This document shows positions 1-51,437 of a DNA stretch of 51,437 bases, piece after piece. The notes under the pieces were generated by a model. It had not been told where the DNA came from, did not search any database, and saw nothing but the letters and a program-made list of their open reading frames with translations. The stretch is taken from the NCBI GenBank assembly GCA_013286495.1, contig JABDFQ010000010.1, positions 1 through 51,437 on the forward strand, read 5' to 3'. The translations under genes were made by a program, and so were the position numbers. The DNA comes from Gammaproteobacteria bacterium (GTDB taxonomy: Bacteria > Pseudomonadota > Gammaproteobacteria > DSM-16500). Numbering within the stretch: position 1 is the first letter of the stretch; every line of letters begins with the position of its first letter.

Positions 1-84
1 TATACCTGTGCGTCTGGCCAATTCGGCGGAGCTAATATTATTTTTTGACTTCAAGTGCGACAGAATGGAAGCGATGTTTTCCAT
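1..84 (-). CDS. XRE-family helix-turn-helix regulator, N-terminus only
   Basis: Only the first 28 codons lie inside the window; the gene continues past position 1. The translation begins MENIASILSHLKSKNNIS and continues into an ELARRTGI segment. This is the usual start of a short Cro/C1-type (XRE) DNA-binding protein, with helices 1 and 2 of the HTH visible. The ATG is at 84-82. It is divergent from the gene at 237 and could regulate the shared 150-base intergenic region, which is inference from position. Family assignment rests on a short fragment. Confidence 0.6.
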   Translation of the reverse strand, partial: MENIASILSHLKSKNNISSAELARRTGI

Positions 85-165
85 GATGATATGACCTAGT
101 TAATAATGCAATTCCGAATAATAATTATGTAAAAATGAATTGTAAAGGGATTTAATAAAAAATAT

Positions 166-208
166 TTGACACAAATTTACTTGATCAATATTCTACATTG
201 CATATAAT
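166..208 (+). promoter_or_regulatory. Candidate sigma70 promoter(s) for the 237 gene
   Basis: TTGACA at 166-171 is followed after 17 bases by TATTCT at 189-194. An alternative overlapping pair is TTGATC at 181-186 with TATAAT at 203-208, spacer 16. Either places a start site shortly upstream of the AGGAG ribosome site and the ATG at 237. The region also separates this gene from the divergent XRE regulator. Confidence 0.5.
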
Positions 209-236
209 TATGCACCAACGTATAGGAGAGTAACAC

Positions 237-677
237 ATGGAAGCATGTCTCAATATCAATGCAAAAGCGCTTCGATTCTCTGTTGAGAATGAACGCAAGG
301 TTTTAAAAGCCATGCTGTTTGGATTTGTGTATCGCTTGTTTGGCGACATATTCGAGCACGAAATGGAAATGAATCATCAATCATTATTGGAGTATTACGC
401 GATGGATAGCAGGATCATGCAACTGCTAATACAAGGTATAGTCGATACGGGTGAATATACACTGGAAGGAATTGCCTATCACACAGATATTCCACTTGAT
501 GTTATTTACGATGCAGCAAGCGGTATTAATAATCAAATTACTGCTGCACCGTGGGCGCGTGTGGCGGATTTGTATATGCAAGTTAAACCCGAAATTGCTT
601 ATGTGTTAACTGACCGCTTGCTGGAATTAAAAAATAAAAACGTTGAAGCATTTTCACAATTGCTAAAGGAAAGATGA
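237..677 (+). CDS. Small conserved Legionellales-type protein, possible regulator
   Basis: A 146-residue soluble protein with a good ribosome site (AGGAG, 8 bases before the ATG). The middle carries a YTLEGIAYHTDIPLDVIYD segment, which reads like a degenerate helix-turn-helix ('the protein senses which step follows in a lineage of phage-type regulators' pattern: a helix, a turn after H-T, and a recognition helix). I have the impression of similar proteins in Legionella and Coxiella beside XRE regulators, but cannot verify it here. Its stop is directly adjacent to the stop of the convergent DUF1622 gene. Function is unknown; a DNA-binding or regulatory role is a guess from the motif and the divergent XRE neighbour. 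Confidence 0.6.
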   Translation: MEACLNINAKALRFSVENERKVLKAMLFGFVYRLFGDIFEHEMEMNHQSLLEYYAMDSRIMQLLIQGIVDTGEYTLEGIAYHTDIPLDVIYDAASGINNQITAAPWARVADLYMQVKPEIAYVLTDRLLELKNKNVEAFSQLLKER

Positions 678-1022
678 TTATTCCTTGTTAATGGAGATTA
701 ACTCCCGATTGATAGAGAAACTTAAGATCGTTCGGATGACGACAATGATAGCCAGCAAACCCACTTCATAATAATCAGGAGTAGTAGTGGTGCCGATTAA
801 ATCTGCTGCCACGATGAATTCCAGCCCCAGTATCAATACGCGTCCAAGATTAAGACGGATGTAATTGATACTGGATGCATCGGTTTTAAACTGTCCACTG
901 ACAAGACCATAAACATATTGAAACGTGCAATAAAACACGCCGGAGAGAATGATCAGAATGCCAATCAGGGAAATAGTGTGCTGGATAAGAACTAAAATCG
1001 CATGTAGATTATGCCAATCCAT
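678..1022 (-). CDS. DUF1622 family integral membrane protein
   Basis: About 114 residues with three predicted membrane segments and the family signature LGRVLILGLEFIVAADLI followed by a conserved IVVIRTILSFSINRE near the C-terminus. DUF1622 proteins are small bacterial inner-membrane proteins of unknown function. The frame is open to a GTG at 1055, but the ATG at 1022 is preferred because CTGGAG sits nine bases upstream of it. It converges on the 237 gene with no intergenic space, so the two transcripts probably overlap. Confidence 0.75.
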   Translation of the reverse strand: MDWHNLHAILVLIQHTISLIGILIILSGVFYCTFQYVYGLVSGQFKTDASSINYIRLNLGRVLILGLEFIVAADLIGTTTTPDYYEVGLLAIIVVIRTILSFSINRELISINKE

Positions 1023-1171
1023 GGCGGTTGCTCCAGATAAAAAATCTATTATCACTCCTTCACCTTGTTCCAGTACAGCATTAATTTATGAAGCTCTGCG
1101 CACGAAAGATGTTTCTTTTGAAAGGAATATTTAGTATTTTAGTCGCAATATTTTCACTGTAGATTTCAATC

Positions 1172-3517
1172 ATGCAAGGCAGCAAAATTACCTTATTTGA
1201 TTCATCACTAATCAAACCTCCGAAAGAAATCGCAATGACATTACTAACTTCTGATCCTTCTGCATTTATCGAAAAATTGATGGAAAATAACGAATGGTTT
1301 TCATATGAAACAGCATTAAAGCTTGATAAATATGATCCACTAAACGAGAGCAGAAAAAAATTTAATACGCATGATATACATTTATTAAATGCACATGTTG
1401 ATAATTATATTTTCTTGCCAGGGTGGCTGGATAAAAGGGAAATGGAAGATATACAGCTTAATTTGCATCAGGAAGATTATCAGAAATCCCGTGAAAAAAT
1501 AATGGAAAAACACGCGCAAAGGCAAACGCTGGCATGTGCTGCGGTAAGGGAACTCATAGGTTATGCAGATGAAGATGAATTTATTTTTACTTCACGTACT
1601 TTGGCTGGAAACCTGCAATTAATGATTGAATTATTCAAACCTGATTACAAGGATTGGATAGATGGTAAATACAAAATCGTCATGCTCGATAATGATCTAT
1701 ATAAAAAAAATAAAAAAGTAATAAAACAGGCATTACAGCGTATTATCCAGACTGCTGCAAAATATGGCTGTTTTTCTGAAAGCTTGCCCGATATCAATGA
1801 CATTATTTGTCTGATTAAACCAAATCAAAATAAACATTATTGCGAAAAAGAAATAGCTGAATTCGTCAGCAGGCATAAAACCAGCATCAATATGCTTTTA
1901 TTGCCATCTGTTATCGTGGAAACAGGACAGCGTTTGCAAATGCCAGTGATTTTAAATGGATTGGCAGAAGAAATCAGTAATCAGGAGATTATCATTGGAC
2001 TTGATTTGTCAGAAACACTGGCAAATAGAATGATTGATCTTAAAACATTACCAGGTGTTGCGTTTGCCGTAAGTAATGCAAAATATTTATGTGTATCTGA
2101 AACAGGATCATTAGGTTTGTATGTCAATAAAAAATATAACCAAAACGGTGCGGTCGATTTTGCTGATGATGAATTGCATCATCTCATTCCAGCCAAATCC
2201 TGGCTTGAATATTTTCACCAGCAAGGCTGGCGTAAATATATGAGCAAATCAGAATGTTTGAGCTTGTATATCATCAATTTATTAAAAAAGCATTTTGGCA
2301 ATCAGATCACTATCATTACACCAGAAGATACGCTATGTCATGGTTCAGCGATTGTATTTCGCTTTACTGATCTCAAAGATGCAGATTTTATTGGTGAGTT
2401 TCTTATGTCGCAAAAGACATATTTGGGAAGTTTCAAAATCGAGGTTGTCGATAGTGATATCTATATCAATCCCCATTATGCCTATGCCAGTTTTAGTAAA
2501 ATAAACAAGGCGATCGAAAAAATTATTCATGCACGTAAAATTTTGAATTTGAAGGTTGCCAACCTTTCCATGCTTGAGCTGGATAAGACATTTACGTTCG
2601 ACTGGACGAACTCCCAAAATATTGCAGTGATAACTGATATCGCCGTGCAAATCGATAGACAAATAAAGGATTTGGGTATTGATAAAACCAGTTATGAAGA
2701 AGTCATGGCTTATATTGCCCTTAATTTCAAATTGGCGACTTATTATAATCATGTTATGCAAAATCCTGAAAAAGCGCTGGAAAAGCTGGATATCTGTGAA
2801 ACACATTATTTGCAAAAAACATCAGTCTCTGCGGATCTCGCTTCAGTAAGAATTCAGATGGCTTATGCCTCTCAGCAATTGGCAGTGTATGCATCAGGAA
2901 ATTATGCGGAAGATGAAAATGGTGCTGTCATAAATAACGAGCAAATGTGTGAATATGCTGCCAGAGTAAATAAATATCTGCAATTAGTAGTGAAAATGTA
3001 TCAGCATGCAAATGTGGATGATAAAAAATGGCAACAAATCATGGCAGATTTGAATCATATATTAGCATTGGAGTTAGCACGCGCTCATAAATATGATGAT
3101 AACATTTCACGCGATGAGGTATTGCAACAGTATCAGGTAACGATCATTCGTTATGAAAAGGCCGGAATTTCCCATGATCAGTTTGCAAAATTACTACTGG
3201 ATTATGCTTCATTTCTACTGCTGAATGAGCAATACAGGCTATTGGAAGAATGTCAGCTGTGCCTGAAAAAATATTGGGAAAAAAATGATGTTGAACATAA
3301 TCCTTATAAGCAACGTTTTGAAAATGCTAATAATGAATTTACGAGAGCAATCATTTCCAATAAGAAAAAACTAAAAGAGCAGGAAGAAGAAAAATCAGAA
3401 AGCGATAAATTGACGAAAGAGGGAAGTAAAAATAGACTCTCACCAAGAAAATTTATATCAAATCCATTTATTACCATTACAGAGCATAGTTCGTCCCCGA
3501 GAAAACCTTCCTTATAA
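1172..3517 (+). CDS. Kynureninase-like PLP-fold protein with long helical C-terminal extension
   Basis: A 781-residue protein. Residues about 45-460 follow the order of kynureninase landmarks: DPLNESRKKF near 55, an FTSRTLAGNLQLMIELF stretch near 138 (kynureninase 'TST.NL'), GLDLSETLAN at 276-285 (PLP-ring aspartate D278 in place of the family's GWDLAHAxGN), SNAKYL at 301-306 (candidate Schiff-base lysine K304), and HGSAIVFRF near 390 (family RGxQLSLRF). The His of 'DLAHA' and the HSLG-type substrate loop are not kept, so kynurenine hydrolysis is unlikely. Residues 460-781 are helix-rich and charged, end in a Lys/Glu-rich coiled-coil-like tail, and have no recognised domain. Kynureninase is normally about 400-420 residues. 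No strong ribosome site is seen. Its stop overlaps the stop of the convergent amidotransferase. The fold call is mine from motif order; the function is unknown, and an effector role is possible. Confidence 0.6.
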   Translation: MQGSKITLFDSSLIKPPKEIAMTLLTSDPSAFIEKLMENNEWFSYETALKLDKYDPLNESRKKFNTHDIHLLNAHVDNYIFLPGWLDKREMEDIQLNLHQEDYQKSREKIMEKHAQRQTLACAAVRELIGYADEDEFIFTSRTLAGNLQLMIELFKPDYKDWIDGKYKIVMLDNDLYKKNKKVIKQALQRIIQTAAKYGCFSESLPDINDIICLIKPNQNKHYCEKEIAEFVSRHKTSINMLLLPSVIVETGQRLQMPVILNGLAEEISNQEIIIGLDLSETLANRMIDLKTLPGVAFAVSNAKYLCVSETGSLGLYVNKKYNQNGAVDFADDELHHLIPAKSWLEYFHQQGWRKYMSKSECLSLYIINLLKKHFGNQITIITPEDTLCHGSAIVFRFTDLKDADFIGEFLMSQKTYLGSFKIEVVDSDIYINPHYAYASFSKINKAIEKIIHARKILNLKVANLSMLELDKTFTFDWTNSQNIAVITDIAVQIDRQIKDLGIDKTSYEEVMAYIALNFKLATYYNHVMQNPEKALEKLDICETHYLQKTSVSADLASVRIQMAYASQQLAVYASGNYAEDENGAVINNEQMCEYAARVNKYLQLVVKMYQHANVDDKKWQQIMADLNHILALELARAHKYDDNISRDEVLQQYQVTIIRYEKAGISHDQFAKLLLDYASFLLLNEQYRLLEECQLCLKKYWEKNDVEHNPYKQRFENANNEFTRAIISNKKKLKEQEEEKSESDKLTKEGSKNRLSPRKFISNPFITITEHSSSPRKPSL

Positions 3518-4429
3518 ATTAATGTCCTGCGAGGTTATTTTTACTTCACCGCCGGAAAGTTCAGCGACAATGAGCGTATATTCCGGTACTTCAATCCAGG
3601 TGGTAGCATCTTCTGTTAATGGTTCCGAGGCAATAATGATGCTTGATCTTGTTTTGCTGCCTTTCATTTTATATTCATTATCATAAAACCCATAACTATC
3701 ACCATAGGTATACCACAAGGAATGATATGCAAAATGTGAAACAGCTTCGGTATCACTGGCTTGCCAGCCATAATCAAGCACATAACGTGTCGCTGCGATA
3801 AATTCACCATTAGTGATAAATAAATTCACTGGAGAATTAATCGAGATATTATTTTTCTTGCGCACACGTTGCAAGATTTTGAGTGTTTCGTTAATTGCAG
3901 CGATAATTTCTGGTGTTGCATATTTGCCATGTGGGTTCGCCAATTGCGAAATAAACAGGGAATAAATCCATTCACTATCGGTTGTGCCATGAATATCTTT
4001 TTTAAATTCAGGTTTGATATATTCAAGTAAATCATATTTCATGGATTCAAAATTATATAATGAGCCATTATGAGCGAGTGCAACATTCGATCCAGGAAAT
4101 AAAAATGGATGTACGTTTTGCGTGGAAATAACTTGTTTATCGCTATAAGTTACACCGCGCAAATGAGCGAGCATGCAATGTGGTGATATTTTGCTGGCCA
4201 GGTTTCTGAGATTTTCATCATAAAATGGCAACAATGGTGTTTTATAAAGAAACGGTAACTGCGGATCATACGAATGCTGATCCCATGCCACAATTCCAAA
4301 TCCCGCAAGATTTAAGAGATGTGACATGTATTTCGGATGATAACTTTGTTTGATGAAAGAATTATCCGGTTTATATAATAATTCTTCCACAAGTATCGGT
4401 TTTCCAAGATACGATAATATTCTGCACAT
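3512..4429 (-). CDS. Class II glutamine amidotransferase (YafJ/EgtC-like)
   Basis: A glutamine amidotransferase of the Ntn-hydrolase class II. The start at 4429 gives MCRILSYLG, placing the catalytic Cys at position 2; the longer frame begins at a GTG (4438). AGGTG lies six bases before the chosen ATG, inside the last codons of the upstream gene. Further family marks are LAHLRGVTYSD, the NVHPF segment, LAHNGSLYNF and HGTTDSEWIY. The protein is about 305 residues, a normal length. It is the last gene of a three-gene minus-strand operon with the cNMP-domain protein and a GCS2 ligase, and starts five bases after the previous stop, suggesting translational coupling. EgtC-type enzymes hydrolyse gamma-glutamyl amides, which makes the GCS2 neighbour noteworthy. 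The actual substrate is unknown. Confidence 0.88.
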   Translation of the reverse strand: MCRILSYLGKPILVEELLYKPDNSFIKQSYHPKYMSHLLNLAGFGIVAWDQHSYDPQLPFLYKTPLLPFYDENLRNLASKISPHCMLAHLRGVTYSDKQVISTQNVHPFLFPGSNVALAHNGSLYNFESMKYDLLEYIKPEFKKDIHGTTDSEWIYSLFISQLANPHGKYATPEIIAAINETLKILQRVRKKNNISINSPVNLFITNGEFIAATRYVLDYGWQASDTEAVSHFAYHSLWYTYGDSYGFYDNEYKMKGSKTRSSIIIASEPLTEDATTWIEVPEYTLIVAELSGGEVKITSQDINL

Positions 4430-4434
4430 AATGT

Positions 4435-5436
4435 TCACCTGTTGTAAGTTTCAACATTTAAACGTATGTCAAGTTTATCTACAGATTTTTCCAGTGCTAC
4501 TAATGATCTGCAAATGAGGTTATATAATTTATACCAGATTGTTGGCAGATTTTTTTCAATGTAGTCGAGACCTGTGTCTGATAATTTAAGCAGGATGGTT
4601 TCTTCGCGCGTGGTAAAGGTAATAGTATACGACAAGGCTAAATCTTCACAGGAAATGCTGGTGAAAAGCGTTGCAGGTCCGATGATGGATAATTTCGCAA
4701 TTTTATTATCCTGAACAATACTGGTTTGTACCGCACCTTGTATCACAATATAATTGGAAGCGTTTTTTTCACCTTTATGAATGAGCGTACAATTCTTTCC
4801 AGCTTTCAGTAAAATGGTATGTTTTAATAATTCAGTGACTTCGTTTGAGCTAAATCCCTGAAATAAATACATGTCGTGTATTTCTTGTGAGCTAATGGAA
4901 ATATCTTCCTGATGAATTTCCTGAGGCTTGGTGAGTGAATGAATTATATCGCCGAAAAATGGTCGCGATAACATGTTTGATTCAGACATGAATTTAATGA
5001 TCTTGTCATGTACTTGCTTGATGCGTGCGCAAACCTGTGCGCTAATCGCACGGTATAAGTGATATTTAATTTCTGGGTAATAAGCTGTAAGAAATTCAAT
5101 ATATGTTTTTGTCAGAAACAAACATTCCACTTCATTTTGAGCTGTCATGGAAGTGGGACACGGAATATGTTCGATAAAACTTGCTTCACCAATAAAATTA
5201 CCATGATCCAGTGTTTCCAGTTGCGTGATGCCTTCACCCAGCATTTTTGCTGTGACAAGCACCGTTCCGCTAATAATCAGATAAATTCCAGTCGCATATT
5301 TTCCTTGATGCAGAATTGTTTCGCCAGGTTGAAAAAACATGACTGGATTATGCGAGATCATCATTTCCAGTTCTTTTGCAGAAAGATGTCTGGAAAGATA
5401 TTCATGTAATGATTGATAGCTTTCCTGATTCAGCAT
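4435..5436 (-). CDS. Protein with two cyclic-nucleotide-binding-like domains
   Basis: A 333-residue soluble protein with two cNMP-binding beta-roll domains, at about 10-135 and 190-320. Domain 1 shows GETILHQGKYATGIYLIISG and a phosphate-binding-cassette-like GNFIGEASFIEHIPCPTS. The arginine that normally contacts the cyclic phosphate (in R-[ST]-A) is missing here (P-C-P-T-S). Domain 2 has KGEKNASNYIVIQG and a still more degenerate cassette. No DNA-binding HTH is visible, so it is not a typical Crp-type activator. It overlaps the upstream ligase gene by 35 bases and precedes the amidotransferase. I infer a regulatory or scaffolding subunit that may not bind cAMP. Confidence 0.75.
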   Translation of the reverse strand: MLNQESYQSLHEYLSRHLSAKELEMMISHNPVMFFQPGETILHQGKYATGIYLIISGTVLVTAKMLGEGITQLETLDHGNFIGEASFIEHIPCPTSMTAQNEVECLFLTKTYIEFLTAYYPEIKYHLYRAISAQVCARIKQVHDKIIKFMSESNMLSRPFFGDIIHSLTKPQEIHQEDISISSQEIHDMYLFQGFSSNEVTELLKHTILLKAGKNCTLIHKGEKNASNYIVIQGAVQTSIVQDNKIAKLSIIGPATLFTSISCEDLALSYTITFTTREETILLKLSDTGLDYIEKNLPTIWYKLYNLICRSLVALEKSVDKLDIRLNVETYNR

Positions 5437-6571
5437 TGACTGCTTGCTCCGTTTCGGATTGTGACCACAGCTTGCATTGTTCTTCTACCATCTTTACTAA
5501 TGAACCTTTTTGTTTGAATATCTGTCGCAAAGTGGTGGCATCATCACATTTGCTTTGCAAATTATTTGTTAATTGCAAAAAAAATTCTGTGTTATTTAAG
5601 CGTTTTGCATAAGGTTCGATACGTTTGATTGTTTGCTCTATATCACTGATGATGGGTAAGCGTTGATAACTGATGGGATCAATAACATTGCCATCATAAC
5701 CATAACGACAAGCTTCAAAACGATTGTAATGATAAACGTGATATAAATCAGGATTAATTTCAATCGGTTTTTCTTCCAGTAAATAAAGCGAGAGTGTTTG
5801 AATATATGCGGTAATCATTGCGGCTTTTTCGATTGTGAGTGGTGTGTCACACACACGTACTTCGACAGTGCCAAATTCAGGTTTGGGTCGAATATCCCAA
5901 TATAAATCTTTCATGCTTTCAATAATTTTCAGACTTTTCATTTTGTAAAAATAATCTGAAAAAGTTTCCCATGTCGTGAGATAAGGAATAACACCGCTGG
6001 AAGGAAATCCTGTAAAAATAGTCAGGCGAGTAGAGTGATAACCAGTATCTACGCCTTGATAAAAAGGTGATGCACAACTCATGGCGATAAATTGTGGTGC
6101 ATAGCGAGTTAAAGCATGTGTGAGATAAAGTGCATCTTCGGGGCTTTTACAACCGATATGCACATGTTGTCCAAATACCGTTGATTGTTTGGAGAGATAG
6201 CGAAAATGGCGTGAAAGATTTTTGTAACGTGTCGTCGGAAATATTTTTTGCATCGCCCATTTTTGAAAAGGATGCGTGCCGCCGCCACATAATAATATAT
6301 TCAGATTGCTTGCTTGTTCTTTCAGGTAGGAGCGCAAGGTTTTTAATTCAGCATATAACTCAATAGCAGAATGATGCACTGAACTATTAATTTCAATCAT
6401 GCTTTGTGTGATTTCAGGTTTGATATTTTCTTCGTGCACATTTTCCTTGATATTGCGTATCAAGTCTTTTGAACGCGAGACAAGTGCAAATGAATTAGGA
6501 TGGACGATCTGAAATTCCAGTTCTGTGCCAATTGAAGCCATGTCGGATGCTCTGAAAGGTAATCGTCTCAT
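5402..6571 (-). CDS. YbdK-type carboxylate-amine ligase (GCS2 family)
   Basis: About 389 residues of the glutamate-cysteine ligase family 2 fold. The N-terminal IGTELEFQIVHP carries the metal and ATP-binding glutamates. HFRYLSKQSTVFGQHVHIGC is typical of the YbdK group, as are FPSSGVIPYLTTW and FGTVEVRVCD. Enzymes of this family join an amino acid to glutamate in vitro with ATP; the physiological substrate of YbdK is poorly defined, and EgtA of ergothioneine biosynthesis belongs to the same superfamily. The ATG at 6571 is chosen over a TTG at 6580. It is the first gene of an operon with the cNMP-domain protein and the class II amidotransferase. Confidence 0.85.
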   Translation of the reverse strand: MRRLPFRASDMASIGTELEFQIVHPNSFALVSRSKDLIRNIKENVHEENIKPEITQSMIEINSSVHHSAIELYAELKTLRSYLKEQASNLNILLCGGGTHPFQKWAMQKIFPTTRYKNLSRHFRYLSKQSTVFGQHVHIGCKSPEDALYLTHALTRYAPQFIAMSCASPFYQGVDTGYHSTRLTIFTGFPSSGVIPYLTTWETFSDYFYKMKSLKIIESMKDLYWDIRPKPEFGTVEVRVCDTPLTIEKAAMITAYIQTLSLYLLEEKPIEINPDLYHVYHYNRFEACRYGYDGNVIDPISYQRLPIISDIEQTIKRIEPYAKRLNNTEFFLQLTNNLQSKCDDATTLRQIFKQKGSLVKMVEEQCKLWSQSETEQAVNAESGKLSIIT

Positions 6572-6684
6572 GATGGCCAAAACTTTGTGGGTGTTTTATC
6601 AGTATATTCCGATTGATAATCATTTGCTAATTTTTGATCTATTTTTTACTAATATGTTTAAAATGCGTCAATTTTTATATCAGA

Positions 6685-7434
6685 TTAATTAAATACGAAT
6701 CCGACTACAAAATGTTTGGGTTTCGAGATGAAACGATCTGCGCCTGAAATTTGTGGTGCGGAATTAACGGCATATAAAGCGGCAGCATCCAGATCAGGAT
6801 TTTCACTGGATTGTAATAATTGCACGTCTGAGTAATGTCCAGCAGGATGCAAGGTTAAACCAATCAGCACTCTGCCACGAATGCCTAATTGTCCTGCGGT
6901 GCGTGGATAAGAAAAATGTGCTGACAAGGAACGTCCCAGTAATTTGATGAGTGGATCGGCTGGTTGGCTATCATCACCAATCATGTAGATTGGTTCAGAT
7001 TCTGTTTTTTTACTGACTTCCTGCATTTGTTCACTCTTCAACATATCAAATGAAGAAGATAAAAGTGATTTTTGTATTGGCGCAGGCGCAGTTTTTTTGA
7101 CAGGAATTTTTTTTGTATCTTTTGGAAATTGTAATGTGCTCTCTGTTTGTTTAACCGTTTCAATGCTTTCAGGTTGTTCGACAGATTCTGCTGTTATTTG
7201 TTTTGCAGAGGAAGTTTGCTGTTTTGCTGCTGTTGATTGCTGAGCAGCGGCAGAAGGTTTGATGGAACCGGTGTAAGTGTATGCAGGCACATAATAATGT
7301 GGCAATGGTTTGTTTTTTTGTGTTTCTGGTTTGGTGATGAGTGAGATGACAGCTAAAAACAGCAGTAAATGCAGTAGCAGAGATATCCAGAAGCCATTCT
7401 GTAATATTTTTCTGATGGTGCTGTTTTCTTCCAT
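6685..7434 (-). CDS. TonB-family energy transducer
   Basis: A 249-residue inner-membrane-anchored periplasmic protein. There is one N-terminal membrane helix (about residues 13-33), a low-complexity Pro/Lys/Gln/Ser linker (about 40-150), and a C-terminal TonB domain (about 165-249) with YPRTAGQLGIRGRVLIGLTL and a DAAALYAVNSAP motif. TonB couples the proton-motive force, through ExbB/ExbD, to outer-membrane receptors; neither partner nor a receptor is in this window. The gene is monocistronic here, lies between the GCS2 operon and ssrA, and is transcribed away from ssrA. Confidence 0.88.
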   Translation of the reverse strand: MEENSTIRKILQNGFWISLLLHLLLFLAVISLITKPETQKNKPLPHYYVPAYTYTGSIKPSAAAQQSTAAKQQTSSAKQITAESVEQPESIETVKQTESTLQFPKDTKKIPVKKTAPAPIQKSLLSSSFDMLKSEQMQEVSKKTESEPIYMIGDDSQPADPLIKLLGRSLSAHFSYPRTAGQLGIRGRVLIGLTLHPAGHYSDVQLLQSSENPDLDAAALYAVNSAPQISGADRFISKPKHFVVGFVFN

Positions 7435-7557
7435 ATTTCACATCCACAGGATTATTCAGCATATTTTACATGAGGGAAGTGTGAATGCCTTGCAATTTTC
7501 GATTGAAATGCATAACATCCGCTAAGTTTGTTTTAATCTGAATGGATTTGAATGAAC

Positions 7558-7563
7558 TATAAT
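7558..7563 (+). promoter_or_regulatory. -10 element of the ssrA promoter
   Basis: A perfect TATAAT lies eight bases before the deduced 5' end of tmRNA at 7572. No convincing -35 hexamer is found 16-18 bases upstream, so the promoter may rely on an extended -10 or upstream AT-rich sequence. Confidence 0.6.
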
Positions 7564-7571
7564 TCCCAGTA

Positions 7572-7992
7572 GGGGGCGATCTGGTTTCGACGTGGATTGC
7601 AAAGCTTGAGGTGCATGTCGAGGATGTAACAAAACCTCGTAAAAAACTGTTACAAATCATATAGTTGCCAATAGAAAACGCAACTTCGCTGTTAAAGCTG
7701 CAAACGACAACGTCTTCGCAGACGAAGTCGCAGCCGCCGCCTAAACACCGGCACAGCGCCATCCACCGATTGTGCTTGTACGATCGGAATCTTGCGAAAG
7801 CAAGTGCAGGGTGGTCATAGCATACAAGCTCGCGGTCTGATTTGCCCACAATCAAACTGCTAAATTTAAACGGGATCGCTACTGCAATATCCTTCCAATC
7901 GGAAGTGCAGTAGTTAAATTCGAAGATTGGATACACATGTAGACCCGATAGTAGAGGATTTGCGGACGCGGGTTCAATTCCCGCCGCCTCCA
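7572..7992 (+). ncRNA. ssrA: Transfer-messenger RNA (tmRNA)
   Basis: The 5' end GGGGGCGATCTGGTTTCGACG matches the conserved tmRNA 5' region and pairs over seven positions with CGCCTCC at the 3' end. The T arm GCGGGTTCAATTCCCGC is present near 7968-7984. The tag frame resumes at GCA 7700-7702 and encodes ANDNVFADEVAAAA, ending in TAA at 7742-7744. A 14-residue tag is longer than E. coli's ANDENYALAA and ends in four alanines suited to ClpXP/ClpAP recognition. After the discriminator A at 7992 the genome reads TAA, so the CCA tail is not encoded and must be added enzymatically. The molecule rescues stalled ribosomes with SmpB. A promoter -10 lies just upstream; no strong terminator hairpin is seen downstream. 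Confidence 0.97.
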
Positions 7993-8059
7993 TAAAATTG
8001 TTATTTAGGAAATGACAAAATTTCTGTATCAATTTCACGTTATTCCATACGAGTCTTGA

Positions 8060-8671
8060 ATGTATACACGTCTTTTTTCCGCGAGAATTAATCCTGCGAA
8101 ATCATCTTTGGAGACATTTATAGAATGGCATCATGCGCCTCTTTCCACTGATTTGCAGAAAAAAATTATTGCTGTGCATGTTGCATCATTTATTGAACTT
8201 TATCGTGATTATAGCGAAGAACAACTTGGTCTGGAATTTGGAGTTTCAAAATCAAAATGGTTAACGCAAGTAATTAAAAGTGAACTGGCTGAAGTTAATG
8301 AGAGAAAGTTATTTTTGGCAACAGTTAGTGTGGAAGATAATGTTGCTGGATTTATAATTTGTGCGCCAGTAAAGCCAAGACATGAAAATTTCAAGAATGA
8401 TGTTTATATAAGTACAATAGCTGTAAAACCTTTATGTGATTTTAAATCCAGGAATAAAATACACATAGGACTCGGCCAGCAATTGGTTAAGTGCATAGAA
8501 TCAAGATTTCCAAATGCAAATACAATAACTTTGGATACTCGACTTATCAATAAACCCGCTATGCTTTTTTACGAAAGATTGGGTTTTAATGCAACTGGTA
8601 GGCGTACTCTGGGGGGTTGTAACCCAGACTATTATGCGGGATACGAAAAATCCATAATAAAGCGGTTTTAA
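8060..8671 (+). CDS. GNAT-family N-acetyltransferase
   Basis: A 203-residue protein with the GNAT acetyl-CoA fold. VYISTIAVKP is beta-4 (motif A entry), and IGLGQQLVKCIESRF supplies a Q/R-x-x-G-x-G/A-type pyrophosphate loop. FYERLGFNATGRR is the typical motif B, and AGYEKSI closes the C-terminus. The acceptor substrate cannot be inferred. It begins 68 bases after tmRNA, on the same strand as the downstream D-Ala-D-Ala dipeptidase gene, and may be co-transcribed with it. Confidence 0.8.
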   Translation: MYTRLFSARINPAKSSLETFIEWHHAPLSTDLQKKIIAVHVASFIELYRDYSEEQLGLEFGVSKSKWLTQVIKSELAEVNERKLFLATVSVEDNVAGFIICAPVKPRHENFKNDVYISTIAVKPLCDFKSRNKIHIGLGQQLVKCIESRFPNANTITLDTRLINKPAMLFYERLGFNATGRRTLGGCNPDYYAGYEKSIIKRF

Positions 8672-8710
8672 CCTTAGTTAGGAAATGTTTTTTTATCATA
8701 GGATATTTAT

Positions 8711-9415
8711 ATGAAGACGTGTGAAATGGAGCTTTCTTTTGATGAAAAAGATTTTGAAGCAGTTAGATTTGACAATAATATTCATTCACGAATAAAAATT
8801 CGTCCAATGTATTACGAATTAGGTTTTAGCGCTGCGCCAGATATATTTGGCCGCCGAGTTGTGCTGGAAAAAATAATAAATGCGTTAGATTATCTGCCAG
8901 ATGAGTTTGGATTACTTGTTTGGGATGTTTATCGACCTCGGCATGTGCAGGCTAAATTATTTGAATGGATGCGGGGAGAAATAAAGAAAAGATTTCCGCA
9001 TTACACAGACGAACAAAATTTCGCAGAAGCAAGAAAATATATGTCTTGTCCTTCAAAACCTGGTGATGAATATTGTCCTCCTCATCTTAGTGGTGGAGCA
9101 GTTGATCTTACTTTATTTAATATAGGTGATGGCGAACCTCTGGAAATGGGAACGGTATTTGATGATTGTACAGAGGTTGCACATAGTCATTATTACGATT
9201 TGAAATCACAATTAACTTTGGATGAATTGAAAATTCATGAGAGGCGAATCATGCTGCGTTCGAGCATGGAAAAATCAGGATTTGTTTCATATCAATATGA
9301 ATGGTGGCATTTTGATATTGGCGATATATTCTGGAGTCGAAAATTAAATGTTCCAGCAGTCTTTGGTCCACTATTTGGGGATGAAGAATGGCCGGAAAAT
9401 AAAGATGAATATTAA
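8711..9415 (+). CDS. D-alanyl-D-alanine dipeptidase (VanX/DdpX-like, M15D)
   Basis: A 234-residue zinc dipeptidase of the M15D family. Visible marks are LLVWDVYRP near the N-terminal half, PPHLSGGAVDLTL with the zinc-binding His and Asp of the S-x-H-x-x-G-x-A-x-D-type motif, and EWWHFD with the catalytic Glu and the third zinc ligand. VanX/DdpX enzymes cleave D-Ala-D-Ala; outside vancomycin resistance this usually serves peptidoglycan or D-Ala recycling. No VanA/VanH partners are nearby. It overlaps the downstream permease by 11 bases. A truncated, roughly 85-90% similar paralogue lies at 15105-15476. Confidence 0.9.
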   Translation: MKTCEMELSFDEKDFEAVRFDNNIHSRIKIRPMYYELGFSAAPDIFGRRVVLEKIINALDYLPDEFGLLVWDVYRPRHVQAKLFEWMRGEIKKRFPHYTDEQNFAEARKYMSCPSKPGDEYCPPHLSGGAVDLTLFNIGDGEPLEMGTVFDDCTEVAHSHYYDLKSQLTLDELKIHERRIMLRSSMEKSGFVSYQYEWWHFDIGDIFWSRKLNVPAVFGPLFGDEEWPENKDEY

Positions 9416-10496
9416 TCTGCTTTTGATCATGTCATTTGTGATCGCGCTTGGTTATTGGTTGGAAGAGCATACACGATGGGTAGCGCATATTTCAGGGTTG
9501 ATGTTAATTATTATTATTGCATCTCTACTTAGTAATGCTGGTGTGGTTCCCTCAACTCTCGAATCTTACGAGATATATTTTAAATGGCTTATGCCGATTG
9601 GTATTATTTTAATGCTTTTCGCATTTAATCCTGCAAAGCTATTAAAGGTGAATAAAAATTTTATTATATGTTTTGTTATCGGTGCTCTTGGAACGACATT
9701 AGGCGGTATCATTGCTGGGATTATTTGCCAGAAATTATTACAAGAAGATTATTGGCGTATAAGTGCACAATTTACAGCGAGTTTTATCGGTGGCTATGAA
9801 AATGCTGTTTCTGTTGGTTCAGCTCTTAATACACCTGCGCCAGTATTTTTGAAAGCATTTGCTGGCGACAGTATTTTCACAATGTTATGGATAATAGTTA
9901 ATATATTCCAAGGTCGAAAAATCGGAAAGACTGACGAAATCAAGTCGCTAGAAGGTGAAAACAATAGCATCGATATTCATTTTTCCAACTCTCTCGATAC
10001 TGCATCAGTAGCAATAATGATTACAACAGCATTGATTTTATTAATGGTGAGTATGATATTGCATCAATATTTGCCTTTTATTCCTCAGATATTATGGGCA
10101 ACGACATTTGCAACGCTTGCAACGTTTACACCTTTAAAGCAAAGATTTGCCGGTTCATATATTTTAGGTTCATTTATTTTGTCTTATTTTGTTTTTGGTT
10201 GTGGAGCAATTTCAGATGTAGGCGCTTTATTCAACGATGGAATCATTTTGTTAGCTTTTCCAGCAATAATTATTTTGGTTCATGCGGTTGTATTGTTCAC
10301 TAGTGCGAAGATTTTGAAAATTGACAAAGAAATTTCTATTATAGCCTCACAGTGTTTGATAGGTGGTCCTGCTACAGCTCTTGTCGTTGTTTCAGCACGA
10401 GGATGGAATTATCAACTGGAAGCGATTGCTCTGGGTTTGTTAGGCTATGCTATTGGAAATTATTTTGGCTTTGGCGTTGCCTGGATTCTTAAATAA
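9405..10496 (+). CDS. DUF819 (YjcL-like) membrane permease
   Basis: About 363 residues and ten or so hydrophobic helices. The glycine-rich TASFIGGYENAVSVGSAL and SQCLIGGPATALVVVSARGW match the DUF819 family of putative symporter-like proteins. The frame is open from 9348, but the ATG at 9405 is preferred because it begins a proper membrane segment and follows GGAAAATAAAG. It overlaps the end of the dipeptidase gene, implying coupling. Together they suggest uptake or recycling of D-Ala or cell-wall peptides, an inference from proximity only. Confidence 0.8.
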   Translation: MNINLLLIMSFVIALGYWLEEHTRWVAHISGLMLIIIIASLLSNAGVVPSTLESYEIYFKWLMPIGIILMLFAFNPAKLLKVNKNFIICFVIGALGTTLGGIIAGIICQKLLQEDYWRISAQFTASFIGGYENAVSVGSALNTPAPVFLKAFAGDSIFTMLWIIVNIFQGRKIGKTDEIKSLEGENNSIDIHFSNSLDTASVAIMITTALILLMVSMILHQYLPFIPQILWATTFATLATFTPLKQRFAGSYILGSFILSYFVFGCGAISDVGALFNDGIILLAFPAIIILVHAVVLFTSAKILKIDKEISIIASQCLIGGPATALVVVSARGWNYQLEAIALGLLGYAIGNYFGFGVAWILK

Positions 10497-10514
10497 ATAT
10501 TTCATGGAGTTCTA

Positions 10515-12290
10515 ATGTGGGCTGTTTTTACTGAAAACTTATTAAAGCAAATTGAAGAAGTATCTATTATAAAAAAATCCATTCTGAGAGCAATAACGCT
10601 TTCTTTGTCTATTGGTATTATTTTTTCTTCTATTGCTTATAATTTTATATATTTTCCTAATCTTGAAATTTTTCATGCGGCAATTATTATAATTTTATCT
10701 GTTTTAATTGGCTGTGTAAGCAGTGCATTTGTTTTTGTTAATATGCTAGGCCATATTAGAAATATTATTAATGAATTATGTGCTGATTCACCAAAATGGG
10801 AATGGCTTGAAAATCAGTATATGGCATCTGATTTGAAAAATTCATACTTGGCAATTAAAAAATTACACCAGAATGTTTCATCAAGCTCGAAACTTGTTGG
10901 TATTTCACAAATTGCTTCCCAGGTTGCGCATGATATTAGGTCGCCCTTAGTTGCGCTGGATGTGATCGTAAAGGATATGAAAGATATCCCAGAAGAACAA
11001 AGAATTTTAATTAGGAAATCAACCAGCCGCATTCATGAAATTGCAAATAATCTATTATTGCAATACAAAAGTATTGTCAAGGGCGATGAAAATAAGGCTG
11101 ATATAGAAAAAGATAAATCATCAGAGCTCATTTCAGACCATATAATTGGATTAATATCTGAAAAAAGAATGCAATACAAAAACCGTAAAATTAATATTGT
11201 TTTGGATATTAAAGAAGATGCATATGGTAAATTTTCAAATATTCAATCCTCAACTTTTAATCGTGTTTTTTCAAATTTGGTTGATAATGCAGTAGAGGCA
11301 GATGCAAGTCTAATTACTATAATTTTAAAAACGATATCATGCGAAAATTCTATAATGATAAAAGTAATGGACAATGGAAAAGGAATGTCTGACTTAATTC
11401 TTAATAGGATTTTAAATGGTGGTGGGTTTACGAACAAACCAAATGGTCACGGGTTAGGTTTGAAGTATGTTATTGATACAATAAGTAATGAATGGAATGG
11501 GCGATACAATATTATTTCCAAGCCTAATCATGGAACCTCAATTGAAGTTATATTACCACATGTATCTCCGCCAAAATGGTTTCTACCTGTATTGGTTGTA
11601 GATTCGAATAAAACGATTGTTATTGTTGATGATGATGAGTCTATTCATCAGGTGTGGAAAAGTCGGTTTGCAGAAGTGTATCCGGATTTCAAATTTATTA
11701 ATTTATATACGCTTCATGAATTATCAAGATTATGTAGAGATAATCTGTCTGACAAAAGATATACGTATCTGGTTGATTATGAATTCACAGGGTCAAATAT
11801 TAATGGGTTGAGTTTCATAGATGAACTATCTATCAGTGACAATTCATATTTGGTAACGAGTCGCCATGATGATTTTGATATCAAAAAAAGCTGCGAAAAA
11901 ATGAGATTGAAAATTATTCCAAAAACATATGCGGTATATATACCTATACATTTGAATATTAATAACAGTAAAAAGACGGTTGATCTGATATTAATTGATG
12001 ACGATGATTCGATTACTGGTGCGTGGCGGATACGAGCAATGAATAATAATAAAAAAATATCTGTATACAATTCATTTTCTAATTTCAAAATGGATATTCA
12101 ATGTTTTGATTTCCACATTCCAATCTATATCGATTCCGAATTACATGATGAAAGAAAAGGACAGGATTATGCATTGGATTTATACAATGTAGGGTTTGAA
12201 AATATATATTTGTGTACAGGTCATTCAGTTGAGTATTTTCCGGAGATGCATTGGATTAAGGGTATTGTGGGAAAGATGCCTCCGTTTTAG
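10515..12290 (+). CDS. Hybrid sensor histidine kinase with two C-terminal receiver domains (HK1)
   Basis: A 591-residue inner-membrane kinase. Two membrane helices (about 25-47 and 53-75) leave almost no periplasmic loop. HisKA follows with phospho-acceptor H139 in SQVAHDIRSPL, then HATPase_c with N-box NLVDNAVEA, DNGKGM and GHGLGL. Two complete receivers come next. REC1 (about 366-480) has acidic D372-D374, phospho-acceptor D421, T448 and K470. REC2 (about 489-591) has acidic D495-498, D540, T568 and K587. Both receivers keep all key residues, so a multistep relay is possible. No output domain is present, so a separate phosphotransfer protein is needed. It is homologous across its cytoplasmic half to the kinases at 28840 and 47107, and lies 18 bases after the permease gene. 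Confidence 0.88.
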   Translation: MWAVFTENLLKQIEEVSIIKKSILRAITLSLSIGIIFSSIAYNFIYFPNLEIFHAAIIIILSVLIGCVSSAFVFVNMLGHIRNIINELCADSPKWEWLENQYMASDLKNSYLAIKKLHQNVSSSSKLVGISQIASQVAHDIRSPLVALDVIVKDMKDIPEEQRILIRKSTSRIHEIANNLLLQYKSIVKGDENKADIEKDKSSELISDHIIGLISEKRMQYKNRKINIVLDIKEDAYGKFSNIQSSTFNRVFSNLVDNAVEADASLITIILKTISCENSIMIKVMDNGKGMSDLILNRILNGGGFTNKPNGHGLGLKYVIDTISNEWNGRYNIISKPNHGTSIEVILPHVSPPKWFLPVLVVDSNKTIVIVDDDESIHQVWKSRFAEVYPDFKFINLYTLHELSRLCRDNLSDKRYTYLVDYEFTGSNINGLSFIDELSISDNSYLVTSRHDDFDIKKSCEKMRLKIIPKTYAVYIPIHLNINNSKKTVDLILIDDDDSITGAWRIRAMNNNKKISVYNSFSNFKMDIQCFDFHIPIYIDSELHDERKGQDYALDLYNVGFENIYLCTGHSVEYFPEMHWIKGIVGKMPPF

Positions 12291-12427
12291 TTTGAATAAA
12301 TGGCTCAGCAAGCTAAAGGGGATTTTTTGACAAGAAATTGAGCATGATCACTATCTGCATTACAGACTCAAATTTATACGAAAGCTCTTCGCTTATGGCG
12401 GTGTGAAAAGTTTGAGCAAAAAGAAAT

Positions 12428-12904
12428 TTAGTTACTTTCATATAATGAAATTCGCATCAAGTTATCTTCTATCACGCTTTTTAAAGTATTTATGCATTCA
12501 ACCATGTTCTCTTTCAACTCATGTTCCCAGTACTCAACAATTTCATATCCTTGTTCACTTAAAGCCAACCGTTTATGGATGTCCCTTTCTTTGTTTCGCT
12601 GAATCTTAGCTGCCCAGTATGATGTATTAGATTTAGGAATATGTCCGCACCTTGGACAGCCATGCCAAAAACAACCATCTAAAAATACAACTACATTGTA
12701 CGAAGGAAAAAATATGTCTGGATTGCCAATCAATTTTGCATTTGCCTCGAAATTTGTTATTCCCGCATCTATGAGTGCTTTTTGAAATATCTTTTCGGTG
12801 CTTTTATTGTTTGCACTTTTTATTGACCCCATCATTTTTGATCGAAAAACTGAGACATTTGAAAATTGTCCATTCACCAGCCTTTCTCGAAGAATTTTTT
12901 CCAT
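12428..12904 (-). CDS. vsr: Very short patch repair (Vsr) endonuclease
   Basis: A 158-residue T:G mismatch endonuclease. The family block VVVFLDGCFWHGCPRCGHIP (zinc-binding Cys/His and the catalytic core Asp) is intact, as are YWAAKIQRNKERD and EYWEHEL. Vsr nicks 5' of the mispaired T produced by deamination of 5-methylcytosine, limiting C-to-T mutation at sites made by the partner methyltransferase. It lies 14 bases after the m5C methyltransferase gene and is probably in one operon with it. Confidence 0.93.
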   Translation of the reverse strand: MEKILRERLVNGQFSNVSVFRSKMMGSIKSANNKSTEKIFQKALIDAGITNFEANAKLIGNPDIFFPSYNVVVFLDGCFWHGCPRCGHIPKSNTSYWAAKIQRNKERDIHKRLALSEQGYEIVEYWEHELKENMVECINTLKSVIEDNLMRISLYESN

Positions 12905-12918
12905 TAGTCACCATATAA

Positions 12919-14190
12919 TTAAGCAAACTTACCAACTTTGATCTTTTTTCTTTTTAAAGATTTTGCATCACTACGAGAATAATATTCATTTAAACAGTCA
13001 ATAACGGAATGACCAATCTCCACAGCCAAATTTACCGGTACTGCATTGCCAATTTGTTTGTATTGTGAAGAAAGCGAACCAAAAAATTCCCAATCATCAG
13101 GAAAAGTCTGAATACGAGCATATTCACGAACTGTCAATGGCCGAGTCTCAACTGGATGACATCTTTCTGTCTGCTTCTGCGCTGGATTACAAGTAAGAGT
13201 CAAACATGGTTCATCCCAGTGCATTCTTCTAGCCATACCAGTTTTTCCACCTCCCAGATAAAAACTTTTTTGCATGTATTCCTTCTGAAGTGCAATCGGT
13301 AAATCACGCCAATAGCCACCCGGTGGAACATGTTTCATGATTTCCTTTTTGCGCGGCGAATAAGCTTGTCCCGGTGATATTGGTACCTCTTTATCGAATA
13401 GCCGGCCTTTTTTCAAAGCATCTTTTAATGAAAATGTTTCATTATGTGGCTGAGGATATTCAAAATGGAGTTTTTCAACTCGCTTTAGGCCAACGATCAA
13501 TAATCGTTCTCTTTTCTGAGGAACTCGATAGAAAATTGCTTTTAGCACTTGGGGGGGTAATACGTCATAACCAAGCTCGTCTAAAACCGAAATCATACCT
13601 TCGAGTGTTTTACCATTTTCATGATTAAGCAAGCCTCTAACATTTTCGCCTACACAAATTAACGGCTTAATTTCATTTACTGCACGCGCAAATTCATAGA
13701 ACAGCGTTCCTCTTGCATCTTTAAATCCTAATTTTTTACCTGCATAGCTAAACGCTTGACAAGGAAATCCACCTGCAACCACGTCAACCTTACCTATGTA
13801 TGATGAAAAATCTACCTCAGCAATATCACCATGTATTACATTCCAATACGGACGATTTTTTTTTAATGTTTGGCAAGCACCGCGATCATTATCATTTAGT
13901 AACACACAATCTAATCCTGACTTCTCTAAACCAAGAGCCATGCCGCCCCCGCCCGAAAACAACTCAATAGCTGTAAATTTTTTTATTGGCTTATCTCTCT
14001 TTGTTTTTTGCTTATTGAATAAAAAGCCAAGTTGCTCAAATTTTTTCAACGCAGAAGAAGGGTAAACTCGATAATTATTTATCGGATGACGTACTGGTTT
14101 TAATGAGCCATTTTTATCCCATCTACGTAAGGTTTCCTTTGAGACTGAAAGCATGTCTGCAACTTCAGTTAATGAATAAAATTTTTTCAT
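12919..14190 (-). CDS. DNA (cytosine-5) methyltransferase with N-terminal MerR-type HTH
   Basis: About 423 residues. Residues 1-60 form a MerR/excisionase-like helix-turn-helix (YSLTEVADMLSVSKETLRRWD). Residues about 70-405 are an m5C methyltransferase: motif I ELFSGGGGMALG, motif IV GGFPCQAFS with the catalytic Cys, motif VI GENVRGL, motif VIII VPQKRERLLIVG and motif X QIGNAVPVNLA. The ATG at 14190 is chosen because AAGGA ends five bases before it; an ATG at 14196 would overlap that site. An inverted repeat GGTAAC...GGTTACC at 14202-14223 lies directly upstream, so the HTH may autoregulate. It is divergent from the PmeII-like restriction gene, and Vsr follows. Confidence 0.93.
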   Translation of the reverse strand: MKKFYSLTEVADMLSVSKETLRRWDKNGSLKPVRHPINNYRVYPSSALKKFEQLGFLFNKQKTKRDKPIKKFTAIELFSGGGGMALGLEKSGLDCVLLNDNDRGACQTLKKNRPYWNVIHGDIAEVDFSSYIGKVDVVAGGFPCQAFSYAGKKLGFKDARGTLFYEFARAVNEIKPLICVGENVRGLLNHENGKTLEGMISVLDELGYDVLPPQVLKAIFYRVPQKRERLLIVGLKRVEKLHFEYPQPHNETFSLKDALKKGRLFDKEVPISPGQAYSPRKKEIMKHVPPGGYWRDLPIALQKEYMQKSFYLGGGKTGMARRMHWDEPCLTLTCNPAQKQTERCHPVETRPLTVREYARIQTFPDDWEFFGSLSSQYKQIGNAVPVNLAVEIGHSVIDCLNEYYSRSDAKSLKRKKIKVGKFA

Positions 14191-14201
14191 AGCCATCCTT
14201 G

Positions 14202-14223
14202 GGTAACATTGGTAATGGTTACC
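14202..14223. promoter_or_regulatory. Inverted-repeat operator between methyltransferase and restriction genes
   Basis: GGTAACATT and its near-complement AATGGTTACC face each other around a GGT centre, giving a dyad immediately upstream of the methyltransferase ribosome site. The methyltransferase carries an N-terminal MerR-like HTH, and a dyad here is the expected site for autorepression that times methylase and restriction enzyme expression. The binding protein is inferred. Confidence 0.5.
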
Positions 14224-14311
14224 TTAATTTTATTCATAACCTTTTTTTTGTCAACAGATACGTTAGTATTAATTACTCTTAGTTTAACTTAGTTTGATAG
14301 GGTGCGAATAA

Positions 14312-15037
14312 ATGATGGATGACATTAAAAAGAAAGAGATATTAAATGCTGCAAAGAATTGGTTTAAGGATGTATTTATACCAATACATATAAAAAACAT
14401 CAAAAAATTATCTAACCCTTCACAGTTTAAGATCAATCCTTTTTTAGTAAAGTATCTAGCGCAATTGCTTAATACCCAAGCAGACTCCATAGCCATTGCT
14501 AAAGCGTTAATCTATCCTAGAGTCTTGGGTACTTCAGTTAATACCTCCTTCGGTAACCACGTTCAAAAATTTATCAGCGATACTTTTAATGCTCCTGGTA
14601 GTGAAACTGAAGGTGTTGATATTAAATTCATCGACAAAATGGATGGCAAAGAAAAATTTTGTCAAATTAAGCTTGGCCCTAACACGCTTAATAAAGATGA
14701 TATAAAAACTATACATGGGCATTTCCAGGCATTAAGAAATAGAAGCAAAACTAACAATAAAAGCATTCCATCGGAAGATCTTGTGGTTGGTGTGCTGTAT
14801 GGGGAAGAAAAAGAATTAAGTGGCCAATATAAAAAATTAAGAAATGAATATCATTATTCAGTTTATGTAGGCAGGAATTTTTGGCTAAGACTCACTGGCT
14901 CAAGCAATTTTTACGATGAACTTATCGTTGCTATTAATCAAGCTGTTTTAGAAAGTGATGGTTTAAACGAATTCCAAAACGCTATAACAAAACTTTCAAA
15001 CTCTACCATTGTTAGAGAGCTGGCTGATATTGACTAA
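14312..15037 (+). CDS. Type II restriction endonuclease, PmeII-like family
   Basis: A 241-residue protein. The block NPFLVKYLAQLL, KALIYPRVLGTSVNTSFG and the nuclease core EGVDIKFIDKMDGKEKFCQIK (D ... Q-x-K form of PD-(D/E)xK), followed by LGPNTLNKDD, match the PmeII-type restriction endonucleases as I remember them. The recognition site is not deducible from sequence. It is divergent from the methyltransferase, with a shared regulatory region of about 120 bases. With Vsr this forms a complete type II R-M-V cassette, likely acquired horizontally. Confidence 0.8.
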   Translation: MMDDIKKKEILNAAKNWFKDVFIPIHIKNIKKLSNPSQFKINPFLVKYLAQLLNTQADSIAIAKALIYPRVLGTSVNTSFGNHVQKFISDTFNAPGSETEGVDIKFIDKMDGKEKFCQIKLGPNTLNKDDIKTIHGHFQALRNRSKTNNKSIPSEDLVVGVLYGEEKELSGQYKKLRNEYHYSVYVGRNFWLRLTGSSNFYDELIVAINQAVLESDGLNEFQNAITKLSNSTIVRELADID

Positions 15038-15104
15038 CCGACAGACTATTTGTTCAATTTTTTTATAAAATATTTCATCCATTTTCGCGATGAGTCATCC
15101 CTAA

Positions 15105-15476
15105 AAACCAGGTGATGAATATTGCCCTCCGCATCTTAGCGGCGGAGCAATCGATCTGACGTTATTCAATTTGAATGATGGGCAAGCACTGGAAATGGGA
15201 ACAGTATTTGATGATTGCACCGAGGTAGCACATAGCCATTATTATGATTTGAAATCACAGCTAACAGCAGATGAACAGAAAATTCAGGAAAGACGAATCA
15301 TGCTGCGTTCCAGCATGGAAAAATCAGGATTTGTTTCGTACCAATATGAATGGTGGCATTTTGATATTGGCGATATATTCTGGAGTCGAAAATTAAATGT
15401 TCCTGCGGTGTTTACACCTTTATTTGGTGATGAAGAATGGCCGGTAGATTTAGGTAATTTGCATAACGAATATTAA
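15105..15476 (+). pseudogene. Truncated D-Ala-D-Ala dipeptidase copy (C-terminal half)
   Basis: The reading KPGDEYCPPHLSGGAIDLTL through EWWHFDIGDIFWSRK to the stop matches residues from about 115 to the end of the dipeptidase at 8711-9415. Nucleotide identity is high but clearly not complete, so the copies diverged before truncation. A stop codon immediately precedes the first homologous codon, and the N-terminal half is missing; that side is occupied by the restriction cassette. Internal ATGs would yield at most about 101 residues lacking the first zinc-binding motif. It marks the right border of the inserted or rearranged segment. Confidence 0.85.
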
Positions 15477-15536
15477 AAAAACGATGCACGCTGATTTTGA
15501 CGAGATAGTTTTAAAAATTCATCTGACATAAGAGTC

Positions 15537-15806
15537 TCACTTTTTATATTGTTTAAACGAATTAGCCATCCATATCGGCATTTTATTGATATGATCAAGA
15601 ACTTCTGCGAATTGTGCTTCGTTTAGTTGTTCTTTAATTGTATGAATGACGTTTTCATTTACATGATTTTTGCCCAAATACCACAAGGCTGTAATTACAT
15701 TGCAAGTAATAGTGCCAGGCTTAACCTGTTTGCGTGGAGTGATGTGCTTTAAAATAATGGTTTGCTTTCCGAATTTTATTTTTCTTGTTGTGCCTGAGTT
15801 TTCGGC
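15537..15806 (-). pseudogene. 3' remnant of a DUF6088/AbiEi-like antitoxin gene
   Basis: Read on the minus strand, the frame gives AENSGTTRKIKFGKQTIILK, then HITPRKQ, an ITALWYLGKNHV segment and a normal stop at 15537-15539. This is the C-terminal part of DUF6088-type (AbiEi-like) antitoxin proteins as I know them. The 5' end is missing: upstream, toward 15830, the frame reaches a stop and the IS66 element begins. No AbiEii toxin partner is left beside it. The assignment is by eye from a short stretch. Confidence 0.5.
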
Positions 15807-15875
15807 AGGCTTGCGTGACTTGCAACTCAGCTAACTTATAACCTATACGCCTTAATACTTTGATTGAGGCAATCC

Positions 15876-16268
15876 ATGCAATAAAATTTATTATCCCTAG
15901 ATGAAGTAAAATCTCACTTTGAACATTGGCGAACGACCCGCTCTAAACAGCGTGAAAGAATCCCTGAGCATTGATGGAATGAGGTTAAAATACTTGTAGA
16001 TCATTATCCCATGCAAGACATTACTCAAGCGTTAAGAATTAATACAAGCCAAATAAAAGATAATCTTAAAATAGCCACAAAAATTAATTTTGTTGAAGTG
16101 CAGCCTGAGACTTCACCCACCTTAACCAGTAAACAGATTTTATCTTTTCAAAATAATGATTGCATATGTTCAATTGAATTTCATCGTGTAAGCGGCGGTA
16201 TTCTTAAAATTAATGCGCTTCTGTTTCATTATTACCTGCGATCATCGCTCAATTTATGGGGTAATTCA
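15876..16268 (+). pseudogene. Degenerate IS66 TnpA
   Basis: The frame LSLDEVKSHFEHWRTTR, then SKQRERIPEH, WNEVKILVDHYPMQDITQAL is the TnpA-type N-terminus. It is interrupted by TAA at 15882-15884 just after a candidate ATG, and by TGA at 15972-15974 where the family has a residue before WNEV. Downstream the frame runs without a stop into tnpB, so the original end of tnpA is lost or shifted. It is presumably non-functional. Confidence 0.6.
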
Positions 16269-16655
16269 ATGCTGCAAATTACACCACAACACCGATTATT
16301 ACTTGCTGTAGAACCGATAGACTTCAGAGCAGGAATATGTGGCCTTAAAGCACAATGCCAACAAAAATTATTATGCGATCCATTTAGTGGAACTATATTT
16401 GCATTTACAAACCGCTCACGCACTTCTGTCAAATTACTAGTATACGATGCGAGCGGGTTCTGGATGGCACAAAAACGATTTAGCCAAGGAAAACTGGCAT
16501 GGTGGCCAACAGCCAAAACAACCACGGTTTCAGTTCGTGCAAGTGAATTGCAAATTCTTTTAGCACAAGGTGATCCAATAAAAGCAGCCATTCCTAAAGA
16601 TTGGAGATGCATTCCAAGTTATGCTGCTAATGACGATGATAATAGAGTGTCTTGA
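16269..16655 (+). CDS. tnpB: IS66 accessory protein TnpB
   Basis: About 128 residues from the ATG at 16269. LAVEPIDFRAGICGLKAQCQ corresponds to the usual 'DMRKGFDGL' start of IS66 ORF2. SGTIFAFTNRSRTSVKLLVYD and GFWMAQKRFSQGKLAWWP match the conserved TnpB core. Its role in transposition is poorly understood but it is needed in some IS66 elements. Its 3' end overlaps the 3' end of the convergent tnpC by 37 bases. Confidence 0.85.
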   Translation: MLQITPQHRLLLAVEPIDFRAGICGLKAQCQQKLLCDPFSGTIFAFTNRSRTSVKLLVYDASGFWMAQKRFSQGKLAWWPTAKTTTVSVRASELQILLAQGDPIKAAIPKDWRCIPSYAANDDDNRVS

Positions 16656-18280
16656 TAGCACCACGGTAACCAACGCTCTGGTTCTTTAACAATTCGGCTT
16701 TTATTCTCTTGCAAAGCAATCAGATAATTCAGTGGATTGATGCCTGATAGCGCGCAAATATAGATGATACTTGTCAGTACACCGCCAATCATCGCGCCAT
16801 ATTCGGTTTTATAGAATAACCATGTACGCCGTCCCCGGATTGGAATTTTAAGTGCGCGTTCTAAAATATTGTTATCAAGTGGGGCTCCGACAACACGCAG
16901 AAATTGCGTAAGTGCATGCCAGTGTTTCAACATGTAACGTATAGCTTTTCCAAGTGCGTCGTTTGACTCAACTTGCTTGCTGTCCAATTGATGCGTGATG
17001 TACTCATGCAATTGATTCATGATAGCTGCACTGTGTTTTTGATGATGCTCAAGCCTCTGTTGTTTGGTTAAGCCGATAGCTAACTCATCATTTTTGTATA
17101 CAATAGCGATACGTTCAATCACACGTATGCACGGCTCAGGATAAAATTCCTTAAGATCATTGAATTTGCGAAACCCATGGCTTAAGCAGTTGCAGAGGAT
17201 AGTTTTAAATGATGCAGGAATATTTCGACTTAGCGCATCACACATTTGTATTATTTCTTTAGCTTGCACATCACGTTTCTTGAGCAATTTTTCCATGTTT
17301 TCACCCGCATGCATGGTGCCATTATAAAATATGGCAATATCTCGTTGGTCTGTGCGTGAAAGAATTCCCGTTGTGAACATGCCAGTGCGTTCTTTGTCTG
17401 GATGTGTGCGGTTATGACGAATGACATCAGTAATTTTTACATTGGTGTCATCATTGTGAGCAATTTCGCCATTCGCAGCCATGCGCTCTAATGTTGGAAA
17501 AACAAGTAGTGCCGCGCCGCCTACTTCTTCAATTAGTTCCCACTGTGTTGATGCAGATAAAGGCGCGCCAAGCAAAGATTGAAAGTAATCCTGCCTATGG
17601 AACGGCACGGCAACGTAATATTTTTGCAGCGCTAATATCGCTTTAAACGCAGCATCATATTTTTCTGATCCAACGTACCTTGGTATATCGGCTAACACGA
17701 TGTAACTGCAGGATGCGCAGCGAAGCTTTTCAATCCAGTATTTATGTACAGTGGCTAGATTCTGTCCTTTGATACGCACTATCACACCTGGATCAATGCA
17801 ATATAATTTGCCGCCACAATGTGTTGGACATGCATCTCCTGCTTTGTATCCAGTAATTGATAGTTGATGTTCAATGGCATTGGTATACGCTGAATGTGGT
17901 AAGCGTCCATGACCAGATTTAGCTATTTTGTTGGTTGTTGCAGGTGCATTATTTTCATCTAAAGTTTTATCAGATGACTTGCCTACATCATCATTATTGT
18001 TGACGTCATCTTTAGGTTTTGATTGCTCTACATTTTTAGGCTTCTTCTTATTTCTCCTGCCATGACCAAATATGAGCTTGCGTAGGTTTGACAATGTGAT
18101 TTTGTGTTCCATCAGCGCTTTGGGCAACCAAACAGCTAACTTAATGCAAGAAATGGCGAAATCTTTGGTGCCACCGTCAATTGTGCTAGCTTTAATTGCA
18201 GCAATTGCGGCATCGATATCAGCTTGTGATTTATCAACAACTTTAGGTAGCTCATTGCTGTGACTCATGCTGCTGTCCAT
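16619..18280 (-). CDS. tnpC: IS66 family transposase TnpC
   Basis: A 553-residue DDE transposase. There is an N-terminal helical region, a Lys/Asp-rich linker near 80-115, and a zinc-binding-like C-x-x-H...C segment (DACPTHCGG, RCASCSY). The catalytic core has HNDDTNVKI (first Asp), ILCNCLSHGFRKF and NNILERALKIPIRGRRTWLF (catalytic Glu). The C-terminus PERWLPWCYQDTLL is typical of IS66 subgroups. An ATG at 18268, with GGA eight bases upstream, may be the true start. It looks intact. The orientation opposite to tnpAB is unusual for IS66. Confidence 0.9.
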   Translation of the reverse strand: MDSSMSHSNELPKVVDKSQADIDAAIAAIKASTIDGGTKDFAISCIKLAVWLPKALMEHKITLSNLRKLIFGHGRRNKKKPKNVEQSKPKDDVNNNDDVGKSSDKTLDENNAPATTNKIAKSGHGRLPHSAYTNAIEHQLSITGYKAGDACPTHCGGKLYCIDPGVIVRIKGQNLATVHKYWIEKLRCASCSYIVLADIPRYVGSEKYDAAFKAILALQKYYVAVPFHRQDYFQSLLGAPLSASTQWELIEEVGGAALLVFPTLERMAANGEIAHNDDTNVKITDVIRHNRTHPDKERTGMFTTGILSRTDQRDIAIFYNGTMHAGENMEKLLKKRDVQAKEIIQMCDALSRNIPASFKTILCNCLSHGFRKFNDLKEFYPEPCIRVIERIAIVYKNDELAIGLTKQQRLEHHQKHSAAIMNQLHEYITHQLDSKQVESNDALGKAIRYMLKHWHALTQFLRVVGAPLDNNILERALKIPIRGRRTWLFYKTEYGAMIGGVLTSIIYICALSGINPLNYLIALQENKSRIVKEPERWLPWCYQDTLLSSSLAA

Positions 18281-18479
18281 GTAAATGAGGCGGCAAGACT
18301 AGCGACTATATCGATATAAATCAATAGACTAAATCAATAAAAATTGGAGTGATTGAATTATGAGCATGAATTAAATTTATCACACAAAAAACATACAATT
18401 ACTCTATTAAAAAAAGGTTACTTAACAAGCAGTACCATTATAATATTCCTAATTTATTTCTATCAAAATGAGGCAGTCA

Positions 18480-18749
18480 ATGAATGCAAGAGATATTGCT
18501 ACTGATTGTTACCAAGGGATAGAATCCAAGCCTGAGATATCTTCATTTAATGGTACAAATAATCCGCTCCTTCCCAAATTTGAAATTTTTGAAAAAGATC
18601 AAACAAAACAATTTCTAGAAATACTTGTAGATATAAATTTTGGAAAAGGCTACTTACCTAATCTAGAACAACGCATTGATCAAAAAAGCCAACACTTGCT
18701 TTTATTATGCATTGAATACACTGCGCCCTCGATTCGGGAAATTTTTTAG
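18480..18749 (+). pseudogene. N-terminal part of a frameshifted cysteine-protease-like gene
   Basis: The ATG at 18480 (AGG about eight bases upstream) begins MNARDIATDCYQG. The frame stops at 18747-18749. Just before the stop, at A6 (18682-18687), reading would pass smoothly to the longer frame of 18676-19698 if one A were absent: RIDQK would continue into ANTCFYYALNTLRPRFG. I therefore read this and the next entry as one gene of about 405 codons. The N-terminal region has no recognised domain. Confidence 0.5.
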
Positions 18750-19698
18750 TGAATCCCATCCTGGACGTGATATTGAAATAAAGATTTCAAATTATAGAAA
18801 AACCGTGACAGATCTAGGAAATCTTCATGAACATCTTTTGAATTTAGCAAGCCTCATGACTCATGATAAAAATGAATTAAAACAATCTCAAGAAAAAAAT
18901 TCCGAAGAAATTATTGAACAGTTAGGGAAACCATTTTTTGAAGTGATACATTTATATATCAATAATGATAAATTTTCTTTAGAGGGAGTCATTAATATCT
19001 ATATCTCTTTTAAGATGATGGCCAATGCAAAAAATTTATTACATAGTTTGAATATAAATCCTGATCAAGCAGTAATAGATTACCAGAACAAGTATTTTCC
19101 CAACTATTCAGATGAGTTAACCTCTGGTGACAAATGTAACATACTAATGGGCGCAACATATGAAATTATTGCAAATAAATATCACATTAATTATTCAAAA
19201 TGGTGTCCACAAAAGGGATATATTGGCTTAGCTGAAGCTATAAAAAAAGAAGGTGCAATAGCTGTTTCGTGCAATTTCTTTGGCTTTTCAATTGCAACCT
19301 CTAAATCGTTACAGCAAAGATTTGGTAAGTGGGACCTTTATGGTTGGGATCAAACAGATTTTGTAAAAATGGATAAATCAAAAAGTGATTTTAATATTAT
19401 TAATCGCCATAGAATTTTGATTATTGGTTTGCAACAATATGGCGAAGAGAAGAATGTAATTTATATGGATTCTAATTCACCTAACAGTGCTAATGGACCA
19501 AATAGAATTTTTAAAATACCATATGATTTTCTCGAATTATATTTAACGAATGTCCATTCATTTAACAAAGTGCAAGAGCAGGGAATAATTGGTCCATATG
19601 GCTATATCGCAGACCTCGAATACATGCGTTCAATAATGAATGATTTCGATGAAAAAACGGCAAATAATAAAATATCAACATTAAAAAAGACATGTTAG
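18676..19698 (+). CDS. Main part of the frameshifted gene; papain-fold-like cysteine hydrolase candidate
   Basis: Continuous from the A6 run to the stop at 19698; its only own start is a TTG, so it is not an independent gene in my view. ANTCFYYALNTL resembles the nucleophile helix of papain-like enzymes (N-x-C-F/W-x-x-A-L). Much further on, NRHRILIIGLQ with YMDSNSPNS about 20 residues later could supply the His and Asp/Asn of a triad. Another Cys sits in SGDKCNILMGATYE. NGPNRIFKIPYDFL follows the His/Asp part. No signal peptide or membrane segments are seen. It lies next to an IS element in an accessory region; an effector or toxin role is conjecture and the family is not recognised. Confidence 0.45.
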   Translation: MIKKANTCFYYALNTLRPRFGKFFSESHPGRDIEIKISNYRKTVTDLGNLHEHLLNLASLMTHDKNELKQSQEKNSEEIIEQLGKPFFEVIHLYINNDKFSLEGVINIYISFKMMANAKNLLHSLNINPDQAVIDYQNKYFPNYSDELTSGDKCNILMGATYEIIANKYHINYSKWCPQKGYIGLAEAIKKEGAIAVSCNFFGFSIATSKSLQQRFGKWDLYGWDQTDFVKMDKSKSDFNIINRHRILIIGLQQYGEEKNVIYMDSNSPNSANGPNRIFKIPYDFLELYLTNVHSFNKVQEQGIIGPYGYIADLEYMRSIMNDFDEKTANNKISTLKKTC

Positions 19699-19774
19699 CC
19701 TCGAAAATTATGCTGTTTGTTAATGGCTGGTACTTACGGAAAGCAAGGTTGCCGAAAGGTTACCAATTGCTGAT

Positions 19775-19900
19775 ATGAAAGCATTCCTGACCGAGCAGCA
19801 TCTTCAACGCGATCATCTCTTTGAAGAGGTGGCAACACAAGCTATAGAATCTATTTCTGTTGAGGAAGATGTAAACAAGATAATAAAGACATTTGAATGA
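19775..19900 (+). other. Short open frame, likely gene remnant
   Basis: Forty-one codons from an ATG at 19775, MKAFLTEQHLQRDHLFEE and on to IIKTFE, with the same frame open upstream to about 19727 (LTESKVAERLPIADM). The composition looks coding and amphipathic, but there is no ribosome site and no recognisable family. It is probably the 3' end of a decayed gene between the protease-like gene and threonine aldolase. The rest of 19699-19939 holds nothing I can identify. Confidence 0.25.
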
Positions 19901-19939
19901 TAGGATTTTTATGGTTATACAGCCACTTTAATCGGACAA

Positions 19940-20983
19940 TTAAATTTTCTGAACAATTGTTTTTATAATTTCCACAGTTCGATGAATATCACTCTCAGAA
20001 ATATCCAGATGAGTAACTGCGCGAAATCTATTATTCGAAATTTCCGAAAATCGTACACCCATTTTTACACATTTTTGATGAAATTCATTTATTGAAATTT
20101 CCGTAGATATCCATTGAAACAAGACCATATTTGTTTCTGGTTCAGGATTTAAAACTTTGATGCCTGAAATGCCCGAAAGTCCATTTGCTAATAAAGCAGC
20201 ATTTGTGTGATCTTCTGCTAGTCGCTTTATATTGTGCTCGAATGAGTAAATACCAGCGGCAGCTAGTATGCCGCTTTGGCGCATAGCCCCTCCCATCAGA
20301 TTTTTGAGATGGCGAATTTTCTCTTCATGCATCTTGTTGTATGCCAATAATGCCCCGATAGGACAACCTAATCCTTTTGATAAACATACAGTCACGGTAT
20401 CAAAATCTGAGCAGATATCTTTCGCGGACACTCCTGTTTTAATGCTCGCATTAAACAAGCGTGCTCCATCCAGATGTGTTTTTAATTGTAATTCTTTTGC
20501 ACACTGAATAATTTCCTGTAATTGTTTTTTATTCCATACCGTTCCACCAGAAAAATTAAAAGTATTTTCCACGCTGAGTAATTTGGGAGATGTTTGTTTC
20601 AATGATTTTGTCTGAAGACATTCTTCTTTCACCTCATCTGCAGTGTAAATTCCTGAGGTTGTAAAAATAGGCTTGCACATGACCTTGGCATGAATTGCAG
20701 GTCCTCCGCTTTCAGCCTGAAATAAATGTGAGGAACTTGCAGCAAAAAGCTGGTCTCCGGGATTGCATAAGCATTGAATAGCAATTTGATTTGCCATTGT
20801 TGCCGATGGTAAAAAAATTGCGTTGTTGAATCCGAGTTTATCAGCAACAAGCGCCTCAAGCGTATTTGTGGTGGGATCTTCGCCTTTTTGTTCATCACCA
20901 ACTTCAGCCGTCATCATGGCTTCCAGCATTGCTTGTGTTGGTTTGGTGGCTGTGTCACTTGAAAGATCAATGCCATTAAACAT
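19940..20983 (-). CDS. ltaE: Low-specificity L-threonine aldolase
   Basis: A 347-residue PLP enzyme of fold type I that cleaves L-threonine/L-allo-threonine to glycine and acetaldehyde in the cytosol. The family marks are intact: IDLSSDTATKPT at the start, VGDEQKGEDPTTNTLE (family VGDDVYGEDPTVN), HLDGARLFNA with the PLP Asp at 172, and LSKGLGCPIGALL with Schiff-base lysine K203. It appears monocistronic and divergent from the peptide cassette starting at 21434. Confidence 0.93.
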   Translation of the reverse strand: MFNGIDLSSDTATKPTQAMLEAMMTAEVGDEQKGEDPTTNTLEALVADKLGFNNAIFLPSATMANQIAIQCLCNPGDQLFAASSSHLFQAESGGPAIHAKVMCKPIFTTSGIYTADEVKEECLQTKSLKQTSPKLLSVENTFNFSGGTVWNKKQLQEIIQCAKELQLKTHLDGARLFNASIKTGVSAKDICSDFDTVTVCLSKGLGCPIGALLAYNKMHEEKIRHLKNLMGGAMRQSGILAAAGIYSFEHNIKRLAEDHTNAALLANGLSGISGIKVLNPEPETNMVLFQWISTEISINEFHQKCVKMGVRFSEISNNRFRAVTHLDISESDIHRTVEIIKTIVQKI

Positions 20984-21433
20984 GTTGTTTTCCTAGGGGA
21001 TGGGTATAGGCATACTATACGCTAAATTCAGAAGTGCAGGTCATTAATTTTTGATTGATATTTTTAATCAGATAATTAAAAACTAGAAGAAAAAAATATA
21101 TTAAAAAATTTTAAAAAAATATTGTAAAAATAATTTTTCTTCATTATTATGCCGGAATCAAGGTAAGTCTAATGTTCATCCAAAGCACGTTACTATCTTG
21201 ATTGCATTTCTTATCTCTATTTATTCCCTATTACTTCTTTTATTTAATTAACAACTTAAGGAGACAGTCATGAACCCATTTTTGGTTTAACTATATTTAT
21301 AGCTATCGATAAAAAAACGATCTATATATTTCATTAATTAAAATGACAAATTTTATATTAATGCAGGGTTTTTTTTCGATCACCATTTATGTTTTTAATG
21401 CGTATCTATTAATTATATTTTTAGGAGAGATTT
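20984..21433. other. AT-rich intergenic region upstream of the peptide cassette
   Basis: About 450 bases. They separate the divergent threonine aldolase gene from the small peptide gene and are very AT-rich. They hold only a six-codon frame at 21270 with a strong ribosome site, and a weak AATCAAG/CTTGATT inverted repeat around 21155-21203. A hydrophobic 36-codon frame beginning near 21352 overlaps the peptide gene but has no ribosome site. I see no other gene. Confidence 0.5.
21270..21290 (+). other. Six-codon frame with strong ribosome site (leader or broken peptide gene)
   Basis: AAGGAG at 21258-21263 is placed ideally before ATG 21270, which opens MNPFLV then TAA. With one extra T in the T5 run (21279-21283), the frame would instead read MNPFFGLTIFIAIDKKTIYI and end at a TAA near 21336, a 22-residue peptide. 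Its P-F-F-G recalls the P-R-F-G of the peptide at 21434. It is either a translated leader or a frameshifted second precursor; both are conjecture. Confidence 0.35.
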
Positions 21434-21496
21434 ATGAAAATGAAAAAAATCAATAAACCACGATTTGGTACAGTTAAAGGTGCTACTTGCGGTTAA
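21434..21496 (+). CDS. 20-residue peptide, candidate precursor of a modified peptide
   Basis: The peptide MKMKKINKPRFGTVKGATCG is preceded by AGGAGA seven bases upstream and ends in TAA. It is basic at the N-terminus (five Lys in the first eleven residues counting both start codons' region) and ends Ala-Thr-Cys-Gly, an arrangement like a leader plus short core. A 14-bp hairpin follows directly. The next gene encodes a protein with a PqqD/RRE-like N-terminus and a haem-oxygenase-like metal site, then a transporter. That order (tiny peptide, hairpin, modifying enzyme, exporter) is typical of RiPP or PQQ-like pathways. It matches no precursor family I know. A regulatory leader peptide is the main alternative. 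Confidence 0.55.
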   Translation: MKMKKINKPRFGTVKGATCG

Positions 21497-21502
21497 GTCT
21501 TA

Positions 21503-21536
21503 CAAGGCCCAGATATCTAATAATATTTGGGCCTTG
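21503..21536 (+). terminator. Strong hairpin between peptide gene and downstream enzyme gene
   Basis: CAAGGCCCAGATAT pairs with ATATTTGGGCCTTG (14 bp including one G-U) around a six-base loop CTAATA. No U-tract follows, so it is more likely a partial terminator, processing site or mRNA stabiliser than a full terminator. It would allow the peptide to be made in excess over the enzymes. Confidence 0.7.
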
Positions 21537-21577
21537 AATGAATCAATTTAAATAAATCTTTAATGGAGTTACATATA

Positions 21578-22582
21578 ATGCAATATCTACAGAGCAACCC
21601 AAAATTTAGACATAATTTAATATTTACTTATAGCGATAAACCAAAAGAAGCTTACATTGTTGCAAGTCATTCAACATTTCAAGTTTCTCAGAAAGATGCT
21701 CAAGAGTTTTTAAAAATAAGAAGCTTTTGTACTGGCTATAATGAAATATCAGCAATATCGGAAAAAAGCGGTATCTCAACAAAAAAAATAAATAAAATTC
21801 TCCAATCCTTATATGATGCTGATATGTTCAGGCGTCCTGCTAGAAATCTCACATTAATCGATAAAAGTGAAATTGTGAATCAATTGTTGGTTCTATCAAA
21901 AATGTGGGGAAAGCAACTTGAGGAAACATATATTGCTGCGGATTTGAACGCTGGTGATTCTACGAAAAATAGCCTAATAGGTTGGTTGTTTGAAACATAC
22001 CATTACATAAAAAATTTTCCGCAAGCGATATGGACAGCATATAAATATGCTGCAGATACTGAATTAAAAAATGTCTATGCAGAGTATTATAGACAAGAAC
22101 AGGGTCATGAAAAATTCATCTTGGAATGTTTAATACGCTTAGGATTTAAACAGGATGAAATTGTTAACAGTATTCCTTTGGTCGCGACAAGATTAATATG
22201 CTTGATGATGGATGAATTATTTAAATACTGCCCTGAATCATTATTGTTAATTGCCAATATAATTGAATCAAACGAAGATTCGACGTTAGATGATTTTAGA
22301 AGTTTTAGGTTATCTTTGGAAAAAAAATATTCACTACCTGATGGTTCACTAATAGCTCTTCAAAAACATTCTGAGTTGGACTATCAGCTGGGGCATGCAA
22401 GTTTAGCTAAAAAACACGAGAAATTTCTTTATAATATTACATGTGAAAAAATACATATTCTTATTAATTTAATTCATGACATTAAACATGCTTTTGATGC
22501 GCAATCAATGGAAATTAAAGAATATTATAATCAGGTAGGCAATTACATTCCTCGCCAGCCCGTGGATTATTTTTCAATATGA
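21578..22582 (+). CDS. RRE-like domain fused to haem-oxygenase-like metal-dependent oxidase (PqqC/TenA/HDO fold)
   Basis: About 334 residues; the ATG at 21578 is chosen because GGAG lies nine bases before it, unlike the ATG at 21563. Residues about 10-90 resemble a PqqD/RRE-type winged helix: beta strands YIVASHSTFQVS, then FLKIRSFCTGYNEISAISEK, GISTKKINKILQSLYDADMF. Residues about 100-310 are all-helical with candidate ligands E139 (FETYH), E174-x-x-H177 (EQGHEKF) and D268...H273 (ELDYQLGH). This is the spacing seen in haem-oxygenase-like diiron enzymes such as UndA, BesC and CADD. Such enzymes oxidise amino acids or fatty acids using O2. It overlaps the next gene (ATGA). The fold is inferred by eye; the substrate is presumably the upstream peptide. 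Confidence 0.65.
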   Translation: MQYLQSNPKFRHNLIFTYSDKPKEAYIVASHSTFQVSQKDAQEFLKIRSFCTGYNEISAISEKSGISTKKINKILQSLYDADMFRRPARNLTLIDKSEIVNQLLVLSKMWGKQLEETYIAADLNAGDSTKNSLIGWLFETYHYIKNFPQAIWTAYKYAADTELKNVYAEYYRQEQGHEKFILECLIRLGFKQDEIVNSIPLVATRLICLMMDELFKYCPESLLLIANIIESNEDSTLDDFRSFRLSLEKKYSLPDGSLIALQKHSELDYQLGHASLAKKHEKFLYNITCEKIHILINLIHDIKHAFDAQSMEIKEYYNQVGNYIPRQPVDYFSI

Positions 22583-23364
22583 CAACAGTTAATTTGAATG
22601 ATTCTATAATGTTTAGTTTTATAGCCGTTGGTTTTATTGCATTTATTAAAGCAAGTACCGGTGGCGGGTATGCTATTCTTGCCATGCCTTTACTTGCTTA
22701 TAAGTATGGCGCCATACGTGCGGCTGCAATTTTGGGTATATGCGTGGTAATAGTCGATGTTTGTCTCATGGTTATTAATAAAGAACAACTGTATCTAATA
22801 AAAATAAAAAAGATTTTAACTATTAGTGTTGGAGCAATATTTGGTGTCATTACAGGTACATTATTTTTAGAATTTATCAAGACTGTCTATCTCAATTATA
22901 CATTGATGATTTTGGCATATTTGTATGTCTTTCAATATTATTATTCCAGAAAAAAATCTACAAGCTGCGCTGATTCATCTTATTTGTTTGCTAATCCAAT
23001 TTTTGATGAAGTAATCGGTATTGTTGCTGGTTTGTATTCAGGCTTGTTGAGTTTTATCTGTCAAGCAGGTGGTCCGCCAATTACTATTTATTTTCTCCGT
23101 CAGGAATTGAGTAAAAATGAATACATTATTCATTGCATGTTAACTTTTTTTATCATCAATATTATAAAGTTACCAGGTTATTTTGCTCTTAATCAATTTG
23201 ATTATCTGACTCTTAAAACTGTTGGAATGCTTACCCCGGCATTGTTGCTGGGCACAATGCTTGGTGTTACATTTAATAAATATGTATCAAGAAGCTTTTT
23301 ATATGGGTTCTCTCATTTGTTATTGATAATTATGACAACATTTATGTTAGTTGATGGCTTGTAA
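22579..23364 (+). CDS. TauE/SafE family membrane exporter
   Basis: A 261-residue protein with about eight membrane helices and the two family repeats: IKASTGGGYAILAMPLLAYKYG in the N-terminal half and GLYSGLLSFICQAGGPPITIYFLR in the second. TauE/SafE proteins export small organic anions such as sulfite, sulfoacetate or related sulfur compounds. It starts inside the last codons of the RRE-oxidase gene (4-base ATGA overlap), so it is translationally coupled and probably exports that enzyme's product. Confidence 0.87.
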   Translation: MTTVNLNDSIMFSFIAVGFIAFIKASTGGGYAILAMPLLAYKYGAIRAAAILGICVVIVDVCLMVINKEQLYLIKIKKILTISVGAIFGVITGTLFLEFIKTVYLNYTLMILAYLYVFQYYYSRKKSTSCADSSYLFANPIFDEVIGIVAGLYSGLLSFICQAGGPPITIYFLRQELSKNEYIIHCMLTFFIINIIKLPGYFALNQFDYLTLKTVGMLTPALLLGTMLGVTFNKYVSRSFLYGFSHLLLIIMTTFMLVDGL

Positions 23365-23426
23365 ATTAATCAATATTTCACTATCATTTTCTCACTTTCC
23401 ACCAATATTTTACCGAGCATAATCCC

Positions 23427-24617
23427 ATGTCAACATCCAGGCAAACCGCACACCAAATCATTTCTGATCGCGCTAAAAGTATTACACCATCCTACACTGT
23501 AAAAATTTCCACGATCGCGCGTGCATTGCAACGCGAAGGCAATGATGTCATTGATCTTGGCATTGGTGAACCTGACATACCAGCGCCTGATGCAATTAAA
23601 CAAGCTGTCGCGAATTATGCTACGGCTGGCCATAAAATTTATTCTGATATATGCGGAACACCTGAACTACTGCAAGCTGTGATTGCTACTATGGCAAGAG
23701 ATTACGATGCCGATTATACAATTTCACAAGTCATGGGTTTTGATGGTGGTAAGGTTGCACTGGACAGGGTAATCGAAACAATTATCAATCCAGGTGATGA
23801 AGTTATTTTGTCTTTACCAGCATGGGTGAGTTATGAACCGCAAATTGCCATGGCAGGCGGCATTGTGAAAACGATCAAAACCACAATTGAAAATAGATTT
23901 AAAATTCAGCCACAACAACTGCAAAACATTATTTCTGATCGCACAAAAGCTATTATCCTTTGTCCTCTTAATAATCCCACAAGCACAGCTTATACAGCTG
24001 ATGAATTAGCAGCATTGGGTGAGGTGTTAAAAAAACATCCTGATATCTGGATAATTTCAGATGATTTATATCAGCATTTACATTTTAAGAATAATTTCCC
24101 CAATATCCTGACTGTGTGTCCTTATTTAAAATCACGAACTATTATTATTAATGGCACTACCAAATCACATTCATGGCGGTTTGGATTTTTAGCAACTGAA
24201 TGTGAAGAAATTATTTCTAGCATGGCAAAAATACAATCACATCGATCGGGCCATCCAAATCTAGAGACGCAAGCAGGTGCAATACAAGCATTAAAAATGG
24301 GGCCTGTATTGGCAAGTGCGGAATCTTTTCGTGTTAGGCATGACATGTTATTGCCACTATTGCAGAAGGTAATGGGATGGAAAGTTATCCCAGGGGATGG
24401 TGCATTTTATTTTTTTGTAAATGTAGAAGAAAGTATGCAGCAATTAAAAATTGATAATGATATTGAATATGCGATGCAATTATTACAGAAAGCTAACGTA
24501 GCAACGGTTCCGGGATCAGCGTTTGGATATGCTGGATATTTGCGCCTTTCCTTCTGTCAGTCGCGCGATAGATTAATGGAAGCGGTTGAGAGAATTCATG
24601 TATTTAATAATGAATGA
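23427..24617 (+). CDS. Class I/II PLP aminotransferase (AspB-like, divergent)
   Basis: A 396-residue fold-type-I aminotransferase. DLGIGEPDIPAP, the PLP Asp/Tyr pair in ISDDLYQHL (D212, Y215), Schiff-base lysine K246 in NGTTKSHSWRFG, and the C-terminal YLRLSF with the carboxylate-binding Arg are present. Some usually invariant positions differ: LNNPTS instead of NNPTG, IYSD where most have YT, and FDGGK for TNGGK. Substrate specificity cannot be assigned. It begins 62 bases after the TauE-like gene on the same strand and may belong to the peptide cassette, or may be a housekeeping enzyme. Confidence 0.85.
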   Translation: MSTSRQTAHQIISDRAKSITPSYTVKISTIARALQREGNDVIDLGIGEPDIPAPDAIKQAVANYATAGHKIYSDICGTPELLQAVIATMARDYDADYTISQVMGFDGGKVALDRVIETIINPGDEVILSLPAWVSYEPQIAMAGGIVKTIKTTIENRFKIQPQQLQNIISDRTKAIILCPLNNPTSTAYTADELAALGEVLKKHPDIWIISDDLYQHLHFKNNFPNILTVCPYLKSRTIIINGTTKSHSWRFGFLATECEEIISSMAKIQSHRSGHPNLETQAGAIQALKMGPVLASAESFRVRHDMLLPLLQKVMGWKVIPGDGAFYFFVNVEESMQQLKIDNDIEYAMQLLQKANVATVPGSAFGYAGYLRLSFCQSRDRLMEAVERIHVFNNE

Positions 24618-24770
24618 TTCACCAGAATGAATGATTTTATGGTACGGGATAATTATGCAATCACTTAAACCAGAAAAAATTAAACATCGTTGACACAAAA
24701 GCATTCTTATTTCGGAAAATAGTGTGCGTGATTCCAAGGAATCAAATCTGTTTTGAGTCGAAATGTTTAT

Positions 24771-25343
24771 CTAAATCCTAATTTCAAAATTTTCTTTCAA
24801 TATTTTCGCCACCTCAAACAATGGTAAGCCTACCACTGCGGAATAACTTCCTTTCACGTAACTAATATATGCAGCGGCCAAGCCTTGAATTGCATAAGCA
24901 CCAGCTTTATCTTTTGGTTCGCCTGTGTTCCAATAGTCTTCAATTTCTGCTTGTGTTAGATGAGTAAATGTTACTTCACTTTCCACAACACATTTCTGTA
25001 TGTGTGTTTTATTTATGATAGCAACTGCTGTTATCACTTTGTGAATGCGCCCGGATAAAAGCTGTAACATTGCAATACCATCTTCCTTGTCGCGCGGTTT
25101 ACCAAGTATTCGATCATCACAAACAACGACTGTATCAGCACCAATTACTGGAGCATCAACATCATTGCTCAGCAATTCCAAACCAGCTTTTGCTTTGCCT
25201 GCAGCAAGACGAGCAGCATAATGATTAGCAGGCTCATCAGGTTGACGAGTTTCATCAATATCAACATTAATGATCGTAGGTTTAATACCGATTTGATTAA
25301 GTAATTGCAGGCGACGTGGTGATTGGGAGGCAAGATATATCAT
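24771..25343 (-). CDS. Maf-family nucleotide pyrophosphatase (YhdE-like)
   Basis: About 190 residues; starts MIYLASQSPRRLQLL with the conserved S-x-S-P-R-R phosphate loop, ETRQPDEP, IGADTVV and the KDKAGAYAIQG signature. Maf/YhdE enzymes hydrolyse dTTP, UTP and modified nucleotides and can block septation when overproduced. The ATG at 25343 is chosen over an in-frame GTG at 25349. It lies 45 bases after the metallophosphoesterase gene on the same strand. Confidence 0.92.
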   Translation of the reverse strand: MIYLASQSPRRLQLLNQIGIKPTIINVDIDETRQPDEPANHYAARLAAGKAKAGLELLSNDVDAPVIGADTVVVCDDRILGKPRDKEDGIAMLQLLSGRIHKVITAVAIINKTHIQKCVVESEVTFTHLTQAEIEDYWNTGEPKDKAGAYAIQGLAAAYISYVKGSYSAVVGLPLFEVAKILKENFEIRI

Positions 25344-25388
25344 AAGCACATGTCTCGATAAAAGTGTGACAGAATCTTTGAAAGTTAA

Positions 25389-26195
25389 TTAGATGAATAT
25401 CATTTTTTGAATGGTTGGATGATAATATTCTGCTGCACCAACTTCAATGATTAAATTATCCAGAGGCTGATAATTAGCTTCACCATGTGTGTGGCCGCAT
25501 AATGTCAGAAATTCAATGGATGGATTTGCTTCTGCTATTTCTATCAATAAATCACCAATTACTTTTGAACTGAAATAAGGTAGCCAATCATCATCACTTA
25601 TTTTTCCGTTATACATACATGCTTCTTTAAAAGGTGGAACATGTGTCAAAACTATAATTTTATCCGGATGACGATTCACTGCTTGTTGCAAATCAATACG
25701 CATGTGTGAGGCATCATTGTCTGCTAGCTGCTGCATTTTATCGAGCAATTTAAATTTCCCAATAATTTTTTCCTGAAATAGATCGCTAATCAAACGACTA
25801 TCATTGAGCGAAACTCTGCTATTAGCATAATCACCATATCGGCCATCTGCCCAACCATCCTGACCCAATAAAATAGTTTTATCAGTTAAAATTTGCATGC
25901 CACATTCAGGAAGCCAATATAATTGGCTATTCTCTTTGCACAATGCAATCATCGCTGCTTTGACTTCTTCTATCTGACCACGATAATAATCGTGGTTACC
26001 AAGGACGAAATAAATTGGTTTTCTAATACAATCCAACATTTCAGTTAATAATTCTTTAACGTCTGTAGCTTCAGCTATATCACCGCTAATTAACACAGCA
26101 TCACATTTGGTGCTGATAATTTCCTGATAAAAATTATTGCGCATCTCTTTATCAAGGAAATTGAGGTGTATGTCGGTTAACCACGCTAATTTCAT
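25389..26195 (-). CDS. Calcineurin-like metallophosphoesterase
   Basis: About 268 residues; the ATG at 26195 gives MKLAWLTDIHLNF (a TTG at 26213 extends it less plausibly). All metal and phosphate motifs are present in order: DIH, GD (LISGDIAEATD), GNHD (VLGNHDYY), H (VLTHVPPF) and GHTH (CGHTHGEANY). It is soluble, with no signal peptide. It begins seven bases after the stop of the nucleotidyltransferase gene, so it is the third gene of the wHTH-nucleotidyltransferase operon. It might hydrolyse a nucleotide or a nucleotidylated product; that is inference. Confidence 0.85.
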   Translation of the reverse strand: MKLAWLTDIHLNFLDKEMRNNFYQEIISTKCDAVLISGDIAEATDVKELLTEMLDCIRKPIYFVLGNHDYYRGQIEEVKAAMIALCKENSQLYWLPECGMQILTDKTILLGQDGWADGRYGDYANSRVSLNDSRLISDLFQEKIIGKFKLLDKMQQLADNDASHMRIDLQQAVNRHPDKIIVLTHVPPFKEACMYNGKISDDDWLPYFSSKVIGDLLIEIAEANPSIEFLTLCGHTHGEANYQPLDNLIIEVGAAEYYHPTIQKMIFI

Positions 26196-26202
26196 AAGAT
26201 CA

Positions 26203-26913
26203 TTACACTCCAATGATATTTTTTATCTTGTTTTCAAGCATGTTTGCGCGATGTTCAGCTAAACCACCATATTGAACAAAATATCCAGGAAGAGCACCAC
26301 GAAAAGCATTACTATTATTTATTTCAATAAAAGATTCTATTAAATAATCACGTAAAATTTCATCAGTTCTAGCTATTTCATCTGTGATTGCCATTCGGCC
26401 ATCCATTACAGAAACAATATCCTCAAAGTCATGACTAGCATAAAAATCCATCTTGCCTCTTGTTTTGAACGCTTCCAATTTTGTTGCGAGGAAATATGGT
26501 GCAGAAATTATTTTTATTTGCAAGCTATCTGATATATCGTAATTAATTGCATATTTAATTGCATTTTTATACCAGCGATTTCCAAATCCAAGAATTTTTT
26601 CATCAGTTGGCATTACATCTAAAATCACATCATCATAAAACCAACGACAAATAACCGTTTCTGTAAGTGATCTTTTAAATCCTAGTTCAGATAATTTCTT
26701 TTCCAGTTTCTGATATTGACCAAGTGAAATAACATCAACAATACAATCTACATCCAGAGTATAGCGCACATCGTGGAAATCAGGATCATCAATAAATAAT
26801 CCTGTAGTACACCCTCCTAAAAATACAAATTCATTACGCATATTACCTAATTTAGTAGCAACAAATTGCAACAATCTTAAGTTGGTTAATTTTACTGATT
26901 CGTTACTTTGCAT
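26203..26913 (-). CDS. Nucleotidyltransferase of the AbiEii-like/MNT type
   Basis: A 236-residue protein. FVFLGGCTTGLFI supplies the helix-1 glycine motif and TLDVDCIVDV the metal-binding D-x-D. VILDVMPTDEKILGFGNRWY, APYFLATKLEAFKTRG and ASHDFEDIVSVMDGR are conserved in a family of stand-alone nucleotidyltransferases found with a winged-helix partner. It overlaps that partner (26903) by 11 bases. Homologues with this arrangement behave like type IV toxin-antitoxin pairs, in which the toxin nucleotidylates tRNA or protein. Whether this one is toxic is not known. Confidence 0.75.
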   Translation of the reverse strand: MQSNESVKLTNLRLLQFVATKLGNMRNEFVFLGGCTTGLFIDDPDFHDVRYTLDVDCIVDVISLGQYQKLEKKLSELGFKRSLTETVICRWFYDDVILDVMPTDEKILGFGNRWYKNAIKYAINYDISDSLQIKIISAPYFLATKLEAFKTRGKMDFYASHDFEDIVSVMDGRMAITDEIARTDEILRDYLIESFIEINNSNAFRGALPGYFVQYGGLAEHRANMLENKIKNIIGV

Positions 26914-27430
26914 GTTTTAATCTCTCTTTTAAAAATATTGAAGCTAAATTACGTTCACGTGGTCGTCCTGATCTTATGACATCAATTAGTACAAGCATGT
27001 CGTAAAAATTTGGGTCTGGATTTTCACGTAATGCTTTTGGTATTGATGGGTGAAGTGGGATCAAAGCAACTCCATGCTTTTCACCAATAACATCAGGCCA
27101 CACTGGAATGGGATAATCTCCCATCGCAATTACACCATGAAATAAAGGTGCTGCAACACCAGTTGGAACTCCTCTCGTGTATTCACCTAACTTGGCAGGG
27201 AAAAAAAATTTGACACCACTTACCAGAAATTCCTCGGCAGCATGAATATTGGGAAATAGTTTGTTGTGAATATCTTTTCTTAGTAATCCAGCTGCGACTA
27301 GTCGCTTTATTCCTGCATTGATTTCGCTAAGGCTTATACATAGTGTTTTAGCAAGCTCGCGCTGGTTCCAATCTCTATTTGGATTGGCCAATAATTTTAC
27401 TAAGATGATGCAATCCTGTGACTTTAGCAT
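26903..27430 (-). CDS. Winged-helix regulator, antitoxin-like partner of the nucleotidyltransferase
   Basis: A 175-residue protein with an N-terminal winged helix (about 1-65: DWNQRELAKTLCISLSEINAGIKRLVAAGLLRKD). A C-terminal domain (about 70-175) includes FFFPAKLGEYTRGVPTGVAAPL, also typical of this two-gene family. It is probably the DNA-binding repressor and antitoxin. It is the promoter-proximal gene of the operon, and two large palindromes lie 38-105 bases upstream of its start, the expected autoregulatory operators. Confidence 0.75.
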   Translation of the reverse strand: MLKSQDCIILVKLLANPNRDWNQRELAKTLCISLSEINAGIKRLVAAGLLRKDIHNKLFPNIHAAEEFLVSGVKFFFPAKLGEYTRGVPTGVAAPLFHGVIAMGDYPIPVWPDVIGEKHGVALIPLHPSIPKALRENPDPNFYDMLVLIDVIRSGRPRERNLASIFLKERLKHAK

Positions 27431-27467
27431 TGCAATGTTCCTGTATTGAGATTATCTAACTATAGCA

Positions 27468-27497
27468 TATGTTCGCTGTTCGCGAACAGCGAACATA
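27468..27497. promoter_or_regulatory. Perfect 30-bp palindrome, operator 1
   Basis: The half-site TATGTTCGCTGTTCG is followed without spacer by its exact reverse complement. Each half contains TTCGC/TTCG twice, so the site holds nested repeats of TTCGC and GCGAA. It lies upstream of the wHTH gene that starts at 27430. A perfect dyad of this length is most simply a repressor operator. Confidence 0.8.
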
Positions 27498-27509
27498 AAT
27501 GAGATAAGC

Positions 27510-27535
27510 CATTCGCGATTCGCGAACAGCGAATG
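27510..27535. promoter_or_regulatory. Near-palindrome, operator 2
   Basis: CATTCGCGATTCG faces CGAACAGCGAATG, a 26-bp dyad with two mismatched positions. It shares the TTCG-CGAA core with operator 1. The two centres (27482/27483 and 27522/27523) are 40 bp apart, close to four helical turns, allowing same-face cooperative binding. Confidence 0.75.
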
Positions 27536-27583
27536 ATACTGAGTAAAAGTATTTAATTTTCATATGCTTATTTATTTTTTTAT

Positions 27584-28783
27584 TCACACATTAAACGTCA
27601 ATTTCAGCGATACCACATCTCTTGAACCGCGATTATCGCCGTCAATCAAAAACCTGTTTCCGGTGATATTGATCACCTGATTACGCATGAAAGCATGCGC
27701 GTAACTGCCATCAATTGTCAGTGTTTTATTAACCTGATAACCAACTGAGCCACCAAGAACATAACTATCACCTGTAGACACTTGATAATATCCATCTTCA
27801 GGTGATTGATTGTAAGTTGCAGCAAGACGCCCAATCCAGTCAGAATTAAATTTATAATTCGCACCAAATGTCAGCACCCAGGAATTATGCAAATGAAACG
27901 GCAAGCTCGCATTAATGATCGCTGAACTTCTACCGAATGTAGCAGCAATGCCAGAAGCATGAATATTTTTGATAATCCCCCATTGAATGCGTTGAATGGT
28001 AGTGATAAGTCCAAGTTTATCTGTGATTAATTGACTAATTGAAAATATGCCACGTGCTGGTGTGCGCATCTGAAAACGATAATTATCTGAACTGATAGGA
28101 GCGATGCCGTTCAGTGTGCTTTTACCGCGTTCGTTATATGTAGTTACAGTACGATAATCAAAGCCAATTAGACTGCCAAACGCGGGACGCAATAAAAATC
28201 CTATATTTGCGCCGATTCCCCAACCATCAGATTGATTATTGCTTTCACTATCAGCAAGATTTGAACCAGGAAAACCGGATATGGGATGTAGATGAAAATC
28301 TGTGTTTGAAAAATTTATACCTGCACCTAACGATAAAATATTATTTACCTCAACACCTACTGAAGGAACAATATCATAATCCTGAATGGTATTGCTCGAT
28401 TGTGTATAACGTAAAATGGCACCTTCTTCTGGATTGCGATTCGCAAAATTGGTTACAACTGCTAATCCAAGCCGAAATTTTTCATAAATAGGAATAGCAA
28501 AATAAAGTGATGGTGAATAATAATTGGAGACAGATGATGATGTTCCTGTTTCCATAAATTGAGTGGGAACAAAAGTTGTTTGACCTGAAAATTCAGTCTG
28601 AAATCGTGCAACAGTTCCAAGCGGAATAATTTGTGTATTCTTCACCAGCACCATGGCAGCCGGATTAAAATATGCTGCTGTCGCATCATTAACAACCGCA
28701 GTACCAATGGTGGTTTCGATGAAGGATGCGTATGAAAGGGCAGGTAGCAATAAACCAGCCAGGAATAATGATAGTTTAGCCAT
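27584..28783 (-). CDS. FadL/OmpP1-type outer-membrane transporter
   Basis: A 399-residue beta-barrel precursor with a signal peptide (MAKLSLFLAGLLLPALSYA). The FadL signature NDATAAYFNPAAMVLV comes shortly after the mature N-terminus, then LYFAIPIYEKFRLGLAVVTNF. Alternating beta strands continue to the C-terminal RGSRDVVSLKLTFNV, which ends on a hydrophobic residue. The family takes up long-chain fatty acids and other hydrophobic compounds. It is monocistronic, separated from the kinase operon by about 50 bases, on the same strand. Confidence 0.88.
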   Translation of the reverse strand: MAKLSLFLAGLLLPALSYASFIETTIGTAVVNDATAAYFNPAAMVLVKNTQIIPLGTVARFQTEFSGQTTFVPTQFMETGTSSSVSNYYSPSLYFAIPIYEKFRLGLAVVTNFANRNPEEGAILRYTQSSNTIQDYDIVPSVGVEVNNILSLGAGINFSNTDFHLHPISGFPGSNLADSESNNQSDGWGIGANIGFLLRPAFGSLIGFDYRTVTTYNERGKSTLNGIAPISSDNYRFQMRTPARGIFSISQLITDKLGLITTIQRIQWGIIKNIHASGIAATFGRSSAIINASLPFHLHNSWVLTFGANYKFNSDWIGRLAATYNQSPEDGYYQVSTGDSYVLGGSVGYQVNKTLTIDGSYAHAFMRNQVINITGNRFLIDGDNRGSRDVVSLKLTFNV

Positions 28784-28839
28784 GATTCATCCATGAATTT
28801 GATTGGTAAAAGTATATAAATAAATTGATCAATAAGCGA

Positions 28840-30834
28840 CTAAAAATTCGGATCTTTCGCTACAGTTCCTTTTAACCACGGCATGTTAGCGATATCGTTT
28901 TTTGAATAATCACCAGTCATTAAATAAATATTGCTATGGCCTTGATGATATAAATCTTTTGCATATTGCTCACCACAAATATCTTCGCCAAGATCGGAAT
29001 CTATATAAATAGGAATGTTTTTTGCATATAAATGTAATATTTCGCGTGCCTGACCAATTTTGTTAAATATAACAATATGCTTCTTTTTCAATGATGCAGA
29101 AATTTTCCAGGCATCAGTGAGTGCCTTATTATCATCGATCAGGATTATTTCCGGTTGTTTGATGGTTGTGGCTTCATCAATATTAATGGGGATATATGCT
29201 GCATAATCCTTGGGCAAGATTTTCATTTTTAAATGCTCACATCTTTTTTGTATTAATTCGTCATCATATCGACTGGTTACCAGGATCGCATGCTGTGAAA
29301 TGTTTAATGATTCAATTACATCAAGACCAGAAATGGACTGATTAATTAATTCATAATCTATCAAATAAATTACTGCGGAAAATTTAGTGACATCCAGTGA
29401 AAGCAAATTGTCCGGATGATACAAATGAATTAATTGCAGATTTATGAATGGAATTTCTGTCTGAAAGCGGCTTTGCCAAACATCATGAATGGATTGGTCA
29501 TCATCGAGAATAATAACAGTTGCGCCAGATTGAAATGATAATTCATCAGCAAACCACAAAGGTGAAGAAAGTAAAGGAAGATGGATTGCAACAGTAGTTC
29601 CTTTATTTAATTCAGAATGAAGATTGAGTGTCCCATCCCACGATTCAACAAATTTGATTGCTGAATTTAATCCTATGCCTGCACCCTGTGATTTGGTGGA
29701 GATGGATTTACCGTGCATGATGGTTTCGATCATTTGTGGTGTCATTCCATCACCTGCATCCGATATTTCAATTAATAAAGCTGGGTCATGTCTGAATAAT
29801 TTAATGATAATTTTTCCTTTATGATGACTTGCTTCAACCGCATTATTAATTAAATTGGATATAACACGCCTGAAATCAGCAGCATTCAAATTAACAAAAC
29901 TGCAGTGACTGGAGAGTTCAAAATCACTGCTAATCTCGCAGGGAATTTGCGCATATTGAGCGCGTTTTTCAGAAATGATGGATGATAATAGTAGTGAGAT
30001 TAATTCAGGTTTAGTGGATTTTATTTCAGCGCTAGCAATATTTTTAGCCGTATATTGTGATAACAAATTATTTGCAATGTCATTTATTTGCTGGCTAGCT
30101 GTTCTGATCATGATGCGCTGTTGTTCGGGTATATGCGAAGTTTGTTTGATGATGGCATTCAATGCAGCAAGAGGCGAGCGAATATCATGTGCTACCTGAG
30201 ATGCTATCATGCCTATGCTTGCCATTTTTTCGTTTGCTTTTGCCAGTTTGAGTTTATTTTCCCTATCTTCAATTTGATGAATAAGATATGACAATTCTTC
30301 TATTTCATTGGTTGATGTAAGTGTTTCACCGCTTTTTAATTTTGCCGTGATTTTTTTGAGTGGCTGGTTGATATAATTTTCGAGGATTGCACGTGTTTTT
30401 TTCCATCCCCAGATGGATAAAATAATCATAAACGAACAAACGATCAGGTTCAGGGAAAAGATATTAAAGAAACTGGGTTTTTCAATGGAAAATGCGAGGG
30501 GAAAATGTTTGTCAGAAATGATATCAAAGCTGCCGAATTTTTTATTGGCAAAAAAATCCAGTGGTTTGCAATTATCGCAATGTTTTAAGCCTCGATTGAT
30601 ATTCATCAGGCTATTGGTGATTTCCCCAGTGTTGAAATATAAAGTGATGTTGTGCAGACAGGAGCCGAGCTGACTATCGAGTCCTCTGTCGAAATAGCAA
30701 AGTGGGAGCGTGACGTATGTATCATCCTTGCTGCCGTAATCAAATATTTTTTGCTTTATGCGCGTGTTGGTAATTTCAATCCCTTTTATTTCCTTAAGTT
30801 TTAATTTTTTGATTTCGAAAATGACATCGGTCAA
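28840..30834 (-). CDS. Main part of a frameshifted hybrid histidine kinase with two receivers (HK2)
   Basis: This frame begins only at a TTG and lacks its first membrane helix, which is in the 30831-31100 frame. In its own numbering it has the rest of the periplasmic sensor (1-120: KIFDYGSKDDTYVTLPLCYFD; C46/C59 and C86-x-x-C89), a membrane helix at 122-143, HAMP-like residues, HisKA with H216 in SQVAHDIRSPL, HATPase (DAGDGM, GAGIGL), and two receivers beginning VIILDDDQSIHDVW and IILIDDNKALTDAW. The second ends IYLMTGDYSKNDIAN ... AKDPNF. Cytoplasmic sequence is close to HK1 and HK3. The periplasmic domain fits a Legionella-type sensor. It follows a solute-binding protein gene, likely its input partner. 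Confidence 0.85.
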   Translation of the reverse strand: MTDVIFEIKKLKLKEIKGIEITNTRIKQKIFDYGSKDDTYVTLPLCYFDRGLDSQLGSCLHNITLYFNTGEITNSLMNINRGLKHCDNCKPLDFFANKKFGSFDIISDKHFPLAFSIEKPSFFNIFSLNLIVCSFMIILSIWGWKKTRAILENYINQPLKKITAKLKSGETLTSTNEIEELSYLIHQIEDRENKLKLAKANEKMASIGMIASQVAHDIRSPLAALNAIIKQTSHIPEQQRIMIRTASQQINDIANNLLSQYTAKNIASAEIKSTKPELISLLLSSIISEKRAQYAQIPCEISSDFELSSHCSFVNLNAADFRRVISNLINNAVEASHHKGKIIIKLFRHDPALLIEISDAGDGMTPQMIETIMHGKSISTKSQGAGIGLNSAIKFVESWDGTLNLHSELNKGTTVAIHLPLLSSPLWFADELSFQSGATVIILDDDQSIHDVWQSRFQTEIPFINLQLIHLYHPDNLLSLDVTKFSAVIYLIDYELINQSISGLDVIESLNISQHAILVTSRYDDELIQKRCEHLKMKILPKDYAAYIPINIDEATTIKQPEIILIDDNKALTDAWKISASLKKKHIVIFNKIGQAREILHLYAKNIPIYIDSDLGEDICGEQYAKDLYHQGHSNIYLMTGDYSKNDIANMPWLKGTVAKDPNF

Positions 30835-31100
30835 TAATGCTTTTTGTGTGATATTCCAGATCGCAGATAATCAATAAATGCATTGGAGCTGCCAAGAATA
30901 CTTATTTTTTCTGAGAGATGAGATTTGAGTAAGGTGAAATTAGAGATGATGTCATTTCTGTGCTGTGCTTCAAGGTTGATGAGGTATTTGTAGTAGATGC
31001 TGTTGAGGATGATAAGGGAGAGGAGTAATAATGCAATAAGTGATCTGAATATATTATTTTTGATTCCAATATTAATGGCAGATAAAGATTTAATTTCCAT
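30831..31100 (-). pseudogene. N-terminal membrane/sensor fragment of HK2, split by frameshift
   Basis: Eighty-nine codons: a cytoplasmic start (MEIKSLSAINIG), one membrane helix (about 18-38), then the periplasmic motif NAFIDYLRSG before a stop at 30831-30833. At the A5 run (T5 on plus, 30841-30845), one more A would give ...GISHKKALLTDVIFEIKKL and join the kinase frame. This matches the sensor family pattern DYLRSG-x-x-x-[RK]-x-x-L. A -1 ribosomal slip at AAA-AAG would have the same result. It starts nine bases after the binding-protein stop. Confidence 0.75.
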
Positions 31101-31109
31101 ATTATTTCG

Positions 31110-32180
31110 CTAATGTAGGTTGATTTCAATTTGATTCCAGGCTTCTTCTATTTTTGCATAATCATGTGCAGAAACAGACTCAAGCCATGGTAGATAAGGT
31201 AATTTCTTAAAGATATCCTGATAGATATTTTGAAATTCAGGGGAATTTATGGCTGTATAATCACCATAAGGTGAAAAATAATATGCCTTTTCACCTATTT
31301 TATTTAAAATCTTTTTAGACATGAGCGATGTGGCAATACAAATTGTCTCAGGTCGATCATTCATGGCAACTAGAAGGTCAGCAGATATATAGGATAAATC
31401 AGGATGTAACAGAAATTTATATTTTTTATGCGATTGGTTCATGTAAGTGATTGCATCACCAATCCATCCAAAGGAGAATGCAAAATTTGGCTGATCATAT
31501 GTTTGATTGTAATTGTTAGTCAAATAAACATTTTTATTCTGAACAACATTTAAAAAATTTTCCATTGATAATGGCAAAGTTTCATCATATTTCTTCAGCC
31601 AGGGAGTATTGTTTTGATCATTAGCCTTGTTGATAAGATTCCATATCTCGATGGGATCATTAACTAAAACAACTATGTTATTCTTTGATTTTTTGAAAAT
31701 TGTCCTAATCTGATCTTTTTCTGATAGATCGATTAATTCTGGATTCCAAAGAAATCCAGAAATTGAATGTACGAAATAAATTACATTGTTAGGGAAGTGA
31801 CTGGCGAGATATTTTTGTCTTATGACTGGATGAAATTTATCTGAGATACCCGATAAATTAGTTTTTATTTTTGGAAGATCATTTTTTATTGCGCGATAAA
31901 CCGTGTCAGATAAGATAATAATATCGTAATCTGCTTTGTTTGTTTTGATTCGTCTAAGAAATTCATTATTGGTATAAAAGACATCAGATGAAACATTTAC
32001 ATTACATCTATTCGTGATTTCTGTTATTACTTGTGGGTCTTCAAGATATCCCCACCAACTAAGAATATTAACAGATCGCGTATTCTCTTTGGCGTAAATC
32101 ATTGCGCTATTGCTTAATAATAGTGTGCCTAAAATTAATGTTATGTAGAATTTATAAGTCTGTAGTAAATAATTGATCAT
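31110..32180 (-). CDS. Polyamine-type periplasmic solute-binding protein
   Basis: About 356 residues with a signal peptide (ITLILGTLLLSNSAMIYA) and the PotD/PotF-type opening VNILSWWGYLEDPQVITEI. DYDIIILSDTVYRAI, FAFSFGWIGDAITYM and a C-terminal LPWLESVSAHDYAKIEEAWN follow. Family members bind spermidine, putrescine or related cations, but no ABC permease or ATPase gene is nearby. It lies directly before the HK2 gene, so it probably presents a ligand to that kinase. The start is uncertain: in-frame ATGs at 32180 and 32210 both overlap the upstream hydrolase gene. Confidence 0.8.
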   Translation of the reverse strand: MINYLLQTYKFYITLILGTLLLSNSAMIYAKENTRSVNILSWWGYLEDPQVITEITNRCNVNVSSDVFYTNNEFLRRIKTNKADYDIIILSDTVYRAIKNDLPKIKTNLSGISDKFHPVIRQKYLASHFPNNVIYFVHSISGFLWNPELIDLSEKDQIRTIFKKSKNNIVVLVNDPIEIWNLINKANDQNNTPWLKKYDETLPLSMENFLNVVQNKNVYLTNNYNQTYDQPNFAFSFGWIGDAITYMNQSHKKYKFLLHPDLSYISADLLVAMNDRPETICIATSLMSKKILNKIGEKAYYFSPYGDYTAINSPEFQNIYQDIFKKLPYLPWLESVSAHDYAKIEEAWNQIEINLH

Positions 32181-33027
32181 ATTCTGTTTTGTTGTAGTGT
32201 TGCGCGTCATAAAAATTATGAACCTGTCCTTCTTTGCGAACTTTTTCCAAAGCAGTAAAGTCAATGTTGGCTATGATTAACATGATTTCATTCATTTTGC
32301 CTTGTGCAATGATGCCATCATCTGGGAATCCAGTATCTGCTGGTGAAAATATAGCTGCTTGTCCATAGGCCTGATCTATTTCATCAGTTAGCGAGTTTTC
32401 ATTAATCACATACGCAGTTGCAACATAGCACTGGTTTTCAATTGCTCTTGCGCGACAGGAAAGAAATACTCTGTTATAACCAGCGAGCGTTGTTGTATAA
32501 CTGGGTACTAAAATTAATGATGCCCCTTGCTGAGCAAGATTTCGTACAGTTTCAGGGAATTCACTATCATAACAAATGGCAATACCGATCTTGCCAAAAG
32601 AGGTGGTGAAAATTTTTTGATGATCGCCACCTTGAAATAATTGCGTATTTTTTTCATAAGCAGTGAACTGTAATTTATCCTGATAAGCATAAGAACCTGA
32701 AGGGCTGAATAAATAAGCACGATTGGCAAATTTACCTGAAGATAACTTTTCAACGATCGTGCCAGCTTGTATATAGAGTTGATATTTTTTGGCTAGAATT
32801 TTATACATTTCTATAAATTGTGGAATAATCAGTTGTATCGCATTATATAATTCTTGATCGGTTGCGAATTTTTTGCAGGCGATTTCCGTACCAATATATT
32901 CAGGCATTAATAAAAGCATTGCATCCTGATTTTTTGCTGCTGATACAATTTTTTCAATTTTGACAACATAGTTTTCCCAGCTATGCAATCTTTCAATCTG
33001 ATATTGGCAGCAAGCAATTTTTATCAT
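32152..33027 (-). CDS. Carbon-nitrogen hydrolase (nitrilase superfamily)
   Basis: A 291-residue enzyme with the Glu-Lys-Cys triad: LLLMPEYIG (Glu), YQDKLQF (Lys) and IAICYDSEFPE (Cys). The superfamily hydrolyses non-peptide C-N bonds; N-carbamoylputrescine amidase belongs to it. It starts inside the end of the GNAT gene (ATGA overlap). GNAT-nitrilase fusions exist in other bacteria, so these two proteins probably act together. A polyamine-type binding protein follows, which makes a nitrogen or polyamine substrate plausible but unproved. Confidence 0.88.
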   Translation of the reverse strand: MIKIACCQYQIERLHSWENYVVKIEKIVSAAKNQDAMLLLMPEYIGTEIACKKFATDQELYNAIQLIIPQFIEMYKILAKKYQLYIQAGTIVEKLSSGKFANRAYLFSPSGSYAYQDKLQFTAYEKNTQLFQGGDHQKIFTTSFGKIGIAICYDSEFPETVRNLAQQGASLILVPSYTTTLAGYNRVFLSCRARAIENQCYVATAYVINENSLTDEIDQAYGQAAIFSPADTGFPDDGIIAQGKMNEIMLIIANIDFTALEKVRKEGQVHNFYDAQHYNKTEYDQLFTTDL

Positions 33028-33614
33028 AATTGTTTCATCCAGAATATAAGGGTTTTATATGTGGGAGTTTGTTCGCCAACTTCTTGCCATTCAAACTGGG
33101 TTCGTAATTCAGGATGTTTTGTGTAACCAAAATGCTTCCATACGTCATTCAATGGAATATAATTTTGCGGCTTTCTTGCATCATCCTCTGGTCTTTCTAT
33201 AGCTGCGAAAGTTACAACTTTACTACCATATTTTTTTGCATTATTTTCGCGCAAGCTAAAAAAGTGCCGGTAAATATTACGACCGCGATATTCCGGTCGT
33301 AATACCGATTCTCCAAAGTAAAAAATATCCCGCGGATTGATGAGATTATCTAAAAAAGGCTGCTTAAACTCGCTAGTCTCAAATTCCATTGGTATGGAGG
33401 TTGAAGCTCCTACTACTTCAGAGCCATCAATAACCAAAATAATCATGCAATCAGAACATTTAATATAAGTATCGAGATACTTGTATTCATATTCCAGATT
33501 GCCTTCATAAAGATAAGGATATTCTTTAAAAGTATTAATCCGTAATTTTGCCAATTCTGGAATATATGGAAGAATATCCTGTCCTTTCAGGGATATTATT
33601 TTCAAATCATTCAT
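33024..33614 (-). CDS. GNAT-family acetyltransferase, coupled to the nitrilase
   Basis: A 196-residue GNAT protein: SEVVGASTSIPMEFE (beta strands with ligand contact), IFYFGESVLRPEYRGRNIYR with the R-G-x-G/N-type acetyl-CoA loop, and a C-terminal NDVWKHFGYTKHPELRTQFEW. It overlaps the upstream NTF2-like stop (TAATG) and the downstream nitrilase start. In other genomes GNAT and nitrilase domains of this kind are one polypeptide, supporting a shared pathway. Confidence 0.85.
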   Translation of the reverse strand: MNDLKIISLKGQDILPYIPELAKLRINTFKEYPYLYEGNLEYEYKYLDTYIKCSDCMIILVIDGSEVVGASTSIPMEFETSEFKQPFLDNLINPRDIFYFGESVLRPEYRGRNIYRHFFSLRENNAKKYGSKVVTFAAIERPEDDARKPQNYIPLNDVWKHFGYTKHPELRTQFEWQEVGEQTPTYKTLIFWMKQL

Positions 33615-34018
33615 TATTGACTAACCTGATTAATCCAGTCCTGCATGTTGTAATAAGTGCGTACGCGAGAAATTTTGCCATTTTTAATGGAGAAAAATGA
33701 ACCAACAGGTAATTGATACTGTTGTTGTTTTGCTTCTGGTAATCCTTTATCTGTTGCAAGATATGTTCCTTCAATGGTGAATTCAGCTGCAGCATGAGAA
33801 CCATCTTCAACTGCCATAATGATAATGTCTGAAGCTGTTTCCTTGTAACAATGATTCATATGCTCCATGAATTTTGCAAAAGCGTCTTTTCCGTTTTGCG
33901 TGCCTCCCTGATTAATATCATGGATAACATCGTCGCTGAGGCAATTCATAAATGCCTGCATATCCTGTTTATTAAAAGCATCATAATATTGCTGAATAAG
34001 ATTTTTAGTCGTGTTCAT
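33614..34018 (-). CDS. SnoaL/NTF2-like protein (ketosteroid-isomerase-related)
   Basis: A 134-residue cone-shaped alpha+beta protein: QQYYDAFNKQDMQAFMNCLSD at the start, then HDINQGGTQNGKDAFAKFM, AAEFTIEGTYL and a final IKNGKISRVRTYYN. AAGGA precedes the ATG by about nine bases. It is the first gene of the five-gene overlapping operon that ends with HK2. NTF2-like proteins are enzymes or binding proteins for small hydrophobic ligands; no specific role can be given. Confidence 0.85.
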   Translation of the reverse strand: MNTTKNLIQQYYDAFNKQDMQAFMNCLSDDVIHDINQGGTQNGKDAFAKFMEHMNHCYKETASDIIIMAVEDGSHAAAEFTIEGTYLATDKGLPEAKQQQYQLPVGSFFSIKNGKISRVRTYYNMQDWINQVSQ

Positions 34019-34129
34019 TGGATTATTTCCTTGATGAGATTATACGAAAGGGTTAACTGGAAAATTGCGAGGGGATATTACGCCAGGAATTTCGAAGTTG
34101 CAATTGTTGTGAAAGATATTTTTTTAGTC

Positions 34130-34166
34130 GTTAGTCGGGCGAAGCTCATCGCTCAGCCCAGCTAAC
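34130..34166. terminator. Hairpin between ydgA-like gene and the NTF2 operon
   Basis: GTTAGTCGGGC and GCCCAGCTAAC pair over eleven positions with one mismatch and one wobble around a 15-base loop. It lies downstream of the YdgA-like stop. The plus strand has a run of seven T upstream of the stem, not downstream for the minus-strand transcript, so termination strength is uncertain. Confidence 0.4.
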
Positions 34167-34191
34167 GTATACCTAATAAATTATTTAAAAA

Positions 34192-35901
34192 TTAATGCCA
34201 CGCTTCCCCATTTGCATCAGCAGAGGTTGCCCATTTATAACATCCGCCGCCGGAGTTTCCTGAGCCGCCGCTGCAGCTATCGAGGGAATAGCAATCAAAT
34301 TTTGTGATCGCAGATGGAAATAATACCCACACATTTTTTCCCGATGAGCTATCCATCCAGTAACAACGATAAGCAATAACTGCTGGCGCAGGTGCTGTCA
34401 CAACATGCGAAGGTGAAGCGACAGGAACTGCTACAACTTGCGATGGTGAAGCAACTGGAACAACTGTTGTTTGCGCAGGAGCTGCTGGTGTGGCGGGAGC
34501 CGTTGCTGGCATGGATTGCATAATATCCTGCATGATTGTCGCAGGAATCATTTTTAATTCATCCACACTAATTGTTTTGCCATTCAATTGAATGCTTGGG
34601 CCTTTAACTGTAAGGACAAACGTATAATTCTGATTATTTGTTTGCAAATAACCACGTTGCACCATTGCTGCCAGCACAAACTCTGCCTGTTTTAGAGGGT
34701 CTTGAGGCATCGTGACGGTTTGTGGTTGCTGATTCAAGGTTTGTGTGATGCTCATTGCCATCAGTTTCTGAGCCAGTGCCTGTGGAATTTGTACATTCGC
34801 ATCAATGTTTAATACATTCATTAATGCCTGTAAATTTGCAGGAACACTCATGAGCGATATTTGTATATTCGCAAGCACCGCACCAAGTTCAGTTGTCAAA
34901 CTAAGATTGCTGCTAATTTTACTGTTCGGTGTAAATAACTTAACAATCACTTCATCTGGATTGGGTTCCTGATTATTCCAGTTTTTATAATTATCAAATA
35001 TGTAACCAAGATTAATATCATTCAGTGAGAATACATGTTTTGCCAGCGAAATATACTGGACAGGAAATGTTGCAGGAAAATTAATCGTCTGTATGAAAGT
35101 TTCAGAATGATACTGATAAATCTTGTCTTTCATACTGTAATCAGCTTTTACAGTGAGATCTGTAAGATCAAATGTTCTGCCATCCTGCCATTTTGCTGTG
35201 ATTTTTGGGATGCTTGCAGTACCCACTCCAGTCATTGCATTAGGCGATTGACGTTCAGCAGAATTTGAAAATTGCATTGCATCAACGGAAACATTAGGCA
35301 GATTATACATCACAAAATTTGCATTCAGTTTGCCGAATGTAAGCGTATTATTTAATTTTTCAATTAAACTATTTGCAATAACAATTTTGCTATCACCTTT
35401 CAAGCCACCCCAGGTAACTAATCCTTCAAGCGATTTTGGTGCGACTGTGTAAATATAAGTCCACTTGTTACCACTCAATGATGCGAGTGTGTGAATTTGC
35501 AGAAATCCAGATTCATCTGTCTTTATTATCATGGACAAGAATTCAGGTAGAAAAACAGATGTATCAATTGATGCAGCAGCAAGACGCGGTGAACTGTCAA
35601 ACCAGACGAGTGGACCATGATGAATGATGGATTTGACATGAAAGGTGATCGGAACAGTTGGTCGATTGGGTCGTTGTTTGATAGTCGTGATGGATAAATC
35701 AGCTGTTGATTGTAACCACCCCATTTGATAATTATCGATTTTTATTTCTGTCTTGTCAGCAGTATTATTTTCTTTGGCCAATTCGTTTTGTAGTAATCCA
35801 ACTTGCTGATAAAAAGAATTTTTAAATAAGTAACCATCAATAAATGGTGCTGCAGCAATGATGATTGCAACAATGACGATGAGATAAATGAGTTTTCTCA
35901 T
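34192..35901 (-). CDS. YdgA/DUF945-family protein with Cys-rich C-terminal tail
   Basis: A 569-residue protein anchored by one N-terminal helix (about 3-22) with a long periplasmic beta-rich DUF945 domain (about 30-450). Marks are DNYQMGWLQSTADLS and FHVKSIIHHGPLVW. The C-terminus departs from the family: an Ala/Pro-rich linker with imperfect PVASPSQVVA/PVASPSHVVT repeats (about 470-510), then a short domain with four to five Cys (YRCYWMDSSSGKNVWVLFP, DCYSLDSCSGGSGNSGGGC). This tail may form disulfides in the periplasm. It is monocistronic. Confidence 0.8.
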   Translation of the reverse strand: MRKLIYLIVIVAIIIAAAPFIDGYLFKNSFYQQVGLLQNELAKENNTADKTEIKIDNYQMGWLQSTADLSITTIKQRPNRPTVPITFHVKSIIHHGPLVWFDSSPRLAAASIDTSVFLPEFLSMIIKTDESGFLQIHTLASLSGNKWTYIYTVAPKSLEGLVTWGGLKGDSKIVIANSLIEKLNNTLTFGKLNANFVMYNLPNVSVDAMQFSNSAERQSPNAMTGVGTASIPKITAKWQDGRTFDLTDLTVKADYSMKDKIYQYHSETFIQTINFPATFPVQYISLAKHVFSLNDINLGYIFDNYKNWNNQEPNPDEVIVKLFTPNSKISSNLSLTTELGAVLANIQISLMSVPANLQALMNVLNIDANVQIPQALAQKLMAMSITQTLNQQPQTVTMPQDPLKQAEFVLAAMVQRGYLQTNNQNYTFVLTVKGPSIQLNGKTISVDELKMIPATIMQDIMQSMPATAPATPAAPAQTTVVPVASPSQVVAVPVASPSHVVTAPAPAVIAYRCYWMDSSSGKNVWVLFPSAITKFDCYSLDSCSGGSGNSGGGCYKWATSADANGEAWH

Positions 35902-36026
35902 TGGGTAGCCTCTTTTGAATTAAGTCGTGAAAAAATGTTTTATTAATTTAAGCATTATATCATGCGACCAGAGGCAACCCAAAGATTTTATAAACTTAAC
36001 TTTTTAACAAGCCATTGAAAAATAGC

Positions 36027-36812
36027 TTATTCACTTCCACCTTCTGCTTTTTTGATCGAGTGTTGCAAATTTTCATCAGACAAATTTGTCTTTGCAAACG
36101 ATGTAGTCGCTGGAAGATAAACTTCCACTGTCTGCAAGGATTGCAAGCTGACTTGTGCATTTTTATCCAGCTCAATTTCCAACACATGCCCACCTGTGCT
36201 GCGATCTTTTGTTACAAAGTGCAAGTGCAAGCCAGGAACGGCTATTCCTGCCCAGTATTTTGGAAACCAGAATCCAACAATACTTCCTTCCACATTATTC
36301 AAATGAAAAATGGCTTGTTCGGAAGATGCCTTGGTTAATAGCGGATAAGGTTTTTTCTGTTTGCGCAAACTTCTGAGTGTGAGTGATTTGAATGTGCCAT
36401 CAATGCGTATCGCATGCGGAATATTTTTATTGCCAAAATATGCATTCAAGGTTTTACCCAATTGCTGATAATCATGAATGGCAGATAATGTTTTTTGCAT
36501 TTGAGGGTGGAAAAATGTGACTTCAGCAAATGGTACGATTTGCGAAGTACGCACAGATTTCAATTTGCCATTCGCTTCAATCTGATAATAACTGCCATCA
36601 ATCGCAACCATTTCACCATTGAGATCGAGAAAAGTTCCCAAACCAAAATCACCATGTTTCATCAGATTGCCATATGTATAATCACCATCGTAAACACCTT
36701 GCGTGAGTGAGCCTATGGTTGCTACCTGAAAAACAGGCTGATTTGCTGCGTTTGCTGGCATGACATGCAAACCGAGTGTTATAAATAATGTAGATATAAA
36801 TTTATGTTTCAT
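36027..36812 (-). CDS. Alpha-acetolactate decarboxylase with signal peptide
   Basis: A 261-residue protein: signal peptide MKHKFISTLFITLGLHVMPANA, then GVYDGDYTYGNLMKHGDFGLGTF and EMVAIDGSYYQI, both classic for the family. The zinc-site segment is GLHLHFVTKDRSTGGHVLE. The enzyme converts acetolactate to acetoin. Secreted forms exist in Gram-positive bacteria; here a periplasmic location is inferred. It starts within the last codons of ahpD (4-base overlap), so it is coupled to a peroxide-defence pair rather than to acetolactate synthase. Confidence 0.9.
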   Translation of the reverse strand: MKHKFISTLFITLGLHVMPANAANQPVFQVATIGSLTQGVYDGDYTYGNLMKHGDFGLGTFLDLNGEMVAIDGSYYQIEANGKLKSVRTSQIVPFAEVTFFHPQMQKTLSAIHDYQQLGKTLNAYFGNKNIPHAIRIDGTFKSLTLRSLRKQKKPYPLLTKASSEQAIFHLNNVEGSIVGFWFPKYWAGIAVPGLHLHFVTKDRSTGGHVLEIELDKNAQVSLQSLQTVEVYLPATTSFAKTNLSDENLQHSIKKAEGGSE

Positions 36813-37339
36813 GTTGATACTCCAATTGCCATGGATGTTGCGTTGATGACAGAAGCAATACGAATGGAGGATTGTATTGCGAGTTTACTCATACCAGATT
36901 TGATTAATTCATTAGTATGCGCATCCATACACATACCGCAACCATTCAATGCTGATGCTGCGAGAGAATATAATTCAAAATCCATTTTTTCAATTCCAGG
37001 GTTAGCAATCACATTCATGCGTAAGCGTGCTGGCATACTGGAAAAGGATTTATCACTGGATAAATGAATAAATCGATAGTAAATATTATTCATCGCCATG
37101 ATGGTTGCAGCAGATTTGGCAGCAGTGATTTCTGCATCAGATAAAATGTTTGTCACTTCATCCAGCACAGCCTGAATGACAAGAGAATTGCCAGTCGTAT
37201 ATGCACTCGTCAAGGCAATACCTGCTATCTGATTATCTTGTAAATCCGGTACACCTTCTGCAGTTAAAATAGTTGATAAATTCAATTTAATATCTTTCGC
37301 AAAATCGGGTAATGTATTTTTTAATGATTCGATACTCAT
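36809..37339 (-). CDS. ahpD: Alkyl hydroperoxidase AhpD
   Basis: A 176-residue helical protein with the redox motif NGCGMCMDAH (C-x-x-C-x-x-x-H) that regenerates AhpC, and with SAYTTGNSLVIQAV and YRFIHLSSDKSF typical of AhpD. It overlaps ahpC by four bases and the acetolactate decarboxylase by four bases. AhpD takes electrons from lipoylated proteins in mycobacteria; this may be similar here. Confidence 0.92.
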   Translation of the reverse strand: MSIESLKNTLPDFAKDIKLNLSTILTAEGVPDLQDNQIAGIALTSAYTTGNSLVIQAVLDEVTNILSDAEITAAKSAATIMAMNNIYYRFIHLSSDKSFSSMPARLRMNVIANPGIEKMDFELYSLAASALNGCGMCMDAHTNELIKSGMSKLAIQSSIRIASVINATSMAIGVST

Positions 37340-37878
37340 ACAGCAACCTCCAGCGTTTTTTCACCTTTCTGCCAATTGCAGGGACAAAGTTCATCAGTTT
37401 GCAAAGCATCCAGTACACGTAATACTTCTTTTGGATTTCTACCCACATTCAAATCAGTGACCATGGTGAAACGAATAATTCCTTTGGGATCGACAATAAA
37501 CGTCGCTCGTTTGGCAACACCTTCATCCTTGTCAAGAATACCTAATGCCGTGCTGAGTTCACGTTTGATATCCGCTAGCATGGGAAAAGGTAAATTAGCT
37601 AATTGTTCATTTTGCTGACGCCAGGCAAGATGCACGAATTCAGAATCGGTACTCGCGCCCAGAATGATTGCATCACGCTCGAGAAATTCTGCATGCAATT
37701 TTCCAAATTCAGCGATTTCAGTTGGACAGACAAAAGTAAAATCCTTCGGCCAAAAGAACAATACCTGCCATTTATCCTGGTAAGTCCTATGATTTATTTC
37801 AATAAAAGCATTTTCAATCTTCGATGATACGACTGCTTTCATGGAAAATTCGGGAAATAATTCGCCGGTTGATAACAT
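37336..37878 (-). CDS. ahpC: Alkyl hydroperoxide reductase AhpC (2-Cys peroxiredoxin)
   Basis: A 180-residue peroxiredoxin. FFWPKDFTFVCPTE holds the peroxidatic Cys, and DELCPCNWQKGEKTL near the C-terminus holds the resolving cysteines in the C-x-C form seen in AhpD-dependent AhpC. AGGAG lies nine bases before the ATG. It is the first gene of a three-gene coupled operon. No OxyR site could be identified by eye in the upstream 150 bases. Confidence 0.94.
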   Translation of the reverse strand: MLSTGELFPEFSMKAVVSSKIENAFIEINHRTYQDKWQVLFFWPKDFTFVCPTEIAEFGKLHAEFLERDAIILGASTDSEFVHLAWRQQNEQLANLPFPMLADIKRELSTALGILDKDEGVAKRATFIVDPKGIIRFTMVTDLNVGRNPKEVLRVLDALQTDELCPCNWQKGEKTLEVAV

Positions 37879-38032
37879 GGTTTTTCTCCTGATTTAAAAT
37901 GAAGATTGAGTATGAAGGATTCAGCTGTGGGGGAATAATCGATAATTTTTATTGAATTGATAAGCCATGCTTATGAGTAATTCAATGTAGCATCAGCACT
38001 TGTATATATGCTAAATTCGCTCTTTAAATTTT

Positions 38033-39166
38033 ATGTCTGATCTTGCCATGAACAATATTTTTTGCCGTTTTTTTATTCTGGATATTCTGATTTTATTATT
38101 CCTGTTCATGCAGACAGGTTGTCATACACAAACACCACCAGTGACTTCATCACGATTAGCGCCTTTTACCTTGCGACCTGTTTCCTATTCAGCATTGCCA
38201 AACTGGAATAAGGATCATGTGGCTGAAACCTGGCCTGCTTTTCTACGTTCATGTAATAAATTAATTCGTTATCAGAAATGGCATGCAGTGTGTGTGCAGG
38301 CACGCAACATGCAACATCCTTCTGACAAAGCAGTGCGAAATTTTTTTGAAACATATTTCAAACCCTATCAAGTGAAATCTGGCAATCATACCGAAGGTTT
38401 ATTTACAGGTTATTACGAACCAGAGATTCATGGATCACGCACAAGAAGTACACGTTTTAATACTGCTATTTACAAACGTCCTGATGATCTCATTATGATT
38501 GAAGACCTCGGAATTTTTCGACCTGATCTGAAAGGCATTCGCATTGCTGGCAGATCAGTGCGTGGTAGTTTAAAGCCTTATTACACGCATGAACAAATTA
38601 ATAAAGGTGCACTTTCCGGCAATGAATTAATCTGGATTGAAGACCCAGTGGAATCTTTTTTTATCCAGGTGCAAGGTTCTGCTTCAGTCAAACTGGATAA
38701 TGGCGAATCCATTCGACTTGTTTATGCAGGTACCAATGGACATGCTTACACGGCAATTGGTACGGTGCTGGTGCGTGAGCATGGTGTTGCATCGCGTCAT
38801 ATCTCCATGCAAAGTATTCGCGACTGGCTGAAGGCGCATCCTGCAAAATCGCAGGAAATCCTGCAACAAAATGCTTCGTATGTTTTTTTCACAGAAATGA
38901 AAGGTGAAGGTCCGATTGGTGATCACGGCGTTGTATTAACACCAGGAAGAAGTCTCGCAGTTGATACACGTTATATTCCTCATGGCACACCTGTCTGGCT
39001 GGATACCAATAATGTTAAACGCCTGGTGATTGCGCAAGATAAAGGTGGTGCAATCAAAGGACCAATTCGCGGTGATTTATTCTGGGGTACAGGTGATAAA
39101 GCAGGCGAATTAGCTGGTTCCATGAAAGCGAAAGGTGGATATTTTATTTTGCTTCCTGAGAAGTAA
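38033..39166 (+). CDS. mltA: Membrane-bound lytic murein transglycosylase A
   Basis: A 377-residue lipoprotein: the signal segment ends FLFMQTGC with the lipid-modified Cys at about residue 30. The MltA barrel follows (GLFTGYYEPEIHGS, IEDPVESFFIQVQGSA, YAGTNGHAYTAIG). The 3D domain has LDTNNVKRLVIAQDKGGAIK, GPIRGDLFWGTG with the catalytic Asp. It cleaves peptidoglycan glycan strands to anhydro-muropeptides at the outer membrane. No clear ribosome site precedes the first ATG; an ATG at 38048 is possible. Confidence 0.93.
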   Translation: MSDLAMNNIFCRFFILDILILLFLFMQTGCHTQTPPVTSSRLAPFTLRPVSYSALPNWNKDHVAETWPAFLRSCNKLIRYQKWHAVCVQARNMQHPSDKAVRNFFETYFKPYQVKSGNHTEGLFTGYYEPEIHGSRTRSTRFNTAIYKRPDDLIMIEDLGIFRPDLKGIRIAGRSVRGSLKPYYTHEQINKGALSGNELIWIEDPVESFFIQVQGSASVKLDNGESIRLVYAGTNGHAYTAIGTVLVREHGVASRHISMQSIRDWLKAHPAKSQEILQQNASYVFFTEMKGEGPIGDHGVVLTPGRSLAVDTRYIPHGTPVWLDTNNVKRLVIAQDKGGAIKGPIRGDLFWGTGDKAGELAGSMKAKGGYFILLPEK

Positions 39167-39173
39167 CGGAAGT

Positions 39174-39222
39174 ACTCCTTCCCCCAAAGGGGGAAGGTGC
39201 CGACAGGCGGATGGGGGAGTAT
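39174..39222. repeat. Intergenic hairpin repeat between mltA and the kinase gene
   Basis: CCTTCCCCC and GGGGGAAGG pair perfectly around AAA (39177-39197). The unit continues to ATGGGGGAGT, whose end is complementary to the ACTCC at its start, giving a longer imperfect stem. It is much more GC-rich than its surroundings and resembles dispersed intergenic repeats seen in many bacteria. It may serve as a bidirectional terminator for the convergent genes. Confidence 0.6.
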
Positions 39223-39231
39223 AAAAGTAAT

Positions 39232-40674
39232 TCACAGTTTCTTAGGTTTTATTTCATTATTAACTATTGGTTGTTTACCAGCCTGATTCGCTGCAGTTTC
39301 CTGCCGCAATCGATTCTTGATTTGATCAGGCAGGTAATGATGATTATTAATATTATTCACAATCGTTCTTAACCTGCCATTTTTATCCATCAGCGCATCA
39401 AGTTCCTTATCAGTAAAATTTTCTGCTGGATGACCTTGTATTTTGTTATCCAACTTATTTAATGCGCTTAGTTTTATGCCTTTAGTGGTTTTTGTTTTGA
39501 AAAAAGCTTCAGCATGTTCTTTGGAAACTAATTGTCTATACGCATCTATCTGGTTGAGAATAATTTGCTGTAGATTAGTTTTGGTGTCTCTTAAATTTTG
39601 CACGGCATCAGAGATCGTAACACGTGAATCAGGATGTGGATGTGATAATTGCGTTAAAGTACGCATTAATTCGTCCGGTACTTTTTGTCCTAACAAAAAT
39701 TCCGGCTCCGCTTTTTTTTGAAATGTAGCAGCTCGATCAAGTAAAAATTTAATCTCGGTATTGGTATTATTAGCTTTATGTTTATCTGCTTGCTGATTTT
39801 CACCCCATACTTCGCGCAATATCAATCCCATCTGGAATGCATCATATGAAGGTTGATCGAGGCGATTATTGTAACCAGGTTGTGCTGCTTCTGGAGGTAC
39901 CCAGAAAGTCGTGCCGCCGGGTACCGTTTTTCCTGAATTAATTCTGGTTGCCAATCCAAAATCAATAATTTTTACTTCAAGCGGTTGCTCAGGTTTAACA
40001 ATAATATTGTCAGGTTTCAGATCGCGATGAATGATTCCTTTTACATGCAAGTCTGCTAATGCTTCCATTAATTTAATCGACAAATCGAGTCTCTCGAGGG
40101 AGCTGGGAGGATTTCTTTCCCATTCCTTGAGTAATTCAGTGAGTGTCATGCGCTGATATTTTTCACCGCGAATAAAACTGTTTTTTCTGACGCCATCTTT
40201 TTTTTGTGAGCGTAATTTTTTTGTTCCTGCTGGCGGATTGGCAAGGCGCGTGAGTGTGCGTTCATTTTGGAATTGTTCGCGTTTTGATTGTTCATCATAG
40301 CCATAAGGTATGATTTTGATGAATTCATTTTGTACGGGGAAAAACTCGAGATTATTATCAATGTATCGCAGATCGCCTGTAACATCGTATGCGCGACCGC
40401 CACCACCTGCACCTAGTTTTTTATTATCTTCCTGCGTAAAGACAGTATAAAAATATTCTTTGTCATCAGCAGTTTTTCCTTCAGCATCCATCAATGCTGA
40501 TCTGACTAGCGAATGAGAAAGTATAAATTCAACCTTCCCAAATTGATATATTGTATTGGCTTCGAAAACACGGACCCTGGCTTTTTTATCGCTAAGTTCA
40601 TCAGCCTTGAGAAAGGCAGTCAGAATGTTTTTTTCATCATCAGTCAAATGAAGCAGGTCGTAGTATTTAGCCAC
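39232..40674 (-). CDS. Eukaryotic-type Ser/Thr protein kinase, candidate secreted effector
   Basis: A 480-residue soluble protein with a complete kinase core. Glycine-rich loop LGAGGGGRAYDV (about 87-98), lysine K120 (FIKIIPYG), candidate helix-C Glu E138, catalytic loop HRDLKPDN at 216-223, DFG at 238-240 and a PPEA segment near 260. An N-terminal 85-residue and a C-terminal 120-residue extension (helical, ending NNEIKPKKL) flank it. There are no membrane helices and no PASTA domains, unlike housekeeping Hanks kinases. Legionella LegK-type effectors have this look. It is divergent from another kinase-like candidate. Translocation is inference. Confidence 0.82.
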   Translation of the reverse strand: MAKYYDLLHLTDDEKNILTAFLKADELSDKKARVRVFEANTIYQFGKVEFILSHSLVRSALMDAEGKTADDKEYFYTVFTQEDNKKLGAGGGGRAYDVTGDLRYIDNNLEFFPVQNEFIKIIPYGYDEQSKREQFQNERTLTRLANPPAGTKKLRSQKKDGVRKNSFIRGEKYQRMTLTELLKEWERNPPSSLERLDLSIKLMEALADLHVKGIIHRDLKPDNIIVKPEQPLEVKIIDFGLATRINSGKTVPGGTTFWVPPEAAQPGYNNRLDQPSYDAFQMGLILREVWGENQQADKHKANNTNTEIKFLLDRAATFQKKAEPEFLLGQKVPDELMRTLTQLSHPHPDSRVTISDAVQNLRDTKTNLQQIILNQIDAYRQLVSKEHAEAFFKTKTTKGIKLSALNKLDNKIQGHPAENFTDKELDALMDKNGRLRTIVNNINNHHYLPDQIKNRLRQETAANQAGKQPIVNNEIKPKKL

Positions 40675-40871
40675 TTTAATCCTCGTTTTGTATTATTTGA
40701 AATCTTTATATATTAATTATATCAGCTATTATATTCGCAGATTTATTAACATATTATTAAAAAAAAGAATAAATACAGTAGTTTATTAAAGTCGGCTAAT
40801 TAAGTTTAATTTAATAATTGTTATATATAATTGATATTATTTTAAAATATTACAAAACGAGAAGTGTGTGT

Positions 40872-42680
40872 ATGAAAGTAAAGCGTTTGCATCCGCGATT
40901 ACCCGGTTACACGAAGATATTTACGCATTTAAATCCTGCGCCGTCTAATATTGCTCCAGAAAAAAAGCCATATATTGTTTTCATTGCACCTGAAAATTAT
41001 TATCCACAGCGAAATAGCGATGAAGGATTATTGATAAAATATGGATTAGTAGAAACTATAAACAAGCAGCGAATTATAACGATTACATCAGCAAGAAAAG
41101 TAAAAGAAGTGATTCGTTTATTCATGAATTTGCCGGAATACAACCTAAAAGAAAATGAAGAATTATTGCAGGCATTACAAGATTATGCGAAACATTGTGA
41201 AGCCATCCAAAGCAAGAAACAAACTGCTCCGCCTCCGCCAAAAAGCAAAAACAATTATGAGAGTTATACGCGTATTTCTGAAATGGTAAGTACAAATTAT
41301 GCTACGGAAGAATTGAAAAAATCCAAAGCTGAATATGACAAGTTTGTATACTTCAAAAGAAATCCTACCTCCCGATCCATTTCAGAAATTGAGGCCTACA
41401 ATGCATTATGTTACCGAATGTATATTCGTCATTCGAAAGTAAAAAGCGGCGTAGATCAAAATGGAAAACGCACCGGTTTATTTTCGACGAAGCTCGAAGG
41501 TTTCATCTCGGTTTATGATTATGTGACCACACAAAATAATAATATTCCGCTTAAGAAAAAGTTGTTGCTTGATGCGGAATTCGCCAAAATTCTGGCAGCC
41601 AGTTATGCCGAAAAAGAATATGATTTGCATCCTAAAAATTATGGATTGATGCCTGTTGTGGTTAATGGTGTGCGTAAATTATGTTTCGTAAAGATTGATG
41701 ATGATCAGACAGCATGGCCATTGACTTCAAAATATAATAGCAAGGATCCCAGAAAGCTTATATTTGATCATCTTAAGACTCCCGAGGCATCTTTTCCTGT
41801 GTCAGCAATTGATCTGGATTATTTTCCCATGCTGAATGATGCAATGCCAAATCACTGGTGTACGTATGCCAATCAAGAAAAAATTTTTGACCAGAGAGAT
41901 TTATTTTCACTGTATTACGATGATGAATTCATCAAGCAAAAATATTTCACCTGGCTCAAGCGTATTCTGATCCCCAATGATGCTTATGTGTCTGCCGCAC
42001 AAGCTACATTACGTTCGACGAACAAACAGCAAAAATTCAGTCAGGAAAAATGTAATCGTACGGAAGAATTAAAATCAGAATTACTGGGTTTGCAATCATT
42101 CCAGGATTATGTGGTTAATAATCCACATGTCATTGATGAGATTTGCGCTGAATTCACGGAGTTTAATCGTGAAGAGCAAAAATATATGCAAATCAATATT
42201 GAAGAAGTACGCAATAATTTCACGCGTATCAAAAATGAAGTGAAACAAAGAAAAAATGATGATCTCCGTAGTACTGAGCGTATCCTGACTGGAGTGTTAT
42301 TGGGTTTGGGTATTTTTATTGCGACAGCAATAGTCGTCGGTGCACTGGTTGCAACCAGTGTCATTCCAATCGTGCCCATCATGACTATCATTGGCGGTGT
42401 GGGATTAGCTGTTAAAATTATCGGATTGTCTGCGATTTTTGCATCATGTGCAGCAGCACTTGCTACGGCTGGTGCAATCGTTGGCAAGATCGTTGATAAA
42501 GTGTATCGCAGGAAAATCGATGATGTGCGATATGATCCTGTTCCTGTGCAGCGACAAATAGAGCAGCAAGAACAATTACCTGAATATGTTAAGAGACTTT
42601 CTTTGCAACAAGATTCTATACAACAGGAGGAGCGACCATCGGTCTCTGATTCAGTGTCTAATCGTATAACTTATTATTAA
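40872..42680 (+). CDS. Effector-like protein with atypical kinase-like motifs and C-terminal membrane hairpin
   Basis: About 602 residues from ATG 40872, chosen because the upstream extension to 40818 looks non-coding. The N-terminal part is basic, with a PPPPK linker near 135. In the middle, KEYDLHPKNYG (D251, H253, N256) followed by FVKIDDDQTAW (K274, D276-278) resembles the catalytic-loop and DFG-equivalent motifs of an atypical kinase fold. I associate this D-x-H-x-x-N...K-I-D pattern with Legionella and Coxiella effector families. Residues about 471-545 form two long hydrophobic helices rich in Gly/Ala, followed by a charged tail. No signal peptide is present. The call is uncertain; no exact family is recognised. 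Confidence 0.55.
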   Translation: MKVKRLHPRLPGYTKIFTHLNPAPSNIAPEKKPYIVFIAPENYYPQRNSDEGLLIKYGLVETINKQRIITITSARKVKEVIRLFMNLPEYNLKENEELLQALQDYAKHCEAIQSKKQTAPPPPKSKNNYESYTRISEMVSTNYATEELKKSKAEYDKFVYFKRNPTSRSISEIEAYNALCYRMYIRHSKVKSGVDQNGKRTGLFSTKLEGFISVYDYVTTQNNNIPLKKKLLLDAEFAKILAASYAEKEYDLHPKNYGLMPVVVNGVRKLCFVKIDDDQTAWPLTSKYNSKDPRKLIFDHLKTPEASFPVSAIDLDYFPMLNDAMPNHWCTYANQEKIFDQRDLFSLYYDDEFIKQKYFTWLKRILIPNDAYVSAAQATLRSTNKQQKFSQEKCNRTEELKSELLGLQSFQDYVVNNPHVIDEICAEFTEFNREEQKYMQINIEEVRNNFTRIKNEVKQRKNDDLRSTERILTGVLLGLGIFIATAIVVGALVATSVIPIVPIMTIIGGVGLAVKIIGLSAIFASCAAALATAGAIVGKIVDKVYRRKIDDVRYDPVPVQRQIEQQEQLPEYVKRLSLQQDSIQQEERPSVSDSVSNRITYY

Positions 42681-42757
42681 TCCATTCAGTATCTAATTGC
42701 TAAAAACATTTTTGAGAATTATTATCACTGTCTACGTTCATCGACAGGATAGTTATC

Positions 42758-42952
42758 ATGAAAGGATTGCTCACCGTATTCGCTTTAACTTTATTATCAT
42801 CTGCCAATGCCCAGCATAAAAAAGATATATATCATACGCAAGTCGGATGTATGTCATGCCATCAGGCTGAAAACATGCAAGACCATCATGCTTCCAGGCA
42901 GTCAAAAAAAGCAAAACTGGCAGTAAAAAAGAAAAACATTAATGTGTTATAG
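42758..42952 (+). CDS. Small secreted peptide with CXXCH motif
   Basis: A 64-residue protein: signal peptide MKGLLTVFALTLLSSANA, then VGCMSCHQAEN with a C-x-x-C-H haem-binding-type motif, and a very Lys-rich C-terminus. AGGA precedes the ATG. It is too short for a normal cytochrome c domain (usually 80 or more residues after processing), so it is either a minimal c-type haem peptide, a metal-binding peptide or a remnant. Its stop lies just before the start of the M28 peptidase gene, whose ribosome site overlaps it. Confidence 0.55.
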   Translation: MKGLLTVFALTLLSSANAQHKKDIYHTQVGCMSCHQAENMQDHHASRQSKKAKLAVKKKNINVL

Positions 42953-42959
42953 GAATATC

Positions 42960-44180
42960 ATGCTGGTTGGCATGTTATTGCTAACCAGCATGCAGGTTTT
43001 TTCTCGCAACATTATCGATGAAAATAAACTGCGAAATCATGTCAATTTTCTTGCATCTGATGCGCTGGAAGGCAGGTTAACAGGCACCAGAGGTGAGCAA
43101 CTTGCCACACAATATGTCGCTAATATTTTTAAGCAACTTGGATTAAAGCCAGCAGGTGATAATGGCACTTATTTTCAGTCATTCATTTTTTCAGGTTCAA
43201 CGCGTCATGGTCGCAATGTATTAGCAAGACTTGATCCTGATGTGCCATCCACAGGCATGATTATTCTCAGCGCGCACATTGATCATCTTGGATTGGGCGA
43301 TAAATCAAATTCACTGGGCTCAATCGGCAGGATTTATGCTGGTGCAGATGATAATGCATCCGGTGTCGCTGCGATGCTGGAAGTAGCAAGAGCATTTAGT
43401 ACATTGAAGTCGCAAGGAAAATTTGCTGGTAATAAAAGTATTTTATTTGCAGCCTGGTCCGGTGAAGAATTCGGTATATTAGGATCGACGCATTTTGTTC
43501 GTTCATATTCTGGTGAAAAAAAATTACCGATTCGTGTTGTGATTAATCTGGATATGGTTGGTCATTTGCGCGAAAAACTTGTGATACAGGGAACAGGTTC
43601 CAGTGCAGATTGGCCATTATTTTTAGCAAATGTAGCGCATGGTTCACTGCAAATTATTGCGAGCAAGGATGCGTATTTACCAACAGATTCAACCGCATTT
43701 TATTTACAACATATTCCAGTATTAAATTTTTTTACGGGTGCGCATGCCAATTATCATACGCCAGAGGATAGGCCCGAAACTTTGAATTATCATGGCATCG
43801 CTGTGATTGCAGATTATCTATTTACATTCATGCAGGAACTGCAACAGCGAATCGCACCAATTGCATGGCAAAAAATTCCACGGGAGAAACAATATATACG
43901 ACAACATTTGCGAATTTATCTGGGAACCATTCCTGATTACAGCTATGTGAATAAAGAAGGTGTGCGCTTATCTGGTGTTGTAAATGATTCACCAGCAGAG
44001 CTCGCGCATTTACAGCGTGATGATATCGTTGTTGAATTAGCTGGAAAACCCACACCTGATATTTATACTTATACGGCAGCTTTAAATAGTTTAACACCTA
44101 ATAAACATGTGCCATTGACTATCATGCGTAATCATAAAAAACTGGTTCTGCATGTATTACCTGATTATCGCGCGGATTGA
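42960..44180 (+). CDS. M28-family aminopeptidase with C-terminal PDZ domain
   Basis: About 406 residues from ATG 42960 (AGGA seven bases upstream); an ATG at 42942 lacks one. Signal peptide MLVGMLLLTSMQVFS. The M28 zinc core is present: SAHIDHLGLGD, GADDNASGVA, SGEEFGILGS, NLDMVGH and YHTPEDRPETL. Residues about 305-405 form a PDZ domain (RLSGVVNDSPAELAHLQRDD, IVVELAGKP). It is a periplasmic or outer-membrane peptidase of the bacterial aminopeptidase type. Confidence 0.9.
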   Translation: MLVGMLLLTSMQVFSRNIIDENKLRNHVNFLASDALEGRLTGTRGEQLATQYVANIFKQLGLKPAGDNGTYFQSFIFSGSTRHGRNVLARLDPDVPSTGMIILSAHIDHLGLGDKSNSLGSIGRIYAGADDNASGVAAMLEVARAFSTLKSQGKFAGNKSILFAAWSGEEFGILGSTHFVRSYSGEKKLPIRVVINLDMVGHLREKLVIQGTGSSADWPLFLANVAHGSLQIIASKDAYLPTDSTAFYLQHIPVLNFFTGAHANYHTPEDRPETLNYHGIAVIADYLFTFMQELQQRIAPIAWQKIPREKQYIRQHLRIYLGTIPDYSYVNKEGVRLSGVVNDSPAELAHLQRDDIVVELAGKPTPDIYTYTAALNSLTPNKHVPLTIMRNHKKLVLHVLPDYRAD

Positions 44181-44239
44181 TTGTTTTTCACGAAATATTC
44201 GGATATCTTACTTCGATCTATTTTGTAAAGGGACTTCAA

Positions 44240-44971
44240 ATGAAATCATTCAAATTACTCACATCATTTTTTTTCGGTATTTCTCTTACTTCTTCACCAT
44301 TGCTTGCACATTCCTACAAAGGTGAAGTCATCCCACAAATTTGTGCGCCGCATAACTGGACGGGATTTTATGCCGGCGTCAATGCAGGTTTTGTGCAACA
44401 AACCATGGATATAACCAATATTGATGCGACAACATTTAATGCAACACTGGTGCAGCAAACCAATCCACGATTGACAGGCGGTTTGCAAATTGGTTATCGC
44501 AAACAGATTGATATGACAAGAACATCAGCTGTTTATGGTGCAGAATTAAGTGCGAATTTTTCTGATGCAAGTTTCTCGAAAACATACGGTGGACCATTTG
44601 CCTTATATCAACTTGATTCCGATCATAATCTGAAGGATGTTGTTTTATTGCAATTAATGGATGGTTTGGCAATCGATAAAACTTTGTTATTCCTTTCTGC
44701 AGGCGCAGCGTGGACTCGAACCACAGGTACGACGACCAACATATCAAACGTACCATTTTTTACTTCGTTCAGTGTTAATAAAAATCAGTTATCACCTGCT
44801 ATCGGTGCAGGAATTGAATATGCTTTCACTGACAAAATTTCTGCTCGTTTCAAGCTCGATTACATCCCGATCCATTCTTATTCCACATCAGATGATATTG
44901 GGGATTCCTTCGAAGTTTCCAGCAATATTGTGCAAGCAACCATTGGTGTGAATTACGTATTTGCCTGTTAA
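44240..44971 (+). CDS. Outer-membrane beta-barrel protein (OmpA-like/Opa-like)
   Basis: About 243 residues from ATG 44240 (AAAGGGA upstream); the longer frame from 44177 overlaps the peptidase stop and has no signal peptide. Signal peptide MKSFKLLTSFFFGISLTSSPLLA, then NWTGFYAGVNAGFVQQ, the classic first strand of porin-like small barrels, with later GLQIGYRKQID, IGAGIEYAFTDKISARFKLDYI and a terminal QATIGVNYVFAC. It ends in Cys instead of the usual aromatic residue, which is odd for a barrel substrate of BamA. Confidence 0.8.
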   Translation: MKSFKLLTSFFFGISLTSSPLLAHSYKGEVIPQICAPHNWTGFYAGVNAGFVQQTMDITNIDATTFNATLVQQTNPRLTGGLQIGYRKQIDMTRTSAVYGAELSANFSDASFSKTYGGPFALYQLDSDHNLKDVVLLQLMDGLAIDKTLLFLSAGAAWTRTTGTTTNISNVPFFTSFSVNKNQLSPAIGAGIEYAFTDKISARFKLDYIPIHSYSTSDDIGDSFEVSSNIVQATIGVNYVFAC

Positions 44972-44988
44972 TTTTTTAAGGGATAATT

Positions 44989-46392
44989 ATGAAAAGGACA
45001 TTCAAAATATCATTGCTTGCTTCCATGATGTGTATTGCAACAGTTGTACATGCTGATAATCAAACGAATACACTTAGTCCAATTTATCCAGAATCATTAT
45101 TACCATTTACCATTATCATTGAACAAATGAATTTTCAATTACCTGTTGGATTGCATTCCGGCATGATTGGAATCTACAAAGGATTATGGATATTTATTGC
45201 TGGGCGTACAAATGGCTTGCATGGTTTTGGTGCGGATCCTTTTCCCGTTGCTGCACAAAACACGATGATATATGTGGTCAATCCTGCTAGCGGTACAATT
45301 TTTTCACGATCACTTCATACTTCTGATTTAACACAGCAGCAGATTGATTCCTTGTCTGTCACCAGTCCACAAGGTTATCAGGATAACAATACGCTTTATA
45401 TGACAGGTGGTTATGGCATAGATACTCTAACAGGCGCTTTCACAACCAAACCAATTTTAACTGCATTCAATTTACCTGGTATTGTCAAATGGACGATGGG
45501 TGATAATTCAAAACAGTTGAGTGCTTACATTCAGCAAATTATTCATCCCATGTTTCAGATTACGGGTGGAGAAATGTTGAAATTAGGGAATGTTTCTCAA
45601 TTAGTATTCGGACAAAATCAGGATGGTGTTTATAATCCTGCTGATAGTGGAATTTATAGCGAACAGATCAGGCGTTTTCAGATTAGCAATGTGAATGGTC
45701 AATTGTTTGCGAATTTTTATCCTTCATTACCAACATTACCAGATCCAAATTATCGAAGGCGTGATTTGAATGTGATGCCCGCAATATTTAGTGTAAATAA
45801 TCGTTTGCAATACGGCATGATTGCTTACGCTGGTGTCTTTACTGAAACAACGGGTGTGTGGACGGTGCCAGTGGTGATGGATCAGAATGGCACGCCTTCC
45901 ATGGCAAATCCATTATTGTCGACGACATTTAAGCAAGGCATGAATCAATATGTCAGTGCAACAGCGGGTTTATATTCCCAGCGCACGAAGAGTATGTATA
46001 ACATCTTTTTTGGCGGTATTTCCTATGGCTTTTATTCTGGCGGAACATTCCAGACGGACAGTGAAATTCCATTTATCAATCAGGTGACAACAGTGAAAAT
46101 GGATCAGAATGGCAATTTCACGCAGTATCTGATGAATAGCCAATATCCTGTGATTCTCTCAACCAGCGTCAATCCTGGTAATCAATTATTATTTGGCGCA
46201 GGTGCTTATTATATTCATGCAAACATTCAGCGTTATGCAAACGGTGTCATTAATATCGATAACATCCGCAAACCAACTGTCATTGGTTATATCGCAGGTG
46301 GCATCATGAGCACTTTACCAAATACCAATACGGATGCGGATTCCAATGGTTCTCCGTATGTGTTTAAAGTGACATTAGTGCCGAGGGGTTAA
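44989..46392 (+). CDS. Secreted protein of unknown function, beta-propeller-like
   Basis: A 467-residue precursor with signal peptide MKRTFKISLLASMMCIATVVHA. The mature part is beta-rich with glycine doublets (WIFIAGRTNGLHGFG, YMTGGYG, NIFFGGISYGFYSGG, LLFGAGAYYI) spaced about 50-70 residues apart, suggesting Kelch-like blades. NTDADSNGSP near the C-terminus could bind Ca2+. No catalytic motif is seen. It follows the barrel gene by 17 bases, so the pair is probably co-transcribed. Confidence 0.6.
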   Translation: MKRTFKISLLASMMCIATVVHADNQTNTLSPIYPESLLPFTIIIEQMNFQLPVGLHSGMIGIYKGLWIFIAGRTNGLHGFGADPFPVAAQNTMIYVVNPASGTIFSRSLHTSDLTQQQIDSLSVTSPQGYQDNNTLYMTGGYGIDTLTGAFTTKPILTAFNLPGIVKWTMGDNSKQLSAYIQQIIHPMFQITGGEMLKLGNVSQLVFGQNQDGVYNPADSGIYSEQIRRFQISNVNGQLFANFYPSLPTLPDPNYRRRDLNVMPAIFSVNNRLQYGMIAYAGVFTETTGVWTVPVVMDQNGTPSMANPLLSTTFKQGMNQYVSATAGLYSQRTKSMYNIFFGGISYGFYSGGTFQTDSEIPFINQVTTVKMDQNGNFTQYLMNSQYPVILSTSVNPGNQLLFGAGAYYIHANIQRYANGVINIDNIRKPTVIGYIAGGIMSTLPNTNTDADSNGSPYVFKVTLVPRG

Positions 46393-46483
46393 TCAACAAC
46401 CTCAAAATTATCTGGTTGTATTCAGATTTGCTTTAATATAAGATTCGCAGCCATCGCAGATCCAGCTTATATTCAGGAAAATC

Positions 46484-47110
46484 ATGAGAACCACGAAGTC
46501 ACCTTTATTAGACGAGTTATATGGAGTGGAGCTATCCAATCAGGTATTTCACAATCTTGAATCACTTGATTCAGATTTAAATAAGGAAGTTCAGGAAATA
46601 GCTTATGAACATTATTGGGCGCGAGAAGGCCTGTCCATCAGGGAAAAAAGCTTAATTACTGTTTCATCACTAATTTCACTCGGCCGGGAAAAACAAATTA
46701 AGCCGCACTTAATCGGCTTTCTGAATACAGGTGGAACAGTAGATGATATTTTAAATATAATCATTTTTTTTAATACACGGCTTGATAAAAAATTAATTAG
46801 GATTGTGACAAATATTGTTGAAGATATCCTGAAAGAACGCAGTATGGATGTATTATTAACAGCAGATCTCATTGATAATTCCAAATTTATACAAAATAAA
46901 GATATATGTTTGGCAGATATAGCATCATGTGCTGCGCTAGGTGTACATGAAAAAACTAAAACAAGCATTGTAGATTATCTTGATAAATACAACGATAACG
47001 TAGAAGTAAAAAATCTATTAATTCATTTGATACCTTATTGCGGATTTCCTGTTGCAATAAATGGATTTACTGCATTAAAGGACGCACTCGCGACAAATGG
47101 ATGTAAATGA
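46484..47110 (+). CDS. Carboxymuconolactone decarboxylase (CMD/AhpD-like fold) protein
   Basis: A 208-residue helical protein. The first half, YWAREGLSIREKSLITVSSL followed by KQIKPHLIGFLNTGGTVDDIL, is a CMD domain. The second half repeats the pattern weakly (LADIASCAALGV...LIPYCGFPVAINGF). The C-x-x-C redox pair of AhpD is absent; single Cys remain. It overlaps the downstream HK3 gene by four bases (ATGA). This position suggests it acts with the kinase, for example as a ligand-handling or regulatory partner. Confidence 0.78.
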   Translation: MRTTKSPLLDELYGVELSNQVFHNLESLDSDLNKEVQEIAYEHYWAREGLSIREKSLITVSSLISLGREKQIKPHLIGFLNTGGTVDDILNIIIFFNTRLDKKLIRIVTNIVEDILKERSMDVLLTADLIDNSKFIQNKDICLADIASCAALGVHEKTKTSIVDYLDKYNDNVEVKNLLIHLIPYCGFPVAINGFTALKDALATNGCK

Positions 47111-49782
47111 AAATTTTAAAATTTGCATCAAAAATTAAACCGAAATTACTATTTATAATATCTCTTGTATTTATAATTATCCTTTTTATTACTACTAGCT
47201 GGATCTCATCAAGCCAGCTTGTAAAGAATATCCTTAAGAATGAGATTAGCAATCAACAACAAGTATCGGAAATAATCGCTCAGTCATTAGAGCGTTATTT
47301 TAATACCCTTAAAGTTATAATTAAAATCGCGGCATCTGATCCAATATTTAAAATGGATATTACCTCGAATGAACAGAAAATTTTTGACACTAAAGTATTA
47401 CCAGATGAGGCAAAAAATATACTAGAGAAACAAGAAATATTTACAGTTTTATCTAGTCCTGTGCATGCCATTATTTTTCCATCACCTTATGCCAGCAAAA
47501 TTGTAAATGATGGACTAAAAAAATGGCAAATTTACAAAGGATTACCACTATATGATACTGACGGTAGCGTTTTAGTTGCTGAAAAACGCTTGTTAGCAAG
47601 TAATATCAGAAGAAACTACAATGACATTCGATATTTGTTTTATGCAAAAGCAAATGGAAATATAGTTTTTATTGAACCCTTTGATATTCAAAAAAACATT
47701 AAGGTTTATAATTATTCTTTTCGTGATGCACTGAGATTGGTAAACGAAAAAAAAGAAACTTCAATTTCAGAAGCATATATAACCAATGAATTCCATGGCA
47801 TGCAAAGTATTACTGTCGCCACACCTATTTTTGACAACGATAATGTAGTCAAATATATTTTTGGTGCTTCAATCAGTGCAAAAACTCTTAAGGATAGTGT
47901 TTTTTTGCCATTAAAAGAAAAAATGGATCTGCATAACGGCACATCGATATATTTGGTAGACAGACATGCTCATGTTATAGCCAGCAGCAATGGTGAAAAT
48001 ATTTATTTTCCAGCAAGTGGTGAAGATAATGATGACCATGATTTGGGTAACTTAAGAAGTAGAGGTATATTTCGAAAACTTGATTGGCATCCTGGTTATT
48101 TTGAAAAAGGAACTTCCTGGAATAGAAAAACCTGGAGCTGGAATCTGGATACAATAAAGTCTATTTATCATTTGCGATATATCAATAAAAGTGGCGTAGA
48201 GGTTTTGGCAACTTTTATGCCAATTTCACTCGATAATCGTTCTGTGAGCTGGGGATTATTAATAGAGACACCGCTTAATCATTTACTTGCACCCGCAGTT
48301 TATTTAAAAATGATGCTATTTTTCTTATGTGTATTATTAGGAGCAGTTGTAACAGCTATCTTGATAATATCCTTGCGCTATTTTTCAAGACTCGAAATTG
48401 AAATAAAGAAAAAAGAAGCTGAAATAAACAAAATGGCAGCACAAGTAGCGCATGATATTAAATCTCCCATTGTAGCTCTTAATATGCTGCTTAAAAACTT
48501 ACTGACCACTGATGAGAAAATTAGAGTGATGGTGCATAAATCTGTTAATCGTATAAATGATATAGCTCATAATCTATTATTCTATTCGAAAAATAATATA
48601 TCCAATTCTAATAACAGCGGTAATCATGCCACATCTGAATCATTATATCTGGCGCTTGAATGTATTATTGCTGAGAAGCGTTTTGAACATCCACGCTATG
48701 ATAATAATATTCATTTGAAAGTTTCTGAAAATGCCTGTCATATTTTTTCAAATGTTAATCTTGTTAATTTTAAACGAGCAATATCAAATTTATTGAATAA
48801 TAGCATTGAAGCTATTGATGTAAATGGCAGCGTCAATATTGATCTTTATTGCGATGATGATAGTAGAGCATACATAGTTATCGAGGACAATGGATGTGGT
48901 ATGCCGAAGAAAATCTTACATAAAATTACTGAGCATGGTTTTAGTTTTAATAAAAAAAATGGGAATGGTTACGGCTTGCATTTTGCTAAAACATGTATCC
49001 AGGATGTTAATGGAGAATTTAAAATTGATTCGATTGAGGGAAAAGGAACCAAAATATTGATTGCACTGCCATTAACCCAGGCTCCTGACTGGTTCTGTGG
49101 AAATATTACTGTGAATGATAATGAAAGTGTTGTTGTGGTTGATGATGATTTATCAATACATGATGTTTGGAATGAGCGATTCAAAAATACTTCAATTAAT
49201 ATCTCGCATTTCTTTAATTCAGGAGATTTTTGCAATTATTTGGTAAATAATCCGAATAAAAATCTTTTTCTGATTGATTATGAACTTTTAACAGGATGTA
49301 AAAATGGATTGGATATTATCGAGGAATTAAGCATATCCGATAAGTCTATTCTGGTTACAAGCTATTATGATTCTCCTGTTATAAGAAATCGTTGTCATGA
49401 ATTAAAGGTTAGAATTATTCCTAAAGCATTTGTAACACATATAAAAATCAGTACATATAATAATGATGTACCCATTATATTAATCGATGATGATGAGTTA
49501 ATGCGGAATGTATGGATTTTGGCTGCCAAAAAAGCAGGGAAAACAATTGCAACATATAATTCACCTGCTGAATTTGATAAATACAGAGACTCTGTTTCTA
49601 AAAAATCCATATTTTATATTGATTCTGAGATTGGAGACAGCATTCGCGGTGAAGTATATGCTAAAGAGCTATATGAGCTCGGATTTAAGGAATTGCATCT
49701 TGCTACTGGCCATCGAAAAGAAAAATTTGCAGGCATGTGGTGGCTAAAGTCAATTGTCAGTAAAGAACCAATATTTTTTTAG
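47107..49782 (+). CDS. Hybrid histidine kinase with Cache-type periplasmic sensor and two receivers (HK3)
   Basis: An 891-residue membrane kinase. Helix 1 at about 14-36, then a periplasmic double-Cache-like domain of about 350 residues (EPFDIQKNIKVYNYSFRDAL, SISEAYITNEFHGMQSITVA, YLVDRHAHVIASSNGE), and helix 2 at about 398-425. HisKA with H449 in AAQVAHDIKSPI, HATPase (DNGCGM, GNGYGL). REC1 starts VVVVDDDLSIHDVW with phospho-acceptor D724 in FLIDYELL; REC2 starts IILIDDDELMRNVW with D839 in YIDSEI and ends SKEPIFF. All receiver residues are kept. It is coupled to the CMD-protein gene. No response regulator with an output domain is nearby. Confidence 0.9.
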   Translation: MKILKFASKIKPKLLFIISLVFIIILFITTSWISSSQLVKNILKNEISNQQQVSEIIAQSLERYFNTLKVIIKIAASDPIFKMDITSNEQKIFDTKVLPDEAKNILEKQEIFTVLSSPVHAIIFPSPYASKIVNDGLKKWQIYKGLPLYDTDGSVLVAEKRLLASNIRRNYNDIRYLFYAKANGNIVFIEPFDIQKNIKVYNYSFRDALRLVNEKKETSISEAYITNEFHGMQSITVATPIFDNDNVVKYIFGASISAKTLKDSVFLPLKEKMDLHNGTSIYLVDRHAHVIASSNGENIYFPASGEDNDDHDLGNLRSRGIFRKLDWHPGYFEKGTSWNRKTWSWNLDTIKSIYHLRYINKSGVEVLATFMPISLDNRSVSWGLLIETPLNHLLAPAVYLKMMLFFLCVLLGAVVTAILIISLRYFSRLEIEIKKKEAEINKMAAQVAHDIKSPIVALNMLLKNLLTTDEKIRVMVHKSVNRINDIAHNLLFYSKNNISNSNNSGNHATSESLYLALECIIAEKRFEHPRYDNNIHLKVSENACHIFSNVNLVNFKRAISNLLNNSIEAIDVNGSVNIDLYCDDDSRAYIVIEDNGCGMPKKILHKITEHGFSFNKKNGNGYGLHFAKTCIQDVNGEFKIDSIEGKGTKILIALPLTQAPDWFCGNITVNDNESVVVVDDDLSIHDVWNERFKNTSINISHFFNSGDFCNYLVNNPNKNLFLIDYELLTGCKNGLDIIEELSISDKSILVTSYYDSPVIRNRCHELKVRIIPKAFVTHIKISTYNNDVPIILIDDDELMRNVWILAAKKAGKTIATYNSPAEFDKYRDSVSKKSIFYIDSEIGDSIRGEVYAKELYELGFKELHLATGHRKEKFAGMWWLKSIVSKEPIFF

Positions 49783-49795
49783 CACCTATTCTTCA

Positions 49796-51437
49796 TCACA
49801 ACACAAATACTCTCACCAGCTTAATCTGATCAAATGAGTATTTGCCGTCGAATTTTTGATATACCGGAGTAAGCCAGCCATTTTCTGAATATTTTAATGC
49901 GGTGAAAATTTCTTCAAAATCAGTGGCTGCAAATTCATTTTTTAGAAACTCAAGATCATTATTATCAATCAATTTTAATCCCTTGAGTTTTTCCAGATGA
50001 TGCAAAATCGTGCCAACAGAAATGGCACGTTCATTGGCAATGGTATCTAGCGACTGACGTTGCTTTAATCGTTCGAGTGTAACGAGATGCGTCGCAACAG
50101 CTTTTTCTTTTTTCTTGCGGGTTTTTTTCGCTGGTTTTTCCTTGCTACCGTTGAAACGATCCACTAATGTCTGCTGTTGTAATTCAGTCTGATTCTGGGT
50201 AGATAATTCCTGCATATCACGCACAACATCCAGCGAACATTGCTTGAAAATTTTATCATGCTCGAGAATTTTCGGATGAACCTTTAACGCCATTTCATTG
50301 AGGTTCATTAATTTTAAACCGCTTAAACTACGCACGCGTGACAAGGCAACATATCCCATGCCAGGTTCAAACGCATCACCCAAATCAATTTCTGCAGCAT
50401 CAAGAGTCATGCCCTGACTTTTATGAATGGTGATTGCCCAGGCAAGTCGTAATGGAACCTGGGTGATAATACCGCGCACGACACCATTATCTTCGTACTT
50501 CCATTCATCAGGATAGGCGACAAATGTCTGATTATCATAGGTGCGAATAAGCGGCCAGCTATCAGGAGTTTTCTCGAAACCGATGACAACAGCACGCGTG
50601 CCATTCACATATTTGCCTTGCGTATCATTCTTGATAAACATGACTTCAGCACCAACTTTTAATTTCAATTCATCCATGGCAAGACAGGATTTTTTTAATC
50701 CCTCCACAATTGCACTATAGCCAACAGTATTCATGCGAAAAGTTTTTTCTGCACCATCAATGCTTGCCAGTTCACGTTCATTGATCTGATCGACGTTAAT
50801 ATTGCGTGAATAAAGTTTGGTTGCTTTTACATTGCCAACAGGTTCTTTCTTGTAACGCGTGCGCAATGGAACTTTGGTATGTTCACCGGCTGTGCCACTG
50901 CGAATGTCATTTAAAACAGCGAGCAGGGGATCATCGCCTTGACGATGTTGTTCATGCAAATAACAGACATGGAAATTACCCTTTTTCCAGGAAGCTGCTT
51001 CAAATGCGAATTGTTTTACTTCCATTGTTGATGAAATGGGTGGGAGTTGAAAAAAATCTCCGCAAAGCACTACTTGTATGCCACCAAATGGCTTGTCGTT
51101 GCCTGACATTAATTTTGCTATCTGGTCAACCATATCCAGTTGATGTTTGTGTAACATGGAAATTTCATCAATGATCAGCACACGTGTTTTTTTATAATTA
51201 CGTTTGATGCGATCTGTAGTGAGTATTTTTTCGATGTCCTTGTCAGTCAGGCTATCCTTGACGCCAATGCCAGACCAGGCATGAATAGTCGAACCTTGCA
51301 AATGCGTTGCTGCAATGCCAGTTGAGGCAGTGACTGCCACTTTCACGTTATTTTCGCGTAAATAATGAATATATTTATTCAGCAAATATGTTTTGCCAGA
51401 ACCAGCTTCACCTGTCAGGAAAATATTTTTTCCCATT
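49796..51437 (-). CDS. PIF1-like helicase, 5' end beyond the window
   Basis: At least 546 residues; the visible frame runs off the right edge, and homologues usually have about 15-20 residues before IFLTGEAGSGKTYLL (Walker A), so the apparent Met is internal. LIIDEISML is Walker B; QVVLCGDFFQLPP, TIHKSQGMTLDAAEID and YVALSRVRSLSGL are SF1B helicase motifs. A Lys-rich linker (KKTRKKKEK) leads to a C-terminal HTH of the RecQ-associated type (RQSLDTIANERAISVGTILHHLEKL). It is an ATP-dependent 5'-3' DNA helicase, probably for replication or recombination structures. Confidence 0.9.
   Translation of the reverse strand, partial: MGKNIFLTGEAGSGKTYLLNKYIHYLRENNVKVAVTASTGIAATHLQGSTIHAWSGIGVKDSLTDKDIEKILTTDRIKRNYKKTRVLIIDEISMLHKHQLDMVDQIAKLMSGNDKPFGGIQVVLCGDFFQLPPISSTMEVKQFAFEAASWKKGNFHVCYLHEQHRQGDDPLLAVLNDIRSGTAGEHTKVPLRTRYKKEPVGNVKATKLYSRNINVDQINERELASIDGAEKTFRMNTVGYSAIVEGLKKSCLAMDELKLKVGAEVMFIKNDTQGKYVNGTRAVVIGFEKTPDSWPLIRTYDNQTFVAYPDEWKYEDNGVVRGIITQVPLRLAWAITIHKSQGMTLDAAEIDLGDAFEPGMGYVALSRVRSLSGLKLMNLNEMALKVHPKILEHDKIFKQCSLDVVRDMQELSTQNQTELQQQTLVDRFNGSKEKPAKKTRKKKEKAVATHLVTLERLKQRQSLDTIANERAISVGTILHHLEKLKGLKLIDNNDLEFLKNEFAATDFEEIFTALKYSENGWLTPVYQKFDGKYSFDQIKLVRVFVL

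Follow-up and report, generated by a model that had tools for sequence, protein, structure and literature searches.

An RRE-HDO fusion enzyme beside short peptides ending in Cys-Gly: a candidate modified-peptide cassette in a gammaproteobacterium and its relatives

Haem-oxygenase-like oxidases of the HDO type catalyze N-oxygenation, C-C cleavage, desaturation and rearrangement, and only about a dozen have been functionally validated according to a 2026 review (PMC13108848; what we say of this and the other published sources refers to the accessible part of each text). The only haem-oxygenase-like example that we found in print within a pathway for ribosomally synthesized modified peptides (RiPPs) is VarO of thiovarsolin biosynthesis, which is likewise clustered with the gene for a precursor and with an exporter of the MFS family but whose proposed role is arginine desaturation alongside YcaO and TfuA proteins; the accessible text describes no Cys-Gly end (PMC6511847). 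The mangotoxin HDO MboA also acts on a peptide, and the C-terminal carboxylate of that peptide binds Fe1, as do the substrate carboxylates of AetD, UndA, HrmI and PolF; the reaction differs, however, in that a tripeptide side chain is desaturated to an alkyne with the redox partner MboB (PMC13185094). Fluopsin C biosynthesis uses two haem-oxygenase-like proteins on a cysteine derivative, FlcD and FlcE, the latter catalyzing C-C cleavage and N-oxygenation (PMC13108848).

Haem-oxygenase-like and RRE folds also meet in PqqC and PqqD, which occur in one chain in a natural PqqCD fusion (5vrd) and serve a short ribosomal precursor. There the order is PqqC followed by PqqD, the reverse of the enzyme described here; to our knowledge PqqC requires no metal, and PqqA is used through its Glu and Tyr residues rather than a terminal Cys-Gly. 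TglHI, MbnBC and other MNIO systems carry out iron-dependent oxidation of a Cys located at the C-terminal end of a ribosomal peptide or close to it, and the MNIO (DUF692) fold differs from the HDO fold.

A 2025 survey of RRE domains reports many new fusions, and in its main text, as far as accessible, the terms heme oxygenase, PqqC and diiron do not occur (PMC12710340). The accessible text of the RRE-Finder paper likewise lacks heme oxygenase, PqqC, oxygenase, thiaminase and TENA (PMC7470986), and in each of two further papers the accessible portion contains heme oxygenase-like a single time (PMC8120280, PMC13419390). We found neither an RRE-HDO fusion nor a Cys-Gly precursor family in the open-access literature, an absence that is provisional as subscription papers lay mostly outside it. 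The pairing of RRE-HDO and CG peptide is probably undescribed.

Within the window (the whole 51,437-nucleotide stretch analyzed, from contig JABDFQ010000010.1 of the gammaproteobacterial assembly GCA_013286495.1), we studied the cassette set out in Table 1. An initial annotation had described a tiny gene with an ideal ribosome site, a 14-bp hairpin behind it, and a TauE/SafE transporter gene overlapping the enzyme gene by four bases; all three were borne out, the last by its PF01925 match and the shared bases ATGA. The window peptide, MKMKKINKPRFGTVKGATCG, has a lysine-rich N-terminus, presumed to be the leader, and a C-terminal Cys-Gly, presumed to be the modification site. Judged by eye, most homologous peptide ORFs also have a ribosome site resembling the window's AGGAG. 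A further ORF, of six codons (MNPFLV; 21270-21290, +) and with its own AAGGAG site, lies 143 bases before the peptide ORF.

Table 1. Features of the cassette, in window coordinates
Feature	Position	Strand	Basis or remark
Shine-Dalgarno AGGAG of the peptide ORF	21423..21427	+	sequence
Putative precursor peptide MKMKKINKPRFGTVKGATCG	21434..21496	+	20-codon ORF
Hairpin, 14-pair stem and 6-nt loop	21503..21536	+	between peptide and enzyme genes; without T-run
RRE-HDO fusion enzyme, 334 aa	21578..22582	+	AF2 model pLDDT 91.9; alignments
RRE-like winged-helix domain, residues 1-90	21578..21847	+	E13-18, E21-29, E33-37, H38-48, H57-64, H68-80
HDO domain, residues 92-326	21851..22555	+	likely ligands E174, H177, E230, H264, D268, H273
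TauE/SafE-family transporter	22579..23364	+	PF01925, E 3e-25; 89.6 bits against a cut-off of 32.6
Class I/II aminotransferase	23427..24617	+	PF00155; downstream; cassette membership uncertain

A relative within the genus, G008, encodes an enzyme 41% identical to that of the window, and plasmid p42f of Rhizobium etli one that is 26% identical over 98%. With an alignment of these three enzymes as profile, we retrieved 14 records. We dropped duplicates (L010, the G008 contig; L016, whose enzyme and peptides are identical to those of L015; L020/G164, the L008 genome) and left out L019 (no RRE, no CG ORF), a Rhizobium T1473 remnant, two degenerate tandem copies belonging to loci of the set and two distant RRE-HDO-like genes of L044. 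Fourteen distinct loci with full-length enzymes, from Gamma- and Alphaproteobacteria, Acidobacteriota and one cyanobacterium, make up the set: the window, G008, R. etli, Litchfieldella (L006), cyanobacterium SU2 (L007), OFTM54 (L008), Azospirillum cavernae (L009), Acanthopleuribacter and a Holophagae MAG (both Acidobacteriota), Sphingomonas (L017), two Porticoccaceae MAGs, one Pseudomonadales MAG and a Hyphomonadaceae MAG.

Short frames ending in Cys-Gly upstream of homologous enzymes were what the initial annotation had proposed to look for, and we found an ORF ending exactly in Cys-Gly-stop no more than 700 nt upstream of the enzyme at all 14 loci, the RiPP arrangement of a conserved precursor gene beside a modifying enzyme. 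Before duplicate removal the count was 16 of 17 records, the exception being L019, an HDO without RRE. Elsewhere in 12 of the 14 loci, CG-stop ORFs of 12-130 aa occur four times in 387,598 nt (0.007 per 700 nt), and none was seen upstream of 12 control HDO genes (up to 1500 nt; 572 nt in L029), of which L024 extends into part of the N-terminal domain (model positions 56-294) while the others begin at model position 80 or later. Set against 0.007 expected per 700 nt, the pairing is more than chance. A fortuitous ORF next to an ordinary TenA/PqqC-like protein might be suspected from its mere 20 codons and the enzyme's weak Pfam matches. The recurrence at all 14 loci, the low background frequency and the empty control loci contradict that reading, and we regard it as exceedingly improbable. 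Across the 17 genomes of the genus, a search for further CG peptides gave seven pattern matches, in frame only in the window and G008.

Among the precursors the leaders diverge strongly, and the terminal Cys-Gly is the sole constant part across the 14 loci. The leaders range from 20- to 39-mers starting M(K/N/Q)xxK up to 60-110 residues, and a Pfam scan of seven peptides gave no match above cut-off. The Sphingomonas precursor (L017 7719-7904, +) has a faintly HU-like N-terminus (PF00216, E 0.023, below cut-off), and the cyanobacterial one (L007 7517-7849, +), unlike the others, begins with an apparent Sec signal peptide by eye. The residue preceding Cys-Gly may be T, I, V or M, and the endings follow the enzyme tree: LMCG goes with the Rhizobium and Hyphomonadaceae enzymes (branch support 100/100); FVCG, FMCG or ICG with those of G008, Acidobacteriota, Porticoccaceae-type loci and Sphingomonas (100/100); and ATCG or VTCG with five enzymes (window, OFTM54, cyanobacterium, Azospirillum and Litchfieldella) that sit between the two supported branches, their status as a clade not being shown by the tree.

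The three Porticoccaceae-type loci (L013, L014 and L015) each have two consecutive CG-stop ORFs, the first peptide of L014 being in a reading frame that differs from its relatives'. Comparing the second peptides among these loci gave 17:4, 23:8 and 24:11 synonymous to non-synonymous codon changes, an excess reached in none of 2000 random-substitution trials for each comparison. The codon-level conservation that the initial annotation had named as a check is thus present in these loci, whose CG-stop ORF, judged by codon substitutions, evolves as protein. The L011/L012 pair, with six changes of each kind (104 of 2000 trials), gives a weak signal.

The window hairpin lies in a 49-nt stretch that folds at -22 kcal/mol (z -5.9), and none of 200 shuffles folded equally well. 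It is absent from the terminator-like sites of our terminator scan. Neither that scan nor the promoter scan found more sites in the window than in shuffles, and as a known RNA the hairpin drew a blank in Rfam, which matched only a tmRNA in the window. An intergenic hairpin at or below -20 kcal/mol is present in most other loci too, judged from minimum free energies, the shuffle test having covered the window's only; it is weak in L003 (-0.9) and L017 (-9.2), and is followed by T-runs, terminator-like, in G008 and L009. The hairpin probably raises the abundance of peptide over enzyme, by stabilizing the peptide's 3' end or by partial termination. A strong hairpin directly after a short ORF, the T-runs at two loci and the sulfur anions that TauE proteins handle would also suit a regulatory leader peptide, in which ribosome stalling on the Cys codon would act with the hairpin to attenuate a cysteine- or sulfur-related enzyme and exporter. 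Yet the only constant Cys codon is second to last, ORF lengths span 20 to about 110 codons, the leaders are unrelated, two of the hairpins are weak, and the RRE fold, together with a double glycine that accompanies a C39 exporter (see below), points to a peptide substrate. Attenuation is accordingly improbable in our judgement, and we return to the peptide as a substrate.

For the enzyme gene, the best start (Table 1) has TGGAG at 21564-21568 and agrees with the residue numbers of the initial annotation. The AF2 model shows βββααα followed by an all-helical domain. The N-terminal part thus has the element order required of an RRE, βββ-ααα (PMC12710340), with modest structural scores and RiPP proteins as nearest chains, and Pfam PqqD (PF05402) is matched neither by the window protein at E≤1 nor by any of the 14 members at 0.01. 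The C-terminal domain has the haem-oxygenase-like all-helical fold, with CADD among its nearest folds. In the sequence alignment, E174, H177, E230, H264, D268 and H273 are invariant in all 14 active copies, a set of three His and three carboxylates that likely forms the ligands of a dimetal site; E139 and H142 are invariant as well. A PqqD/RRE-like N-terminus and the residues E139, E174xxH177, D268 and H273 had been read from the letters earlier, and the comparison with known folds proposed at that time yields a model with both winged helix and conserved metal-ligand set; the residues are present as described, and the likely set is larger, with E230 and H264 added and H142 also invariant. Neither of the two outcomes that the annotation had named as counting against it, an unconserved short frame or a structure lacking both elements, was obtained.

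The ligand spacing resembles that of MboA: E174xxH177, 53 residues to E230, 34 to H264 and then HxxxDxxxxH in the window enzyme, as against E86xxH89, 54 to E143, 29 to H172 and HxxxDxxxxH in MboA (PMC13185094; mapped in this analysis). A solved haem-oxygenase-like protein of unknown function, the 239-aa Sden_3740 of Shewanella denitrificans (3dde), matches only the oxidase part of our profile (110-292), its RRE part being unmatched. Family databases place the enzyme poorly: Pfam matches are weak (TENA/PQQC, E 0.007; Haem_oxygenas_2, 0.07), with 11 of the 14 aligned members matching Haem_oxygenas_2 and eight TENA at E≤0.01; NCBIfam leaves the window enzyme unmatched at E≤1 and over the 14 members gives only CADD (three members, best 7e-6) and one DdfA match; and PHROGs offers one weak match, of function not assigned there, for one of three proteins. 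Given the NCBIfam null and the weak PHROGs match, we rejected filing the window enzyme under a known family. L011 and L012 carry a second, tandem RRE-HDO (9049-10050 and 9048-10052) that keeps E139, H142 and E230 and has lost five of the six ligands; from these substitutions, a role as inactive partner subunit is probable.

The computed parts of the system are a conserved CG peptide gene, two predicted folds, conserved ligand residues and the TauE overlap; the reading that we place on them, and hold to be very likely, is that the cassette makes a RiPP whose C-terminal Cys-Gly is oxidized by the RRE-HDO. The RRE would bind the lysine-rich N-terminal stretch of the peptide as an additional β-strand and feed the C-terminus into the oxidase pocket, where the C-terminal carboxylate, and perhaps also the thiolate of Cys, would ligate an O2-activating metal pair at which the Cys-Gly unit is oxidized. 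Carboxylate ligation is proposed here as in other HDOs (PMC13185094). Chemistry at the Gly Cα and backbone (decarboxylation, N-oxygenation or a dealkylation that leaves a C-terminal amide) and chemistry centred on Cys have much the same likelihood. What is then exported, in the window by TauE, would be the peptide in its modified form or a small sulfur-containing fragment released from it. A site near the C-terminal Thr-Cys-Gly had been suggested at the outset; the C-terminal end is supported, and as the residue before Cys varies, with Thr not fixed, modification of Cys-Gly itself is the better reading.

On the model of fluopsin C, oxidation of Cys-Gly might instead create a thiohydroxamate- or thioamide-like group that binds Cu or Fe, so that an exported metallophore or copper sponge would result. 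We think this unlikely: no metal uptake or metal regulator gene was seen among the Pfam-scanned neighbours, and FlcE and FlcD use a cysteine derivative rather than Cys-Gly, a small-molecule substrate without a precursor peptide.

We scanned part of the neighbouring genes with Pfam; those scanned beside the window enzyme are TauE, the aminotransferase, an aldolase and one gene without a Pfam match. Among them we found no YcaO or TfuA, as thioamitides and thiovarsolin would have; and, set against PQQ, where a PqqA-like precursor goes with the radical SAM protein PqqE, no radical SAM, while the window precursor ends in Cys-Gly. A SPASM protein lies downstream in L006 only, among the loci scanned, and an MNIO gene only in L017 (11330-12583, +; MbnB_TglH_ChrH, E 2e-37), shortly downstream of the RRE-HDO and two methyltransferase genes.

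The genes behind the enzyme vary. TauE was found at two of the 14 loci among the neighbours scanned, the second being L009, whose TauE is 26% identical to the window's; TauE would fit export of the product. In OFTM54 an MFS gene follows; in G008, a methyltransferase and an MFS gene; in Litchfieldella, a class V aminotransferase, MFS, EamA, the SPASM radical SAM protein and an arginase. In the Acidobacteriota L011 and L012, the downstream genes include an aldo/keto reductase and a C39-peptidase ABC exporter, joined in L011 by DJ-1. The R. etli and Porticoccaceae types have no co-oriented partner directly behind the enzyme. In the Hyphomonadaceae MAG an acyltransferase gene, at a distance of 0.4 kb, comes next on the same strand, and in the cyanobacterium that gene encodes PEP carboxylase. 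A double glycine, the site expected for C39 peptidase cleavage, occurs in the Acidobacteriota precursors (KAGG/RDGAVFVCG and KAGG/KDGPIFVCG, the slash marking the site). This combination of double glycine and C39 exporter, which bears on leader removal, is confined to L011 and L012, and no protease is among the scanned window genes.

These exporters bear on a further alternative, in which the peptide is a consumable scaffold and a small molecule is excised from its Cys-Gly end, as in self-sacrificing pathways of the pearlin or CADD type, and exported by TauE or MFS. Small-molecule exporter families (TauE, MFS, EamA) in the window, L009, L008, G008 and L006, leaders so variable that only the end is fixed, and CADD among the nearest folds all speak for it, but the L011/L012 exporter is of the peptide-cleaving C39 type and the scanned neighbours include neither a peptide ligase nor a regenerating enzyme; we treat it as a tentative possibility.

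The window aminotransferase is one of two copies in its genome, and at E≤1e-60 at least one copy occurs in 15 of 17 genus genomes, the window's included. Being only 37-40% identical to copies elsewhere in the genus, it may be an acquired extra gene. Among the neighbours scanned, the PLP enzymes near other homologues are different genes: class V behind the L006 enzyme, class III near L013, and a GntR-aminotransferase both upstream of the L006 enzyme (by Pfam) and, as judged by eye, behind TauE in L009. The aminotransferase as a general core partner is unsupported.

The RRE-HDO family is widespread but rare. The window protein alone found no relative in 107 candidate stretches of genome contigs or in 21 of viral contigs. 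Among plasmids it retrieved 15 records, of which R. etli p42f is the only full-length one, one is the 3' remnant in Rhizobium sp. T1473, and the remaining 13 cover the oxidase part alone; the R. etli protein retrieved itself and the remnant, and two other members R. etli only (E≤1e-12). Genome searches gave two of 36 at the order level, the window's included; 14 of 369 at the class level (E≤1e-10), full length only in the window and G164, the L008 genome; and the seed alone in four further sets (1/385, 1/201, 1/82 and 1/199 at E≤1e-25).

In the tree, the congener G008 falls in a nine-row branch (100/100) that excludes the window enzyme, which groups with enzymes from other classes and the cyanobacterium. 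This split and the gene's rarity in every group searched indicate spread by horizontal transfer. The T1473 remnant (L004 8001-8147), comprising the enzyme's 3' end only and sharing 95% identity with R. etli across 42 aa, sits among recombinase and insertion-sequence genes. Near the window cassette, an IS66-type-looking element (accessory ORF and large transposase-like ORF by eye; 16011-18280) makes mobility of the cassette possible. Two records outside the 14 loci carry related genes: Sphingomonas hylomeconis has a tandem pair of distant RRE-HDO-like genes (L044 6176-8673, +), and the 12.5 kb retrieved there contain no Cys-Gly ORF; Reyranella has a stand-alone 221-aa haem-oxygenase-like protein (L019 980-1645, +), convergent with two radical-SAM-looking genes (1624-3655, -) and with a 101-aa small ORF that resembles a long-leader RiPP precursor (3783-4088, -), as judged by eye.

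A pair of RRE-HDO and CG peptide that recurs in such distant bacteria looks like an undescribed modified-peptide pathway. We judge it likely, with somewhat less confidence than the modification itself, that it represents a previously undescribed and horizontally spread RiPP class, present in at least three phyla, in which RRE-HDO enzymes perform dimetal, O2-dependent chemistry on the carboxylate of a C-terminal Cys-Gly; with a leader almost free to vary, such an enzyme would be a general tool for oxidizing peptide C-termini. An RRE-HDO encoded next to its likely substrate, with an invariant Cys-Gly end, forms a directly testable enzyme-substrate pair, and a CG-stop ORF before an RRE-HDO gene provides a handle for genome mining. 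If the chemistry takes place at the C-terminal carboxylate, it would be a new kind of C-terminal peptide modification.
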